A program made the translations under genes and the position numbers. A stretch of DNA of 64,000 nucleotides, from assembly GCA_022641835.1 (NCBI GenBank), contig CP048715.1:1116001-1180000 (forward strand), in the 5' to 3' direction. Every line of letters begins with the position of its first letter. Position 1 is the first letter of the stretch. Shown here in pieces: positions 1 through 64,000 of this stretch. Source of the stretch: Petasospora fabianii. Lineage: Eukaryota; Ascomycota; Saccharomycetes; Phaffomycetales; Wickerhamomycetaceae. The notes under the pieces are model-generated. The model saw only the letters and a program-made list of their open reading frames with translations, was not told where the DNA came from and ran no database searches.

Positions 1-329
1 CCTTTGAAATGGAGTTCTTCTCTGCAACACAGAGCACCTTCATGTAGATTTGAAAGGTGTGTCTCAAAGAAGAGAGATGTGGATTTTGTATAAGACAAAC
101 TGATGTGGTGGATCAAAGAAGATAGAAAGATAAACGCGTCTGTTTACCTTTTCGCCTCTGCTCTTACGCGCGCTCGCGGATCGCGACAATACAATTCATT
201 CTCTTTCCTACACTATAACTCTCAAGGAATTAGCATATAAAGCACCAGATACTTGACTAATAAGAATATTAATAGCACGATATCTTTATCAAGATACAAG
301 AAAAAAACTTGCAAAAAAAGAAACAAAAG
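1..329. other. Intergenic left edge with MCB and forkhead-like sites
   Basis: No gene is supported here. The stretch has a perfect MluI cell-cycle box (ACGCGT, 134-139) followed after one base by a forkhead-type TGTTTAC (141-147), then a CpG-rich patch of CGCG words near 165-187. This looks like the promoter of a gene to the left of the window, probably on the minus strand, which is inference. The T-rich minus strand at about 300-325 would serve as the pol III terminator of the neighbouring tRNA. Confidence 0.4.
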
Positions 330-402
330 TGCCCCACGTGGGGCTCGAACCCACAACCGTACGATTAAGAGTCGTAAGCGCTACCGATTGCGCCAGCGAG
401 GC
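330..402 (-). tRNA. tRNA-Lys (anticodon CUU)
   Basis: A 73-nt cloverleaf reads on the minus strand. The acceptor is GCCTCGC paired with GTGGGGC with A as discriminator. The anticodon loop CTCTTAA sits on a TACGA/TCGTA stem, giving CUU, which reads AAG lysine codons. The T-loop TTCGAGC is flanked by GTGGG/CCCAC, so the internal A and B boxes for pol III are intact. There is no intron. It is identical over all 73 nt to the plus-strand copy at 22608-22680. T-runs follow the 3' end on the minus strand as terminators. Confidence 0.97.
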
Positions 403-732
403 CACTTTGTTGAAACGGAGGTCTCCGCTGTTTGCCCGACTCTGCAAAAATCTGCCATTTTTCTCACGGGTCAATAATGTGCTCGAAAAATAAACACAGC
501 GCACTCATAGACTACAGGGACTATGGGCGCTTAGAGTGATTTGCTTCAAATTCGAAGTAATCTGTTCCTCAGGTCAATCAGGGTCTTCCTTTTCCAGCTT
601 TGCTCATCTACCACTCCAGCTTGTCTATTGCCTTGCTGCTTGCCCTTCCCCTACCCCTACCCTTCTTCCAGCCTTGCATTCTTCGTCCTCAAACAACTCA
701 CTAGGAGCCGCCCATGATCTCGCTGTGACACC
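403..732. promoter_or_regulatory. Spacer: tRNA 5' flank and EST1-like promoter
   Basis: Upstream region of both the minus-strand tRNA and the plus-strand EST1-like gene. It contains pyrimidine-rich stretches (about 585-700) typical of a yeast leader just before the ATG at 733. No TATA box, transposon LTR or small gene is recognisable. Confidence 0.4.
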
Positions 733-3516
733 ATGACCACTCAATCAGACCCGCCCACACCAAATCCACTCACGGCGCTTGAGGATACGAAGCGTCAGCT
801 CGATGAGGCCCTTTCACAGGTGTCTCCTGATTCGGCTTCCATCAATGGTTTTCTCAACTACGCTAGAGGACGTTTCCATCAGTTGATTGTTGAAGATGTT
901 GAACAGACAGTTGGTTCCATCAAGGACGCTACAGATCTTAATCTCGCTCAACCGAACGGGGCTACGCCACCACAGCTCGGAGCTGAGGCTCTTATAGATA
1001 AGATGTGGTCTGACTTTCTCCATCCAGTCTTCAAATACTACTCAGCACAACAGCATGTCCTTTTTCAACGCTCACAACGAAGCAAAAGAGGTAAGCCAGT
1101 AGAACTAAGGAAGCTCAATGAAAAATTCCTGAAAACTACCAAGATCTCCCGTGATTTCTTCTTTGGCATTCTTGAATACATTCTCACAAACTTTGATCTT
1201 GGTCCAATCATTCCAGATAAGTTCTATGACTTCCTCAAACTCAAGCTTAACACTAACGCAGTTGATGTTCCATCCACTAACCAGACTGCCATCGTGAAAA
1301 TTGTCTACATTTCCCACCGCTCCATGCTTCTCATAGGTTCTACATCTCGCTATCGCTCTACAATGGCCCAACATCTTACACCTGACTCGAAAGAGGACTT
1401 TCACCAGGCACTTGACATGTGTCAGCATGCCGAGCTTCTTCTCCCAGCCTTTGGTGAGGCTCGTAACCAGATCGGTATGATCTACAAATCTCGAGAGTCT
1501 CAAATTCTCGCCGCTTATGAATTCATGAGATCAGCTGCCTCGAGGATCCCATCATCAGTCGGTGCTAAGAATTTACAGGCCATTCTAAGAACTCCAACGC
1601 CCGTGGTGGAGGTGCTCAACAAACTGAGAATTCAAAACAAACCAACCTTGGAGACAAGGAATTCATATATTTCAACCTACTTTCTTGCCTTGTATGGATA
1701 CTATCTGGCACCAGAATCATGGATGCGTACAGAAGGAATTATCATCAATGGAACAAAACTTGAGGATTTGGTATCCGATTTTTTCAAATTGCTTCGTCCA
1801 CTTGCATTTGAAGGCGATGAAACCTTTCTATTTGAAAAGATTTTCCTCATGCTCACTGCTGGTATATCTGGTCTCGAAACTCATGAGGCAAACTCCATCA
1901 CTGATGAATGTAAATCTCTATTGAAGTTCACTCTCAAATACGTTGTCTTTATGGAAGAATTATTCGTTGAGATGTTGAATGCCGATAACGCAACAGGTTT
2001 CAAGCTTCTCCCGCTACTGAGAATTATCTTCTCCTGGTTGAAGGTCTCGAAAGCTGGTGTCTACTATGCTCATAGAAACTTCCATTTCTTAGTCGGCACT
2101 ACCAAGTTGGCCAACTTATTAATGAAGGAATTCACTGAAAAGGAGTTGTCGAAGAAACCGAAGAGGGAGCAGTACTTCAAAGAAGATGTGAGCGTTCGAG
2201 AGTTCACACCAATTGATCGGATGCTATGTGACTTCAGTGACAACCACATATTCCAAGATGCAGAGAGTCAAACCCGTCTCATCGGTGCCTATATTGAGCA
2301 TGATGAGATTGAAGAGACCAAGTTGAGACTCCACGCTGTTGCTTACATGTCCAAAAAGATTCTATTATCTCGTCCAAATGGTGTCAAGTATGACTCAGAG
2401 AAGAGGGAAATTGAGTTGGACAAGCAAATCGTGGACACTTTCAAGAAGATCAAAGCTAAGATGGCACAGTCATCAAAGTCTAAACGTACAGACATATCCG
2501 ATTCCGGCAAGAAGAAAGAAGAAGTTCGCCAGCCAAAGACTGTTGTTGGTATAACCGGTGACCCAATCACCCGCGGTAAAGCCAGTGGTAATGGCAGTGC
2601 AATGTCATCGCAAGTTACGAGTCGTGAATCTACTCCTACTGCCACTAACAAACGTTCTAGTCGGAAGACACGGAAGTCCATTCCTGTCACCAAAGGACAC
2701 TCTTCTGATGAAAGTGATGCCGAATCAATCACTGAAGAAGTGTTTAATAGTCATAAGTTTGCTGCTCTTCAACTAAAGGAGAAGGAGGAAAAGGAGAAGG
2801 AGAACCAAATGAAGGCTGATTCACAAGCACCAGTGATGACTGAACAGGACCTTGAAGACAGAATGGCCAACGCTAAGCGCAGTTTGTTTGCTACTATGCT
2901 CAATTCACTCGATGATGACAAGAACTTTACGGATCCGAAAAATGCTGCCGCCTCTTCTAATGACAAGAACGATGTTGTTAAGTCCAACTGGGATCAAAAT
3001 GTGAACACACCTCAACGCAACCAACAAAACCAACAACAACAACAAAACTTTTCTGCATTTGACGCTGGATTCAATGGCGTCTTCACCCCAAACCCACCTT
3101 CGAACAACCAAGCCAACTTTGGTTATAGCTCTGTCTTCCCAGAATACCAGAACTACTACCCAATGTATCAAACTCTAGGTGGTGAACAACCCAATGCCAC
3201 TCCCATTACCCCTCATACGCAAGTGCAACAGACACCACAGAACCAATCCTACCAACAATCTGCCGGCGTCTACGGTAACACAAATCAGGATCTTCAAATG
3301 CCACAAGTTACAAGGTATCCACAACAATCACCATTTAGAATGTATGAAGCTACTGTCCAAGTTCCTGGAACTCCAACTCAGAATGCACCACAACAAACTT
3401 TTGCAGTTCCACAGGTACAGCAGTATCAACAATACCAACAGTATCAACAGTATCAGCAGTATCAGCAGTATTCACAGTTTGGGCAATCTGGGACATTCCA
3501 AGGATATCAGCAATGA
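733..3516 (+). CDS. EST1: EST1/EBS1-family protein (SMG5/6/7-like)
   Basis: A 927-residue protein of the Est1/SMG7 family. The N-terminal 14-3-3-like helical domain carries the family pattern of a buried 'HRSMLLIGSTSRYR' helix, then 'LLPAFGEARNQIGMI' and 'SRIPSSVGAKNLQAIL', which align with Est1 'VRIPSKCALNNLKDFI'. A later 'REQYFKEDVSVREF' segment matches the Est1 'FREDIIFREF' block. The last 300 residues are low-complexity, with basic-acidic linkers, Q/N-rich stretches and a QQY tandem repeat at about 895-915. Est1 recruits and activates telomerase; its post-genome-duplication paralogue Ebs1 acts in nonsense-mediated decay. A non-duplicated yeast should have one gene, which may serve either or both roles. 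At 927 aa it is closer in length to Ebs1 (about 880) than Est1 (about 700). The first in-frame ATG is at 733. Confidence 0.85.
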   Translation: MTTQSDPPTPNPLTALEDTKRQLDEALSQVSPDSASINGFLNYARGRFHQLIVEDVEQTVGSIKDATDLNLAQPNGATPPQLGAEALIDKMWSDFLHPVFKYYSAQQHVLFQRSQRSKRGKPVELRKLNEKFLKTTKISRDFFFGILEYILTNFDLGPIIPDKFYDFLKLKLNTNAVDVPSTNQTAIVKIVYISHRSMLLIGSTSRYRSTMAQHLTPDSKEDFHQALDMCQHAELLLPAFGEARNQIGMIYKSRESQILAAYEFMRSAASRIPSSVGAKNLQAILRTPTPVVEVLNKLRIQNKPTLETRNSYISTYFLALYGYYLAPESWMRTEGIIINGTKLEDLVSDFFKLLRPLAFEGDETFLFEKIFLMLTAGISGLETHEANSITDECKSLLKFTLKYVVFMEELFVEMLNADNATGFKLLPLLRIIFSWLKVSKAGVYYAHRNFHFLVGTTKLANLLMKEFTEKELSKKPKREQYFKEDVSVREFTPIDRMLCDFSDNHIFQDAESQTRLIGAYIEHDEIEETKLRLHAVAYMSKKILLSRPNGVKYDSEKREIELDKQIVDTFKKIKAKMAQSSKSKRTDISDSGKKKEEVRQPKTVVGITGDPITRGKASGNGSAMSSQVTSRESTPTATNKRSSRKTRKSIPVTKGHSSDESDAESITEEVFNSHKFAALQLKEKEEKEKENQMKADSQAPVMTEQDLEDRMANAKRSLFATMLNSLDDDKNFTDPKNAAASSNDKNDVVKSNWDQNVNTPQRNQQNQQQQQNFSAFDAGFNGVFTPNPPSNNQANFGYSSVFPEYQNYYPMYQTLGGEQPNATPITPHTQVQQTPQNQSYQQSAGVYGNTNQDLQMPQVTRYPQQSPFRMYEATVQVPGTPTQNAPQQTFAVPQVQQYQQYQQYQQYQQYQQYSQFGQSGTFQGYQQ

Positions 3517-3750
3517 CACTCTACCAAAACTGTACTTCAATGAACGATGGTAGTGATGATAATGCTAGTGAGAGGTTTCAGTGATTAATAGGGTAGATAG
3601 AGTAAAGACACACTACATTGCATCACAATGCTTCATTTATTTGAAGAACATTTTTTATCAAGTTCGTATCTAGTCGTAGCATGTCATTTCTAGTCATAAG
3701 CAAGTGAATCATTAAGGGGTGGAATGGGTTCAGTGCAAACTTATTAGCAA

Positions 3751-5220
3751 TCACCAATGCTTTCTTACGCCAACTTTTTTATTTTTGGAGGTTTGTTCTT
3801 TGATTTCATCCAATCTCAGTCTCTGACTAGTCTGTGACTCCATAAATTCAGGTCTCTTATCGGAATATCCATCACATTTTAATCCCAATTTTGAGCATTG
3901 AAGACAAGAGGGTTTCTCCTCAGTACACTTCTTCTTACGAATGCGACAAGTCCAACATCCATTTTTTGAACGAGAAGCAAGGAATACACGACGCTTTATC
4001 GGTCTGTTAGCGTATGCAGTTGGAGATTTACCAGCTGGTCTTGGAAGTTTCTTGCGTGCAATCTGAGGGCGGTTGTTGTTGTAGCTAGTGTCTGAAGAGC
4101 TTGATGAGACGTTTGAGACTTGAGAAAGTGAAGTATGATGATTTATGTTATAATCCATTGGTTTACGATTACGGAGGCGCATGCTAAGGGTACCGTGCTG
4201 CTTCTCATTTGTCATTCCTGATACTTCTGGAGAATTCATGATATCGGATATTGGTGGGAGGGAGACCGTCATCGCTTTGAACATTGGTTTATCGGAGGAA
4301 GGCGGTGGCAGAGAGCTTGAGTCGAATTGAGATGAGCCTGAGATAAATGTTGGAGCTTTTAAGATATCTCCTTGGCCTGCTCCATGGTAAGCATACGATG
4401 TGACACCCTGGTTAAGAAACTTCGAATCTGCAGAGCTTGGAGGGTGTGGGTATGTAGTGTTTGAAGGAAGTCCATGAATGATGCCAGCAGTAGTTGGCGC
4501 AGAAGATAGGAAGTTTTCATCAAGAGCGAACAAGTCATGAATAGGTTTAGGATCTGGGAAACTTGTATCAAACTTGATGGTGATATCATCACTAAGAAGC
4601 AATTGTGGTGATCTCATTGGAGATCCATTAGTGAAGACAAAGGGTTGTGATGAACTCTGTTTCTTGTTCGCCAAGAAACTTGAGTTATATTGATTTGATC
4701 CTCCATCAAATCTCTTGAATGCACTTGGTCTAATCTCCATCTCATATGGACCAACTGTTGTGTTACCCTGTGATGACTTGTTTGCACCAAAGATCATATC
4801 ATAGGTGTAACTCTCTTGTAACTCACGAGAAGATGATGCATTCTCCTTACCCAATTTGGCGAATGGAGAAGAGAGTAAACGGGTTGGAAAGTTAGTCACC
4901 ATCTCTCTCTTGGTTTTGTGTATACCAGTAGCATCATAAATGGAAGGGAAGGTTGTCTTTCTAGGGGTAGCACTGCGAGTGTCCGGTGAGCCATGAGAGA
5001 ACCTGAAAGGGGTAGTCAAACCCATGGCGGCATGGGTTGGCTGGCCATTGATGGCGAGAGAGCCAACTACACAATGACCATCGTTACTGGGAGCAATTAC
5101 ACCTTTACCGCCCTTTGTAGGACTAAGTTGTGGTGTTTTAATGGCCTGGTTTCTTATTGGACTGCTTCCAATTGGCAACTGCAAGAAGGGCCCAAACGGG
5201 GGGAGGCGACTGTTGTCCAT
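3751..5220 (-). CDS. UME6: UME6-like Zn2Cys6 transcription regulator
   Basis: A 489-residue protein with a zinc cluster at its C-terminus, an unusual place shared with Ume6. Six cysteines lie at about 422-449 ('CWTCRIRKKKC', then 'CLQC' and a final Cys), preceded by a basic 'RPIKRRVF' patch. They are followed by 'LRLDEIKEQTSKNKK', which matches the Ume6 tail 'MKLEEIKKKTKEAKRR'. The remaining 410 residues are S/P/N-rich and unstructured. Ume6 binds URS1 elements and recruits Rpd3-Sin3 and Isw2 to repress early meiotic and metabolic genes, becoming an activator with Ime1. The protein is shorter than S. cerevisiae Ume6 (836 aa). Assignment rests on the C-terminal block, where similarity extends beyond the zinc cluster. 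Its promoter has an MCB palindrome at 5337-5346. Confidence 0.8.
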   Translation of the reverse strand: MDNSRLPPFGPFLQLPIGSSPIRNQAIKTPQLSPTKGGKGVIAPSNDGHCVVGSLAINGQPTHAAMGLTTPFRFSHGSPDTRSATPRKTTFPSIYDATGIHKTKREMVTNFPTRLLSSPFAKLGKENASSSRELQESYTYDMIFGANKSSQGNTTVGPYEMEIRPSAFKRFDGGSNQYNSSFLANKKQSSSQPFVFTNGSPMRSPQLLLSDDITIKFDTSFPDPKPIHDLFALDENFLSSAPTTAGIIHGLPSNTTYPHPPSSADSKFLNQGVTSYAYHGAGQGDILKAPTFISGSSQFDSSSLPPPSSDKPMFKAMTVSLPPISDIMNSPEVSGMTNEKQHGTLSMRLRNRKPMDYNINHHTSLSQVSNVSSSSSDTSYNNNRPQIARKKLPRPAGKSPTAYANRPIKRRVFLASRSKNGCWTCRIRKKKCTEEKPSCLQCSKLGLKCDGYSDKRPEFMESQTSQRLRLDEIKEQTSKNKKVGVRKHW

Positions 5221-6092
5221 CCTTGGGGGAGAGTTATAGGGGAGAGTTTAGTAGGAAGGATATAAGAGAAGATGAAACACTTATCAACTATCTCCTCCTT
5301 GTGGATTTGAAGCCTCTTTTAAGAGATTTGTTCTACTGACGCGTCATTTGGTAAAGGAGAAGTTCTCTTTTTAAACTTTGGCTCAAGATCTTCTTCTCTA
5401 CAGCCACGCGATCTCTTTACTTCAACAGATTAAATCAGGGGTAATAGTTAAGAAGATATTGGATCCATTATCTGTTATTGAGATTCAATACTATAAGAAA
5501 CCATCTTCTCTTCTTATTCCAAACTAGAACGCCAACAACTGCTTTACTGTGTGGAGTTTAACTCAGGCTCCCTAAATCCGGGGAAAGCCGGTGATACATA
5601 TGAGCTCACTGTTCACCTGTAGAGACTTTACATAGCCTTAAAGTTATAGAGAGTACTAGTGAGCTTTTGAATAGTAGGCCAATGTAGAAACTTAATGATC
5701 ACAATACAAGACGTTGTTATTTTTAGTATAATTCTTTATTAGATTGTTATCTAGTAGAAGGAGATCGATAGTATTCTGGGAATCAAAATCTCAAAAATAC
5801 AAATTTATAAGATTTTGCAGTAACAAATAGTAACAAAATACTATATCCTGGTCAAATGAACCAAGAAGAACTATATACAAAAGACTTTCATCTTTATTAG
5901 ATCAATATTGGTAGAGAAATAGACAGTTTAAATTGATAACATTTAAAGAAAAAAAATGGTGTTCGGATGTTTTCTGACACATACGAAATGACGAGCATAG
6001 TGTTTCAATCTCTCGATTATGCTTATTTTACATTCTGAAGAGGAAATAAAGGACTCAAAGCTTATAATAGATAACAAATATATACCGACTGT
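5221..6092. promoter_or_regulatory. UME6-like promoter and 3' region of BIO6-like gene
   Basis: An 872-bp AT-rich spacer without a supportable gene. TGACGCGTCA (5337-5346), an MCB-containing 10-bp palindrome, lies 117 bp upstream of the UME6-like ATG; the same 10-mer recurs upstream of RLF2. A Rap1/telomere-like word (reverse strand AAACATCCGAACACCAT, 5956-5972) lies about 120 bp past the BIO6-like stop codon. No tRNA or other RNA gene is recognised. Confidence 0.4.
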
Positions 6093-7382
6093 TCACAAAG
6101 ACTTAATGATATCAACAGTAATCTGACACAGTTTCTTCAGATCATCTTCCTTGATCACGAATGGTGGCATAATGTACACCAGTTTACCAAAAGGTCTTAC
6201 CCAAGCACCTTTATTAACGAACATCTTTTGAAGAGTCTCTGTTTCAAATGGTCTTTTGAGTTGAATGACAGCTAATGCTCCGATACTTCTAAGATCATCA
6301 ACAAGTTCAACATCTCTAAGCTTATCAAGTAAATCAATCTTGAAAACTCTTTCGATATTACTAACCTGATCTTGCCACTCGTTTCTCATCAAGATCTCAA
6401 GACTCTTGTTAGCAACAGCACAAGCTAAAGCGTGTCCCATATATGTTGGACCGTGAAAGAATCTCTTGGATGGGTTCTCACACACCGTTTCAGCAACATC
6501 ACGAGTCATAAGACAAGCAGAAAGTGGAAGATATCCACCGGTGAGTCCCTTACCACACAACAAGATATCTGGTACGATATTAGGATGTTCAAGGGCAAAC
6601 ATCTTAGAAGTTCTTCCAAATCCTGTAGCAATCTCATCTAATATAAGCAACACGTTGAATTCATCACACAGTTCTCTAACATCTCTGAGAAACTGTGGAT
6701 GATAGATTCTCATACCACCAGCACCTTGCACAATTGGTTCCATGATAACAGCAGCAATCCTTTCATGATTCTCTTCAAGTGACTTTTTCAGTGGGATAAT
6801 ATCTCCTGGATTGTATTCACCATCAAATCTTGATTTTGGTGCTTCAACGAAGAAATTCTGTGTTAAGAACCCAGAATAGTTTCTATGCATTGAGTTGACA
6901 GGATCACAAATCGACATAGCACCAAAAGTATCACCATGATATCCATAATTAATGGTTAAAAACCTATCCTTTGGCATATCTGTTTGCTTTAACTCACGTT
7001 TACCTGCCCAATACAGATGTGCAAGCTTTAGGCCAACTTCAACACAGACACTTCCAGAATCTGCATAAAACACACTATCGAGTTCCTTTGGTGCCAAAGA
7101 CAACAACTTCTTGGTAAGCTCCACACCTGGCTCATGAGATGTACCGGCGAACATGAAATGAGTAAACTTTGGAACTTGATCATAGATTGCCTGGTTCAAC
7201 TCTGGGTTGTTATAACCATGGATCTGATTCCACCAACTGCTCATACCATCCACTAATTGACGACCATCTTCAAGAGTAATAATGGCTCCTTCTGCCTTGA
7301 CAATCGGGTATGCCGGGATTGGATTCACAATCGAGGAATATTGATGCCAGATGTGCTTCTTGTCGAATTCAATATCAATCAT
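6093..7382 (-). CDS. BIO6: BIO6-like: diverged BIO3/BioA-type aminotransferase
   Basis: A 429-residue class III PLP aminotransferase, clearly related to BioA/Bio3. PLP chemistry looks intact: D249 in 'DEIATGFGR', Schiff-base K278 in 'GKGLTGG', 'GYHGDTFG' at 147-154 and W50-W51 in 'MSSWW'. The residues lining the substrate and SAM pocket differ from E. coli BioA and from the neighbouring BIO3. 'MFAGTSH' (77-83) replaces 'MFGGITH', 'HGPTYMGHALAC' replaces 'HGPTFMGNPLAC', 'GKGLTGGYLPLSA' replaces 'GKALTGGYVTLAA', and 'HQY' replaces 'HPY'. In S. cerevisiae BIO6 is a neofunctionalised BIO3 duplicate needed for making 7-keto-8-aminopelargonate (KAPA). The divergence here and the shared promoter with the BIO1-like gene support that role by inference. 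A plain second DAPA aminotransferase is the alternative. Confidence 0.75.
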   Translation of the reverse strand: MIDIEFDKKHIWHQYSSIVNPIPAYPIVKAEGAIITLEDGRQLVDGMSSWWNQIHGYNNPELNQAIYDQVPKFTHFMFAGTSHEPGVELTKKLLSLAPKELDSVFYADSGSVCVEVGLKLAHLYWAGKRELKQTDMPKDRFLTINYGYHGDTFGAMSICDPVNSMHRNYSGFLTQNFFVEAPKSRFDGEYNPGDIIPLKKSLEENHERIAAVIMEPIVQGAGGMRIYHPQFLRDVRELCDEFNVLLILDEIATGFGRTSKMFALEHPNIVPDILLCGKGLTGGYLPLSACLMTRDVAETVCENPSKRFFHGPTYMGHALACAVANKSLEILMRNEWQDQVSNIERVFKIDLLDKLRDVELVDDLRSIGALAVIQLKRPFETETLQKMFVNKGAWVRPFGKLVYIMPPFVIKEDDLKKLCQITVDIIKSL

Positions 7383-7772
7383 GTTATGACAAAACCTTGG
7401 TTTAGCCTATGGTATAGGTTAACAGAGAGGAACAAGAATCGGTAAGGATATCAGGCCATCTTAATAGAAAGGGGGAAAAAGAAAAAAGGTCCCAACAAAA
7501 AACACTCTTGTTGACTCATCAAAGCCTACCAAGGTCATCTGTCCACATCAGCAACCTCCTTATGACTACTATTGGATCCCACAATTCAAGAGAATCCATT
7601 GGTTGTCGATCTCTCGGTAAGAACCTGAGTCATTCCCCGATTGGGTAATTTCGGGGAGTCATGGGGCATGCATCCACTTGCATTTATCTCTCAACATTCT
7701 GTTATAGAAATGACTACGTTTGGGTTATAAAAGGGGAAAGATTGCAAAGAAAGCAAGCAAGATGCTCTCTGT
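7383..7772. promoter_or_regulatory. Divergent promoter of BIO6-like and BIO1-like genes
   Basis: A 390-bp bidirectional promoter. It holds two Gcn4/AP-1-type sites, TGACTCA (7512-7518) and TGAGTCA (7626-7632), and a further AGTCAT near 7656. A 7-bp inverted repeat TCCCCGA (7634-7640) / TCGGGGA (7651-7657) with 10-bp spacer resembles a zinc-cluster regulator site. AATTTCGGGGAG (about 7647-7658) resembles AATTTCGGGAGG in the BIO3/BIO4 promoter. A TATAAAA box (7726-7732) serves the BIO1 side. Confidence 0.65.
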
Positions 7773-8906
7773 ATGTCCCTAAGTTTTTTGGATAAACTTT
7801 TTACCAAGAAAATGACACATATAAGTAACTCGGAGTATCAGGGCCTCACAACCACCAAGACTCTTCATAGACTAAGTTTCTACACTTTGGACACAGATGT
7901 CAAAGAGAGAGAAGCTGATGCTACTCCAAGCCTTCAAGAAACCAAAAAAGTTGAACTTAAGATCCCAGAAGACAAGCCAGAGGTGCCAAAAGTGACTATT
8001 GATGAGTTAACTCTTTCCAAAGAAGCAGGTACAGTCGAGGCAGTTTCCTCCATCTTGGAGAAATATGGTGTCTGTGTTGTCAAGAATCTTTTCAACAAAG
8101 AACAGGTCTCTCGGATTAATTCAGATTTGAATCCTGAATTTGAAGCGAGAAAGAATGATCCACGTCTTTTCCCAAAGGAGACCATAAGAGTCACGGCATC
8201 TGTTGCTCGTTCCCCAGCTGTCGTGAGAGAAGTGTTAAACAATCCACTCCATGTTGCCATCTCTGAGAAGTTCCTTGCCAAGAAGAATGCATTTTGGATT
8301 GGTGAGAACATCAATATTGGATACAGTCCTTCTATCGTCTCAAGTTCCATTGGGTTTAGAGTAGGTCCTGGGTCCCAACTCCAGGCTCTACACAGAGATG
8401 ACCACTCTGAGCACAATGTCAACGTTGAGACTGAAGAGTACATCTATGGAAGAGAGACACAGGTTGGAATCTCAGTGGCACTGAGCAATGTCACCAAGGA
8501 GAATGGTGGAACTAGATTCATTCCAGGATCCCATTTGTGGGATCATTTAAGACAACCACATGAGGAGGATTGTATTCAAGTTGAAGGACTTGAGGAAGGA
8601 GATGCCTTTTTCATGCTAGGTTCCGTTTTCCATGGTGCTAGTCGTAACTTGACCAAAGATGAGTTTAGAACTTTGCTGATTCTATTTATGTGCTCTAGTA
8701 CCTCAAGACAAAAGGAGAACATCTATTTAGAGACTCCTATTGAGTACTGGAGACAATTCACACCACAGGAGATGAGACTTCTTGGATTGAGTATGAGTGA
8801 GCCATTCAGTAACATGTTGGAACTGCAAGACCCATTGATCAAGATTAAACCTGGATATGTCAGACGCAGTAACTACAGTGATGTTTGTAAAGTAGTTCGT
8901 ATATAA
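7773..8906 (+). CDS. BIO1: BIO1-like phytanoyl-CoA dioxygenase-family protein
   Basis: A 377-residue PhyH-family Fe(II)/2-oxoglutarate oxygenase. The metal triad is H207-x-D209 ('LHRDDH') and H287 ('VFHGAS'), with R299 the likely 2-oxoglutarate anchor and 'GTRFIPGSHLW' the conserved strand between them. In S. cerevisiae BIO1, needed for the first dedicated biotin step, is a paralogue of YJR154W, a PhyH protein; the family and its position between BIO6-like and BIO3 make BIO1 the best call. A dioxygenase here implies oxygen-dependent formation of the pimeloyl precursor (inference). The start is uncertain. An upstream ATG at 7762 opens a 6-codon frame overlapping this ATG, and GTATGT at 7771 could be a 5' splice site joining MLS to G24 (intron 7771-7841, in frame). 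Residues 1-70 are poorly conserved. Confidence 0.8.
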   Translation: MSLSFLDKLFTKKMTHISNSEYQGLTTTKTLHRLSFYTLDTDVKEREADATPSLQETKKVELKIPEDKPEVPKVTIDELTLSKEAGTVEAVSSILEKYGVCVVKNLFNKEQVSRINSDLNPEFEARKNDPRLFPKETIRVTASVARSPAVVREVLNNPLHVAISEKFLAKKNAFWIGENINIGYSPSIVSSSIGFRVGPGSQLQALHRDDHSEHNVNVETEEYIYGRETQVGISVALSNVTKENGGTRFIPGSHLWDHLRQPHEEDCIQVEGLEEGDAFFMLGSVFHGASRNLTKDEFRTLLILFMCSSTSRQKENIYLETPIEYWRQFTPQEMRLLGLSMSEPFSNMLELQDPLIKIKPGYVRRSNYSDVCKVVRI

Positions 8907-8907
8907 A

Positions 8908-10200
8908 TTATTGTTGAGAATCAAACAATGTGACAACTTCCATCAATGCATCAATTAACGTATCGAGTTCATCTGTAGTGATGACATATGGTGGCATAAT
9001 GTAAACGAGCTTACCAAATGGTCTTATCCAGACACCTCTCTCAACAAATTGCTTCTGGAACCAGGTCATATCAACTGGTTTGTTAAGTTCAACAACACCA
9101 ACGGCACCGAGAACCCTGATATCACGAACCACAGAGAGTCCAGTGAGCTTTCCGAGTCTCTTGAGCTGCGACTCAAGACGTGGAACTTGTGTTTTCCACT
9201 CACTTCTCATAAGGATATCCATACTCTTGGAGGCAATGGCACATGCCAGTGGATTACCCATGAACGTGGGTCCGTGCATCATTGAGCCTCCAGTCTGCTT
9301 GTCTGACCCGATAGTATCAGCGATATGTCTCTGACACATAACTGCAGCTAGAGTGACATATCCACCCGTGAGTGCCTTTCCAACAGTAATGATATCTGGA
9401 ACAACACCAGCATGTTCATAAGCGAAGAGCTTACCGGTGCGTCCGAATCCAGTAGCAATCTCATCAAAGATGAGTGGAATGCCAAACTTGTCACACAGCT
9501 GACGAACCCTGACGAGATATGTTGGATGGTACATCCTCATTCCTCCAGCACCTTGTAAGATTGGTTCCAAGATCACAGCTGCAATTTCATTATGATTATT
9601 CTCCATTTTGTCTTTGAAATCAGCGATATCGTCCTCATCCCATTCCTCATGGAATCCTGTCTGTGGAGCCCTTGCAAAGATGTTAGTGGACATATATCCA
9701 GCGTACAACGAGTGCATCGAGTTGACTGGATCACAAACTGACATTGAACCAAACGTATCACCATGATATCCCTTCTCAATAGTTAAGAATTTGGTCTTCT
9801 CGGGCTTTCCTAGGGCATGAGCATGCTGAATAGCCATCTTTAAGGCCACCTCCACACTCACGCTTCCGGAGTCTGCGAGGAAGCAGCAATCAAGTTTGTC
9901 ATCGGTCATTGAGAGCAGCTTCTCCACAAGCTCTACTGCAGGCTTGTGAGTGATTCCACCGAACATAACGTGTGACATCTTGGAGATTTGTTCCGTTGCA
10001 GCGAGGTTAAGCTCTTGGTTGTTATACCCATGGATGGCACACCACCAAGAGGACATGCCATCGATGAGTTGGCGACCGTCACTAAGAGTCAAGGACGATC
10101 CCGAAGCGGAAACGACCTCATAACATGGTAATGGTTTGGTAAGGGAGGTGTAAGGATGCCAGATGTGCTCTTTGTCGTATTGAATGGTATCAGTGGGCAT
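8908..10200 (-). CDS. BIO3: BIO3, adenosylmethionine-8-amino-7-oxononanoate aminotransferase
   Basis: A 430-residue DAPA aminotransferase, very close to E. coli BioA along its whole length. It has 'HIWHPYTSLT' with Y17, 'GMSSWW' at about 48-53, 'SHVMFGGITH', 'GYHGDTFG', 'DEIATGFGRTGKLFAYEHA', PLP lysine in 'GKALTGG', 'HGPTFMGNPLAC' and 'GVWIRPFGKLVYIMPPY'. It transfers the SAM amino group to KAPA to give 7,8-diaminopelargonate. The bacterial-type enzyme entered yeasts by horizontal transfer, but codon use now matches neighbouring genes. Its stop codon is 1 bp from that of the BIO1-like gene, and it shares a 346-bp divergent promoter with BIO4. It differs from the BIO6-like copy in pocket residues, so the two are long-separated paralogues. 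Confidence 0.95.
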   Translation of the reverse strand: MPTDTIQYDKEHIWHPYTSLTKPLPCYEVVSASGSSLTLSDGRQLIDGMSSWWCAIHGYNNQELNLAATEQISKMSHVMFGGITHKPAVELVEKLLSMTDDKLDCCFLADSGSVSVEVALKMAIQHAHALGKPEKTKFLTIEKGYHGDTFGSMSVCDPVNSMHSLYAGYMSTNIFARAPQTGFHEEWDEDDIADFKDKMENNHNEIAAVILEPILQGAGGMRMYHPTYLVRVRQLCDKFGIPLIFDEIATGFGRTGKLFAYEHAGVVPDIITVGKALTGGYVTLAAVMCQRHIADTIGSDKQTGGSMMHGPTFMGNPLACAIASKSMDILMRSEWKTQVPRLESQLKRLGKLTGLSVVRDIRVLGAVGVVELNKPVDMTWFQKQFVERGVWIRPFGKLVYIMPPYVITTDELDTLIDALMEVVTLFDSQQ

Positions 10201-10546
10201 GTTTATAGTGGAGTCGAGGTGGTGGGATTCAGGGTAATGATGTTAGCACCGCAACAAGATGGAAATTTCGGGAGGAAAAAAGGGTCAGTTATAAAAGAGA
10301 GCAATATATTGAGTTTCAATGATAAATGACTCAAATATCATTGGTCGTTATGTTGAGAATTGGGGAAAAGTTGGTTGTTGAGATCGAGGCATATGCAAGT
10401 TGAGGAGTCATATGACTCAATTGCGTAATCGTCTCTTTGAGTCTCTTTTGTTGGGCAGAGATTTTCTCTCTTTATATATAAAGAGAGAGTAGTTTAGATC
10501 CCTTTAACAAGTTACAAGTCTTTTGAAATGTCTAGAAGTGTCCATA
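10201..10546. promoter_or_regulatory. Divergent BIO3/BIO4 promoter
   Basis: Contains TGACTCA (10327-10333) and a perfect 14-bp palindrome GAGTCATATGACTC (10405-10418) built from two abutting AP-1/Gcn4-type half-sites, with an A completing TGACTCA on one side. AATTTCGGGAGG (about 10265-10276) matches a core of the BIO6/BIO1 promoter. TATATATAAA (10473-10482) is the likely BIO4 TATA box. A Vhr1-type AATCA-N8-TGAYT element was looked for and not convincingly found. Confidence 0.65.
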
Positions 10547-11167
10547 ATGCCAGCTGTGTTTGTTACTGGAACAGATACCGACGTTGGAAAGACATTTGTC
10601 TCGGCAGTTCTCTGTAAAGCATGGGGTGCTTCCTACTGGAAGCCCGTGCAAACCGGTCTTGACTCAGATCCTGGTGATACCAAGACTGTTAAAGAGCTAG
10701 TTGGCAAAGATCTCATCACTTTTAAGCCACAGGTGGAGCTTCAGAAGCCCTTGGCTCCCTGGAGGGCTTGTGTACTTGAAGGTGAGCCCTTCTTGAAGCT
10801 GGAGGACTTTAAGCTTCCAAAGACTAATGATCCATTGATTGTTGAAGGAGCCGGTGGTGTTTTCGTTCCATTGACAAAAGAACTAATTACAAAAGACTTG
10901 GTGAAGCAGATTGATTGTCCAGTTATCGTTGTGGCTAGATCACAATTGGGTACTCTCAACCATACGCTTCTTACTCTCGAGCATCTTCGGGCCCATGATG
11001 TAAAGATCCTTGGAGTTATACTTAACGGTAAGATTGACGAAGACAACTGCACAGCATTAAAGGAGCTTGGTGTGAAAGTTATTTGTCAAATACCATTGGC
11101 TTCAAGTGTTGATGAGGTAACTCAGCTTGTACCATCTCTTACGGAGCTTATCAACGATTATAATTGA
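10547..11167 (+). CDS. BIO4: BIO4, dethiobiotin synthetase
   Basis: A 206-residue ATP-dependent BioD-type enzyme that closes the ureido ring of 7,8-diaminopelargonate. The P-loop 'VTGTDTDVGKT' is immediately N-terminal, the substrate-binding 'YWKPVQTGLDSDP' follows, then 'VEGAGGVFVPLT' and 'RSQLGTLNHTLLTLE', the standard order of the family. The first in-frame ATG is at 10547; the frame extends 24 bp further upstream only through a TTG. An out-of-frame ATG at 10528 could open a frame overlapping the start, so transcription may begin between the two. It is transcribed away from BIO3 and converges on PPT1 with a 51-bp gap. Confidence 0.95.
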   Translation: MPAVFVTGTDTDVGKTFVSAVLCKAWGASYWKPVQTGLDSDPGDTKTVKELVGKDLITFKPQVELQKPLAPWRACVLEGEPFLKLEDFKLPKTNDPLIVEGAGGVFVPLTKELITKDLVKQIDCPVIVVARSQLGTLNHTLLTLEHLRAHDVKILGVILNGKIDEDNCTALKELGVKVICQIPLASSVDEVTQLVPSLTELINDYN

Positions 11168-11218
11168 AAAACACTTCTTTTCTTGAAACTCCTTTATAGT
11201 TCCTTCTATATACATGCC

Positions 11219-12685
11219 TTAGAAATGACTTCCCATGGAAGTGTATGCCATTGGTTTCATAGGTGGATGCTCCACAGCTTTCAGCTTCTTGAACTCCAGC
11301 TCAGTTCCCGTTTCCTCCTTGTATGTCATGTTGATAACGGCACCTTCATTACCAGTAGAATCACAGTAATTTGGTGCACTGAACACAGTAATACACTTAC
11401 CATCATGCTCGACGGAATAACCACCCATACGAACCTCATGGGAACGAATCACACCTTTGAGACCATTAAGAGAACAGAAACGTTCAGTGATGTCAGGACC
11501 AAATTGAACACCAATACCACGTTTTGAAGGACCATAACCATTTTCAGGTTGTGGATCTGTCCAAAGCAACTCCATCTCGAAACCATCTTTTGGATTTGTT
11601 CTCTTGACAACATTATTACGCAGTTCATCAAGTGTCACGTCCGGTTTGGAGAAAAGACCTCCATGCATTACCAAGTAGTCCTTGTTGATCATAGTCATGA
11701 GTGGTAATGAAACAAACATCTTCTGGAACATGCGATGAGCCTTCTCACCATACTTGTGCTTCACTTCATCTTCAAAACCGTACATCTTATTCATGTCTGA
11801 TGTCTCGTGGTTTCCCCTGTTGAGGTGCATTGTGGTTGGGTATAGAAGTTTGAAACACATAAGTGTAATCATAACCTCACACGACCAGGAGCCACGATCA
11901 ACAAAGTCACCATTAAAGAGGTATCCATGCTTTAAAGATGGGTATCCGTTAAGTTTGAACATGTTGAGTAAGTCATAGAATTGACCATGAACGTCACCGA
12001 CAACGGTGAATGTCTCAGTGTTTAACTCAGTTTGACTAAGTTCTTTGAATGCAGGCTCCTTGGATAAGAGTTCATCCATCTTGATGATAAGGGCATAAAG
12101 GTATCTTTTGGCAAGTTTACCACCTTGTTTGAAATGCTCAATTAGTGACATGACCCATTCTATGTTAAGACCATCAAGGGTGATGTTATCACCATTGACC
12201 TGTATATCGAGACTTGGTCCTTTGTAATCAGCCTCCATGTTGACATCTCTGACGGTGGCGACGGCGAACAGTTCAGCATCGGCATCATCATCCTGGATGG
12301 CTTTCTCGAAGGCTAGACGCCTCACCATTCTCTTAAGCTCACTTTGAAGTTTCACTGATGCAGAATCGTTTGGTTTAAGTTTGAGAACGATGTCAAGGTC
12401 CTTAAGGGCATCCTTATGTTGCAAGATGGAAGACTTGGCCACTGCACGACGGTAGAAAGCCTTGACGTACGATGGGTCCTTCTCCACGGAAAGAGTACAG
12501 TCTGTAATAGCAGCACCATATTGTTCAAGTTTGATCTCAGCTTGGGCCCTGTTAGCGTAGAAGATGGCATTGGAAGGATCAAGTTCGATGGCCTGTGTAT
12601 AATGCTCAATGGCATCGTCGAAGCGATGCTCCTTGAGCGCGGTGTTCCCACGCAGTTTGGCCTCTTCGGCAGCAGATAGAGTCAT
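11219..12685 (-). CDS. PPT1: PPT1, TPR-containing serine/threonine phosphatase (PP5)
   Basis: A 488-residue PP5-type phosphatase. Three TPR repeats fill residues 5-110 ('AKLRGNTALKEHRFDDAI', 'AIFYANRAQAEIKLEQY', 'VKAFYRRAVAKSSI'), the Hsp90-docking module. A linker follows, then the PPP catalytic core with 'GDVHGQ', 'GDFVDRGSWS', 'RGNHE' and 'MHGGLF', which carry the metal ligands and catalytic histidine. In S. cerevisiae Ppt1 dephosphorylates Hsp90. Length and domain order match the family. A Rap1-like motif lies about 107 bp upstream. It is convergent with BIO4 and divergent with SNF11. Confidence 0.97.
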   Translation of the reverse strand: MTLSAAEEAKLRGNTALKEHRFDDAIEHYTQAIELDPSNAIFYANRAQAEIKLEQYGAAITDCTLSVEKDPSYVKAFYRRAVAKSSILQHKDALKDLDIVLKLKPNDSASVKLQSELKRMVRRLAFEKAIQDDDADAELFAVATVRDVNMEADYKGPSLDIQVNGDNITLDGLNIEWVMSLIEHFKQGGKLAKRYLYALIIKMDELLSKEPAFKELSQTELNTETFTVVGDVHGQFYDLLNMFKLNGYPSLKHGYLFNGDFVDRGSWSCEVMITLMCFKLLYPTTMHLNRGNHETSDMNKMYGFEDEVKHKYGEKAHRMFQKMFVSLPLMTMINKDYLVMHGGLFSKPDVTLDELRNNVVKRTNPKDGFEMELLWTDPQPENGYGPSKRGIGVQFGPDITERFCSLNGLKGVIRSHEVRMGGYSVEHDGKCITVFSAPNYCDSTGNEGAVINMTYKEETGTELEFKKLKAVEHPPMKPMAYTSMGSHF

Positions 12686-13017
12686 AGAAGAAGATGCTAA
12701 GGAAGTCTGAAGCGTCAGGTAAACTTCTGTATAGAGATAAGAGTATAAATGGAAATCTTAATTCAAACTTTCTGATTCCCCTTTCCTTTTTTGTGGTGTC
12801 TGGGTTTCTAATAAATTTATTTATTTATTTATTTTTATTTTATTTAAATTATATTTTATTTTATTTATTTCGCGAAATTTCGATCAAAGTAGTCAAAAGA
12901 CCCGAAGAGCCATTAGTTAACAGTTATTTGTCACAAGACACTGTCAGAGACAGTCAGAGACAGTCAGTGACAGTTAGACAAAGTTGCAGACAGTTAGAAG
13001 GATAAGAGATTGACATA
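12686..13017. promoter_or_regulatory. Divergent PPT1/SNF11 promoter with Rap1-like motif and leader repeats
   Basis: Holds the reverse-strand motif GAAACCCAGACACCACA (12792-12808), an ATTT-rich tract (12812-12870), and the palindrome TTTCGCGAAA (12868-12877). Just before the SNF11 ATG the sequence is a decaying tandem repeat of about 10 bp, AGACAGTCAG (12945-12995), probably lying in the SNF11 leader. Confidence 0.55.
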
Positions 13018-13369
13018 ATGGACAACAGCATCGACAAGCAGCGTGTCTCGGTGCTGCTGAACCTCAATACAATGCTTATCCAGCGATCAATGGCATTACA
13101 ACAACAGATTCAACAACAGGGATCCGCAGCTAATCCAAAGCTTCAAAGTCTTTTGCAAGACCTTCTTAAGCGACTACATGCCAATCTCACATGTATTGGA
13201 GAACTTTCAGAGAAGCATAACAATCCGATGCAGAATCAGAGTAAAGTTGTATTCCCGATGATTCTTAGTCCGCCACAGGACATGCTAGATCTCACTGATG
13301 TTTACGTTCAGTTACAAAAACTGTTCCCAGAAGGAGTACAGGTGATACAGAGACGTGCAATGATGATGA

Positions 13370-13403
<34 letters not shown>

Positions 13404-13440
13404 GCAACAGGGTGGTAACAACTCAGGATCATTCTGGTGA
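13018..13440 (+). CDS. SNF11: SNF11-like SWI/SNF subunit
   Basis: A 140-residue protein. The segment 'DKQRVSVLLNLNTMLIQR' followed by 'LLKRLHANLTCIGEL' and 'PMILSPPQ' matches S. cerevisiae Snf11 ('VQLLLHINSILLARV', 'FLKRVHANLQCISQI', 'PLILTPP'), and the length is similar (169 aa). Snf11 is a small SWI/SNF chromatin-remodeller subunit that binds Snf2. Residues 120-132 form an uninterrupted polyglutamine run that S. cerevisiae Snf11 lacks at that place. The two consecutive CTG codons at the conserved Leu-Leu support standard decoding. The ATG at 13018 is the first in frame. Confidence 0.85.
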
Positions 13441-13624
13441 TCTCAAAGGACCCGAATTTGCACCCACTAAACTAGAACATAATCTTCTCGTGTGTCAGGA
13501 CACATAAAGATCTCTATATGCTACTATATCTTTAATTCGAACGACGTTAATGACCTAATCAGCTCTTATTATAGACATTTGTAGCATTCTTTCACACTAG
13601 GCCCCTCGTATGCATATGCCATGC

Positions 13625-13879
13625 TTATCCAGAACTAACTGGTGGGATGATAGCAACTTCATCTTCTTCACCCAAAGTCATCTCAGAGTCTTCATTAAGA
13701 TCAATATATTCAAGATTAACACAGATGCCACAGTTATTGCGTACGTAATCTGCAAAATTCACTGAGTATTCCGTCTCGAAATGTTGGACAAGGGCGGAGA
13801 TTGTTTTGATTGAGGTGAGTTTCTCTTCTGTCTTAGTTGTGAAATCAGCCGAGGGACCGTAGTATCGTACTGATACCAT
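13625..13879 (-). CDS. MOCS2A: MOCS2A-like molybdopterin synthase small subunit (MoaD family)
   Basis: An 84-residue beta-grasp sulfur carrier. The N-terminal strand 'VSVRYYGPSADFT', internal 'CVNLEYIDLN' and C-terminal 'LGEEDEVAIIPPV' are the MoaD/MOCS2A signature. The protein ends Ser-Ser-Gly instead of the usual Gly-Gly; the terminal glycine that becomes the thiocarboxylate is present. It would deliver sulfur to MOCS2B during synthesis of molybdopterin, the cofactor of nitrate reductase. Most Saccharomycotina have lost this pathway, so this gene marks a lineage that keeps it. The ATG overlaps the stop codon of an upstream 34-codon ORF in the arrangement TAATG. Confidence 0.85.
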   Translation of the reverse strand: MVSVRYYGPSADFTTKTEEKLTSIKTISALVQHFETEYSVNFADYVRNNCGICVNLEYIDLNEDSEMTLGEEDEVAIIPPVSSG

Positions 13880-13983
13880 TATGGGCTTTGCTTGTACAAG
13901 ATGGGCCTGTTAATCTTATATCTTTTGTCAGAAGGAGTAAATGGTTCAAATGTGAAATATTTAGATAACGTTCTCTCGCGCAT
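13879..13983 (-). other. 34-codon uORF abutting MOCS2A (TAATG overlap)
   Basis: An ATG at 13983 opens a 34-residue frame ('MRERTLSKYF...') whose TAA shares two bases with the MOCS2A ATG. It shows no similarity I recognise. The exact stop-start overlap is the geometry used for termination-reinitiation, so it may control MOCS2A translation if the mRNA begins upstream of 13983. The frame is open further upstream but lacks another convincing ATG. Confidence 0.35.
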
Positions 13984-14245
13984 CCAATCGTCGGGGCTCG
14001 GCAAAGATGCAGTTATATACACATCTACTAAACAACCTTTTCTTGTGCAAATGCGTGAAATCCCTTCCTCTCTTTTTATGTATTTTTGTATAGGAGGTAA
14101 AAACAAGTGATTAACAAAACCGAAAACCAATAACAACTGATCATGAAAGAATTATAAATAAGCAGGCCTGTACCAGATACTGAGAACAAGTATCAAGTGA
14201 AGAGAATAAGGTTGGAAGAGATGAATGAATGAATGAATGACTCAA

Positions 14246-15154
14246 TCAATCCATAGCACCAAAGACTCCATCGTCATCATCATCATCAGCATCTTTGGGA
14301 CTACTCTTATCACTTGGAGATGTTGTGTTTCTCTTTGGAACATCCAAGAAGCCACCAGTGACAGGGACTGAACTTGATTCAAATTTAGCAGGAGATTGAG
14401 AATAGTTAAGAGATGATGGTGGTTGTTGAGAAATAGAATTCATTCTCATCTTTAAATTCGTTGCAACATGATCAGATGGTGGTGGAACAGAGTCTCGAAG
14501 TGGAGATGTATGACGTGGAACACTCGATGATTCAGAATATTTCGGGTTGAACTGTACGGACTCCTCGTTAATGGTTGGTGGAACATCTAATGTGTTCTTT
14601 GGAGACGATACAACGTCATTCATCGATACCAAGATCGATGCAGCCTCAAGTAATTGTACTTGTTGATGTTTCGAGATCAACAACTTCTTAGTAACATTCC
14701 ATTCCGGAGTGTGTTCCCATAAATGCTTTGCCAATGATGAGATGTGTTTATATCCCTTACCACATGCTTCACACTTCAGCTCTTCTTTCAATCTACCACT
14801 TTCTCCTTCACTAATGCGTCTCACGACAAACTCACGACTAAGTACAGGCACCGAAGATGACATCTGTGCGTTCTTCTTATCTCTTTCCCTCTCATTCTCC
14901 TTATTCTTCTGTGTGCTACCATGCTGATGATGCGTATGATGCTGTGGGGTATGTAGAGTCTGTTGTGGTGTACCGATACTCGATGATGGTGGAGAAAAGG
15001 GTGTTCCCTGTGCAGATGACGCCTGTGAAGCGCTATGGTTCTGTTTCTGTGGTATTGTATAAGGAGCCGTTGCTGCAATAGAAGCCCTTCTCGTAATATG
15101 GGAGCTCGAGTGTTGATGCTGATGTTGATGTTGATGTTGTAAAGAGGACGTCAT
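14246..15154 (-). CDS. C2H2 zinc-finger protein, fungal, function unknown
   Basis: A 302-residue protein with one classical C2H2 finger (C128, C131, H144, H148) in 'CEACGKGYKHISSLAKH', followed by a conserved-looking helical block 'WNVTKKLLISKHQQVQLLEA'. The preceding 'EFVVRRISEGESGRLKEELK' also looks ordered. The N-terminus is low complexity with a QH repeat at 6-15, and the C-terminus is S/P-rich ending in an acidic D-run. I recognise the finger-plus-helix block as a fungal family but cannot name it. A single finger may bind DNA weakly or serve protein contacts. A short ATGA repeat (14221-14240) lies just past the stop. Confidence 0.75.
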   Translation of the reverse strand: MTSSLQHQHQHQHQHSSSHITRRASIAATAPYTIPQKQNHSASQASSAQGTPFSPPSSSIGTPQQTLHTPQHHTHHQHGSTQKNKENERERDKKNAQMSSSVPVLSREFVVRRISEGESGRLKEELKCEACGKGYKHISSLAKHLWEHTPEWNVTKKLLISKHQQVQLLEAASILVSMNDVVSSPKNTLDVPPTINEESVQFNPKYSESSSVPRHTSPLRDSVPPPSDHVATNLKMRMNSISQQPPSSLNYSQSPAKFESSSVPVTGGFLDVPKRNTTSPSDKSSPKDADDDDDDGVFGAMD

Positions 15155-15869
15155 GGTGGCCTAAAGATGAGTGGTGGAAAGTCCTGTTACTGTTGTTTCC
15201 ATGGAAGTTCTTCTTGTGCTATTCTCTGACCTGTAATGAGCCGGGGACCTGGGAAGCAGAGTCAAGTCCTTGTACTGGTACGTGTAAGTGTACGTGTACG
15301 TGTAGTGGTGTTGCTGGGTGGTTGTGTTGATGGGCGTAGTTGCTAAAGTTTCGAATGGAAGATCTCACAAAACGTTTGACGGGCGGTTAAAACGGGCGGT
15401 AATGAAGCGGTAAACTTTTCTTGTATCAGCTGTGTGTTATTGAAGAAGCAGCTTAAGGAATATCTTAAATCTGTCTTTCTAATGGAGCTTTTACAAAGAG
15501 ATAAGTTGATAAAGTCTTGTGAAGCCACAGGTTTTTATTTTTTTTTTGACGTGTGCACACAATCCGATGTCTAATTTTTTTTTTTTTTTTTTAATTTTTT
15601 TTCGATTAAGCGCCATTGTTTTTTTATTTTATTGTCTTTTTTTAATTTTTTTTTTTTGTCGCGTCGCTTCTTTACAGTAGACTTTCCGTATTGGGTAATT
15701 TTGTAGCTGGGGGTTTCCTTTTCGCAAAATGGCGCATTAATTACCGCTTTAGGAAGTAACAGATCATACTTTTTGTATTATCCATGATTAAATGATTATG
15801 ATTATGATTATGATTATGATTATGATTATGATTATGATTATGATTATGATTAAAAAGGTCATCAAGTCG
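15155..15869. other. Spacer with CGTGTA words, T-tracts and hexamer repeat
   Basis: The left part, promoter of the C2H2 gene, has a CGTGTA/GTACGTGT cluster (15277-15305). The middle (15530-15660) is dominated by long T tracts, and the right end is a simple repeat. No gene is supported; a short minus-strand frame at 15343-15528 has nothing recognisable. Confidence 0.4.
15792..15851. repeat. (ATGATT)10 hexanucleotide microsatellite
   Basis: Ten uninterrupted copies of ATGATT in the 3' flank of the 757-residue gene, 18 bp beyond its stop codon. A perfect array of this length is probably polymorphic between strains. Confidence 0.95.
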
Positions 15870-18143
15870 TCAATAGAGGATCTCAGAGGAGGATAATACA
15901 GAGTCATCATCTTCATCTCCGTCGTCCTCATCTCCTTCATCATCAGAGAGCTCATCTCCATAGATCATACCAGCAGGGTATGAAACTTTCTTAGACGTGG
16001 ATGATGATGATGATGATGATGCATTAGCTCTCTTAAACTCTCTTTCAAGCATCATATTGTCCTTGTTCATATAATACTGTGATACACCAGTTGTGTTCAC
16101 AGCCTCAAGGTTTACCACACGTACTTTACCACCATACACTTTAAGAATGTCCTTCGTAAGACTTGTGCTTGGGGCAAAAGTTACTCCAAGTTGATGAATT
16201 CTTTTCAATGCCTGCTTAGCCAATTCAAAATGTTCATCGTTATTAATGTCAATTGGTTCCAAATCTTCCCATTCGGCACATAATGGTTCATATACAATGT
16301 AATAACCATCACATTTAAGGTGAGTATCTTGACCGTTATGTTTCTTATCTTCCAAGTAACCATAATCAACCATTCTCGCTAGAATATCACCTTGGAGTGG
16401 TTTCAAACGAAGGTATGCTTCCACGTTGGATAACCAGTTGTTAAACACATCTTGTGCATTGGACACGAGTTTAGTGGAACCATGCTTAAGTGAAGTGTTC
16501 TTAAGATGACGCATTACCATCGATAAGCTTGGATCTTGGTAATACTCATCATAAACAGATAGTAATACTTCCTTCTTACCCTTGAAATTGAGCCCCGAGA
16601 GGTATGACTTATCCTGATACAGTTTCTTAAGATCAACAAGAAGTGTCTGACAGGACCATGTAGTGCCAATGGCAATGAATCGAAGTAGTGACTTTTCCAA
16701 ATCAACATGTTGCTTTGTGAATGAAAGTCCAGTATGGGTACGATAGACGAATGGTGAATGTTTCATACGTTTGCGTTGATGTTGTCCAAGGATTGGGGAA
16801 GTGCACTTTTGGAACGAAGTCCATTCATCAACAACACGTTGGTTAATGATATCTAATGCCTCAACATCAGCTGTCGATTTCTCTGGAGTCATGAAGAAGA
16901 ATGATGCGACAATGTTTCTGATGGTGAGTCTTTCATCTGACTCGAAGTTGTGATAGGCAAAATGACGTACTTTGACCTTGGAGATGAATCTCTTAGCATC
17001 TTCAATTTCACCATCAAAGACGTCTTGGATCTCAAAGCATCCTATCCAATAGTAATCAGTCATAATGAATCGTCTAGTCTTGGAATTTAGACAGATCGAA
17101 ACACATTTTGTAAATCTCTTGAGGAAGTTGTTCCTCTTTGTGAAATCTGAACCAGTTATCTTATCATCTTGGAAGTTCTTCTTCTTAGTACCAAACACTA
17201 GTTCATAACCTTCAGCTATTCCAGAACAGATATTGACGAATTCAACATGAACCCATAACTTGTTCAACAGTGAAGTCTCTTTATCAAAGATCCCCCAAGC
17301 ATATGGACTCTCTGCACATGATCCAATTGGTTTCAAGCTTGTGAAGCAATCCTTCTTTATCTCTGGAGAGTATTCATCATCATAAACATCAAAGAACTTC
17401 CTTAATGATCTCTTATCTCTATAAAAGAGAGCTGCATAGATATCAACAATGAACCCTAAGACACGGTCCACAAATATGTTCTTGAAATCATAGACACTAA
17501 AAGTGAAATAATCAGCATGATCAACTGGTATTTGATAAACGTCCAAGTTTCTCATGTAATCTCCAAAGTCTTTAACTTCTTTGGATCCATTCTTGATCTT
17601 CTTCTCCACGAGATGTTGGAAAGGTTTGAGATGTAAGTTGTAATAGTCATCATTTGTAAGCTCTTCTGACTCTTCAACATGTGGTTTGAAATAAGGATAA
17701 TCTTCAAAGACAAAATTGGGCATACCTGGAAGGTAATGATGATCGAGGGGACAATCCATCTGGGATTGAGGACGTTTCTTCATACCGAGATCATTAGGTA
17801 TCTCAACATCTCTCTCCAAGATGGCATCAGAGTATTTGTAGAACCTTAGTGGGAATTTCTCTAGATCTTCATCGAAAACGTCAAAGAGGTTGAGATCATG
17901 GTATGTGATAAAGGGGAGATCTGTGTTGAGGAACATATTAATCGTTTCGTGTGGTTTCTTAAGGGATTCAATATGTGTAGCGTCCTTTTCATTTAACTTG
18001 ATGAGCTTATTCTCCTTGGGATCAAGGATACAAAACTTGTTCTCCGAGTCATCTAGTACAAACACAACAAGACGTTTTGGGATAGAGACTCGTGTGCTTC
18101 CATCCTTACTGTTCTTCACACGCTTACTACCTCCCTTTCCCAT
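15870..18143 (-). CDS. Uncharacterised 757-residue protein, possible kinase-like C-terminal fold
   Basis: A 757-residue soluble protein I cannot assign. It starts with a basic 'GKGGSKRVKNSK' patch and a short globular segment. The middle (about 150-480) is rich in aromatic residues. The region 'LAKQALKRIHQLGVTFAP...VRVVNLEAVN' near 650-700 has the spacing of a protein-kinase-like C-lobe (catalytic-loop histidine, then a DFG-like strand), but the Asp and DFG residues are absent, so it would be an inactive relative if related. The C-terminus has a serine run and an acidic tail. There is no signal peptide or membrane segment. The long undisturbed reading frame and yeast-like codon use mark it as a real gene. 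Confidence 0.7.
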   Translation of the reverse strand: MGKGGSKRVKNSKDGSTRVSIPKRLVVFVLDDSENKFCILDPKENKLIKLNEKDATHIESLKKPHETINMFLNTDLPFITYHDLNLFDVFDEDLEKFPLRFYKYSDAILERDVEIPNDLGMKKRPQSQMDCPLDHHYLPGMPNFVFEDYPYFKPHVEESEELTNDDYYNLHLKPFQHLVEKKIKNGSKEVKDFGDYMRNLDVYQIPVDHADYFTFSVYDFKNIFVDRVLGFIVDIYAALFYRDKRSLRKFFDVYDDEYSPEIKKDCFTSLKPIGSCAESPYAWGIFDKETSLLNKLWVHVEFVNICSGIAEGYELVFGTKKKNFQDDKITGSDFTKRNNFLKRFTKCVSICLNSKTRRFIMTDYYWIGCFEIQDVFDGEIEDAKRFISKVKVRHFAYHNFESDERLTIRNIVASFFFMTPEKSTADVEALDIINQRVVDEWTSFQKCTSPILGQHQRKRMKHSPFVYRTHTGLSFTKQHVDLEKSLLRFIAIGTTWSCQTLLVDLKKLYQDKSYLSGLNFKGKKEVLLSVYDEYYQDPSLSMVMRHLKNTSLKHGSTKLVSNAQDVFNNWLSNVEAYLRLKPLQGDILARMVDYGYLEDKKHNGQDTHLKCDGYYIVYEPLCAEWEDLEPIDINNDEHFELAKQALKRIHQLGVTFAPSTSLTKDILKVYGGKVRVVNLEAVNTTGVSQYYMNKDNMMLEREFKRANASSSSSSSTSKKVSYPAGMIYGDELSDDEGDEDDGDEDDDSVLSSSEILY

Positions 18144-18458
18144 CTTAACTTAGATAAATCAAGTAGAAATCGAAGTTCAGAGAGAGAGATTAGTGGTATT
18201 TTATTTCTCTTAGTTTTTAATAAAAAAAAAAAATAAAAAAAAAATAAATAAAAAAAAAAATAAAAAATAAAAATAAAAAAAAAAAACTTCGCGAACCGAT
18301 GTCAAAACATAAACTCTCTTTATCTCTCTATATCTTTATCTAACTCTCTCTCTTCTCTTTATCTAACTCTTCTCTTTATCTAACTCTCTCTGTTCTCTTT
18401 ATCAAAAGTTAGGCTTCAAAGGAACTACTGTTAGAACAAGACAGACAGACAGCCAGTG
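18144..18458. promoter_or_regulatory. Divergent promoter with A-tract and TTTATCTAACTCT repeats
   Basis: The spacer between the unknown gene and SLX4 carries a near-continuous A-rich tract (18221-18286), a TTCGCGAA palindrome (18287-18296), and three tandem imperfect copies of about 20 bp containing TTTATCTAACTCT (about 18336-18400). The tract is likely nucleosome-depleting. The pyrimidine repeats precede the SLX4 start codon. Confidence 0.5.
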
Positions 18459-19376
18459 ATGTCTGATTCAGGAGATGTTCTTCAACTATCACAGGATATT
18501 GATGTGTATGATGATAATCAAGATGAGTTATTCATCTCTACACAAGTGCAATCTCGTTTAGATGATCTTGAACAAGAGATCGAGCAGAAGAAGTCACTTA
18601 TGTTCTTAAAAGATTTTGCCCATATAAATACTGAATCATCGAGTAAAAGAGTACGACGCATGGTTAAGAGCTCAGATGGTGTCTCTAAGAAGAAGACTAA
18701 GAAGAAGACTAAAAGGAAAAAGCTTTCAGTGACTGCACAGATGATCAATAGATTATCAGGGAAACCATTAAAGGCTATAAGGATGGGACTTGATCAGGAT
18801 AAAACGGTATTATCTCAACATCTTGTTAAATTTGAACAGGATGAGAATAAGATGGTGTTCACTGATAAGGAGTGGCAACAAATGATGAAAGTTCTTGGAT
18901 CAAAGATCTCAACGTTTGCGAGATGGCAAAGGAAAGATGAAGAAATGGATCCAGATGATAATGATGATAATGATGAATGGTGGATGGGTAATAATGAGCC
19001 TTCTTATATCTTGAAACAAGATCTTGAAGAGCTTTATAAAGGTTCATTGGTAAGACGTACAGAGGAAGGAGAAGAAGAAGAAGACAAACCAATCACACTT
19101 AGTCAAATTACAAGACCTATCTTTGAAGTTGAATCAGGTGATAATGATTCAAGTGAGATTTCAGCAACAGATGAAGATGAACCATTGATTTTCCCTACAT
19201 ATAATTACGATCTGCCTCATATTCAAGTGGAGTTTAGATGTTTACCAAAGGGTCTTGATTCGTCGTTGTCAGATGATGTCAGGATCATAAGAACTTATGA
19301 ATCAGAAGATAGTTGTATCTCTGACTCTATGGATGAAGAAGACTGGACAAACAATTTGATTCAAGTGAGGAGATGA
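18459..19376 (+). CDS. SLX4: SLX4-like protein, short, lacking the SLX1-binding C-terminal domain
   Basis: A 305-residue acidic/basic protein. 'LFISTQVQSRLDDLEQE' matches S. cerevisiae Slx4 'IFINTQIQSRLDDAEEE'; 'MINRLSGKPLKAI' matches 'LLKQLSGKHKKVL'; 'FTDKEWQQMMKVL' matches 'YSEQEWKDIMKLL'; and 'PLIFPTYNYDLPHI' resembles 'TLFPLDQYRYVFI'. The order is conserved. Slx4 scaffolds the Slx1 nuclease, Rad1-Rad10 and Rtt107-Dpb11 in recombination and checkpoint control. Here the protein stops where the S. cerevisiae protein (748 aa) continues into its SAP-like and Slx1-binding domains, and no such frame lies downstream. A TGACTATA microsatellite follows the stop directly. The ATG is at 18459; an upstream GTG is not used. 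Confidence 0.7.
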   Translation: MSDSGDVLQLSQDIDVYDDNQDELFISTQVQSRLDDLEQEIEQKKSLMFLKDFAHINTESSSKRVRRMVKSSDGVSKKKTKKKTKRKKLSVTAQMINRLSGKPLKAIRMGLDQDKTVLSQHLVKFEQDENKMVFTDKEWQQMMKVLGSKISTFARWQRKDEEMDPDDNDDNDEWWMGNNEPSYILKQDLEELYKGSLVRRTEEGEEEEDKPITLSQITRPIFEVESGDNDSSEISATDEDEPLIFPTYNYDLPHIQVEFRCLPKGLDSSLSDDVRIIRTYESEDSCISDSMDEEDWTNNLIQVRR

Positions 19377-20455
19377 TATGACTATATGACTATATGACTA
19401 TGACTATATGATTATGACTATATGACGTAGATAAATATCTTATCAAACTGCTGTGATCCAATCGGCCCCCGATTAACCCCACAATAATTATTTTATCTCT
19501 AAGTTATTTTTAAGGTACACCGCACGAACGCGCCCCCACACAAAAAAAGGTTGGAGATGACAGAAAGGGCGCCTATTCCCGCATAAGTCATTTATCTATA
19601 TATATAATATATCACTTCATATGTACTGTAAATCGGGGATTTCAATTGTATATATGTGACATCGGCATTCGGTGATTGACTTGTAGCGGGCTTTAAATCT
19701 TCTATATAGAGAAACGAACTCACATATAGTCAATATATGATTTTCAACTAATTAAATTAGCAGCTAATATTGCTATATAGTTTATTTCAGCGATAATTGC
19801 ATTAGCTGTCAGATTTTGTTGAGGGGGAGTACTGATGCACTTTGATAATGCATAACGCATATGAACGGCAACCTTCCGTCCGGCCTCCTACCTATACCTA
19901 TATACCTATGTACCTACCTTTGATACAAAGATGTACGATAAGTCTAGATTATAATCTATAATATAGTAGATCAGGTCATGGTGTCCCCACCTCCGGTGAT
20001 TAACTGTAGAGACTCTCAACATATAGGAAGAATATTATATGAGAAGCAAACTATATAGATTTTTACTATATCGCAAACATCATTAATCATATGGGGTTTT
20101 CTCCGCTTTTGGAAGATCCCTCGAGCGCGACTGCCAACAAAACTTCACTTCTCCTCATTAACTTTACTCCACGCTCTTAAACAGTAGTCATGAACACTTC
20201 TCGGAATCCGGTTGATAAAGTAAACAAGATAAATATATGATCTACTCAATTAGGAGATCGCAAATCAATTGCGTGGGGTTTCGTGCGGTTTCAAAGGATT
20301 AACTGAACCCGCACGTCCGTCACGGTGCCCCACTCAAAATTCATAACCCCACAAATCAACAACATCTCCAAAGTATAAGATGGAGTTATGATCCTGTTGA
20401 AGTTTGTAGTCTTATGTTTGGTTAAGACATATACAGCACACTTATACTTCCCAAA
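19377..20455. promoter_or_regulatory. Long spacer upstream of the flavin monooxygenase
   Basis: A 1079-bp gap without a supportable gene. It opens with degenerate TGACTATA repeats (19378-19425). A CCTA-rich stretch lies at 19885-19918. A 7-bp inverted repeat CGTGCGG (20282-20288) / CCGCACG (20309-20315) lies about 145 bp before the monooxygenase ATG and could bind a dimeric regulator. CCCCGATT/AATCGGGG words occur near 19466 and 19631. The length suggests a regulated promoter. Confidence 0.45.
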
Positions 20456-22384
20456 ATGGTCAACTTGCTTGAGAAATACGATGATATTCGTCCTCCTTAT
20501 ATGGAGAAGCCATTCGATAAGAATATGCCTCAAGAGCGTATCTTTGGAGATTTTACCCCAGATCCTGAAAACCTCAAACATCATGATGTCAATTCTTTAG
20601 CCACTGCTTGGCTCTCTGAGTTCAACGAAGCACTCTCCTCTGCTAAGTCTAACCCAGATGCTCTTGACAAGTTTTTAATGCCACACACCATCTGGAGAGA
20701 TCATCAGTCCCTTCAAAGAGATATGCGTTCATACCTTGGACAAGACAAGATTAAGGAGAATGTCAAGGAGGCATATAAGAAGATTGGTAAGTTTGAACTT
20801 GATAAGCTTGCAGATTATCGTGCTCCAACAGGTGTTGTTCATCAAGTTATCCATGAGGCAAATGATGCTAATGGTGAACCTTCTGTTGAATGGATTATGC
20901 TTTACCTAAAGTATGAGAATGACTATGCTATTGGTCGTGGTGCCATTAGACTTGTCTCTGTTAAGGATGATGATACTCCAATTGGTTTAAAGGCTTTCAC
21001 CATCTACACAGTCCTCGATGAGTTTGCCTCTGTTCCAGAACGTGTTGGTAAGAAACGTCCATTAGGTGTTAACCATGGTGAAAACATGCAGAGAAAGACA
21101 TGGATGGATATTAGAAGAGAGGAGATGAGTTATAATGAGGACCATCAACCAGTTTGTGTTGTTGTTGGTGGTGGTCAAGGTGGTGTTCTCTTTGCTGCTA
21201 GAATGAAATCATTTGGTTATAACGTTTTAATCATTGAAAAGAACAAGAAGATTGGTGATACTTGGGCTATGAGATATGAATTCTTGGCCCTTCATGATCC
21301 ATTCTTTTATCACAGACTTCCTTATCTTCACAGTGATACTGCTCCAGTTTTCCCTACAAAGGATCAATTTGCCCAATTCCTTGATTGTTATGCAAAGATT
21401 CTTGAACTAAACGTTTGGACAGATACAACTGTCACTGGTGCCTCTTTTGACGAGGAACATGGACAATGGAACGTTACATCTAAGAACAACACCACTGGTG
21501 AAGTTAATGTCTTGAACCCAAAACACGTTGTATTTGCCACAGGTCACTCTGGTGAACCAAACATTCCAAAATTCCCAGGTGAAGAGAAGTTTAAAGGTAC
21601 CATTGTTCACTCTTCTCAACATACAACTGGTGCTGCATACAAAGGTAAGAAAGCCCTTGTTATCGGTGCTTGTAACTCTGCTCATGATATCTGCCAGGAT
21701 TTCCACGAACAAGGTATTGGAGAAGTTACCATGTTGCAACGTTCTTCAACTTGTGTCATCTCCTCAGATTATGGTGTCCCTGTTAATTGTCGTGGTGTTT
21801 ATGATGCTGAAGGTCCAAACATTGACACTGCAGATTTGATTCTCCATTCGATGCCTTTGAACTTGACAAACATGGCTATGCAACAGAACTATCGTGAATC
21901 TTCTAAACTTGATGCTAAATTGCTTAAGGGACTCGAAGATCGTGGGTTTAAGACAAATGCTGGTATGGGTGGTACAGGTCTCTTTGGTCTTTACTACCGT
22001 CGTGGGTCCGGTTACTACATTGATGTTGGTTGTTCTCAACTCATCATTGATGGGAAAGTTAAACTCAAGAATGGTTCCATCAAGGAGTTTACTGAAAATG
22101 GTGTTATCTTGAACGATGGTACTGTCATTGATGACTTGGACGTTGTTGTCAAGGCCACTGGTTATTCAAACATGAAGGACACTGCAAAGAGAGTCCTTGG
22201 TGAGAAGGTTTCCGAGAAATTGAAACCAGTTTGGCACTTTGATGAAGAAGGTGAGTTCAACGCTATCTGGAGAGATTCTGGTCATCCAAACTTTTGGTTT
22301 ATGGGTGGTAACCTTGCCATTGCCAGATACTACTCTAAGAGATTGGCTCTTCGTATTATCTCCCAGGAGGAGGGTATCAAATGA
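20456..22384 (+). CDS. FAD/NAD(P)H-dependent monooxygenase with N-terminal SnoaL-like domain
   Basis: A 642-residue two-domain flavoprotein. Residues about 45-195 resemble an NTF2/SnoaL-like cone fold. Residues 230-640 are a group B flavin monooxygenase: FAD-binding 'VVVGGGQGG' (235-243), 'GDTW' (267-270), the 'FATGHSG' motif (360-366), and a second Rossmann motif 'VIGACNSA' (402-409), degenerate from GxGxxG. It probably hydroxylates or Baeyer-Villiger-oxidises a small substrate in the cytosol. No signal or transmembrane segment is seen. The same architecture is widespread in fungi, but the substrate is unknown to me. Codon choice is strongly biased (GGT, ATT, CCA, AAG), suggesting high expression. 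Confidence 0.85.
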   Translation: MVNLLEKYDDIRPPYMEKPFDKNMPQERIFGDFTPDPENLKHHDVNSLATAWLSEFNEALSSAKSNPDALDKFLMPHTIWRDHQSLQRDMRSYLGQDKIKENVKEAYKKIGKFELDKLADYRAPTGVVHQVIHEANDANGEPSVEWIMLYLKYENDYAIGRGAIRLVSVKDDDTPIGLKAFTIYTVLDEFASVPERVGKKRPLGVNHGENMQRKTWMDIRREEMSYNEDHQPVCVVVGGGQGGVLFAARMKSFGYNVLIIEKNKKIGDTWAMRYEFLALHDPFFYHRLPYLHSDTAPVFPTKDQFAQFLDCYAKILELNVWTDTTVTGASFDEEHGQWNVTSKNNTTGEVNVLNPKHVVFATGHSGEPNIPKFPGEEKFKGTIVHSSQHTTGAAYKGKKALVIGACNSAHDICQDFHEQGIGEVTMLQRSSTCVISSDYGVPVNCRGVYDAEGPNIDTADLILHSMPLNLTNMAMQQNYRESSKLDAKLLKGLEDRGFKTNAGMGGTGLFGLYYRRGSGYYIDVGCSQLIIDGKVKLKNGSIKEFTENGVILNDGTVIDDLDVVVKATGYSNMKDTAKRVLGEKVSEKLKPVWHFDEEGEFNAIWRDSGHPNFWFMGGNLAIARYYSKRLALRIISQEEGIK

Positions 22385-22607
22385 GTCAGCTCTTAAGACA
22401 CACTGGATGTGTCTCACTACTACTCGTACGTTACATTATACTTATTTATATTTGTTATTTCATATTATCTACATGCTCTTTATATGTCTGAAGTAGCTCA
22501 TAAAGCTTTCCTACTGTACTACTTATGAAGAAAAGACAAGTCACGTGACACTGCAGCCCCTGAAAATCTTGGTGTCCCAAGCAGTAACATTTCTACAAAA
22601 CGAAGTG

Positions 22608-22680
22608 GCCTCGCTGGCGCAATCGGTAGCGCTTACGACTCTTAATCGTACGGTTGTGGGTTCGAGCCCCACGTGGGGCA
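22608..22680 (+). tRNA. tRNA-Lys (anticodon CUU), second copy
   Basis: Identical over 73 nt to the minus-strand tRNA at 330-402: GCCTCGC/GTGGGGC acceptor, CTCTTAA anticodon loop with CUU, TTCGAGC T-loop. T-runs from about 22695 give pol III termination. Flanks differ from the first copy beyond a few bases. GTCACGTGAC, a Cbf1-type palindrome, lies about 65 bp upstream. Confidence 0.97.
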
Positions 22681-22746
22681 CTTTCGCATTAATGTTTTTT
22701 TATTTTTAATTTTTTATTTTTAATCTTTTATTTTTTTCCACCCCAC

Positions 22747-22762
22747 AAACACCTGGACATCC
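22747..22762 (+). promoter_or_regulatory. Rap1/telomere-like motif upstream of ARV1
   Basis: AAACACCTGGACATCC lies 85 bp before the ARV1 ATG. It matches the recurring promoter word ACMCCCGGACACCA of this window with two differences and the Rap1 consensus ACACCCRYACAYM closely. Confidence 0.45.
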
Positions 22763-22846
22763 CTATTTCTCTTAAGAATCAATCATTTGATGATCATTAT
22801 CACAACGATCTCTTATTGTATGAAATAACTATCTCTTCATTCAGAA

Positions 22847-23746
22847 ATGATATGTGTTGAATGTGGTGAGCCTGTGGATTCACTTTACACAAAATACACA
22901 AATGGTCACATCAAACTCACAGATTGTACACAATGCTTCAAGACTGCTGACAAGTACGTTGAGTTTGACAGTGTGATACTCTTCATCGATGTACTGCTGA
23001 TGAAGCCACAGGCTTATAAGCATATGGTTTTCAACTTGATGAGTGATGATTATGACTTGAATAAGGAGGCCAAGTCGGAAGAATGCATGGGGTATAACCC
23101 GTTAAGTCTTTGGCTCAGGAGGAACAAAGTCCAGAGGATCAGAGTTCTTGCAGTGTTATTTGAAATTTATCTTATTTGGGCATATGCTGAGAAGAACCAC
23201 TACCATGAGAAGTTTCACAATCCATTCTTGATAACAAGTGCCATCTTAGATCGACATGTTATCGCTCAATACTTGCTCTTTGCCGTTCAGTGCATTTGTA
23301 ATGACATAATCACCCACTCAGTTGCCCAATACTTCATCTTTAACCAGTTACATTGGGAACCAAAGTCTTCAGGTAAGGAAACTACAAAGTATTTCAAAGA
23401 TGCACTCTCATTAGCAATCATAATCTCTGGTGGAACGAAACTATTCCCGATCCTCATGTTAATTTGGCCCTATGATGACGTTGCAATCACTAATGTCATA
23501 AACTCTGTTGCTAATATCAATCTCGTGGAATCATTAAAGGTTATAACAGGCTGTTCGTATCTACAAGCAAGTTGGGTGTTTGCTTCTATCACGTTAGTGA
23601 AGCTAGTTGTTACAAAATCCATACTAGCATTGATTATCTCTGGTGGAAAGTTTGAGTTGTGGAAACTGTTCATACAGAATGAGTGGGCCACTATCCTAGG
23701 ACAGATATACAGTGCTGCACATGTCTTTACACTCAAAAGGGGTTAA
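22847..23746 (+). CDS. ARV1: ARV1, ER sterol/GPI-intermediate homeostasis protein
   Basis: A 299-residue protein with the Arv1 homology domain at its N-terminus. A zinc-binding pair 'CVECGEP' and 'CTQCFK' (Cys 3, 6 and about 27, 30) is followed by 'ADKYVEFDSVILFIDVLLMKPQAYKHMVFN', the most conserved part of the family. Several hydrophobic helices follow (about 100-120, 130-150, 190-210, 240-260). Arv1 sits in the ER membrane and supports sterol distribution and delivery of GPI intermediates. Length is close to S. cerevisiae Arv1 (321 aa). It converges on the channel gene with an 81-bp gap. Confidence 0.95.
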   Translation: MICVECGEPVDSLYTKYTNGHIKLTDCTQCFKTADKYVEFDSVILFIDVLLMKPQAYKHMVFNLMSDDYDLNKEAKSEECMGYNPLSLWLRRNKVQRIRVLAVLFEIYLIWAYAEKNHYHEKFHNPFLITSAILDRHVIAQYLLFAVQCICNDIITHSVAQYFIFNQLHWEPKSSGKETTKYFKDALSLAIIISGGTKLFPILMLIWPYDDVAITNVINSVANINLVESLKVITGCSYLQASWVFASITLVKLVVTKSILALIISGGKFELWKLFIQNEWATILGQIYSAAHVFTLKRG

Positions 23747-23827
23747 AGAAGTTTATAATAATGATTACTTAATGCCATGAATTGTATTAATATAGTCGTA
23801 AAACAAACCAGTGTTGACTAAACTACA

Positions 23828-26431
23828 TTACTCCCACTCCATCAAGTTAATCTTCTTCTTGATGGTACCTTCCCCATTGGCAACAACAACGTCATCACCA
23901 TCCATAGCGATCCATGGACCATCCAGTGGTTGAACCAAATATGGATAATCATACGTCTGTCCTTTCTCTCTTGTCTCATCAACAGTTTGTGTCTTTGGTA
24001 TCAACTCATCACCATCATTTTCTCCATCATCAACAAAAGTAGGTTGTGATAAAGTGAATGCACCATCACCAATGTTAGCTTCAACCTCACCATTATCTCT
24101 TTGAGCATTGTATATAGCTCTAAGTGCAATGAAGAAAGATAAGGGAAGATAATGCTTTTGGAAATTCCAAAGAACAGCCATAGTGGCGAGTGGGAGTGGG
24201 ATAAGTGTCATTGCAAGGATATAACCATCTTGGAATGCAGCTAATGTTCCAGTCATTGTCAGTTGGAAGATCAAGACTCCAACAATGATACGACGGAAGA
24301 CAATTGGCCAAACTTGTCCCGTGGAGTGAGGTGGATGAACAACAGAATACATGAGTTGATACTTGTAAACGTAGTAGCCAATGATGAAGTAGACAAGACC
24401 AGAAGCGAGAATTTTGGTGGAGAAAACAGAATAAATGATGGTGATGATAAGAACCAAGATAGGTTGTGGAAGATGAAGGCCAAAATTGAAGATTGGAGGC
24501 TTGTAAAGTCTTCTATAGTCTCTTGGGGTCTTGCATCCAAGCTTAAAGAATGGGAATCGGAGAACACTACCAATCAAGAGAAGCTTGAATGGGAACATAC
24601 CTATACCTTGGAGGATGATCAAATCAACGTAGAACAAAGAAAGTTCATTCAAGGACTGAGCAAGTTGATATGCGAGCTTAGTGGTATCACTAAGGAACCC
24701 CCAATAATTAGATGCAGTACCGGCAGTGGTGAAGACTAAGAACAAGTTAACAAAGATATAGAAAAAGTTCTTAGAAACTGCAGAGAGTTCTTCATCACCA
24801 TGAGAGATGAATCCCTGCTCAGAAGACAGCCAAACATAGAGAAATGGAATGGCAAAGTTTAAGAATGTGAAGATATATGTTGGAAGCAAACCGGAAACGG
24901 TGTTTCTTGCCCATTCATTTCTTTCCAAGAAGTCAGCAAGTTGAGGCCAGAATCGTCTAATGGTCTTTGGGTTAAGCAAAGTGGCCAAATAACCAACTGG
25001 TGCAATCAAAGTCACAGAAATGATACCAATGATGATGGTGATAGCATACAACTTAAACAATCTCTCCTTTCTCGACAAAACAATGTTATCCCAAATGACA
25101 TCATGCGGAGCTGGGGCCAATCTTGTGATAAGATGATGTACTTTTGGATCCAAAACAGCCTGAGCAGCCATCTGAGCACTGGCTGCAGTGTCCATTGTGA
25201 TGAATGCAGTTGGAGTTGCTGGATAATGTTTCTGTCTGGCACGCAAGATCTCCTCGTCCAAGACCTCAAGCTGATTTGTGTAGTAGTCGATAGCATCAAC
25301 TTCTTTACCGAAAAGCCCCAGGAAGCCAGTCTTGACTTTTGGTCTAATGTGGTCATATGGCTGGTCTGGAGCATCAAACAAGTTGACGCCAGCGGTGAAA
25401 CGTGAGTATTCCTGGATTGAACGGTAGTCATCCTCAGCACTTGTGTCCAAGCTCATGTTAGCATCTTCATTATCTTCTTCTTCTTCATTGTCAGTTACAT
25501 CTGGATCATCATCTTGATATGGAGCATGACGCGTGCTTCTTTCTAGTCTGAAAGATTCTCTGTTTCTCCTTACTGGGATGTTTCCCTTTGTGTTCTTGAA
25601 TGATAATGGACCCAAGTATTCAGCCCACTTATCCTCCAAAGTGTAAAGAACTTTCTTACGCTGTCTGAACAATCTATTGAGAGGTCTCCATTCTCTGCAG
25701 ATGGTTATTGAAGACACTTTACCAATGTTAAGGTCCTCAATGTGTTTCTTTAGCTTATCCTCGTGACGAAGCTCAGGTGGGATTCCTGAGAGTCTGATTG
25801 TTCTATCTGTGATGGAGTTTTGCTTACCGAGATACTCCTGTCTCACCTTCACGATGTATTTTGTACGACGGATGAGCATGTTGAGGATGAAATATGTAAA
25901 GATGTATGTGAATGCAACGTACATCCAGAGGTATGGTCTGTAGTGAGCAGAGTCGTTATGATGCTTTGATGAAGCGAACAGGAGAGAGTCGCTTCCACCA
26001 CCACCATCCTTTCCATCGCCTTGGTCTCCGTCTGAGCCATCTCCTTGATCGTATCTCCCCGTATAGTGGTACCGTACAGGTGAAATGATACACACAGAGA
26101 GAACACCCATGATCAAGAGTAGTTTGATGGCGAAACGGAATACGTTGAGGAACACGAAGGCGTCGAGCCCAGCATGCTCGAGGATATCGGACTCCTTGAT
26201 TCGGAAAACGACGGGTATCCAACCAAACAGGGTCTTCCTAGGTAATTCAGGAAGACCCCTGCGTCGTGTAAAACGGGAGGCATATAGTTTTTCCCATGAG
26301 TTTCGAAGTACACAGAAGGATAAGAAAGCCACTAGACCAAGAAACGCAGCAATGACGAGTTGAACCTGTGCGACACGGGCAGTTGGACGTCGCAGATCAA
26401 CACCATCGTCGAGGCCTGTTAAGTTAAGCAT
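23828..26431 (-). CDS. CSC1/OSCA/TMEM63-family (DUF221) membrane channel, RSN1/PHM7-like
   Basis: An 867-residue multispanning protein with the fungal DUF221 layout. A first helix (about 23-45) is followed by 'RRGLPELPRKTLFGWIPVVFRIKESDILEHAGLDA', the family's N-terminal signature. Two further helices precede a long cytosolic RRM-like loop (about 190-480, with an acidic insert and 'PTAFITMDTAASAQMAAQ'). A pore region follows ('RKERLFKLYAITIIIGIISV' onward, eight or so helices) ending near 760, then a charged tail. Homologues are osmosensitive cation channels; S. cerevisiae has Csc1, Phm7, Rsn1 and relatives, and I cannot say which is the orthologue. It shares a 214-bp divergent promoter with CAB5. 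Confidence 0.9.
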   Translation of the reverse strand: MLNLTGLDDGVDLRRPTARVAQVQLVIAAFLGLVAFLSFCVLRNSWEKLYASRFTRRRGLPELPRKTLFGWIPVVFRIKESDILEHAGLDAFVFLNVFRFAIKLLLIMGVLSVCIISPVRYHYTGRYDQGDGSDGDQGDGKDGGGGSDSLLFASSKHHNDSAHYRPYLWMYVAFTYIFTYFILNMLIRRTKYIVKVRQEYLGKQNSITDRTIRLSGIPPELRHEDKLKKHIEDLNIGKVSSITICREWRPLNRLFRQRKKVLYTLEDKWAEYLGPLSFKNTKGNIPVRRNRESFRLERSTRHAPYQDDDPDVTDNEEEEDNEDANMSLDTSAEDDYRSIQEYSRFTAGVNLFDAPDQPYDHIRPKVKTGFLGLFGKEVDAIDYYTNQLEVLDEEILRARQKHYPATPTAFITMDTAASAQMAAQAVLDPKVHHLITRLAPAPHDVIWDNIVLSRKERLFKLYAITIIIGIISVTLIAPVGYLATLLNPKTIRRFWPQLADFLERNEWARNTVSGLLPTYIFTFLNFAIPFLYVWLSSEQGFISHGDEELSAVSKNFFYIFVNLFLVFTTAGTASNYWGFLSDTTKLAYQLAQSLNELSLFYVDLIILQGIGMFPFKLLLIGSVLRFPFFKLGCKTPRDYRRLYKPPIFNFGLHLPQPILVLIITIIYSVFSTKILASGLVYFIIGYYVYKYQLMYSVVHPPHSTGQVWPIVFRRIIVGVLIFQLTMTGTLAAFQDGYILAMTLIPLPLATMAVLWNFQKHYLPLSFFIALRAIYNAQRDNGEVEANIGDGAFTLSQPTFVDDGENDGDELIPKTQTVDETREKGQTYDYPYLVQPLDGPWIAMDGDDVVVANGEGTIKKKINLMEWE

Positions 26432-26546
26432 CGGTATCGGTTGTAGATCTTTATTCGTTTTATCGTTTGTTCTTATCCCAGTTGATGATGTTTCTCTTAA
26501 CTCTCATTAGTCTGTTATAGTTGAAGGTGTCTACTTTTCTTAGAAG

Positions 26547-26563
26547 GAAACCCGGACACCAGA
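26547..26563 (+). promoter_or_regulatory. Rap1/telomere-like motif in the channel/CAB5 promoter
   Basis: GAAACCCGGACACCAGA lies 83 bp before the CAB5 ATG and about 115 bp before the divergent channel gene. It is one of the best matches to the recurring motif, 12 of 13 positions to the Rap1 consensus allowing A for C at one place. Confidence 0.5.
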
Positions 26564-26645
26564 TAACCCCCCCAAATAGATAAATCAAAAGAAGACAACA
26601 GTTTCTCTTACTCTATAATCAGTTAGTCTCTAAGGTTATCAGAAG

Positions 26646-27380
26646 ATGCTTATTGTTGGTCTCACAGGAGGAATTGCAAGTGGGAAGTCCACGGTCTCTG
26701 AACTCATGGCTCAGGAACACGGTCTCACCATCGTTGATGCGGATCTCATCGCACGTCAAGTGGTGGAGCCGGGCAACCGGGCATACAATTCAATTGTATC
26801 ACACTTCCAGCCCTTAGTTCCAGATCTACTTCTCTCTGATGGTAAATTAAACAGACCAGCACTTGGGAAATACGTATTTGCTCACGAAGATGAGCGTAAA
26901 GTGCTTAACAAGTTGACACATCCATGGATTAGATTAGAGATGGTGAAACAGATCCTTTGGGCATACTTCTCCGCAAAGAGACTTGTGATACTTGACGTAC
27001 CACTTCTTTTCGAATCTGGTCTTGATCTCATCTGTGGATCAACGGTATGTGTCATTTGCTCTGAAGAGGAACAACTCAAGAGAATCCAACAACGAAACGT
27101 TGGTGTCTCCGAGGAGGAAGCACGTCAAAGAATTGCTTCACAGATGAAAACTTCTGATAAGGTTAAAAAGGCTGATATTGTCATAGATAACTCTGGTACC
27201 AAATCACAACTTAAAGATCAGGTTAACTTTGCTGTGACGAGACTCACTCCGGGACTCTTTATGTGGCTTATAACTCTTTTACCTCCGCTCGGTGTGCTCT
27301 CTGCTCTTCACACTTGGACGGTACGTAGAGTCCAGGAGAAGTTGTCACAGAGAAAAGATTCAAATAAGAAGAGGGATTAA
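26646..27380 (+). CDS. CAB5: CAB5, dephospho-CoA kinase
   Basis: A 244-residue CoaE-type kinase catalysing the last step of coenzyme A synthesis. The P-loop 'GLTGGIASGKST' is N-terminal, 'DADLIARQVVEPG' follows as the conserved acidic/LID-proximal motif, then 'LDVPLLFESGLD' and 'RNVGVSEEEARQRIASQM'. A hydrophobic helix at about 205-225 ('LFMWLITLLPPLGVLSAL') suggests membrane or lipid-droplet attachment, as in other fungal Cab5 proteins. Length matches the yeast protein (241 aa). Confidence 0.96.
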   Translation: MLIVGLTGGIASGKSTVSELMAQEHGLTIVDADLIARQVVEPGNRAYNSIVSHFQPLVPDLLLSDGKLNRPALGKYVFAHEDERKVLNKLTHPWIRLEMVKQILWAYFSAKRLVILDVPLLFESGLDLICGSTVCVICSEEEQLKRIQQRNVGVSEEEARQRIASQMKTSDKVKKADIVIDNSGTKSQLKDQVNFAVTRLTPGLFMWLITLLPPLGVLSALHTWTVRRVQEKLSQRKDSNKKRD

Positions 27381-27484
27381 GCCTCGGGTATTTCTACTAC
27401 ATTTCAAGTATTACATTATACGATGTTAACAATATTCATAACGTCATTAAGATTATCACAACAACATAAACAGAGGGTATATGA

Positions 27485-30019
27485 TCAGCGACGGTTGGAA
27501 CCTGGAGGCTTAACCTGTGAGCGATTTCTCTTTTCAGGATCCAGGTGAACAAATTGACAAGCTTGTCCCCATCTACAGTTTTTTGGGTAATAGGTACATC
27601 TTTCGACGTACTTGTGTGGTGGGAGAGTGTAAGCACCCTGTGACACCATTGGTCTCACGTCACCTAATCTCAATTGAATAATACCATTTGGGAGCTCACT
27701 AGGTGGAGCACCCAGGACTCCGGCTCTATGAGGCGTAGGTTCTCCTGGTGTGTGATGGTGACCAATGGTTCCATCTTGAATTGGTAGTGGTCCACCATTA
27801 CCACGAGCTCTCTTTGCATCTCTAGCAGCAAATCCAGAAAAAGCTGGAGTTAAAGATGGAGTCCATACGTTCTCAGCATCACGAGGTCTCTTTTTAGATT
27901 GATCATTCGTATCAGGAATAGGAGGAATATACGCAGACATAGAAGGCTCGACTGTATCTTTCTTCCATGGAGTTGGACCTGGTGAACGTTCACCGTATGA
28001 GGCGTAAGAGGATGGAACACCTTTCAAAGTCTCACGGTAGTCGTAGTATCTCTTAGGTGTCACCAAGTGATCGTGCTCTAATGGTGAATCTGGATGAGAG
28101 TTTGGACTCAATGATGGGATACCAGTCTGTGATGTTAAGTCATCTGTAAGGACAAGATCAAGTGTACCACCACGAGTAACGGATCCTGGTGATTTGGCAT
28201 ACTCAAGGTCGAAATTGAAGTCAATAAGCGGTGGTGTGAACCATGCAACAGTACCATCAAATTCCTTGATACCATTGTACAGAACGATTGAAGGTTGGTG
28301 ATCTGGTGTTGTGGAGTGACCATCGGTAAGAGGCGTATATGTAGGGGTGTGTGAAGGGGTAGGTGTAGGTGTAGGGGCTGGAGTGAGTGGAGTAAAACCG
28401 GAAGATTTATCCAAGTCAGATGGTGTATCAGTAACATGTTGCTTGTGCACCTCGGCTTCAGAAAGTTCCATAGCCTTAGCTCTCTCATGATCAAGTTCAG
28501 AAGTTATTTCATCACTTCTGGACTCAATATAACGATATTCTTGAAGCTTTGTGTCTCTAAACTTGACAGTCTTCTTGGGACGAGGCTTCCCAGCCTTCTT
28601 TAAAATACCCTTTACATCTCTTGGCTCCTTCACTGGTTCCTTAGGAACAGGTGACTCGGGAACAACACAATCTTGTGGTGGAGAGTTAACTTTACGTTTA
28701 GACTGAGACAAGTAACCTGTTACAGAGAATCTCTTCTCACCAGCTGTTTGCTGTGATGCTTGCTTAGACTCAGCATCGTTGATGATGGTCTTTGCAATCG
28801 CAGTACAACTATCATTCTTCTTCGAAATCCTTTGCAGGATCTCAATAACTTTAAAATCAGACAATTGTCTCAAAGTTGGTTGTAACACTTGAATGAATTT
28901 CAAACATTTAAGACTCTTCTCCTGATCCTTTTGTCTCTGATCAAACCGTAACCAGTTACCAATTCTGGTCATCATGGGTTTATTAGCAGCAAAAAGGTTC
29001 AAAAGGTCATTGCGATCACCAAACATTTCAACAATCTTATCAGCAATGAAATATCTCATATCCATTGTAGAACTGTAGTGTTCCTTCGATGGTGCCAGCA
29101 CTATCGACGATACACGAGATGTGATTTGAGAAGCCTCCTGTTTCTTCTTCTTTGTTTGGTCAAAAAGGGCGGTAATGAACTTCTGTGCCTCATCAGGCTT
29201 GAATTTAGCTTCACTAATGAACTTTAAGATTAGTGTAACTGTTGAATCATCGTATTCACCGGTTGGGAGGATAGTAGGTGTCGGGGAACTAGATGAAGCG
29301 CTAGTAGCGGGTGGAGTTGAAGTGGTAGTCACAGTACTAGTAGTTTTACTAGTAGCAGGAGGAGAACCAGCAGGAGAGCCAGAAGAACTAGCTGAACCAG
29401 CTGAAGCAGGCGGTGTGTTGGTGGTGATATTGGTAGAAGAAGCGCCCAGATTGGTATCGTTGTTATTGGAGGATAGTGTGGATGTCTCTTTCGATAAGTC
29501 CTTGGATCTGTCATTTGATGTCTTCTTTGATGTATTGTTGGGTACTACCGAGGAGATAGTTTGTGGTGTAGACTTGTCTACATCTGAGTGTGTGGTATTG
29601 TTGTTTGGTATTCTGTTGTGATCATTGTGCAACGACAACGGCGGTACAGAGACACCGACATCGTTGTTATTGCTGCCGTTGAGGTGAGTAGGCAGGACAG
29701 ACGTATTATGAGTAGCTGATGACTTTGTCAAGAAATGTAAAGAATCCTTTGAATTGCGGGCATGGCTGATCATCTGCAGTTGATAGTTGTCTCGCTTCCG
29801 CAACACTGTCTCCATCATGACTGAGAGATCATTGTAGAAAGGGTCAGTTGGCGCAGAGCATCGAAGTAAACCTTGTATCTTAATCAGGTCCTCATTGGCT
29901 TCCATATAAAGTTCCAATAGCTGTTCAATTGAAAGCTCTGCCCCTTCGGCGCTTGCTCGCGATAACGAAACGCTCTCGCTTAGCTGCTGCTCACCGCTCA
30001 GCTGTGGCACTGCTGTCAT
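27485..30019 (-). CDS. REF2: PNUTS/REF2/Ppn1-like PP1 regulatory subunit
   Basis: An 844-residue protein with the domain order of human PNUTS and S. pombe Ppn1. A TFIIS-N (LW)-like helical domain lies near 265-430 ('LKCLKFIQVLQPTLRQLSDFKVIEILQRI'), a PP1-docking RVxF motif 'KTVKF' within 'RPKKTVKFRDTKLQEY', long S/T/P-rich linkers, and a C-terminal CCCH zinc finger ('CTYYPKNCRWGQACQFVH', C-x6-C-x5-C-x3-H). Such proteins place PP1/Glc7 in the cleavage and polyadenylation factor's phosphatase module and regulate transcription termination. S. cerevisiae Ref2 is shorter (533 aa). The first ATG is at 30019; the frame extends two codons further only through a GTG. N-terminal linkers contain S/T/G homopolymer stretches. 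Confidence 0.8.
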   Translation of the reverse strand: MTAVPQLSGEQQLSESVSLSRASAEGAELSIEQLLELYMEANEDLIKIQGLLRCSAPTDPFYNDLSVMMETVLRKRDNYQLQMISHARNSKDSLHFLTKSSATHNTSVLPTHLNGSNNNDVGVSVPPLSLHNDHNRIPNNNTTHSDVDKSTPQTISSVVPNNTSKKTSNDRSKDLSKETSTLSSNNNDTNLGASSTNITTNTPPASAGSASSSGSPAGSPPATSKTTSTVTTTSTPPATSASSSSPTPTILPTGEYDDSTVTLILKFISEAKFKPDEAQKFITALFDQTKKKKQEASQITSRVSSIVLAPSKEHYSSTMDMRYFIADKIVEMFGDRNDLLNLFAANKPMMTRIGNWLRFDQRQKDQEKSLKCLKFIQVLQPTLRQLSDFKVIEILQRISKKNDSCTAIAKTIINDAESKQASQQTAGEKRFSVTGYLSQSKRKVNSPPQDCVVPESPVPKEPVKEPRDVKGILKKAGKPRPKKTVKFRDTKLQEYRYIESRSDEITSELDHERAKAMELSEAEVHKQHVTDTPSDLDKSSGFTPLTPAPTPTPTPSHTPTYTPLTDGHSTTPDHQPSIVLYNGIKEFDGTVAWFTPPLIDFNFDLEYAKSPGSVTRGGTLDLVLTDDLTSQTGIPSLSPNSHPDSPLEHDHLVTPKRYYDYRETLKGVPSSYASYGERSPGPTPWKKDTVEPSMSAYIPPIPDTNDQSKKRPRDAENVWTPSLTPAFSGFAARDAKRARGNGGPLPIQDGTIGHHHTPGEPTPHRAGVLGAPPSELPNGIIQLRLGDVRPMVSQGAYTLPPHKYVERCTYYPKNCRWGQACQFVHLDPEKRNRSQVKPPGSNRR

Positions 30020-30541
30020 TATCACTCCTCTTTCTTTCTTATCTCGTCTTATCTCTCTCCTTATCTCTTCTCTGAACTACTCAACAGGCGCGTTACAATA
30101 CGTTGTATCGTCGCGTGCGGGTTGAGGTCCCCTGATGAAACACACCGAGTGGCGTGTATAAAGTCTCTTGAGCGGGTGGGAAGGGAGGCAGGCTAAACTA
30201 CGCGCAACCGCCGTTTCACTATGTAATTTGAACAAATAACAAATAAAATAATCTCCAAACTAATCAGAGAACTGTGAGACAACGGTTAAGGGCTGCTTCA
30301 GTTAAATTTCGTCACAGCGGTTAGTTAAATTTTGTTGTTGATTATGAGAAATATGGAAGTTGGTAACTTCTAAATAAAACAAATTCTCTCCTTTTTTTTT
30401 TCTTTGTTTGTTTCTTTTTCGCGAAACACCCGGACACCACATAGAAAACGAAAAACTTTCTAAGGCAGGAAAGCTCATCTCTAACACCTCATCTCTTTTA
30501 TCTTTCCTAAGTTTAACCATTAAAAGAGGGAATTAAATCAA
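30020..30541. promoter_or_regulatory. Divergent REF2-like/MSS116 promoter
   Basis: Contains GAAACACCCGGACACCAC (30423-30440), the strongest Rap1-like match in the window, directly abutting a TTTTCGCGAAA palindromic core (about 30416-30426), 102 bp before the MSS116 ATG. A T-tract lies at 30389-30420. CpG-rich words (GCGCG, TCGCGTGCGG) near 30085-30120 flank the REF2-like start. No small gene seen. Confidence 0.5.
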
Positions 30542-32575
30542 ATGAGACTCAACTCGGCATTTACAAGTGCCAGTAGAAGGGCTCTCATACAGCTCAGCTC
30601 AGAGCTGAGACTGTATCATCAGTTCTCCACGGCTCGCATCGCTTTTAACACGCAGCCGACCGGTAATGCTACTCAACTTACCCCAGAGACGAAGCTTGAA
30701 ACTACTACACAGGAGACAAGATCAGAACAACAATTGAATCAGAATCATGATCCAGCTTCTATCAACTATCTTTTGCATAAGCAGATTATCCAGAAACCTG
30801 TGCATACTGCCCTTGAACGTCTTGGATACCATAAGTTAACCGCTGTTCAGGAAAAATCTATCGAGCCTGTGGTTACCACTGATTCCGATTTCATCATGAA
30901 GGCTAAGACTGGTACTGGTAAGACACTTGCTTTTGGTATCCCACTTATCGAGGCTGTTCTCTCTGCTAAGCACTATCAGGGTACCGTTGCCGTTGTTGTT
31001 GCTCCAACAAGAGATCTTGCCTTCCAAATCAGAGATGAGTTGAACAAGATTGTTCAGTATAAAGAGGTTCAAAAACATACAAAGTATAACCTTAATGTCC
31101 AGACTATTGTTGGTGGTGAGAAAAGATATGACCAAGTTCGTGCTTTCAAGAGTCGTCAAAGAGCTGTTCCATCCATCGTTGTCGCTACACCAGGTAGACT
31201 TCTTGACGTTATGACTGAACCTGCTGTCGAGGATGCCCTCGCTGAGCTTGAGATCATTGTCCTTGACGAAGCTGATAGACTCCTTGGTGATGGGTTTAAA
31301 GAGGATTTACTCGAGATTACTCAGAATTTGAAAGAAATCAAGTCTAGAAACTCTAACCCACGCAACAAGACCCCAGTCAAGACTATGTTGTATTCTGCTA
31401 CACTCGACAAACAGATCCTTGATTTCTCTAACAACATCTTGAGACCGGGTTTCAAGTACATCGATACTGTTGATCCAAATGCCCCAGAGACCCATGAAAA
31501 GATTGAACAATCTCTCGTCTTGACCGATAACATCTTTGAATCTTACGTTTCCACCGCATTGTTCATCGAGAGCGAGTCCAAACGTACAAAGAACTTTAAG
31601 GCCATTGTCTTCTTACCAACTGTCAAGTCCGTCACATACTTCTACGAGATTCTCTCCAACAGATTACGTCATAAGCATTTCAGACTTCCAGTTCATCAAC
31701 TCCATGGTCAACTTTCTCAATCTACTAGAGATAGATCAGTTAAAGAATTCCGTAAAGGTTTCTCTGGTGTCTTAGTTGCCTCTGATGTCGGTGCTCGTGG
31801 TATGGATTTCCCAAATGTCACCAATGTTATTCAAATTGGTTTGCCAATGGATTCCACAAACTATGTCCATAGAGTTGGCCGTACAGCTAGAGGTGGTAAG
31901 ACAGGTAATGCCGTTATGATCTTGACTAAAGCTGAGTCTAGATTCTTGAGAGTGTTAAAGAACAGAGGTTTGAAGATTGCCTCTCAGTTTGAATATGAGA
32001 AATCTGAAGAAGATGAATTGGAGATTGCAGAGTTGTCTCAACAAGTTAGACACAAGTACACTTTAGATCTTGTTATTGAGTCTCTTGCTGGGTTCTCTAA
32101 AGGTGTCACTAACACTTACAGATTGAACCTTTATGATATCTTGAGTGAGCTTAAGGAGGCCTATGGAAGATTCTATAATGACGAATCAAGACTTCCTCAT
32201 GTTACACATGCCTTTGCTACCAGAGTCTTGGGTCTTAACAAAAGAGATGCAAGAGATTTCTTTGATTTGGAAGGTACTCAACAAAAGAGTGAAGGATCGT
32301 CATATGAAGATGGTGAATCTTCCCGTGGCTACCAGAGAAGAGACAACAACAGAGGTCAATACGGTAACAGATCCAACAACAGAAACTTCTCCGGTAATAG
32401 AGACAATAACAGAAACTTCTCGGGTGATAGAGACAATAAGAGAAACTTCTCTGGTAACAGAGATAACGAGAGAAGATTCTCTAGAGATAATGATTCAAGA
32501 TCACGTGCCCCACGCTTCAATGACCGCAGAGACAAACAGTCAAATAATCGTTCCAGAAGAGAGAAATTTGACTAA
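30542..32575 (+). CDS. MSS116: MSS116-like mitochondrial DEAD-box RNA helicase
   Basis: A 677-residue helicase with all DEAD-box motifs in order: Q motif at 'LTAVQEKSI', 'AKTGTGKT' (I), 'PTRDLA' (Ia), 'TPGRLLD' (Ib), 'DEAD' (II), 'SAT' (III), 'VASDVGARGMDFP' (V) and 'HRVGRTARGG' (VI). The N-terminus (about 1-40) is basic, Arg/Ser-rich and without acidic residues until later, consistent with mitochondrial import. A post-core helical extension (500-590) and a basic tail with four copies of a DN(N/K)RNFSG-type repeat (about 605-645) match Mss116 and relatives, general RNA chaperones for group I and II intron splicing. Ends 122 bp from convergent RLF2. Confidence 0.92.
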   Translation: MRLNSAFTSASRRALIQLSSELRLYHQFSTARIAFNTQPTGNATQLTPETKLETTTQETRSEQQLNQNHDPASINYLLHKQIIQKPVHTALERLGYHKLTAVQEKSIEPVVTTDSDFIMKAKTGTGKTLAFGIPLIEAVLSAKHYQGTVAVVVAPTRDLAFQIRDELNKIVQYKEVQKHTKYNLNVQTIVGGEKRYDQVRAFKSRQRAVPSIVVATPGRLLDVMTEPAVEDALAELEIIVLDEADRLLGDGFKEDLLEITQNLKEIKSRNSNPRNKTPVKTMLYSATLDKQILDFSNNILRPGFKYIDTVDPNAPETHEKIEQSLVLTDNIFESYVSTALFIESESKRTKNFKAIVFLPTVKSVTYFYEILSNRLRHKHFRLPVHQLHGQLSQSTRDRSVKEFRKGFSGVLVASDVGARGMDFPNVTNVIQIGLPMDSTNYVHRVGRTARGGKTGNAVMILTKAESRFLRVLKNRGLKIASQFEYEKSEEDELEIAELSQQVRHKYTLDLVIESLAGFSKGVTNTYRLNLYDILSELKEAYGRFYNDESRLPHVTHAFATRVLGLNKRDARDFFDLEGTQQKSEGSSYEDGESSRGYQRRDNNRGQYGNRSNNRNFSGNRDNNRNFSGDRDNKRNFSGNRDNERRFSRDNDSRSRAPRFNDRRDKQSNNRSRREKFD

Positions 32576-32697
32576 TTATATCATAATGCCCATGTTTAAC
32601 GACTCATTTTTAACTTGTTACTGATGCCCCAAAAGAGAATGTGTATATAGATAATTTTACTATTGTAAATAATGGAACTCCCAGTGTAGTCTTGTGT

Positions 32698-34332
32698 CTA
32701 CTGTGTCTCAGCAGTGCTTTTAAGAAGCTGAGTATCAACCTCCCATCTCTTTTCAGACATCTTTGGACCAACACGTTTAGCCAAGGTCTTTAATGTTGTT
32801 TCAATGGTACCCTTTGTATACTTTGGTAGCTCTTTCTTTAAAATCTCTACCATTGTAGGTACAGTGAAATCACATCCTTGAACTTTTGATGCAAACAGTT
32901 CAAGATCCTCGGGCACAGTGATGAGACTTTTGGTCTTCTTTGGCTTTGGTTGATCTTCCACTGAAATGTCTGGTCCTGTTGAAGGTTCTGTTGTCTCTGC
33001 AACCACAGTTGCACTCCAATAATCCTTTAATGGATCAATTGGTAATGATACATCTGCGTTAAGAATCTCAAATTTGATCACTGGCACTGGAACAATCAAA
33101 CCAATAGGTTCTTGACCAACATTTTGACCTTTCCAAGAGATTAATGGCATTAAAGGTCCCACAACTTTCTTCCTTAGTTCACCATTAGAGTTATTATCTT
33201 CTTCTAAGAAATCTTGAAGATCTTCTTCATCTTCTTCATCACCTTCTGAAGCATCATCGTCATCATCAATATCTTCACCTTCACCTTCTTCATCTTCTCC
33301 CACTTCATCATCAAAGTCAATGAAAAATGGTGTTTCCTTGGTAGGTGTCTTACCTAGTCCCAAAGCAACAGTGGTATTTGTATATGTTCCAATCCAACAC
33401 TTGACATTCTCGTAAAACTTTATGAATTTGATACGAATCGGAGCACTGATGATCTCATTCTCATAGATATACTCTGCTGATTGTTGTGGTTCGGGCTTTG
33501 AAGCACTACTAGCTTGTTGTTGAAACCATGATTTGAGGTCGTCAGTAGTAGATGGTGATGAGTTTAGAGATGAGTCGAACTCATTCATAGATGACTTAAG
33601 GGATTCACCTGTGAGTGTATTGGAGGTATGAAGAGATACACCATCTGCAATGAAGAATCTGTAGAACATCGAAGAGTAATCACTCTTCTTCTCGGAAGTC
33701 TCATTTGTAAGGATAGTGGTGGACTTAACCGTTGTCTTTGGTTTAAAGAAGTTACTAATCTTGAGTTTAGACTTCTTCTTTTCAGCTTCTTCTTCCTTCT
33801 TTCTCTTCTCTTCCTCGGCTTTCCTCTTCTCTTCTTCTTTTCTTAATCTTTCCTTCTCTTTCTCTTCCTCCCTTTTCAATCTCTCTTGTTCTTTCCTAAG
33901 TCTTTCTTCATTCTTCTTCTGTTCTCTTTCTTGTCTCTCTTTCTCCCTTTTCAACTCATTCTCTCTTTTGATTCTCTCTTTCTCTTCTTCCTTAGCTTTC
34001 TTCTCTTGTAAACGTTTCTCCTCTTTCAACTTACGTTCTTCCTCCTTAGCTTTCTCCCTTGCAAGTTTCTCCTCTATCCTTTTCTTCTCTTTTGCCTCTT
34101 TCTCCCGTTGTTTCTCTAATTGCTTAGGAGTAAGTGTTTTAGACTCAGCAGCTGTGACAGATTGTGTTGTCTTAAGTGGGGTCTTCGTCATTTGCGTCTC
34201 TTTCTTGTCATCTGTAGTAACTTCCATGTTTGAACCTTCAAAATCCACCATGGTGATCTCTTCTATCTCTGAATCAGAGTCAGAACTCTCTTTTGGTTGC
34301 TTATGGATAGACAACTCTTCTGGGTTAGACAT
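32698..34332 (-). CDS. RLF2: RLF2/CAC1, CAF-1 histone chaperone large subunit
   Basis: A 544-residue protein. Residues about 65-195 form the KER region, almost wholly K/E/R with coiled-coil character. It is followed by 'LKISNFFKPK', a PCNA-interaction-like box, then 'SSMFYRFFIADGVSLH' and 'IKFIKFYENVKCWIGTYTN', both hallmark segments of Cac1. The acidic ED domain lies near 330-375, and the C-terminal winged-helix region ('TVPTMVEILKKELPKYTKGTIETTLKTLAKRV') completes the fold. CAF-1 deposits H3-H4 behind replication forks. Two MCB sites lie 58-83 bp upstream, fitting G1/S expression. Confidence 0.95.
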   Translation of the reverse strand: MSNPEELSIHKQPKESSDSDSEIEEITMVDFEGSNMEVTTDDKKETQMTKTPLKTTQSVTAAESKTLTPKQLEKQREKEAKEKKRIEEKLAREKAKEEERKLKEEKRLQEKKAKEEEKERIKRENELKREKERQEREQKKNEERLRKEQERLKREEEKEKERLRKEEEKRKAEEEKRKKEEEAEKKKSKLKISNFFKPKTTVKSTTILTNETSEKKSDYSSMFYRFFIADGVSLHTSNTLTGESLKSSMNEFDSSLNSSPSTTDDLKSWFQQQASSASKPEPQQSAEYIYENEIISAPIRIKFIKFYENVKCWIGTYTNTTVALGLGKTPTKETPFFIDFDDEVGEDEEGEGEDIDDDDDASEGDEEDEEDLQDFLEEDNNSNGELRKKVVGPLMPLISWKGQNVGQEPIGLIVPVPVIKFEILNADVSLPIDPLKDYWSATVVAETTEPSTGPDISVEDQPKPKKTKSLITVPEDLELFASKVQGCDFTVPTMVEILKKELPKYTKGTIETTLKTLAKRVGPKMSEKRWEVDTQLLKSTAETQ

Positions 34333-35604
34333 TGGTATAGAGTAGCTTATAGCTTAATCGCTTAGTTATGTCTATAAGTATCCGACGCGACGCGTAAAAT
34401 TTAACATTGACGCGTCAGCGCATCGCGACACCTAAGGCTCTTAGTTAGAGATCTGATTATATTAATGTGTTTTAGTCTCTGGTCCTTTTATACTTATGTG
34501 ACTATAAATGAAGTTTATTGGTATTCTGAATGAATATGAGTATTATGTACTTGTTTACTTATCTGATAATCCAATAGTAATGTAAGATCTTAAGTCTATA
34601 TATCTTTGGTCTTTATGGGTATAACCACTAACAGAGGTGAGTGTAACTCAGATAGAGTCATAGAGTCATAGAGTTATAGGATGACGAAGTGTGATAGAGT
34701 GATAAAGAGTCATAAGGAAACATAAAGAGTGTATTTCAAAATAGCTTTCGTCTACTGACACCAAGGTCATGATGAACACCATGATGAGCACCATGAGAAT
34801 GATACCTGGGGAGCTAATGACATAACTTAGTTAACTATCCTCATCTAACTGTCTTACCATCACACATAGACTATTCAAAGTCTATGTGACTCCACTACAA
34901 GTAAATGTGACAGTCAAAGGTGTTAATACGATGGTGTATGTCTACTTACTTAACCATAAACCAAGTATGAACTCACCTATGTCTCTGATGTTACTGATAA
35001 TCATAATACTGTTGATACAGCTTAGATGATCTATTATAGCTAATCTATTGTAGCTAATCTATCGAGTTAAAGCTATCTATAGAGTTAGCTATCAATACAA
35101 CAGCTTATAGGTGAACGGAGATAACCGGAGATATGTTGAGATACAAATCTTCAGAACTAGATCTTCGATATAAGTTATGTTCTCATCTCCCAAGGCTTAA
35201 GCAGATACTAAGAGAGCAATATACTACTAATAAGTAATTAAACTAATCAAAAGACACTGAAAGATATATTGAAAGCTATGTTAAAGATCACGTGATCTGT
35301 TTGTTGCCCCTACCAACACTATCATCGAAAAAAAAACGGTTTCGCAATATCAGTCAAAAACTCTTTGTTAAACGAGATTAGTCACAGGGAAGTTTAGTTT
35401 ACGTATCTAAGGATATCTCAGGTGACTGGTTGTGTTAGATACAGCAGGTATCTTCTATTTGCAGCTTCTTGTCGAGGTTTTAGCTCTCTGAAAGGCCCAT
35501 ATTTGCCCTAGGAGCCACACGTTCTTCATTCATACAGCCACACAGAAGGCACAGCCAACTTTAGTCACAGCCAACTTTAGATCACCACTACAACACAGAT
35601 ACAT
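34333..35604. promoter_or_regulatory. Long spacer: MCB cluster, short repeats, CDEI-like palindrome
   Basis: Next to RLF2 are ACGCGA/ACGCGT (34385-34395) and the palindrome TGACGCGTCA (34408-34417). GAGTCATA and GATAGAGT words recur at 34650-34735. TAGCTAATCTAT is duplicated (about 35036-35060), and a 16-bp tandem duplication of CACAGCCAACTTTAG (35550-35580) lies near the next ATG. AGATCACGTGATCT (near 35287-35300) is a Cbf1/CDEI palindrome but lacks an AT-rich CDEII and a CDEIII, so no point centromere is called. No gene is supported in 1272 bp. Confidence 0.45.
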
Positions 35605-37548
35605 ATGGCCAAAGTGCGTATCAAGGAGCTTGATTCGCTCTTTGTGCTAAGACATGCACAACGAGCGGATAAGTTGACATCTACGGTATCGACGATTGAT
35701 TTTGATTACTCTCATCAACAACTAGAGATCTATGACACTTTTAACCCATCACTTGCCACTTTCCATACTACACAAAACAAATCAAATAATGGTTATACAC
35801 AGTCTAGAGAACTCGGTGCTAAAGTTCTAAACTATGTCAATGATCATGTCGAGGGGTCCATTGTTGTACTACGTTTCCATACATCACCTTATCTTCGATG
35901 CATCGAGACAATCAAGTATATGGTTGATCATATCGTTAAACATCATGATGATCCATCTCGTCAGATTAAGATCATCATTAACATTGACCATGTGCTCTCT
36001 GAATGGCTTAACACCGAACTCGATGTTAACTATTACCCACCAAATGATAATGGTGCCACTTTGTTGAGTACGGCGATCCAATACCTCAATTCCAACATCC
36101 CATTCAACAGAAATGATAACGTCACGATACGACTCAACTTGAATGACACTTATGCACATGGTAATCCCGGACCGTTCTCCGAGAGCTTTATGCAACAGTA
36201 CACAAGGCTTAATAGGGGTATCATATCCATCGTTAAAGATGCTCAAAACAATTTATCTGCTGGTCAAGATACCAAGGATATTCTACTCATAATGACTCAT
36301 GGTGCCTGTGTCAGAAGTATCTTATCGAAATTGTTGGGTAAATCACTAATGGCAGAGATCCCATTAGCATCTGCTACGATTGCTAAACCACATGGGTCCG
36401 ATAGTAAGCACTATTATTGGAAAGTTGAAGAGACAGACATTGATCTTCGAAACAACATCCAGGTTTTCAAACCAGTTGACTTGTATTCATCCAGGGATCC
36501 ATTCCAAGATATACAGACTACTTTTGATCATTCAACATCGAGTCAATTGGACTTTAAGAGTGGTATTCCACCATCAAAGACTGAGAATTTCAACAGAATT
36601 AGATCTCAATCTTTACTTAACCCGAGAGTCATTAATCATGATTCTGATGAGGATGAGGATTCAGATGATGAAGGAATCAGTTTTAAAGTTCACCCATCTC
36701 GTCGTTCACAATCATCTCATGGTGATCAACAAACAAGAAGATTTAGATCTACATCATTATTTGGTCCTGTTTTGAAGAATCCATTCTTTGAAGAACAAAG
36801 AAACTCAACATCTAGAAAGAACAGTTTTGAAAGGGTTAAGGCTTCATTGAGAAGAGAAGAAGAGTTCATATCTCCAACAGAGAATCGTTCATCTAGTAAT
36901 AACTTGAATGCTATGTGGTCATCACCAGGTGGCATCACACCATCAAATTCAACTACAAAGATCACACCAATTCCATCATCGACCAATGTCAAGATATGGC
37001 AAAATATCGATGAAGATGATGGAATTCATGATACCCATAATGAAATTGTACCAGATCTTGCTGAACTTTCATCCAACAATTCATCATCCAACAGTCTTCA
37101 TGAGGATTCTCAACATAAGACTCCATCACCTACAGTAGTCCCAACAACTCAACTCAACAAAACTGAAATGGAAATGTCTCCATCGCCACAACCGATCCAA
37201 TCGGAATCCACAATGGCAGATCCTTCTTCAAGTGTATCTCTTTCTACACTTAAACCTTCAAGTACTTCACTCTTTGATAAATCACTCATTGAAGAATCAC
37301 TAAATGAGATCAATAATGAGAAAACTTCAACACCAACATCAACTACATTGAAATCGGATTGGATGAACTTCAAGGACACATCAGCTGGATCTGGTCTAAT
37401 TGATAATGGAAGCTCAAAGTTTAAGATTGACTTGTATGGGAAGAAGAATAGAATGTACAAGTTGAGTCTATATGACCATGATGATGATGATGATGATGAT
37501 GATGAAGGAGATCACGGTGGTTGGTTCTTAGGTTCCAACAGATATTGA
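35605..37548 (+). CDS. Histidine-phosphatase (phosphoglycerate-mutase-fold) protein with disordered tail
   Basis: A 647-residue protein. Residues 10-290 carry a branch-2-like or PGM-type histidine phosphatase domain: 'VLRHAQRAD' with catalytic H17, 'RFHTSPYLRCIETI' with the phosphate-pocket arginine, a short glutamate/aspartate-containing segment, and the second histidine in 'IMTHGACVRSI'. The remaining 350 residues are S/T/N-rich and unstructured, with phosphosite-like RSxS motifs, ending in an aspartate run and 'GGWFLGSNRY'. The fold suggests phosphatase activity on a small molecule or protein. I cannot tell the substrate or a S. cerevisiae orthologue. The conserved end after the D-run hints at a docking peptide. 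Confidence 0.75.
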   Translation: MAKVRIKELDSLFVLRHAQRADKLTSTVSTIDFDYSHQQLEIYDTFNPSLATFHTTQNKSNNGYTQSRELGAKVLNYVNDHVEGSIVVLRFHTSPYLRCIETIKYMVDHIVKHHDDPSRQIKIIINIDHVLSEWLNTELDVNYYPPNDNGATLLSTAIQYLNSNIPFNRNDNVTIRLNLNDTYAHGNPGPFSESFMQQYTRLNRGIISIVKDAQNNLSAGQDTKDILLIMTHGACVRSILSKLLGKSLMAEIPLASATIAKPHGSDSKHYYWKVEETDIDLRNNIQVFKPVDLYSSRDPFQDIQTTFDHSTSSQLDFKSGIPPSKTENFNRIRSQSLLNPRVINHDSDEDEDSDDEGISFKVHPSRRSQSSHGDQQTRRFRSTSLFGPVLKNPFFEEQRNSTSRKNSFERVKASLRREEEFISPTENRSSSNNLNAMWSSPGGITPSNSTTKITPIPSSTNVKIWQNIDEDDGIHDTHNEIVPDLAELSSNNSSSNSLHEDSQHKTPSPTVVPTTQLNKTEMEMSPSPQPIQSESTMADPSSSVSLSTLKPSSTSLFDKSLIEESLNEINNEKTSTPTSTTLKSDWMNFKDTSAGSGLIDNGSSKFKIDLYGKKNRMYKLSLYDHDDDDDDDDEGDHGGWFLGSNRY

Positions 37549-38053
37549 TATACATTAGAGCTTCTTCATTTCTCTCTTTGATACACTCTCAAACTGCTAC
37601 CATTGATACACTTTCAAACCACTACTTTTTAATACTGTTTTTAATCTATTTTGCTAATGGAGAAACTCTGTCTATATACTCTCATACAAGTGTTCATGTT
37701 CCTACTTGTTGTGTTTATGCAAGACTGAAGAGTTCATTACTCCAATTGCTACTTTTAATTCCATCTGATTCTACTTTACTTTCATGTTGTAGTAAACTGA
37801 GTTTAATATAGTATACTAGTTAACTATATAATACTCAATAATTACATAGTACTACCTCTTTAGGAAGTCTGGGCCATCCGACTTCCCTTTTAGGAAATTT
37901 AATTACGCGCGTCTCTGCGCGTCGCGAAAACGCGAAAAAACGCGAAACTCTCGATTTATAGACGATAATGTTGATACTTTAGATTAATCTGTTCTAAAGA
38001 AGACTTAGTCTGTTTGTTTAGTAACTGTCTTGTTTGATTAACAGAAAGATACG
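37549..38053. promoter_or_regulatory. MCM4 promoter with triple CGCGAAA
   Basis: Three CGCGAAA elements at 37923-37929, 37931-37937 and 37941-37947, preceded by ACGCGC (37905-37910), lie 107-150 bp before the MCM4 ATG. CGCGAAA is the SBF/MBF (E2F-like) core, so G1/S transcription is expected. The left part is the 3' flank of the phosphatase-fold gene and shows nothing else. Confidence 0.7.
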
Positions 38054-40840
38054 ATGAGCTCCCCTCCAAGAAACGACCAGGAGCAGGCTCCTGGGTCCTC
38101 TCCACTTTTCATTCCCCCATCCTCCGATGCTCCTGAACAGAACACTTTTGAAGATTCTAATAACACACGCAGAAATGATGTTAGTTCTCCTCTTTTCTTC
38201 CCATCTTCACAAGGTGCTGGTGCAAGTTCTCCACTAGGTGCTGGTAACCTGAGTTCAGACGCTCCTCGTGGGTTACCAAACGCTGGTGTCAGCTCCCCAC
38301 TACACTACTCCTCATCTGTACCACCATCAGATGCTAGAAGATCAGATCTTGCATCGGATATCAGATCAGATATCAATGCTCATCGTCGTGCTGAGAATCT
38401 CCGTCATATGAGAGGTGATATCCATTCCTCGGATCTTTCATCTCCAAGAAGAAGACGTCGTGAAGTCCCAGAGAATGATAATCGTAATGGTGCTAACAAT
38501 GTCAATGATAACAATGGTGCTGCAGGAGGTCATCCAACTAGTACACTATCCATGACTGATGAAAATGAAGATGCCGTCAGAGTCATTTGGGGTACTAATG
38601 TTAACATCAACGATGTTGCAAACAAATTCAGAGAGTTTCTTATGGGGTTCAAGACAAGATACAGAAAGCAGATGGATCATGAAGATATTGATCCTATGAT
38701 TGATGAAGAGTTGTATTATGTCAACGAACTCAATGAAATGAGGAACCTAGGTACAACAAATCTCAATTTGGATGCTCAAAACTTGCTTGCTTATCCAACG
38801 ACCAAGAAGTTATTCTACCAACTACAAGATTATCCACAGGAAGTCATTCCAATCATGGATCAAACAATCAAGGACAGCATGGTACAACTCATCGTCGATC
38901 TGGATGATGAAACTATTGATATCAGTGAGATCGAGGGTAGTATCTATAAAGTGAGACCATTCAACGTTGAGGCTAAGAGAGATATGAGAGCCTTAAACCC
39001 AGATGATATCGATAGACTTGTCTCCATTAAGGGTATTGTACTCAGATCTACAGCTGTTATCCCAGATATGAAAGTTGCATTCTTCAAATGTAACGTTTGT
39101 GAACACACTATGAGTGTTGAAATCGATAGAGGTGTTATTCAAGAACCAACACAATGTCCAAGACCTAATTGTGCCCAGTCTAACTCAATGGTTCTCGTCC
39201 ATAACAGATGCTCCTTCGCTGATAAGCAGATTATCAAACTCCAGGAAACACCAGATATCGTTCCAGATGGTCAAACACCACATTCCGTGTCGCTTTGTGT
39301 CTATGATGAGCTTGTGGATAGTGTCAGACCCGGTGATAAGATTGAGGCCACTGGTATCTTCAGATCCACCCCTGTTAGAATGAACCCAAGACAGAGAACT
39401 CTGAAGAGTCTTTACAAGACCTTCTTGGATGTTGTGCATATCAAGAAGACTGATAAGAAAAGACTGAATATCGATACTTCAATCAACATTGAGACAGAGA
39501 TATCGAGAAAGCAGGATGTTGAAGAAGTGAGAAAGATCACCGAGGATGAAGTTGTCAAAATTAAGGAAACAGCACAGAGGGATGATCTTTACGAACTTCT
39601 TGCCAGATCTTTGGCTCCTTCCATTTATGAACTCGATGATGTGAAAAAGGGTATCCTGCTGCAACTCTTTGGTGGTACTTCCAAGACCTTTGTTAAAGGT
39701 GGTAAGTACAGAGGTGATATCAATATTCTTCTCTGTGGTGACCCATCCACTTCTAAATCCCAGATCTTACAATACGTTCACAAGATTGCACCAAGAGGTA
39801 TTTATACATCTGGTAAGGGTTCTTCCGCTGTTGGTCTTACAGCTTATATCACTCGTGATATTGACACTAGACAACTCGTCTTGGAATCAGGTGCCCTTGT
39901 CTTGTCCGATGGTGGTATCTGTTGTATTGATGAGTTTGACAAGATGTCTGATGCTACTAGATCTGTTCTTCATGAGGCTATGGAACAACAAACCATCTCC
40001 ATTGCCAAGGCTGGTATCATCACCACTTTGAACGCTAGAACATCTATATTGGCATCTGCTAATCCGATCAATTCCAGATATGATCCAAACCTCCCAGTTA
40101 CAAAAAACATTGACTTGCCACCACCACTCCTCTCCAGATTCGATCTTGTCTATTTGATCTTGGATAAGGTTGATGATCGTATGGATAGAAAGCTTGCTAA
40201 ACACATCACAAGTATGTACTTGGAGGATACACCAGAGAATGTGTCCACGACGGAGATTTTGCCAGTGGAGTTCTTAACCATGTACATTGGCTACGCTAAG
40301 CAGAACTATCACCCAGTCCTTACTGAAGAGGCCAAGGATGAGCTTGTTAAGTGTTATGTTGAGATGAGAAAGCTTGGTGACGACTCTAGAGGATCAGAAC
40401 GTCGTATCACTGCCACGACGAGACAGTTGGAGAGTATGATTCGTCTCTCTGAGGCACATGCCAAGATGAGATTGTCTCAGGAGGTTGTATTATCTGATGT
40501 TCAAGAAGCTGTAAGATTGATCAAGTCTGCCATTAAGGACTATGCTACGGATCCTAGAACTGGTAAAATTGATATGGATTTGGTTCAAACTGGTCAATCA
40601 TCTGCTGAGAGAAGACAACGTGAGGATCTCGGTAAGAATGTTCTCAAATACATCGAAGACCAAGCCCAAAGCTCAATATCCTATCCAACTCTGCTAAGGG
40701 GATTTAATGAACAGTCTCAGGTCCAGGTTGACAATATGGAGATGGGTGAGGTGTTGAATCAATTGGTTGCTGAATCCCGCATTACACTGGTTGGTGAAGG
40801 TGCAAGACGTGTTATTCGTCGTGTTGATGGTGCTATCTAA
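38054..40840 (+). CDS. MCM4: MCM4/CDC54, replicative helicase subunit
   Basis: A 928-residue MCM protein. The N-terminal 150 residues are Ser/Pro-rich with repeated SSPL motifs (DDK/CDK target region), as in Mcm4. A C4 zinc finger ('CNVCEH...CPRPNC') lies near 346-375. The AAA+ core shows Walker A 'GDPSTSKSQ', the 'GSSAVGLTAYITRD' presensor hairpin, Walker B 'CCIDEFDKM' and the arginine finger 'LLSRFDLVY'. The winged-helix C-terminus ends 'ARRVIRRVDGAI'. It forms the CMG helicase with Mcm2-7. The length agrees with S. cerevisiae Mcm4 (933 aa). CTG codons encode the invariant 'ILLQLFGG' leucines. Confidence 0.98.
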   Translation: MSSPPRNDQEQAPGSSPLFIPPSSDAPEQNTFEDSNNTRRNDVSSPLFFPSSQGAGASSPLGAGNLSSDAPRGLPNAGVSSPLHYSSSVPPSDARRSDLASDIRSDINAHRRAENLRHMRGDIHSSDLSSPRRRRREVPENDNRNGANNVNDNNGAAGGHPTSTLSMTDENEDAVRVIWGTNVNINDVANKFREFLMGFKTRYRKQMDHEDIDPMIDEELYYVNELNEMRNLGTTNLNLDAQNLLAYPTTKKLFYQLQDYPQEVIPIMDQTIKDSMVQLIVDLDDETIDISEIEGSIYKVRPFNVEAKRDMRALNPDDIDRLVSIKGIVLRSTAVIPDMKVAFFKCNVCEHTMSVEIDRGVIQEPTQCPRPNCAQSNSMVLVHNRCSFADKQIIKLQETPDIVPDGQTPHSVSLCVYDELVDSVRPGDKIEATGIFRSTPVRMNPRQRTLKSLYKTFLDVVHIKKTDKKRLNIDTSINIETEISRKQDVEEVRKITEDEVVKIKETAQRDDLYELLARSLAPSIYELDDVKKGILLQLFGGTSKTFVKGGKYRGDINILLCGDPSTSKSQILQYVHKIAPRGIYTSGKGSSAVGLTAYITRDIDTRQLVLESGALVLSDGGICCIDEFDKMSDATRSVLHEAMEQQTISIAKAGIITTLNARTSILASANPINSRYDPNLPVTKNIDLPPPLLSRFDLVYLILDKVDDRMDRKLAKHITSMYLEDTPENVSTTEILPVEFLTMYIGYAKQNYHPVLTEEAKDELVKCYVEMRKLGDDSRGSERRITATTRQLESMIRLSEAHAKMRLSQEVVLSDVQEAVRLIKSAIKDYATDPRTGKIDMDLVQTGQSSAERRQREDLGKNVLKYIEDQAQSSISYPTLLRGFNEQSQVQVDNMEMGEVLNQLVAESRITLVGEGARRVIRRVDGAI

Positions 40841-40978
40841 GCCTAATCACTAATGTTTGATGTGGTAATTGAAACAACAAGATATAATGAACATGTATAC
40901 ATGTGTATGATTAATTATAAAAGTCATGAAATGGATTGGACACTTTTCCTTAGTGAATGATTGTTATCAATCTCGTTC

Positions 40979-42502
40979 TCATTTGAGGATATACGCACCC
41001 AAAAGCATAACCACACCGGCGATGGAAGTCATGAGAAGCATATCTGAGCATACAGTTCTCGTTTGTGCCTTTTCACAGAAGTCTCTGTTTTTTTCAAGTG
41101 CTGATTGGAGGTTATCATCTTTCTGTATGAGTTCCTCTTTCAAATTATCAATTGTTGTTTCCTTCGCTGTAATCTCCAGCTTGGCATTAGAGAGGTCAGC
41201 CTCGAGTTTACTAATGAGACGTGTCTTTTCCTGGAGTTGTGTCTCCAGCGTAGAGATGCTTTTGGAGTGGGTATCATTGGTCTGACGTTCTTCCGACAGC
41301 GTATGTAGCAGTTGCTGAAGGTTTTTACCAGCTTCTTTCTCCTTGAACTGTAAATCTTCCAGAAGTTCATTACGAGATGACATATTCTGCTCGAGTTCCA
41401 AGATCCTCACCTTATGCTTGTTGTTCTTTTTCTTGAGGTCCTCAACTAGTTCCTTGTACTCTTTCAGTTTTGATGCGACACTCTGACCTGGTCTCTCAAC
41501 TTCTGTTCTGTATTTTTCCAAGAACTGTACGACAGAGTCTAACTTCATGTTATTCATCTTCTCCTGGTGGAGCTGATTGATCAATAATCTGATTGAATGG
41601 ACGAGATTTGAACTCGTGCCGATGTTATTGTTCATGAACAGTCCTGACAAAAAATCGTGATTGATACCCAAAGTGACATCTTCCAAATTACGAGTAACAT
41701 CACCAAACATAGCAGCATCGAATGGGGTCATATCGTTTTCTTCAACTTCAGACGATGATCTCTTGGAACTGTCTTGGTCTCGAGCCAAATCTTCAAGGAT
41801 CTTATTAAGATCAGTGGTTCCATCAATCGGTATCGTAAGAATGGATTCCACCATGCATGCAATCTTCCTATGGTGTTGATGCTTGTTCTTCTCTGTGTCA
41901 ACATCAACACCCAAGTCCACATTATCACCTTCTTTTAACTCGTGCTCCTTGATCTTATCACCATTGACAAAAGTACCATTGGATGAATTGCAATCTCTTA
42001 AGTAGACGATACCGTCTCGGATGTAGAACTCGGCATGTTCTCTCGAAATGACACGCGAGTCAAAGTAGCCATTGTACATACTTGGTGCCTTCTGAGAACT
42101 ATTTGGTCTCCCGAGCTTAAGCACATCAGGATGAGTGGGGACCACTAACGTTTTCTTATCGAAAGTCTCATTGAGTGATGTGAGGATGATGATGTGAGCG
42201 AACTGGTCTCGCTGTGGGATGCGTGGACGTGCCAGGGCGGGCGATTGTCCCATTGTAGAAGATACATTCCTCGTCATATTGCGATTGGAAGATGATTCAC
42301 GGGATGTCCTACTATTAGAATGGCCATTAGATGCTCCGCCTGTACCGTTGCCGTTGCCATTGGGGGAGCGTGCCTGAGGCACGATCCCTCCGGGTTTACC
42401 GTACACTTTTGAGTTGGAGCGAGCTCGTGTCTTGTTCCTAGTCTCGAGCTGCACTGGGATATCAAGGGTCTCTGATCCGGGGAAAACCTCTGGTTCAGCC
42501 AT
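40979..42502 (-). CDS. VPS64: FAR10/VPS64-like FHA, coiled-coil, tail-anchored protein (SLMAP-type)
   Basis: A 507-residue protein. An FHA domain at about 100-215 shows 'LKLGRPN', 'VISREHAEF' and 'LRDCNSSNGTFVNG', the phosphothreonine-binding loops. Residues 325-475 are coiled coil. A single C-terminal hydrophobic segment ('LLMTSIAGVVMLLGAYIL') with two or so residues after it is a tail anchor into the ER/nuclear envelope. This is the SLMAP architecture; S. cerevisiae Vps64/Far9 and Far10 are paralogous STRIPAK-like Far-complex members acting in pheromone arrest and TORC2 control. Which of the two it equals is not meaningful in a non-duplicated yeast. Confidence 0.88.
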   Translation of the reverse strand: MAEPEVFPGSETLDIPVQLETRNKTRARSNSKVYGKPGGIVPQARSPNGNGNGTGGASNGHSNSRTSRESSSNRNMTRNVSSTMGQSPALARPRIPQRDQFAHIIILTSLNETFDKKTLVVPTHPDVLKLGRPNSSQKAPSMYNGYFDSRVISREHAEFYIRDGIVYLRDCNSSNGTFVNGDKIKEHELKEGDNVDLGVDVDTEKNKHQHHRKIACMVESILTIPIDGTTDLNKILEDLARDQDSSKRSSSEVEENDMTPFDAAMFGDVTRNLEDVTLGINHDFLSGLFMNNNIGTSSNLVHSIRLLINQLHQEKMNNMKLDSVVQFLEKYRTEVERPGQSVASKLKEYKELVEDLKKKNNKHKVRILELEQNMSSRNELLEDLQFKEKEAGKNLQQLLHTLSEERQTNDTHSKSISTLETQLQEKTRLISKLEADLSNAKLEITAKETTIDNLKEELIQKDDNLQSALEKNRDFCEKAQTRTVCSDMLLMTSIAGVVMLLGAYILK

Positions 42503-42944
42503 CGCTTGCGTAGTGCTTTTTGGTGGTATTTGTGCTGGGTGTGTTCACCTTTTGTTTGCCCTTGTCATGCGAATGCGACGGGTTGATGGAGAATTAGGAA
42601 TGTCAGGGCTTCTGTGGGTCGTTTCAAGCGCTTGAAACTGGTAATGTGAACAATGTCGACACCAAGAGTCAGAATATTCCAGTAACAAAGAGTAAATCAG
42701 AGCAGATGACTCAGTAAAAGTGGAAATTCTCAACAGCGGTTACCGTTGGTGTTGATTGAAAGTCGCTTTGTTTTGGTTTGGCGCTGCTTTTCGCGCTGAA
42801 CTTTTTCTGGTGGCGGATAAGCAGGCACTATAAACAGTCTTTGATTTATTGATACTACGATATTCTGTAGCTGAGGTTTCATAAGTTCATAACTAGCTGA
42901 TATATAAGACTCTTTGTATACTTAAACTAGAGGAATGATTAGTT
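42503..42944. other. Spacer upstream of the FHA gene
   Basis: A 442-bp region holding the FHA-gene promoter and the 3' flank of the helical gene's neighbour side. TTTTCGCGC (42789-42797) is an MBF-like word. No gene, repeat or RNA is supported. Confidence 0.35.
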
Positions 42945-43622
42945 TCAATCACGATACAGCCATTCACGGATTAACAAGAGACACCACTGAAGATTCCGCT
43001 TTCTGCCCTCTACAATCTCCCTAGCGAGTCTCAACTTCTCCAATGAAAGAACCTGGAGCTTCTTAGACGTTATGATGAGTCTATCAAAGACATCTGTCAC
43101 TAGTTGCTCCTTTGCACATCTCTCCTTGTCGGTATTGTATGGATCATCTGCATCAAGTACCTTCTCAGCAAGCTCACAGTAGAGATCCATATACTCCTTC
43201 ACCTCTATAAGCTCTCTCATAGAATAGGCATAGTAGTAAACTTTAGCCATCACATACTCTGCCTCATACTTAGGATGTCTTGGATTAATCTTATCCTTTT
43301 CTAGATATCCAGAGACAAGCATTGGTGGATGTACCTTGGTGATGTCGTGCTCACCAACAATGTACTTCTCACGAGACAGAGCTTTCTTATAACCTCTCTC
43401 CACCTGTTTGGTAGCCTTAGAAAGCAATTTATTACAGGTTTCCATGTCCTTACTCAAATTATCCTTATACTCTTTGAGTCTGAACTCAATGTCCCATACA
43501 TTGTGTCTCTGGTCTGGGAATGGCTTAACAAAGTCAAGCTTCTCAAATAGTTCATTACCAAGTCTAGAGTCTAGGTAAATACCCTTAGGCGTCGTGACAG
43601 GTGAACGGTAAGTACAACTCAT
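42945..43622 (-). CDS. Uncharacterised 225-residue helical protein
   Basis: A 225-residue soluble protein that I do not recognise. After a short N-terminal segment ('SCTYRSPVTTPKGIYLDSRLG') it is predicted almost wholly helical, with long charged heptad-like stretches ('FRLKEYKDNLSKDMETCNKLLSKATKQVERGYKKAL', split here by Gly and Arg turns) and tyrosine-rich 'YVMAKVYYYAYSMRELIEVKEYMDLYCELAEK'. It ends 'WCLLLIREWLYRD'. There is no signal peptide or transmembrane helix. Even codon use and lack of low complexity suggest a genuine conserved protein, possibly a subunit of a helical complex. It lies between the FHA gene and BNA5, all on the minus strand. Confidence 0.7.
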   Translation of the reverse strand: MSCTYRSPVTTPKGIYLDSRLGNELFEKLDFVKPFPDQRHNVWDIEFRLKEYKDNLSKDMETCNKLLSKATKQVERGYKKALSREKYIVGEHDITKVHPPMLVSGYLEKDKINPRHPKYEAEYVMAKVYYYAYSMRELIEVKEYMDLYCELAEKVLDADDPYNTDKERCAKEQLVTDVFDRLIITSKKLQVLSLEKLRLAREIVEGRKRNLQWCLLLIREWLYRD

Positions 43623-43873
43623 CTCTTAAAGGCTTCAGAGATAATAGTAGCTTTCTATGTTCTGGTTGGGTGAGGGTTGGATGAATCCAGATCTTGCTAG
43701 TCGATCTGTACCGATTCAAAGAACGTAGCTACGATCAATGGAAGTAAAAGCCAGTAGGAGAAAGAATATTGTTCCTTCAGGTGATTTATATTTGATGGAT
43801 GAGAAGACAACAGGGTAATTCTTTTTTCTGGTGGCCCAAAGATTTATGACCAATGCCCGGAAAGATAATCTTC

Positions 43874-45316
43874 TCATGCGTTCTCACACCCAGCCATGGC
43901 CTGTTCTAGAGCCTCAGCACATATCACACAATCAGTAAATGTGTTATACATTGGAACTGGAGCCAAACGAATAACATCAGGTCTTCTTTCATCACCAAGG
44001 ACACCTTTTGAGCGGAGTGAATCGAAAACTTGTTCCATGATTCCCGGATGAGACTTTGATGTACTCGGGAAGAACAACAAGGATAACTGTGCACCTCTCT
44101 GTAGTGGGTCTTCTGGTGTCAATATCGTGAAACAACTACCTTCAGTCTTCCCTCCTGGAGCCACGTAGTATTTTGAACTCTTCAAAAGCTTTTCCAAGAA
44201 CCCTGTAAGTTCCAAGCTCTTTTCTCTCAATTTGTCAACACCACCAAACTTCTTGAATAGCTGAAGTGAGCTCTTAACGGCAACAACATCAATAACTGAT
44301 GGATTAGACTGTCTGAAACCGAGAGCACCGGAAATTGGCTCAAAGTTTTCAAGCATTTGAAATCTCTTTGCAGCATTATTGCCCCACCATCCAGCAAGAC
44401 GAGCCATGTGATCACCTCCATCAACATGTTCCCCATGTTTCTCATGAACAAAGATTCCCGAAATGGCACCTGGTCCAGCATTGAGATACTTATAGGAGCA
44501 CCAGACAGCAAAGTCAACACCCCAATCATGAAGTTTGAGTGGCACATTACCAACAGCATGAGCAAGATCCCAACCGACAACGATACCATAGTACTTATGA
44601 GCAAATTCAGTAATGGTCTTTATCTCAAAAAGTTGTCCTGTATAATATTGGATACCAGGAAGCATACAAAGGGCAAGCGTGTCCTTATTATCCTCGATCG
44701 CTTTCAAGATATCTTCTGTTCTTAGTGTGTACTCCCCTTGTCTTGGTTCGAGCTGAATCATATCTTCATCAGGGTTACCATCTTTGAGCCTTATCTGGTT
44801 ATAGATAGCGTAATAATCAGATGGGAACGAACCTTTTTCAAACAAGATCTTACGTCTTTGACCAGAAGGCTTATAAAATGCAACCATCAAAGCATTCAAA
44901 TTAGCTGTTAACGAACCCATGATGGCACATTCTGTCTCCTTAGCTCCTACAACTGGTGCAAGAAGTGGGACAACAGGGAGATCAATATCCATCCATTGCG
45001 TCAGGCCAACATCCTTACCCGGATGATTGAAATGAGACTCGACAGCACGAGCAGACCAAGCATCAAGTTCGTCATTGATGGCCCTACGCGTCTGTAGGGG
45101 CATCAATCCGAGTGAATTACCACATAGATACGTCAGTTTGTCATCTGATGAGTGACCCTTTGGTGGGTTAATCCCAAGTGTTTTGAAAGTTGGGACGGCA
45201 AACTCGCCTGTGAAAGTCTCAAATTTGGTGTCAAGAGACTTAGCTTCCTCCATTGTTAGATTTAAAAGTGTGGAGAGGTTATTATCGATGTTCAACTGGT
45301 AAAAGCGGTGATTCAT
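43874..45316 (-). CDS. BNA5: BNA5, kynureninase
   Basis: A 480-residue PLP enzyme of the de novo NAD pathway, cleaving 3-hydroxykynurenine to 3-hydroxyanthranilate and alanine. Family blocks: 'YLCGNSLGLMP' near 63, 'MGSLTANLNALMVAFYKP', 'GWDLAHAVGN' with the PLP aspartate, the Schiff-base lysine in 'WCSYKYLNAGPG', and 'GWWGNNAAKRFQM'. Length is slightly above S. cerevisiae Bna5 (453 aa). The extra N-terminal 21 residues before a second Met ('MEEAKSLDTKFE') could be upstream of the true start. A Rap1-like motif lies 58 bp upstream. Confidence 0.96.
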   Translation of the reverse strand: MNHRFYQLNIDNNLSTLLNLTMEEAKSLDTKFETFTGEFAVPTFKTLGINPPKGHSSDDKLTYLCGNSLGLMPLQTRRAINDELDAWSARAVESHFNHPGKDVGLTQWMDIDLPVVPLLAPVVGAKETECAIMGSLTANLNALMVAFYKPSGQRRKILFEKGSFPSDYYAIYNQIRLKDGNPDEDMIQLEPRQGEYTLRTEDILKAIEDNKDTLALCMLPGIQYYTGQLFEIKTITEFAHKYYGIVVGWDLAHAVGNVPLKLHDWGVDFAVWCSYKYLNAGPGAISGIFVHEKHGEHVDGGDHMARLAGWWGNNAAKRFQMLENFEPISGALGFRQSNPSVIDVVAVKSSLQLFKKFGGVDKLREKSLELTGFLEKLLKSSKYYVAPGGKTEGSCFTILTPEDPLQRGAQLSLLFFPSTSKSHPGIMEQVFDSLRSKGVLGDERRPDVIRLAPVPMYNTFTDCVICAEALEQAMAGCENA

Positions 45317-45792
45317 CTTAATGTCCGTTTGGATTTAGTCGGATATTTTGATTACGTAATTAAAGTAGGGTTTAAAACCCGAACACCACATGTCTTCTCT
45401 CTAAGGCTTAATGGTTCCATAAGCTATAGGAGCTCTACAATATATTCCAATGCAGCAGAGCATATCATTAAAGAGGTGTATATCTGCGTGGTTGTGACCA
45501 TGTACAGCACCGTGAAGAGACGTATTAAACGAAATCACTTCAAGGGACAACATGGGATGAAATGGACATACAAAACACAGGAAACAAAACCAGCAGAGCA
45601 AGAGATAGCATAGCAGTAAATGAATGGATACAGACAATGAATTAATGGGGGGTATTAAACAAGTGCGAGAGAAAAGGGGTGTATGAGTTGACCCCCGAAA
45701 ATATGATGAGTCCGGGAGTACGATGCGTGTGTAATGCTGAACAAAAAAAGCAAGTGGGTAACAAGAGAAAGTGATTGGTTAATGACATTGTT
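45317..45792. promoter_or_regulatory. BNA5 promoter and IPT1 3' flank
   Basis: AAAACCCGAACACCACA (45374-45390), a member of the recurring Rap1-like motif, lies about 58 bp before the BNA5 start on the opposite strand. Frames of 78-101 codons in this region begin at non-ATG codons and resemble nothing, so no gene is called. Confidence 0.45.
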
Positions 45793-47079
45793 TCATCTGC
45801 ATGGATCGAAGAACTTCTCTGCTCTCTTAAATCCTCTGAAGACTCTCATTCCCATAGTAGAGCCACGAGTAAAATCACCTCTGAGTCTAGCACTTAAGAA
45901 TTCGTGCTCTTTCTTTCTTATGTATGGATACATCAATGAGAATGAAATGAGGGCATATGTAGCACCAGCGATCAAGTCGATTCTGAAATGATGATCCAAG
46001 TAGATGGTGGCCCACCATTGGATACAAACAAATGCGATACCAGCGGCCCTTAATAACTTTGAGCGAGCATAATACCAAATGAACAGACAGACTTGGAAAG
46101 CCATAGCTGAATGCAGAGAAGGGAAGGCACCAAATACAATAGGACTCTTATGGAAACCCTTAGAATGCATGTGTGTACCAAGTGCAACATCAACACGAGT
46201 CAAACCTGCAGCGTAACCTGGCATTTCATAATCGGCTTCAGCATCTGGTCCATACATATGGATGAACCAAGGTGGCGCATTTGGGAACAAGAGATGTGTA
46301 CAGACACCAGCAATGTTTTGGAACCCCAAGGCGAATGAGAAGGCCTTAACGGCACCTTGTGGTTGAAAGACGTAAAGCCAAACTGCAGTGAGGATTGGGA
46401 ATGTGATATGTCCGAGCACGTAAAAGAACCATGCCGTGAGATCTTTTGGAACGCTGAGAGGTTGGGCAAAAAACTGATCAATGTTGAGCACTGGCCAAAT
46501 GGCAGCAAAGAGAATTGGAGTGATCTGAAGTGCATGTGTTCGTGTGATTTTGGAGATATTGATTGGTATAACGTGATTATTTTGATCAGCAGCAAGCGCG
46601 GTTTCCAATTCGTCATTACCGAAAAGGGAGTCAGAATCATCATCATCATCAGCATCAAATAGAGTGTTATCTTCACTTGATGATGAACTTGAAGAGTCAT
46701 AGACACGACATTCAATGTTATTTTCAAGATCCTTTAATGACGTAAAGATTGGATGTGTATCAACGTTATGATGATTTGAGAAATTCTTAATCAACACCAT
46801 ATGCCATAGGGCGGCAAATGCCGTGGAAATCAAAATCCATACCGGAAGGTACTCCAATGAAAAGAATGCAGTATCCCAATCATATGCTAATCTGACATGA
46901 ATAGGTGGACGCCATTCCGTTGGGATAAGTCCAGCGTTCTTAAAGATGCAAAGCCAAATAAACACTGGTGAGAAATTTATGGCAAAAGATAACGGAAGTC
47001 CATAAAATGGACGACCGTTCCAAGCTGATGACACTAGTCGTGTCACCATAAGTATCGGTAATGACTTTAACGATACCAT
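45793..47079 (-). CDS. IPT1: IPT1, inositolphosphotransferase (M(IP)2C synthase)
   Basis: A 428-residue multispanning PAP2-like enzyme. The N-terminal 'SFAINFSPVFIWLCIFKNAGLIP' equals Ipt1 'NFMLNFAPVFIWLSIFKRAGLIP'. 'KDLTAWFFYVLGHITFPILTAVWLYVFQP' and 'FALGFQNIAGVCTHLL' are near-identical to Ipt1. Catalytic PAP2 motifs are 'GAFPSLHSAMAFQ' and 'YLDHHFRIDLIAG'. The end 'GMRVFRGFKRAEKFFDP' matches 'GMRVFCGTKMEWFFDP'. It adds the second inositol phosphate to mannosyl-inositolphosphoceramide in the Golgi. It is shorter than S. cerevisiae Ipt1 (527 aa) because the acidic loop before the last helices is missing; an acidic loop instead occurs near 130-170. Aur1 was considered and rejected on these blocks. 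Confidence 0.93.
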   Translation of the reverse strand: MVSLKSLPILMVTRLVSSAWNGRPFYGLPLSFAINFSPVFIWLCIFKNAGLIPTEWRPPIHVRLAYDWDTAFFSLEYLPVWILISTAFAALWHMVLIKNFSNHHNVDTHPIFTSLKDLENNIECRVYDSSSSSSSEDNTLFDADDDDDSDSLFGNDELETALAADQNNHVIPINISKITRTHALQITPILFAAIWPVLNIDQFFAQPLSVPKDLTAWFFYVLGHITFPILTAVWLYVFQPQGAVKAFSFALGFQNIAGVCTHLLFPNAPPWFIHMYGPDAEADYEMPGYAAGLTRVDVALGTHMHSKGFHKSPIVFGAFPSLHSAMAFQVCLFIWYYARSKLLRAAGIAFVCIQWWATIYLDHHFRIDLIAGATYALISFSLMYPYIRKKEHEFLSARLRGDFTRGSTMGMRVFRGFKRAEKFFDPCR

Positions 47080-48555
47080 GACTTGATCCCTCTATGCAAT
47101 GTAGTTTGCTGTTTGTGTTTGTTTAACGTGTTGAAACAAAGTGATTCTCTTTCTCTTGATTGAAATGCTGGGATCAAACAGGGCGGCAGAAAATAGCGGA
47201 GTAGATAGGATGAGCAGGGCGGTATAGCCAACAAAAGATGGAAATGAAGCGGTATGAGTAGTTGAATGGAATGGTAAAGATAAAGGAACGTATTTGATCA
47301 AAAACCTCTTTCAATAAACAAAGTGATTGACTTGTTCCCTTCCAAGGCTCAGCCTGATTTTTTGCAACTTGGTTTATGCGCCTGCTCATTTTACAGTTTA
47401 AGCCGCGGGGATATTTTAATTTATTTTTATTTTTTTTTTTTTTGTTGTTTTTGTTTAAGAGCGCGTTTCATCCCTAGGAAATTTTTAAGGGGAAAAGGCG
47501 AGTGGAACCCCTTGTGCCTTGGATCAAAAAACCGACGCACGCGCCGCGCTTTGGGTCTAGGGATTTTCGGTCACAAGATTGTCATCTATATAACGTGTGA
47601 TGTCCAACTCTAGGGTTTGTATTTTTTATTTGTGTGGGAGGGGTCCAAGTAAATTTATTATTTAGACAAAAATCCGAATAACAAAGGTGTCTAAATATCG
47701 ATATAACTTTAGTTTTTCAATATATAGGTAATATTAAGTCCAACATATCGATAACTCATCGATAGTCTCTTTGTCCCTTCTGTCTCTTCTGTCCCCATGT
47801 CAATATCTTAGGAGCCTCCCTATATATCCTAAGCCTCGGCTTGTTAGTCTTGTTATGCTGCGTCGTGTACTAGGGCATCTAGTCTCTGAACAAGGTATCG
47901 CACAACTTGCTATGACGATTTAAAGGGATTTTTCGGCGAAGCACTTTTACTCTGATCATCCTAATTTAGATTACTATCCTAACCTTGTCTATGTCTAATG
48001 CCGACAAAGACCGTCAGCTTTTCTGTAGAGCTGTGAAGCTACTGTCCTGATAAAAAAAAAAAAGAAATTCTCAATATTGAAGGAATAAAAAATAATATTT
48101 TTTGTCAATTTTTATGATTTTTTTATGTTTCGAGGCAGAATCGAACCTGGGATCTTCCATGACAGAAATTAGACTTTGGGATTCATTATCGCATGATCAT
48201 CATCTCCTCTGTAGACCTTATACCTTCCCTTAGAACAGTTAACCTTTGTCTCAGAGATAGTATTCTTTTCTTTTTTATGTTTAAGTTATCTTTACTACTA
48301 TATGCACGGTGTTATATTTCTCGTATCATAATTACTTGCATATAAAACAGCCAAACTATCCATAAGAATTAATGCGCTAAACTCATCTCACCTGTCTAAC
48401 AGAATATGCGCATGGACAGTTGGAAAGTGTTGTATTCAACAAAGCAGCAAAATGAACGGCTCAATGTATAAAAACTAAGCGAAATTCCAGTTATTTAGTA
48501 CAATCTGGGATCAATCTTGCATCTTCGTATATTCAACTTCAAGCCCTCACTTCCA
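47080..48555. other. Long spacer with T-tract and pol III B-box-like element
   Basis: A 1476-bp gap between IPT1 and the permease. It holds a T-tract (47417-47445), duplicated ATCGATA-type words (47698-47765), and a tRNA-like fragment described separately. Around 47830-48050 the composition is less AT-rich and looks like neither promoter nor coding DNA; an unannotated structural RNA is possible but I could match none (U1, U2, U4, U5, U6, SCR1, RPR1, NME1 compared from memory). Confidence 0.35.
48127..48205 (-). pseudogene. tRNA-like relic with intact B box
   Basis: The minus strand reads CCCAGGTTCGATTCTGCC (48131-48148), a good pol III B box (GGTTCGATTC). The T-stem pairs poorly, and the upstream part gives only a weak anticodon-like hairpin (TTTC/GGAA around TGTCAT). 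No acceptor stem or clear A box can be drawn. It looks like a decayed tRNA 3' half. A B box belonging to another pol III gene is an alternative: a 12-base A-run on the plus strand (48052-48063) would be a terminator. Confidence 0.3.
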
Positions 48556-50184
48556 ATGTCGAAGATCTTGAAACTCTTGGAGGTGCCTCATCCTCCATCA
48601 CATCCTCCTTCATTCTTACTCAATAGAGATCTCGAGCCTATACCTCCACACAAGAGACAATGGGGGTTCTTCTCAAATTTTTGTTATTGGGGTGTCATCT
48701 CATTTAACATGGGAACCTGGCTCAGTTCCTCTTCTTCTCTGTCTCTCGGTCTATCCATTGGTGGTATCTTTGCCGGGTACATCCTGGGAGATCTCGTCAC
48801 TATCGCATACACCATTCTCAACTCTTTTCCCGGTTTAGACTGGCACGTTGGTTACACTGTGACACAGAGAGTATCTTTTGGTATCTATGGTTCTGGTCTT
48901 GGTATCTTGGTGCGTGTCTTGCTGAGTATCGTGAACTATGGGTCCGGTTGTTACATTGGAGGTCAAGCTGTCAGTCTCGTGCTTTCAGCTTGGAGTAAAA
49001 GTTATATGAATTTAGGGGATAATCACCTCTCCAGAGTTGCAATGACTGAGAGGGATCTTGCTGGATTCCTGATCTTCCATGTCTTCAATGCAATTTGTGC
49101 CTTTATGCCACCTTATCGTTTCAATAGACCATTGATCGTCAGTTGTGTGTGTGTCTTCTTTGCCATGTTAGGTATGGTTATACACCTTCAAATCAAAGCA
49201 GGTGGGTATGGTGATGTGTTTGGTCTTAAGACAACACTTTCATCTTCTGAACAAGGTTGGATGATCATCTACGTGATGACTTATTGGTTCTCTTCAGTGT
49301 CTCCAGGAACTCAAAACCAATGTGACTACTCCAGATTTGCTACCTCCACCACCTCCGTTGTTCTCGGTACTTTCCTCTCTCTACTCATTCCAACAACTGT
49401 TATCCCATTATTTGGAATCATTGGTGCCTCTACAACTTCTCAATTGTATGGTGAAGAGCTTTGGATACCTACAGATATTGTCCTTCGTTGGCTCCATGAT
49501 TCATACACTCCAGGAACGAGATGTGCAGCATCATTCATTGGATTCACATTTGTTGCCTCACAAGTGTGCTTAAACTCCATCAATTGTGGATTCTCTAGTG
49601 GTATGGATCTTGCAGGTATCCTTCCTCGTTACATAAATGTCACAAGAGGATTCCTTCTCACGGCTGCAGTGTCATTTGCTGTCCAACCTTGGAACTTCTA
49701 CAACACTTCGAGTGTCTTCTTAACTGTTATGAGCAGTTTCGGTGTTGTTACCACTCCAATCATTGCCATTTGTGTTTGCGATTACCTCGTAATTCGCAGA
49801 AGGGTCTACAAGATCTCTGAGGCATTTGTGTTAAACGGTGAGTACTTCTACACATGTGGTATCAACTTTAGGGCAGTTGTTGCCTTTATTGTTGGTATGA
49901 CACCTGGTCTTCCTGGTATGGCATGGCAAGTGGATCAATCATACTTCAACAATAGGGGGATTGTTAACTTTTACTATGGTGATTCTCTTTTTGCCTTTGT
50001 CATTCCATTTGCATGCTACTGGATCCTTTGTCTCATTTGGCCCATCAACAATAACGTGTTTACAACTGATGAGGAGGATGTGTTTGGATGCTTCACAGAG
50101 AAGGAGAAGCTTGAGAAGGGTATATGCAGTGCTCAGGTTGATGAGATCTCGATGCACTCCAAGAATTCTAGTCAAGAGATTTAA
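48556..50184 (+). CDS. NCS1-family permease (FUR/DAL4/THI7-type)
   Basis: A 542-residue transporter of the fungal Fur branch of the nucleobase-cation-symport-1 family. The family signature 'LNRDLEPIPPHKRQW' at about 30-45 opens the sequence, followed by 'NMGTWLSSSSSLSLGLSIGGIF' (helix 1), 'RVSFGIYGSGLGILVR' and about eleven more hydrophobic helices. Relatives import uracil, allantoin, uridine, thiamine or nicotinamide riboside in the plasma membrane. I cannot choose the substrate. The cytosolic tail contains an acidic 'TDEEDVFG' and Lys-rich stretch as expected for ubiquitin-controlled endocytosis. The first ATG is at 48556; the frame reaches back to 48517 only through TTG. Confidence 0.9.
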   Translation: MSKILKLLEVPHPPSHPPSFLLNRDLEPIPPHKRQWGFFSNFCYWGVISFNMGTWLSSSSSLSLGLSIGGIFAGYILGDLVTIAYTILNSFPGLDWHVGYTVTQRVSFGIYGSGLGILVRVLLSIVNYGSGCYIGGQAVSLVLSAWSKSYMNLGDNHLSRVAMTERDLAGFLIFHVFNAICAFMPPYRFNRPLIVSCVCVFFAMLGMVIHLQIKAGGYGDVFGLKTTLSSSEQGWMIIYVMTYWFSSVSPGTQNQCDYSRFATSTTSVVLGTFLSLLIPTTVIPLFGIIGASTTSQLYGEELWIPTDIVLRWLHDSYTPGTRCAASFIGFTFVASQVCLNSINCGFSSGMDLAGILPRYINVTRGFLLTAAVSFAVQPWNFYNTSSVFLTVMSSFGVVTTPIIAICVCDYLVIRRRVYKISEAFVLNGEYFYTCGINFRAVVAFIVGMTPGLPGMAWQVDQSYFNNRGIVNFYYGDSLFAFVIPFACYWILCLIWPINNNVFTTDEEDVFGCFTEKEKLEKGICSAQVDEISMHSKNSSQEI

Positions 50185-50191
50185 TCACATT

Positions 50192-50217
50192 TATATATAT
50201 ATATATATATATATATA
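50192..50217. repeat. (TA)13 microsatellite
   Basis: Perfect TA array between the convergent permease and LIP2 stop codons, which are only 42 bp apart. It is likely part of both 3' ends; UAUAUA is the yeast efficiency element for polyadenylation. Confidence 0.9.
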
Positions 50218-50226
50218 CAGTTCTTC

Positions 50227-51135
50227 TCAATCTATCTCAAGATCGTCAAGATCAACTGACTCGATCTGTGTAATGCCCAACTTCTTTGCAAACTCTCTAG
50301 CGAACTGAGTAGCGACTTCATCAACAGTGAGTTTATGTCCCAACTCTTTCGACATAGTGGTCTGTGTCTTTCCTGGAAGACCACAGAACACGACACCAGC
50401 TCTTTCAATAGATGGGATCTCGTTGCAAACGTTTATGGAGATTCCGTGTGTGGTTATTCCCCTTGAGACTGAAAGTCCAATAGATGATATCTTGGTGTTG
50501 TCATCAACCCAGACGCCTGTGTTCTCGGTCTTCTTAGTCTTGAGCCCGAAATGGGCCATTGTAGAGATGATAGCATCCTCGAGTTGTGATACGAAGCATT
50601 TGACTGTGAGTCCGTCAAAGTCCTTGAGGTCTAATACCGGGTATGCAACTAGCTGACCTTCATTGTGGAAAGTGATCTCACCTCCCCTTGAAGCCTGAAC
50701 GTATTCGTAGCCAACCTCCTCCATCTTCTTGATGTCCTCCTCGGTGACCTTACTCTTCTCTCGACGACCACCGGTAAACACATTGTTAAACTGGAACGAT
50801 AGAAGCATAGGCGAGGGCTTCATTGCAACGATGTTAGCGAGGAGTTCGGCCTCGTACTCGTTCATCACGAGGTTCTTCTCATCCATTTCCCGACGTTTAC
50901 GACCAATCTTGGACTGCATTGACTTGAACTGCAAGTTTGCACCTTGGAACTGTGTCTGGATAGCCTGTCCCTTAGTATAGGGAAGGGGCTTTGTGAAGTG
51001 AAGATGGCGAAGTATCGATGCCGATGGACGGTTCGGGGGGAACTTTGCGGTACACTGCTCGAGAGTACGGACTGAGGAGGAGAAGCATCGCAGCTGTTGC
51101 TGCAATGGCTGTCTCATGGGTAGTCTATGTGTCAT
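50227..51135 (-). CDS. LIP2: LIP2, octanoyl-ACP:protein octanoyltransferase
   Basis: A 302-residue LipB-type mitochondrial enzyme that transfers octanoate from ACP to lipoyl domains. The N-terminus is Arg/Ser/Gln-rich without acidic residues over about 25 positions, a presequence. Family blocks: 'NNVFTGGRR', 'ASRGGEITFHNEGQLVAYPV' (LipB RGG(D/E)xTxHxxGQ), 'KISSIGLSVSRGITTHGISINV' with the catalytic lysine, and 'VVFCGLPGKTQT' with the acyl-accepting cysteine. Length is close to the S. cerevisiae protein (328 aa). Confidence 0.95.
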   Translation of the reverse strand: MTHRLPMRQPLQQQLRCFSSSVRTLEQCTAKFPPNRPSASILRHLHFTKPLPYTKGQAIQTQFQGANLQFKSMQSKIGRKRREMDEKNLVMNEYEAELLANIVAMKPSPMLLSFQFNNVFTGGRREKSKVTEEDIKKMEEVGYEYVQASRGGEITFHNEGQLVAYPVLDLKDFDGLTVKCFVSQLEDAIISTMAHFGLKTKKTENTGVWVDDNTKISSIGLSVSRGITTHGISINVCNEIPSIERAGVVFCGLPGKTQTTMSKELGHKLTVDEVATQFAREFAKKLGITQIESVDLDDLEID

Positions 51136-51334
51136 AGCCTTTGCTCTGTGAGCTATAGGAAGTGGAAGGGAAAGGAAGGGATTATATGTCGAGGATCTTT
51201 TCTAATGATTTCCCCAGAGCCCGCGAGACGATGAAGGTGAAAAATTGTGATGGCTCTCATACATCAATCTCTCCCTTTTTTAGTCAATTTTCCATCAATT
51301 TTGAAGGTGAAGGTCATCTTCAAAGAGCTTTAAT

Positions 51335-52657
51335 ATGACTGAGAATGATGCTAGTCTCCAAAGGCTGATAGATTGGCTCAGCGAGGATAAGAAATGCTCG
51401 ATATCCGCATCCATTTCCGCCCATGAGACCTCTTACGGTGGTAGAGGTATCTTTGCAGACAAGCAGCTCGAGGCTCGTCAACAGATAATCAAGATCACTC
51501 CATCGTATCTACTTAACTTTTCCACGATTGTTGAACATATTCTATCATGGTCCAGAACAATGACGGAAAACTCCAAGAGTAGGTTCAAACTACCCGAGAC
51601 CACTGGAAGGGAGGACGATATCACAAGACTCTTATACGCTAAGCTCGACAAGTCAACTCTTCACAGACTCACATCATTCCAGATAGTGGCTATGTATCTA
51701 TGTCTTGAGAAGTCTAGAGGCGTCAGATCTTGGTGGAAACCTTTCATAGACTCACTTCCTCCAACTTCAGATTTTGATCTCTCTCCACTTGTATGGCTTA
51801 TAAACTCTGATAATGACCGTTCCTCTAAACAGTTTACCTGTCTGCCACAATCGACCCAGAGACATGCAGACAAGATGTACAAACGCTTCACCACAGACTA
51901 TACCACCGTGCAGACACTCATCTCTTCACATACACAGTTGTCATCATCATCATCGTCATCTTGGATCACACGATCCGACTTTCTTTGGGCTTGGTTCTGT
52001 GTAAACTCTCGTTGTCTATACATGTCTATCCCTGAGGCACATACCAAGGATGACAATTTCACCATGGCACCATTTGTCGATCTTATCAATCATTCGGCGC
52101 AGGACCATTGTTCTCTTCAAGTGGATCATAATGGGTTCCACGTTATGACGTCTTCATCCTACTCAACAGATGAAGAAGTTTTCCTCTCATATGGACCACA
52201 CTCTAATGAGTTCTTACTTTGTGAATACGGTTTCGTTCTCCCTTCAAACCCATGGAACGATGTTGATCTCACTGAGCAGGTCACTGCGCTACTAAGTGAG
52301 CATCAATGTGAATTCTTGAAAGAGAAGGGATACCTGGGAGAATATACCATCAATATGGATGGTATCTCCTTCCGTGTTGAAGTTGCATTGGCTGTGTTAT
52401 TGGAGAAAGATGGTAATCTTTTCACTAATAGAAGAATCAATGGACTCATGAGTGGTGTTGTCGATGGTAAGTTCTACAAGAGACGAGCTGATATGATATT
52501 GGAGGAAGTCTTGGAAAATGTTCAAGCTGAGCATCAGAATGCACTTGATGATCTTGGAACTGGTGATAAGAAGATCACTGATACAATTGTTGGGTTGTAT
52601 AGGGATGAACTTGCTATTATTGATCATCATTTGGGGCTTCTTCAGGGTGATCAGTGA
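51335..52657 (+). CDS. SET-domain protein lysine methyltransferase (SETD3/6, RKM/EFM type)
   Basis: A 440-residue enzyme with a split SET domain typical of fungal ribosomal-protein or elongation-factor methyltransferases. The N-terminal 'GGRGIFADKQL' is the GxGxF SAM-binding start. A helical insert (about 90-210) follows, then 'FLWAWFCVNSRCLYM', 'MAPFVDLINHSAQDHCSL' (the RFxNHSCxPN-like motif), and 'LSYGPHSNEFLLCEYGFV' (ELxxDYG-like). A Rubisco-LSMT-like helical domain ends the protein. The orthologue among Rkm1-4 and Efm1 is unclear. No targeting signal is seen. It converges with COQ4 across 73 bp. Confidence 0.85.
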   Translation: MTENDASLQRLIDWLSEDKKCSISASISAHETSYGGRGIFADKQLEARQQIIKITPSYLLNFSTIVEHILSWSRTMTENSKSRFKLPETTGREDDITRLLYAKLDKSTLHRLTSFQIVAMYLCLEKSRGVRSWWKPFIDSLPPTSDFDLSPLVWLINSDNDRSSKQFTCLPQSTQRHADKMYKRFTTDYTTVQTLISSHTQLSSSSSSSWITRSDFLWAWFCVNSRCLYMSIPEAHTKDDNFTMAPFVDLINHSAQDHCSLQVDHNGFHVMTSSSYSTDEEVFLSYGPHSNEFLLCEYGFVLPSNPWNDVDLTEQVTALLSEHQCEFLKEKGYLGEYTINMDGISFRVEVALAVLLEKDGNLFTNRRINGLMSGVVDGKFYKRRADMILEEVLENVQAEHQNALDDLGTGDKKITDTIVGLYRDELAIIDHHLGLLQGDQ

Positions 52658-52730
52658 GCAGGTCACATGTGATCATATATTTGATCTATACACAAAACAT
52701 AAGCTCTTCATTAGTCATAAACTTATTCAC

Positions 52731-53585
52731 TTAAGCTGTAATACCAAGTTCCCTTCTCAACTCATTGAGGTCTCTATCCATAACTTTCTCCCACTCCACT
52801 GTCAACAAAGGTGTAGATTGCAATCCCTCCAAGAAAGAATCCATCATATGCACTCTTTTCTTTCTCTTAGCACTTAATTTGAAGTATGCAAAGCATGCAA
52901 GACCAGTCATTGGTAATCCTGTGTTACCAAACTCAAATGCCTTAACAGGCAACTCACCAGCAAGATCAACCTTATGCTCTGTGAGGATATGTACAATGTC
53001 GTGCATTTGTCTGTATCTCAAGAATACATAGGCGAGTTCCTCATCAGCGATAAACTTAACTGGAGAACGAGCATCGTTATCCTTTGTGAAACGGTAATAA
53101 CGATAACCAAGAGTGTTCTCTGGTAATGTCTTTAACCATTCTTGATTGAGATTCTCACATTTCAATTGTGGTCTCTCTCTAAGAATACGTCTTCCTGAGT
53201 CTGTCTGTAACATTTGGTCTCTCAGAGACTTCAAGATTGGTTCAATGGCACTCACTTCACCAAAGTTGACAATGTTGGCACCAATCTCTGGGTGGATAAG
53301 AGCACTGAGTCCAGACACAACAAAGAGCACGGCACGCTCTGCTGGCGAGATAAGGATACGACCATCAGGGAGCTTCTCAGAGAACTTAATTGGAGTCACT
53401 GGAGTCTCTGGTCTAACAAGAGGTGATGATACATCTGAAATCTCATCAGCTTGTCTGATGCCCTTGAGCCATGAGGACTGTGTGATTGCAGCAAGCGAAG
53501 CAATGACGAAGCCTCTGCGCGTTGTTGTTGTTGTTGTTCCATTTGACAGAAGCTGTGCTGTTGGACGAGAGACACCTCTGATCAT
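52731..53585 (-). CDS. COQ4: COQ4, coenzyme Q biosynthesis protein
   Basis: A 284-residue mitochondrial protein. Residues 1-45 are basic and hydroxylated with a threonine run, a presequence. The core has 'SGLSALIHPEIGANIVNFGE', 'DSGRRILRERPQL' and the zinc motif HDxxH in 'MHDIVHIL', followed by a conserved Glu after about eleven residues. Coq4 organises the CoQ synthome at the matrix side of the inner membrane and has been linked to C1 decarboxylation-hydroxylation. Length agrees with S. cerevisiae Coq4 (335 aa) less its longer leader. Confidence 0.96.
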   Translation of the reverse strand: MIRGVSRPTAQLLSNGTTTTTTRRGFVIASLAAITQSSWLKGIRQADEISDVSSPLVRPETPVTPIKFSEKLPDGRILISPAERAVLFVVSGLSALIHPEIGANIVNFGEVSAIEPILKSLRDQMLQTDSGRRILRERPQLKCENLNQEWLKTLPENTLGYRYYRFTKDNDARSPVKFIADEELAYVFLRYRQMHDIVHILTEHKVDLAGELPVKAFEFGNTGLPMTGLACFAYFKLSAKRKKRVHMMDSFLEGLQSTPLLTVEWEKVMDRDLNELRRELGITA

Positions 53586-53772
53586 ATTGAGTATAGTATC
53601 TTAGAGTAAGAGCTAAGAGCTAAGAGAAAGAGAATAGAGACCAAAATGGTTCGATGAGACAAATTCATAAAATGTCCCCCCGCGAATAACCAAAAGTCTC
53701 TATGGAACTACGCTTCTACCACTAAGACTTATCTAAAGGACTCTTTGAAAAGCTTAGTAAACCTCTCCAGTG

Positions 53773-54750
53773 ATGTCAACTGAGATATATCCACCATTAG
53801 AACAGAGCCAAATTGAGCAAATCTCGAAAGAGAATCGTCTTCTTGAGCAACGTTGGCTCATTGATTCCATCATCAAACCAGACCTCGACGACGTACTTGA
53901 TGCATTAACAACGTGTCTCGATATGCTCACTTCAAATGACGCTGTATTGCTTCCCGTATCCTCTTCACGTACTGAACAAGTGAAGGGAACACTCACACGT
54001 CAATCGACGGAGGTTTCAGACATTGATGTGGCGTTACACTTCACCACTTTCTCTAAGAAAGTACACCTCAAACTAAAAGAATCTGCACATCTCGAGATGG
54101 AACAACTCTCATCGTTGCTATCCTTGATCAATGACACTATGACTGGTGTGGTACTACTCAAAGATCATGATAAGGATGATTGTGATGGATTCAGTAGGAA
54201 ATTGGAGAAGATTTTGAGTAATTTGGCCAAATGCAATGCAGCATTGAATAAACCACCAGAGAAAGTTCTTTTCCCTATGCACAGACTTGATATAACTGAG
54301 ATCTTTGTACCCGATGAAAAGAAACTCGAACACTACAAGGATAGAATAGCAATTGATTTCTTTGTATTGAACGGAGAAGTATCACTTGAGATCAAATCAT
54401 TACACATTGTCACAGAGGAGCCTTGGTGTCATGTTGACCCAATCACGGGTAAATCTCACGTTGATAAGCTCAGAGATGATTTAAAGCATAAGAGAGTTAA
54501 GATCACTGATATCTTGGAACCAGAGGGCACGTATAAGCGTGGTATAACACATGTTCTCGGTATTAATAAGTTCACACCACATGATTATCTCACAAGGGGT
54601 GTCACTTATAATGGTAAAGTTGTCATTGAAGTTGAAAAGACTGTGGTATACTGTCAAGATCCAAGCTTACTCTCTATCGGTGCCAAGTTGAATGGATTGG
54701 AACATCTCGTATCGAAGATGTACTCCAATTTGGATATGTCAATGATGTAA
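53773..54750 (+). CDS. RAV2: RAV2, RAVE complex subunit (Rogdi family)
   Basis: A 325-residue Rogdi/Rav2 protein. The block 'LLPVSSSRTEQVKGTLTRQ' corresponds to the family's 'LPVSSxxTEQLKGxVTRQ', preceded by a helix with 'LLEQRWLIDSIIKPDLDDVLDAL'. The C-terminal half contains beta-rich 'IAIDFFVLNGEVSLEIKSLHIV' and a helical end. Rav2 with Rav1 and Skp1 reassembles V1 onto V0 of the vacuolar ATPase. The first ATG is at 53773 (a GTG codon precedes it). Its stop codon lies 17 bp from that of SPC19, on the other strand. Confidence 0.85.
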   Translation: MSTEIYPPLEQSQIEQISKENRLLEQRWLIDSIIKPDLDDVLDALTTCLDMLTSNDAVLLPVSSSRTEQVKGTLTRQSTEVSDIDVALHFTTFSKKVHLKLKESAHLEMEQLSSLLSLINDTMTGVVLLKDHDKDDCDGFSRKLEKILSNLAKCNAALNKPPEKVLFPMHRLDITEIFVPDEKKLEHYKDRIAIDFFVLNGEVSLEIKSLHIVTEEPWCHVDPITGKSHVDKLRDDLKHKRVKITDILEPEGTYKRGITHVLGINKFTPHDYLTRGVTYNGKVVIEVEKTVVYCQDPSLLSIGAKLNGLEHLVSKMYSNLDMSMM

Positions 54751-54767
54751 ATCAAAGAATTGAATAG

Positions 54768-55262
54768 TTAACGATTCACCATGGATAATCTTGCTTTTCT
54801 ATTTTGTAGATTAATGCTTGACAACTTATACTTAAGTCTGTCCTTTTTCAATCTGAGTTGTCTGAGATGTTCCAATTCTTCATCTGTACCTTCAATATCG
54901 ACATCTTCATTGGCAGAAGCAGTGTTATCACCAGATCTAAAGTTATTGATTCTAACTTGGTTCAATCTCTCCTTGGACACAAGAGCATCTCTGCGTCTTT
55001 CAAGTTTTGTAAGACGCGCTTTCACGGTATCAACAAGCTTTAGGATCCTTGGTTCAATCTCATGCTCTAATGATCTTTTAGCAGTACTCAAATCATGTTC
55101 TGGTACTAATGTAAAGATTCTGTTTTGATCAAGGATAAGACCAAGACGATCAAAATCATCTGCGTGTGTATCAAGTGAAGATAACGCATCTCCAAGAAGT
55201 GATACCGAGGTTGATAGTGATGTTATACACCCATTAAGTGTGTTTTGTGAAGCGTATGACAT
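54768..55262 (-). CDS. SPC19: SPC19, DASH/Dam1 complex subunit
   Basis: A 164-residue protein almost the same length as S. cerevisiae Spc19 (165). 'RIFTLVPEHDLSTAKRSLEHEIEPRILKLVDTV' aligns with '[33 protein letters not shown]'. The N-terminal helix 'LNGCITSLSTSVSLLGDALSSL' matches 'LEQSVLALEGTVSVLKDSVESL', and the end 'TDEELEHLRQLRLKKDRLKYKL' matches 'TNEELEELKKLKEKKKQLENKL'. It is a coiled-coil subunit of the ring that couples kinetochores to microtubule ends. The promoter has an MCB plus forkhead pair and a Rap1-like motif. Confidence 0.92.
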   Translation of the reverse strand: MSYASQNTLNGCITSLSTSVSLLGDALSSLDTHADDFDRLGLILDQNRIFTLVPEHDLSTAKRSLEHEIEPRILKLVDTVKARLTKLERRRDALVSKERLNQVRINNFRSGDNTASANEDVDIEGTDEELEHLRQLRLKKDRLKYKLSSINLQNRKARLSMVNR

Positions 55263-56383
55263 CTTATATCTGTCTTATATCTGTCTTATATATATATATA
55301 TACCTTATGTCAGTTAAACGCGTATCGCTTTGTTTACTTTTTGAATGATCAATAACATCCAGACACCATTTATTTTTTTATTTATTTATTTATTTATTTT
55401 TTATTTTATTGTTTTTTTATATTATTTTTCATTTTTTTTTATTTTTTTTTTTCATTTTTTTTTTTAATAAAAATCCCCCCGCAATTATTTTCGCCACCGA
55501 TCAGAGACACTAAATTAACACGTGATAAAGCCCGTCTAACTCTAGATTTATCAGTTAAATTTTTTTCTGATAAATCACTATCAATGATGTAATTAAGCCG
55601 GTTTCATATTTTGATTTTCTTAACACTAAGCTTTGAGGAGCAAGTACATAATAACTACTGATATCATTAACTGTACTATTTCCCCCACCTGACCCTTCAC
55701 CACCCCCACACCATAAAAATTAATTAAAATAAAAAAAACTACTTATCTTGATAGGCATAGAGGATCACTACACAAGAACAATGCAAGGGTCCATCATCTA
55801 TTTGTAACTAGCTGCTTAACCAGGCATTAGACAACTAAATTGAGTTTCTTTTAGACTTAGAATCATCATAAAACTTGCATGGATCCCGTAATTGTTGGGG
55901 ATGCGTAAAAAGGAAAAGTGGAGGCTTTTCGTTGATTTTTTTATTCCTTTTCTCCTATTAAAAAAAAAAAAACTGTATCCGCGGGCGTCAGTTTAAAGAA
56001 GAACGAAACGCCATTACAACAACGTGACAATTCCATCTTTTTAATCCTTAGTTTGCAACTTTAAGAAGCCATCAACACTCATCTTCTCTTACTTCTTTCT
56101 TAATACTCTAGTTGCAGTCTCCCACAGCTCTCCTCCAGCTTCCCCATCAGTGCGTTGGAAACACAGACTTTAGCTACAGATTTACCTATCCACTGTTTCA
56201 GAGTCCTCTTGACTCCCTTACATTAGTCAAAAGAGCTACTCAAGTCTAAGAGGTGATACACATACACTCACACATATCTTAAACATACTTTACACCTTAC
56301 ACCTCACACCTTACACTTCAAAACAATAGCAGTCCCGGCAGGTCCTAGACTTTCCCCACAGACCTGACATATATACATACACG
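55263..56383. promoter_or_regulatory. SPC19/CST6 divergent promoter with long T-tract
   Basis: Near SPC19 are ACGCGT (55318-55323), TGTTTAC (55331-55337), and the Rap1-like AACATCCAGACACCAT (55354-55369). A 100-bp almost pure T-rich tract (55371-55467) follows. The CST6 side has an A-tract (55961-55973) and roughly 390 bp free of ATG before the CST6 start, consistent with a long unencumbered leader. No gene or RNA is supported. Confidence 0.5.
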
Positions 56384-57700
56384 ATGACAAACATTGATCA
56401 CATGACGTTGGAGCAGCAGCAGCAACTGCTTCAAATGCAGGCTCTGGCCCAACAACAACAACAACAACAGCAACAGCAACAGCAACAGCAACAACACATT
56501 CCAATGCCACTCGTTGATCAGGTTGGTCCTAAGGATCCCGTCACCGCAGCGGCAGCAGCGGCAGCAGCAGCATCAGGTCAGATACCAATCAACTCCATCC
56601 CGGTGATGGACGCTAATGCTACAGCAGAAGGTTTAAACAACAATCCGAACGTTACTCAACCTCCATTTGCCACTGGTGGTAATAATACTTTCTTTAATGA
56701 TCTACTCTCACCATTCTTTGCACCATATGGTATCGATGTGTCTCATTTCCCACTTACAAACCCACCAATCTTTGAATCTGCAATGATGATGAATCCACAA
56801 GGTCAACTTAGACGTCGTATATCCATCTCTAATGGTCAAATCGGACAGATTGTCAATCATACAAATGATGATTTCTTTAGCAGTGATTATTCTCAAGAAT
56901 CAAGTGAAAAGGGTCAAGATGATATCAATTTCACTCCCCAGATGCATCAGAACACTGCAACTATACCAGTACAACAAGTGTTACGTCAACAACAACAACC
57001 ACAACATCATCAACAACAACAGCAGCAACAACATATAAGCCGTCCTTCGACTCAAACACCACCTCAACAGACACAACTACCTCAACAACAACTACCACAA
57101 CAGCCTATAATCACGCAACAGCAGCAGCAACAGCAACATCAACATCAACCACAACCACCACAACTAACTCCATTACCACAGAGTACTGTTGTGTCTGCCT
57201 CGAGTCAATCAACACCAACCTCGTCAGGAGCTGCTCCAATTGCTATTAACTCAAATGGTGTTCCAACTCAGAAACTCATGTATAACAATGAAGTTATTTT
57301 CAACCCGGATGCAGGTCCAATACCGGGTACAGCTGCTTGGAAGAAGGCAAGATTATTAGAACGTAATCGTGTTGCTGCTTCCAAATGTCGTCAACGTAAG
57401 AAAGCTGCTCAAACTCAATTAAAAGAAGATGTTGAGAAATATACTACTCAAATCTCTGATTTGAAACTTGAGATCAACTATTTGAACAAGATTGTTGAGA
57501 AATCAAAGAAGTTTGCTAAGGAGAATGGATTTAATGAATTGATTGAATCTTTTGATCAATTGGAGAGAGAATATCTAACTAAGAAAGAGCAGGCTTTAAC
57601 CAAATCGAAGAAGAAGGTTAAAAGGGAACAAGATCTAACTTCTTCTCTTAATAATGACGATTTGGATTGGCAAAATGATGATGTTAAGAATGAAGTTTGA
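56384..57700 (+). CDS. CST6: CST6/ACA1/RCA1-like bZIP transcription factor (ATF/CREB)
   Basis: A 438-residue bZIP protein. The basic region 'KKARLLERNRVAASKCRQRKKAAQ' (about 318-342) is the Aca1/Cst6 type, followed by a leucine-zipper region and 'NKIVEKSKKFAKENGF'. The rest is polyglutamine (runs at about 23-37 and in 200-260), an alanine run near 55-63, and N/P-rich segments. Cst6 in S. cerevisiae and Rca1 in Candida activate carbonic anhydrase genes in low CO2 and affect non-fermentable carbon use, binding CRE-like TGACGTMA. The call to Cst6 rests on the basic region; Sko1 was excluded by its different 'SKFRKRKK' core. Confidence 0.88.
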   Translation: MTNIDHMTLEQQQQLLQMQALAQQQQQQQQQQQQQQQHIPMPLVDQVGPKDPVTAAAAAAAAASGQIPINSIPVMDANATAEGLNNNPNVTQPPFATGGNNTFFNDLLSPFFAPYGIDVSHFPLTNPPIFESAMMMNPQGQLRRRISISNGQIGQIVNHTNDDFFSSDYSQESSEKGQDDINFTPQMHQNTATIPVQQVLRQQQQPQHHQQQQQQQHISRPSTQTPPQQTQLPQQQLPQQPIITQQQQQQQHQHQPQPPQLTPLPQSTVVSASSQSTPTSSGAAPIAINSNGVPTQKLMYNNEVIFNPDAGPIPGTAAWKKARLLERNRVAASKCRQRKKAAQTQLKEDVEKYTTQISDLKLEINYLNKIVEKSKKFAKENGFNELIESFDQLEREYLTKKEQALTKSKKKVKREQDLTSSLNNDDLDWQNDDVKNEV

Positions 57701-57977
57701 TGGGTGTTTGTTTTGTTTTGTTGCTTTTTGTCTTTATTTCTAATGATAGTTTTAATAGTTTTAATAGTTCTCGTTTGTGCAATGGCGTCAACTTATAACG
57801 TGTTGGTTCTTCTTTCCCTTGGTTTATGTATTATAATGAAATGGAAATGTATTGTATATAACTGACGCGTCCTCTATAGTTTATAGTTTGAAATGTAAAC
57901 AAACCGCGGCCTCTCTCTCTCTATCTATCTCTCTCTCTCTATATATATATATATATCTACTACAGATACAGCTCAAC
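57701..57977. promoter_or_regulatory. Promoter of the spliced gene: MCB, forkhead site, CT and TA tracts
   Basis: ACGCGT (57865-57870) and GTAAACA (57895-57901) precede a CT-rich tract (57911-57940) and a (TA)n run (57941-57955), which is 22 bp from the ATG at 57978 and may act as the TATA region. The pairing of MCB and forkhead sites is also seen at 134-147 and 55318-55337. Confidence 0.5.
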
Positions 57978-58539
57978 ATGTTTGATATCCTTGCCGTATG
58001 CTAACTACCAAACACCACACCTAAGCGCCAACCATTGACTAACAATTTAGGCCATCGCCTTGATTAAGCGCAAGAACGCGTGTGGCGCTCCATCACTACG
58101 TTTCTATCTCCATGGATTAGCACATCCAGAGTATAAACCTTTAGAGATCCAAGAAAGGTTCCCACATACTGATGCAAATGAATTCGCTCTACTTGATCAA
58201 ATCAACACGCTTACACAAGATGAAAGAGATCAATGGACAATCCGACTCTGTCTTGCAGGCATCTCACCGTCTCGTCTTGAACTATTGTTCGGTGACGCTT
58301 CTACCTTAATCTGTAAAGTTCTTCGTGGGTATATCGAGATCAACGAGTTAGATAAGCGTAAGCGTACCGTACACGCTTATAACGAGTACTACCATACTAA
58401 TAAGGCACATTTTGAACCAATCAAAGACGTGACGCAGCTAAAAAGTTTGAAGAAAGTTATAAAGACCTTGCCACACAGTGAAAAGCGTTTATTCATCAAA
58501 TCATGTTTGCTAGTCATCAATCAACCATCACTTTTCTGA
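57978..58539 (+). CDS. Spliced gene of unknown function (168 residues, intron 57996-58050)
   Basis: Exon 1 (57978-57995) encodes MFDILA; exon 2 (58051-58539) encodes 162 residues. The 55-nt intron has GTATGC at its 5' end, branch site GACTAAC (58037-58043) and 3' end AATTTAG. It is phase 0, so splicing joins ATG to an exon-2 frame that otherwise lacks any ATG near its start. The product 'MFDILAAIALIKRKNACGAP' continues into a mostly helical domain ('RFYLHGLAHPEYKPLEIQERFP', 'RDQWTIRLCLAGISPSRLELLFGDAS') and ends in a hydrophobic 'IKSCLLVINQPSLF'. I do not recognise the family. The extremely short first exon is typical of yeast genes. Confidence 0.75.
57996..58050 (+). other. Spliceosomal intron (55 nt)
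   Basis: GTATGC ... GACTAAC ... TTTAG. The branch adenosine lies about 8 nt before the 3' AG, very short but usual for many non-Saccharomyces yeasts. The U2-pairing heptamer is a 6/7 match to TACTAAC. Confidence 0.8.
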
Positions 58540-59006
58540 TAGTCTTCATTGGCAACTATAGATCTTTTATCCATGCTCAGTTGATAACTCTTCTCTCCAC
58601 AATGAGAATCCCGGAATTTCCCGGGTGCGGTGCCGCGAAAAAAAAAAGAATATTCCAACGTTCCGAAAGTTCCCGGGATCGTCTCGCCCTTTCGGATCCA
58701 TTCACGGCAAAGCTCCAATGGAAAAGGTCACGGATCCAGCTTCTCCAGGTTTTCTGTTTTTTTCTTCCACCTTTCTTCTTGAACTTTTTACAAGTTAGTA
58801 CACCTGTTATTACAGATTGCAAACTTTGCTCACTCATCGCAAGTCCATTCCAGACCTATCGTCACAGTACAATTGACCGGATCTACCCAAAATCCAATTG
58901 TTCAGTGTTAAAGTCCCGAGTCAGTACTCTGTCAAGTCCGCTCGCATTGCCGATTTTTTCCTTATAAACCCTCCACATTTATCCATTTACAACAACCCAC
59001 CCAACA
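58540..59006. promoter_or_regulatory. FUM1 promoter with CCCGGG palindromes
   Basis: Two TTCCCGGG words (58618-58625 and 58670-58677) and neighbouring TTCCG/CCGCG words suggest a zinc-cluster activator. CGGATCCATTCACGG (58695-58709) has CGG half-sites. TATAAA (58963-58968) is only 39 bp from the first FUM1 ATG. A 154-codon frame overlapping this region has no recognisable protein character and is not called. Confidence 0.5.
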
Positions 59007-60488
59007 ATGCTCTCTGCTCGCCCACAGCTCACCGCTAGACTCACAAAGACAGCAATGGCTTCCTTCTCCACATCTTCTGCTGCCCTTCAGGGTAAGTTCA
59101 GAACAGAATCTGACGCGTTTGGTGAACTCCAGGTTCCAGCTGATAAGTACTGGGGTTGTCAAACTCAGAGATCCCTTCAAAATTTCAAAATTGGTGGTGC
59201 TCGTGAAAAGATGCCAGAACCAGTCGTTAAGGCTTTTGGTATCTTGAAGAAATCTACTGCTATTGTTAATCAAGAGCTTGGTACTTTGAAGCCAGATATC
59301 GCTGAGGCTATCCAGAAGGCTGCTGATGAAGTTGCCCAGGGTAAACTCTTGGATCACTTCCCATTGGTTGTCTTCCAGACCGGTTCTGGTACCCAATCTA
59401 ACATGAACGCTAACGAGGTCATCTCTAACAGAGCTATTGAGCTCCTTGGTGGTGAACTTGGTTCTAAGAAGCCAGTTCACCCAAATGACCACGTTAACCA
59501 ATCTCAGTCTTCTAACGATACCTTCCCAACCGTCATGCACATTGCCGCTGTCACTGAGATCACCAACACTTTGATCCCAGAACTTACCGCTCTCAGAGAC
59601 TCCCTCGCTAAGAAATCCGAGGAGTTCAAGGATATCATTAAGATTGGTAGAACTCACTTGCAGGATGCTACCCCATTGACTCTTGGTCAAGAATTCTCCG
59701 GTTACGTTCAGCAAGTCACCAACGGTATTGAAAGAGTTGAGTCCACTTTGAAGAACTTGAAGTTCCTTGCTCAAGGTGGTACTGCCGTCGGTACCGGTTT
59801 GAACACCAAGAAGGGTTTCCCTGAGTCTGTTGCCGCTCAAGTTTCTAAGGAGACAGGTATTGATTTCAAGACTGCTCCAAACAAGTTTGAGGCCCTTGCT
59901 GCTCACGATGCCATCGTTGAGTGTTCCGGTGCCTTGAACACTGTTGCTGTTTCTCTTTACAAGATCGCCAACGATATTAGATACTTGGGTTCTGGTCCAC
60001 GTTGTGGTTACGGTGAATTGGCTCTCCCAGAGAACGAACCAGGTTCTTCCATCATGCCAGGTAAGGTTAACCCAACTCAGAACGAGGCTCTCACAATGGT
60101 TGCTTGCCAAGTCTTTGGTAACCACTCCGCCATCACATTTGCTGGTGCCTCTGGTCAATTCGAACTTAACGTTTTCAAGCCACTCATGATCTCCAACTTG
60201 CTCTCTTCTATCAGACTTTTGGCTGATGGTTGTAACTCCTTCAGACTCAACTGTGTTGACGGTATCATTGCCAACACTGATAAGATTGAGAAGACTTTGC
60301 ACGAGTCTCTCATGCTTGTCACCGCTTTGAACCCAAAGATTGGTTACGACATGGCTTCTAAGGTTGCCAAGAATGCTCATAAGAAGGGTTTGACCTTGAA
60401 GGAGTCTGCCTTGGAGTTGAACGCCTTGACCGAGGAGGAGTTTGACCACTATGTTAGACCAGAGTTGATGATTGGTCCAAAGGACTAA
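59007..60488 (+). CDS. FUM1: FUM1, fumarate hydratase (class II)
   Basis: A 493-residue class II fumarase. Residues 1-24 ('[19 protein letters not shown]') are a basic presequence. The core shows '[14 protein letters not shown]', '[14 protein letters not shown]', '[14 protein letters not shown]', '[16 protein letters not shown]' and the signature '[13 protein letters not shown]'. It catalyses fumarate to malate in the mitochondrial TCA cycle and also acts in the cytosol and nucleus. An in-frame second ATG at 59055 would give a protein without the presequence. Very biased codon use marks high expression and also explains a 495-codon antisense frame that is not a gene. Confidence 0.98.
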
Positions 60489-60612
60489 GCTGACTGGCTC
60501 AAAACTTATGTCTATAAATGATTGGAAACAATATTCTGCTATTTATCTGGTAGTCCTACATCTAAAATCCCATAATAAATAATCCCTTTACAAAATCAAA
60601 ATGCAATTAACG

Positions 60613-63600
60613 TTACTCTTCGTCACTGTCAGTAATGATAGCCCTTTTCTTTGAGGCTCTCACCACCGTACGTCTGTCTTCCTCCTCACCATCTGATTCA
60701 GCCATTTCTTGATCCTTCTCCAAACTCACTGGCTCAACAGATGTTCCTTCAGTGTTACCCTCATCTTCAACATTATCTTCACTGTTCTCTTGATCAGAAC
60801 CATCATCAGAGTCGGAATCTGAACCGGAATCTGAACCATCACCAGAGCTGGATTCATTGTCACCATCTGAATCGCTCTCACTCACTGAAAGGGCGTCCTC
60901 GGTCTCAGTAACAACAGATTCCGTTCTCATTCTCTTTGAAGGCGGTGATTCAGTCTCGTTCTCTTCACCTGCTCTCTTTGTCACTGAGATGATCGATGTA
61001 TCAGCAAGGTTCAAATCAGAAGACACCGAGGTGGTACCTTCCTTCACAGAAACTGAAGAACCCTTGGAGTTCAGCATTCTCTTGAGCTGATCCAAGGATA
61101 AAGTACCACCGCTCTCCTCTAACAAAGATCTCAACATGTTCTCACGCTCAAAGAAAGCCTCATCATCTTCGTCATCAGAATCAAGAATGTACTCCATAGA
61201 TTTATAGTTCTCTGGATCCTTCCTCTTCTTGGAAGACGAGCCACTTTCATCATCAGAGAGTACGTGCAAGGCGAGATCTTTACCAGATCTCTTCTTCTTC
61301 TTCCTTCTACTTTTCTTCTCTTTTGACTTCTTTTCCTTTTTGTTCTTACCACCCTTTCTGTTAGCAACACCTCTGACACCGCTCCCGCTCTGAAGTCTCT
61401 CACCTTGTTCAATGGCAGCCTCAAGTCTATCAAGTTCATTGTCCATGTAGCCGACACCATCATCATCACTGTCTCTGTTTCTGTTTGTGTTGAAGGCAAT
61501 GTCATCTTCGTCAGAGGAGTAACCGGCACCGGCAAGTTCATCAATGTCATAGTCGTCATCTCTCGCCTTTTGGTCATGTAACACGAATCTGGTATGCATG
61601 TAGTCACCGGCGGTCATACCATCGTCAACTGGCACCGGAGTGATCAAGTACACCTTGATGGATGTGTTAACAGCAATGAGCTGATCCAAGTCGGCATTCT
61701 CGTGGAAGATACACTCCTCTTTTGTGGTAGAAGGGACTACAACACCAGCAAGTTTCAAGAGAAGCCTCAATCTTGGCTCAGTGACGAGCTTAAGCATGTA
61801 CTCTGGAGTATCAGATTTGATGACAATATCCTTTGGAATAATAGTGTCGTCTGCTTCATCTGCGTTGGATGGCATTCTGATACTCACAATCCTCTCCAAC
61901 TCTTGAGAGATCCAACTCACCAAATCACCAAGCTGATCATCGATCATTGCACCGACAAGAAGAGCAACTTTTCTATCAAGATCCAAGTCGTCACCATTCT
62001 TGAACTCCACAACGGAATTAGCAACAACGGCCTTCGTCTCTTTATGACTTGGAGGTGGAATCTCTCCTGTCAACAGATATGTACTCATTTCTTTATCCTT
62101 AGTCATTGGGAACAACACCTCAACGTATAAGGCGGGAGTCTTATCCAGGGCCTTTTTGAACTTTCTCATGAAGTGGTTCAAGAAACTTTCAACGTGCTTT
62201 CTGTTGTTGGAAGTCTTTGGAAGACCTTCATCAGCCAACATCGAATGAAGTGTAATCATAAAGTCAATACGATAAAGCAATGGTTCTCTTTTCAACTCGA
62301 AAAAGACCTTGTGCAAAAACTTGATGGCCTTCTTCAATGATTTATCTGAGATATCATTGAATCTCTTAATGTGTGCAACATAGGCATTGATAACTTCTGG
62401 ATTAGCAAGACGATAGACGAACTTATCTCTGACACTCTTTCGACCATTAGCGAGATTCTCAGCACCCTTAGCAACTCCCTTAGTATTGGTCTCGTCAATC
62501 TCTGCAATGACCACTTGCTCTTCGTCAACAATCTTTGGTCCTACTCTAGACTTGGATTTTTCATTCATGATGAATGCAGTCATATCTGCCCTGTGGTATG
62601 CCTCTAGCTCCCTGATTGTTACGTCAAGTGTATCAACCAATGTAGTGATGAACTCTGGAGATCTCTTGTGAGCAAACTTGGAAATATCACCCAGGGCATC
62701 CAGGTAGAACTTTGAAGTGGAGAAAAGTTGCTTTTGGAGTGATACAGACAAGTCTCTGTTGTCTGCCATTGATGAGACACCCATGGTGTTAGCAACGAGA
62801 ATGACCTCTTTGAACAGAATCAATGTAGAGTGAGCAAGACCATATCTGGAGGCCGGTTGATCTTCGCCCTTACCCACACGTCTTGAAGTCGGATTAGACC
62901 CAGTCTCAGTCATGGCCTTGTGAAGAAGAATAAAGACTTCCGGTGTGAATGCATTACCAACAAGTGTGTAATCAACTTCGCTGATGTTTGAACCGTATCT
63001 TTCTCTCTGTGCTTCAAGGAACCAGGCAATAAGAAGGAAGAAATGGTTTCTCTCGACGTCTGTCAGTTTACCACTTTCGTCATGGTGAGTTTGAACTTTT
63101 GTACAGGCTTTGATGAATGGGTTGAATGCACCATCGAGGAAATCACAAACAAATGAATAAAAGGATTTTCTGTTGGTTGATCCAATGGCAATCTCCGGGA
63201 AGACGATCTCTTCATCTGGTTCATACAAAAACTTTCGTGTCTTGTTCCATTTCTTATGTGCATCGAATGATGTGATAACATTATTAGCACCGAGGACGTT
63301 ACCCGTATTGGACATTGTGAGACGACCCATGTCTGGTGTCTGTAGAGAAAGGAGGGTACCGAATCTTCCATGTCGACTTGAACTGTTCTTTTTGAATTTG
63401 TTCACCATAGCCTTCTCCTCGGCTAGTAGGGCTGAGAGGCCAGTAGATGACTTTACTGACGAGTTGGGGCTCTTATCACTCTGCATGATGTATGATGGTC
63501 TAAGGGTCTTGAGCATCAAGTAGATGATATCCATAAAGACTAAAGCCAAGATCTCTGGATCAAAGTCTCGATCGTTACCGATCGATGAGCACATTGTGAG

Positions 63601-64000
63601 GAAAAATGTGAAAACCAAGTTATCATTGAAGGCACCGATGCACGCACCGATGTTAACATCGTCTGGAGAGATACCTCGTGGGAGATCTTCAGTTAATGAA
63701 GATTGCTTATTGGACTTCAGTTTGAGTTTGCTGATACCTGGTGGTTCGATTTGGAGAAGGTTTCTGAAGAAGGCGACACATTGTTTGATGATGTTGTAGT
63801 CACCGGCTTCTCTGTCCTTTTTGTCCTTGGTAATGATTGGGATTGAGAGCTTTATGATGGCTTGCAGAACAGCACCACTTCTGTAAGTTAAGATGAAGTG
63901 TTTGTACACAAGTTGATGTTTCTTAACAGATTGATAGTTCTCAAGCTGGTTTTGGTGCATACCACTTTTCAATTCAACTGGCCATGTCAGCATGACGAGA
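60613..64000 (-). CDS. TOF1: TOF1 (Timeless family), 5' end beyond the window
   Basis: A partial gene of at least 1128 codons; the frame stays open through the right edge. '[11 protein letters not shown]...[27 protein letters not shown]' aligns with S. cerevisiae Tof1 'VLMTWPLIVTEQ...[27 protein letters not shown]' at about residue 135, so some 130 N-terminal residues are missing and the internal Met at 63993 is not the start. '[16 protein letters not shown]' and '[16 protein letters not shown]' are further Timeless blocks. The C-terminal 280 residues are acidic and basic low complexity with serine-aspartate repeats. Tof1 with Csm3 and Mrc1 protects replication forks and mediates pausing. Confidence 0.95.
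   Translation of the reverse strand, partial: [1128 protein letters not shown]

What the first reader, a model, noticed from the sequence alone, without database searches (positions are those of the whole stretch)
6093..11167. Four biotin genes in one 5.1-kb block: BIO6-like, BIO1-like, BIO3, BIO4
The sequence shows a BIO3-type aminotransferase paralogue, a PhyH-family oxygenase, a canonical BIO3 and a BIO4 with no other gene between them. In S. cerevisiae the BIO1-BIO6 and BIO3-BIO4 pairs are separate, subtelomeric and strain-variable (from memory of that literature). Here all four are joined and flanked by UME6-like and PPT1, ordinary conserved genes. This may be the ancestral arrangement or an independent assembly, and it makes biotin prototrophy (given BIO2 elsewhere) a single-locus trait from the pimeloyl step to dethiobiotin.
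Basis: partly seen in the sequence, partly recalled or inferred. Interest (0 to 1): 0.85.

Follow-up and report, generated by a model that had tools for sequence, protein, structure and literature searches.

The report
Four-gene yeast biotin synthesis cluster
A yeast (Cyberlindnera fabianii) keeps four of its biotin-making genes side by side in 5 kb in the middle of a chromosome; part of the layout is shared with related yeasts, and two of the four genes look wrong for the jobs the textbooks give them, which makes an old gap in yeast vitamin synthesis easy to test.

Summary
Window 6093-11167 carries BIO6, BIO1, BIO3 and BIO4 as two divergent pairs that meet tail to tail, 1 bp between the BIO1 and BIO3 stops. 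The yeast is Cyberlindnera fabianii. The PhyH gene is CfBIO1, already shown in print to give S. cerevisiae fast, oxygen-dependent growth without biotin: its published cloning primers match the window exactly. BIO2 is unlinked. The block lies about 1.1 Mb inside a 3.1-Mb contig, not subtelomeric. Trees put BIO6 and BIO3 in one yeast-type clade apart from bacterial BioA. I propose, untested, that BIO1 and BIO6 make KAPA by oxygenation and transamination. A new arrangement of known genes, moderately interesting.

The parts
6093..7382 (-). BIO6: class-III aminotransferase, BIO3 paralogue, 429 aa
   Evidence: ORF;-6 families; tree (BIO6 branch 100/100); residues; fold
7383..7811 (.). Shared divergent promoter of BIO6 and BIO1 (429 bp) with TGACTCA at 7512, TGAGTCA at 7626 and GGAGTCAT at 7655
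7812..8906 (+). BIO1 (CfBIO1): PhyH-family 2-oxoglutarate/Fe(II) oxygenase, 364 aa; start codon at 7812 rather than 7773
   Evidence: (published primers match), tree, fold
8908..10200 (-). BIO3: DAPA aminotransferase (BioA type), 430 aa; stop codon 1 bp from that of BIO1
   Evidence: (99% to Cyberlindnera fabianii CYFA0S15e00760g1_1)
10201..10546 (.). Shared divergent promoter of BIO3 and BIO4 (346 bp) with TGACTCA at 10327 and 10413 and GGAGTCAT at 10404
10547..11167 (+). BIO4: dethiobiotin synthetase (BioD type), 206 aa, one copy found
   Evidence: (TIGR00347 over cut-off)

Best explanation
This is an internal biotin-synthesis gene cluster of Cyberlindnera fabianii. BIO1 and BIO6 supply KAPA, BIO3 turns KAPA into DAPA, BIO4 closes DAPA to dethiobiotin, and the unlinked BIO2 makes biotin. 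The genes are paired on two divergent promoters, and at least BIO6, BIO1 and BIO3 were inherited together by related yeasts. BIO3 descends from a bacterial BioA and BIO6 from a duplicate of the yeast gene. BIO1 is an oxygenase, so the pathway needs O2. Shown: gene families, their order here, BIO1 function and the oxygen need (by others, in S. cerevisiae), no BioF found. Inferred: functions of BIO3, BIO4 and BIO6 in this species, the bacterial origin (literature), and the age of the whole four-gene block.
For: Species: BIO3 is 99% identical to a named C. fabianii protein. The gene-specific parts of CfBIO1 primers 13963 and 13964 of PMC7267198 match the window at 7812-7839 and 8879-8908 without mismatch. 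That paper reports that CfBIO1 sufficed in a Scbio1 deletion strain, with 0.36 per h without biotin, and that growth without biotin failed anaerobically (passages read). Families. BIO2 is on C7, over the bioB cut-off. Linkage by equal contig length: BIO1+BIO6 in 7 of the 14 BIO6-type rows; BIO1+BIO6+BIO3 on lengths 46502 (W. ciferrii), 11127 and 11145; BIO6+BIO3 on 118065; BIO1+BIO3-type on 4433, 7735 and 36428 in the Pichia group. Trees: 30 BIO3/BIO6 rows against 40 other BioA rows, bacterial where named, 100/100; BIO6 one branch, 100/100; BIO6 with the Vibrio-type BioA rejected, p-AU 0.013.
Against: Linkage in other species rests on equal contig lengths of protein clusters, not on DNA that I could read; gene order there and BIO4 were not seen. 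Seven of the 14 BIO6-type rows had no BIO1 row of equal contig length, and Millerozyma has BIO1 and BIO3 rows on contigs of different length. No S. cerevisiae BIO1, BIO3 or BIO6 sequence was in the trees, which are unrooted. I have no expression or knockout data for C. fabianii. WcBIO1 from a close relative did not support growth of S. cerevisiae (PMC7267198), so orthology does not guarantee the same activity in a new host.
Confidence: 0.9

Rival explanations
1. Textbook reading of the first half: BIO1 is a pimeloyl-CoA synthetase and BIO6 a KAPA synthase that joins pimeloyl-CoA and alanine, so the cluster runs from pimelate.
For: This is the annotation in SGD (PMC10158836) and in the legend of the pathway figure of PMC7267198.
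Against: BIO1 is a PhyH-type oxygenase by sequence and by predicted fold, with two histidines and an arginine of the recalled metal and 2-oxoglutarate site invariant in 45 of 45 rows. BIO6 has the DAPA aminotransferase fold and eleven recalled catalytic residues in 14 of 14 rows; BioF-type KAPA synthases are another family. [quoted passage not shown]
Confidence: 0.1
2. The four genes were brought together independently in this lineage, not inherited as a block.
For: Other yeasts hold other combinations: BIO1-BIO6 and BIO3-BIO4-BIO5 in S. cerevisiae, BIO2-BIO3-BIO4-BIO5 in C. albicans (PMC2880306), so these genes do move and re-cluster. Not every relative showed linkage (7 of 14 BIO6-type rows).
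Confidence: 0.1
3. BIO6 is a second, separate acquisition from bacteria rather than a duplicate of BIO3.
For: BIO6 is as close in raw identity to gammaproteobacterial BioA (55-56%) as to BIO3 (53-54%).
Against: Tree: BIO3 plus BIO6 on one side of a branch at 100/100; BIO6 with the Vibrio group is rejected, p-AU 0.013. Only that one alternative placement was tested.
Confidence: 0.04

Closest known systems
S. cerevisiae BIO1-BIO6 pair and BIO3-BIO4-BIO5 cluster
   Same: Same gene families; BIO1 with BIO6; BIO3 with BIO4
   Different: There they are two separate clusters (PMC2880306), and BIO1-BIO6 is subtelomeric and absent from S288C (PMC7267198). Here all four are in one internal 5.1-kb block, with PPT1 and not a BIO5 next to BIO4.
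Candida albicans BIO2-BIO3-BIO4-BIO5 cluster
   Same: Internal multi-gene biotin cluster with BIO3 and BIO4
   Different: No BIO1 or BIO6 was found in the Candida species of that study, and the cluster includes BIO2 (PMC2880306); here BIO1 and BIO6 are in and BIO2 is out.
CfBIO1 of Wronska et al. 2020 (PMC7267198)
   Same: The same gene, by primer match
   Different: In the passages seen the paper treats BIO1 alone. 'Synten', 'adjacent' and 'neighbo' occur 0 times; the 'cluster' passages shown concern S. cerevisiae (not every hit was shown).
Bacterial BioA (E. coli DAPA synthase)
   Same: BIO3 and BIO6 share its recalled catalytic residues; BIO6 its fold
   Different: BIO6 has fixed changes at positions that are constant or nearly so in BIO3 and BioA.

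Membership tests
BIO3 / BioA DAPA aminotransferase | Match over the curated bioA cut-off | tested here: met
   BIO3: TIGR00508 564 bits against cut-off 405; NF005940 676 against 625
BIO3 / BioA DAPA aminotransferase | Catalytic residues of E. coli BioA (numbers recalled) | tested here: met
   Y17, W52, W53, Y144, D147, E211, D245, R253, K274, T309, R391 all present in window BIO3
BIO6 (BIO3 paralogue) | Falls in a BIO6 branch distinct from BIO3 and BioA | tested here: met
   9 rows, one branch, 100/100; no S. cerevisiae BIO6 in the set. It passes TIGR00508 (514 of 405) but not NF005940 (605 of 625)
BIO6 (BIO3 paralogue) | Needed for KAPA supply | not testable with these tools
   Genetic evidence is for the S. 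cerevisiae gene (recalled: Wu 2005; not looked up)
BioF-type KAPA synthase | Member of the bioF family in this genome | tested here: not met
   TIGR00858: 0 of 4 hits over cut-off 426; best 308 bits; I read the four as HEM1, LCB2, LCB1 and GLY1 from their sequences. The search ignores introns.
BIO1 | PhyH domain with metal and 2-oxoglutarate ligands | tested here: met
   Pfam PF05721 86.5 bits against 22; H194, H274 and R286 in 45 of 45 rows; the acidic position D196 is in fewer than 42 of 45 and is E in the two Lachancea rows read
BIO1 | Supports growth without biotin | not testable with these tools
   Reported by others for this very gene: PMC7267198 passages; identity to the window gene by primer match
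BIO4 / BioD | Match over the curated bioD cut-off | tested here: met
   TIGR00347 154.9 bits against 83.3
Ancestral four-gene cluster | All four genes linked in related species | tested here: inconclusive

The most novel reading that the evidence does not exclude
Yeast makes KAPA without pimeloyl-CoA and without a BioF-type condensation. BIO1, a 2-oxoglutarate/Fe(II) oxygenase, oxidises a C9 acid to a vicinal oxo compound (7,8-dioxononanoate or its hydroxy precursor). BIO6 aminates carbon 8 to give KAPA. Its parent paralogue BIO3 then aminates carbon 7 to give DAPA. Two sister aminotransferases thus work on neighbouring carbons of one skeleton, which would explain why BIO6 arose from BIO3, why it kept the recalled substrate-carboxylate arginine, why the pathway needs oxygen, and why no BioF is found. 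This would be a new route to KAPA, and the cluster its genetic module up to dethiobiotin.
Probability: 0.3. Interest if true: 0.85.

Novelty: new variant of a known kind. Interest (0 to 1): 0.5.

Why it matters
[quoted passage not shown] A natural block that holds BIO1, BIO6, BIO3 and BIO4 together, in a yeast reported to grow no slower without biotin than with it, gives a ready-made module for reconstitution, and its active-site signatures say what chemistry to test. It also suggests that the S. cerevisiae pairs are fragments of an older cluster, which bears on how vitamin pathways are lost and regained.

Tried and rejected
Vhr1 element (AATCA-N8-TGAYT, recalled): no match inside the cluster even with one mismatch, and fewer matches in the window than chance (14 against a mean of 24.9), although the genome has one Vhr1-family gene. 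Peroxisomal pathway: no PTS1-type end ([SAC][KRH][LM]) on 45 BIO1 rows, 16 rows P0121-P0136 or 13 rows P0241-P0253, so I do not favour it; against that, a protein named KAPA synthase (Bio6) is listed as peroxisome-enriched in Histoplasma (PMC13343957, one passage), and I did not check whether it is a BIO6 or a BioF type. Transfer of the cluster into Nadsonia: its BIO1 and BIO6 are 62% and 70% identical to the window's, across classes, but the two trees place it differently, so it is left open. Whether the BIO6 duplication came before or after the BIO3 lineages split is not resolved (BIO3 as one clade not rejected, p-AU 0.27). Base composition gives no sign of a recent foreign origin. A bias to state: I noticed TGASTCA by eye in these promoters before counting it, so its shuffle test (0 of 5000 reach 4 sites) is after the fact; in the whole window the motif is below the shuffle mean (10 against 18.7) and GGAGTCAT is at it (3 against 3.1).
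Full report
What is there. Window 6093-11167 holds four intact ORFs and no other of 150 aa or more except one antisense ORF inside BIO1 (7934-8443): BIO6-like (6093-7382, minus), BIO1-like (7773-8906, plus), BIO3 (8908-10200, minus) and BIO4 (10547-11167, plus). Coding sequence is 4299 of 5075 bases with BIO1 counted from 7812. The genes form two divergent pairs that converge: the BIO1 stop ends at 8906 and the BIO3 stop codon begins at 8908, so the 3' ends of the two transcripts very probably overlap (inference from the sequence). PPT1 follows on the right and a gene with a C-terminal Zn2Cys6 domain lies on the left. The window lies at 1.116-1.180 Mb of a contig of 3,128,646 bases, so the block is far from the contig ends.

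Which organism. The window's BIO3 is 99% identical to CYFA0S15e00760g1_1 of Cyberlindnera fabianii, now Petasospora fabianii in the NCBI taxonomy. The primers used by Wronska et al. 2020 (PMC7267198; passages read) to clone the C. fabianii BIO1 match the window without mismatch at 7812-7839 and 8879-8908. The paper's table puts that ORF at 1136478-1137572 of scaffold 0, 1095 bp, the length of 7812-8906. The PhyH gene therefore has a published function: in a Scbio1 deletion strain it gave growth at 0.36 per h without biotin, and the CfBIO1 strain did not grow without biotin under anaerobic conditions. The start codon is best placed at 7812: orthologues read begin there, and the near-identical metagenomic protein P0001 is read in another frame upstream.

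The rest of the pathway. BIO2 is present on another contig (C7, over the bioB cut-off). No second copy of BIO1 or BIO4 was found, and BIO3 and BIO6 are each other's only close relative in the genome. No BioF was found: the bioF model gave four hits, 0 of 4 over its cut-off, and their sequences read as 5-aminolevulinate synthase, the two serine palmitoyltransferase subunits and threonine aldolase (my reading). A second, related model (NF005394) gave the first three of these loci again, 0 of 3 over its cut-off. The search is six-frame and ignores introns, so a split gene could be missed.

BIO3 and BIO6. A maximum-likelihood tree of 70 rows puts 30 BIO3/BIO6 rows on one side of a branch and 40 other BioA rows, bacterial where named, on the other, 100/100. 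BIO6 (9 rows) is one branch at 100/100 with a stem of 0.55. BIO6 with the Vibrio-type BioA is rejected (p-AU 0.013); BIO3 as a clade by itself is not (p-AU 0.27). This agrees with the duplication and bacterial origin proposed by Hall and Dietrich 2007 (not held; as reported in PMC2880306); the unrooted tree does not itself show the direction of transfer. I compared 14 BIO6, 21 yeast-type BIO3 and 64 bacterial-type rows, E. coli included. Eleven catalytic residues recalled from E. coli BioA (Y17, W52, W53, Y144, D147, E211, D245, R253, K274, T309, R391) are kept in 14 of 14 BIO6; S111 is T and F393 is N in one row each. Twelve changes are in 14 of 14 BIO6 and under 10% of the others. Eight of them do not appear among the residues that one search printed for the other rows: P16Q, V78F, G81A, T84S, M122L, T282P, T288M, G366A. 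Four occur in a few others: T18S, M75F and F310Y in 3 bacterial-type rows each, A275G in 4 bacterial-type and 2 BIO3 rows. P314A is in 13 of 14. P16 and T18 flank Y17; F310 and P314 follow the G307-T309 loop. The model of BIO6 (mean pLDDT 83.5, 16 sequences) matches E. coli DAPA synthase best, TM 0.93. This looks like an aminotransferase with a changed pocket, not a lost or new catalytic apparatus. Against a simple 'BioA' label, BIO6 misses the NF005940 cut-off (605 of 625 bits) that BIO3 passes.

BIO1. In a 69-row tree the window protein sits in a 26-row clade (100/100) with Cyberlindnera jadinii, Wickerhamomyces ciferrii, Nadsonia and Pichia membranifaciens; the 45 rows of the yeast side, Lachancea included, stand apart from the other 24 rows (19 that I labelled filamentous, one Kuraishia paralogue and four unnamed) at 100/99. 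H194, H274 and R286 are in 45 of 45 rows; D196 is in fewer than 42 of 45 and is E in the two Lachancea rows read. The model (mean pLDDT 92.8) matches fungal 2-oxoglutarate/Fe(II) oxygenases such as TlxJ, PrhA and AsqJ. Nothing in sequence or fold searches suggested a CoA ligase.

Is the arrangement old? I could not read neighbours in other yeasts, so I matched the 'longest contig' lengths of protein clusters. BIO6-type and BIO1 hits share an exact length in 7 of 14 BIO6-type rows (7725, which is C. fabianii's own type, 46502, 11127, 11145, 7816, 802916, 32412). Three of these lengths also carry a BIO3 hit: 46502 (W. ciferrii for all three), 11127 and 11145. BIO6 and BIO3 share 118065. BIO1 and BIO3-type rows share 4433, 7735 and 36428 in the Pichia group. 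The other seven BIO6-type rows had no BIO1 match, and Millerozyma has BIO1 and BIO3 rows on contigs of different length, which speaks against linkage there. Lists were cut at 120 rows. With BIO1-BIO3 linkage in two yeast groups and three-gene linkage in two genera, an inherited block that was later split in Saccharomyces is the simplest account. BIO4 linkage is unknown.

Control. Each divergent promoter holds two TGASTCA sites (7512, 7626; 10327, 10413), 4 of the window's 10, and the BIO2 upstream region holds one; 0 of 5000 shuffles of the two promoters reach four. GGAGTCAT is in both promoters and, read by eye, in the printed BIO2 upstream region. The motif was picked after looking, and neither word is enriched in the window as a whole. 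TGACTCA is the recalled Gcn4/AP-1 site. A Vhr1-family gene exists, but its recalled S. cerevisiae element is absent from the cluster.

Mechanism. The DAPA and dethiobiotin steps by BIO3 and BIO4 follow from family membership. The KAPA step is open. SGD lists BIO1 as a putative pimeloyl-CoA synthetase and BIO6 as a putative KAPA synthetase (PMC10158836), which does not fit the folds. I propose that BIO1 oxygenates a C9 acid and BIO6 transaminates it at carbon 8, followed by BIO3 at carbon 7. This is inference, and I give it 0.3. A different oxygenation, such as chain cleavage to a pimelate-like acid as by the P450 BioI (discussed in PMC7267198), is also open.

Novelty. None of the ten literature searches brought up, in the listings or in the passages read, a description of this four-gene block. 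Of nine papers I read passages only (PMC7267198, PMC2880306, PMC5039597, PMC7563122, PMC9629496, PMC10158836, PMC3364882, PMC7267190, PMC13343957). Two papers that I think most relevant (Hall and Dietrich 2007; Wronska 2021, recalled) are not held, so it may be in print.

Noticed in passing
window 7383-7811, 10201-10546 and L008 2620-3012: TGASTCA sites (2+2+1) and the 8-mer GGAGTCAT recur in both divergent BIO promoters and upstream of BIO2, which suggests shared control by a bZIP or Vhr1-like factor.
   Followed up: partly
window 8906-8908: The stop codons of the convergent BIO1 and BIO3 genes are 1 bp apart, so the transcripts should overlap at their 3' ends.
   Followed up: no
window 7773-7811: The upstream ATG of the PhyH ORF is not conserved; a metagenomic protein (P0001) reads another frame before the Met at 7812.
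   Followed up: yes
P0010 and P0130 (contig length 802916): Nadsonia fulvescens, of another class (Dipodascomycetes), has BIO1 and BIO6 on contigs of one length at 62% and 70% identity to the window's, a possible transfer of the pair between yeasts.
   Followed up: partly
P0036, P0037, P0040-P0043, P0106: Kuraishia capsulata shows seven BIO1-related PhyH proteins among the 120 listed hits, six of them on the yeast BIO1 side of the tree; their roles are unknown.
   Followed up: no
   Followed up: no
window 733-3516: EST1/EBS1-like protein (EST1 and Est1 DNA/RNA-binding domains) near the cluster.
   Followed up: no
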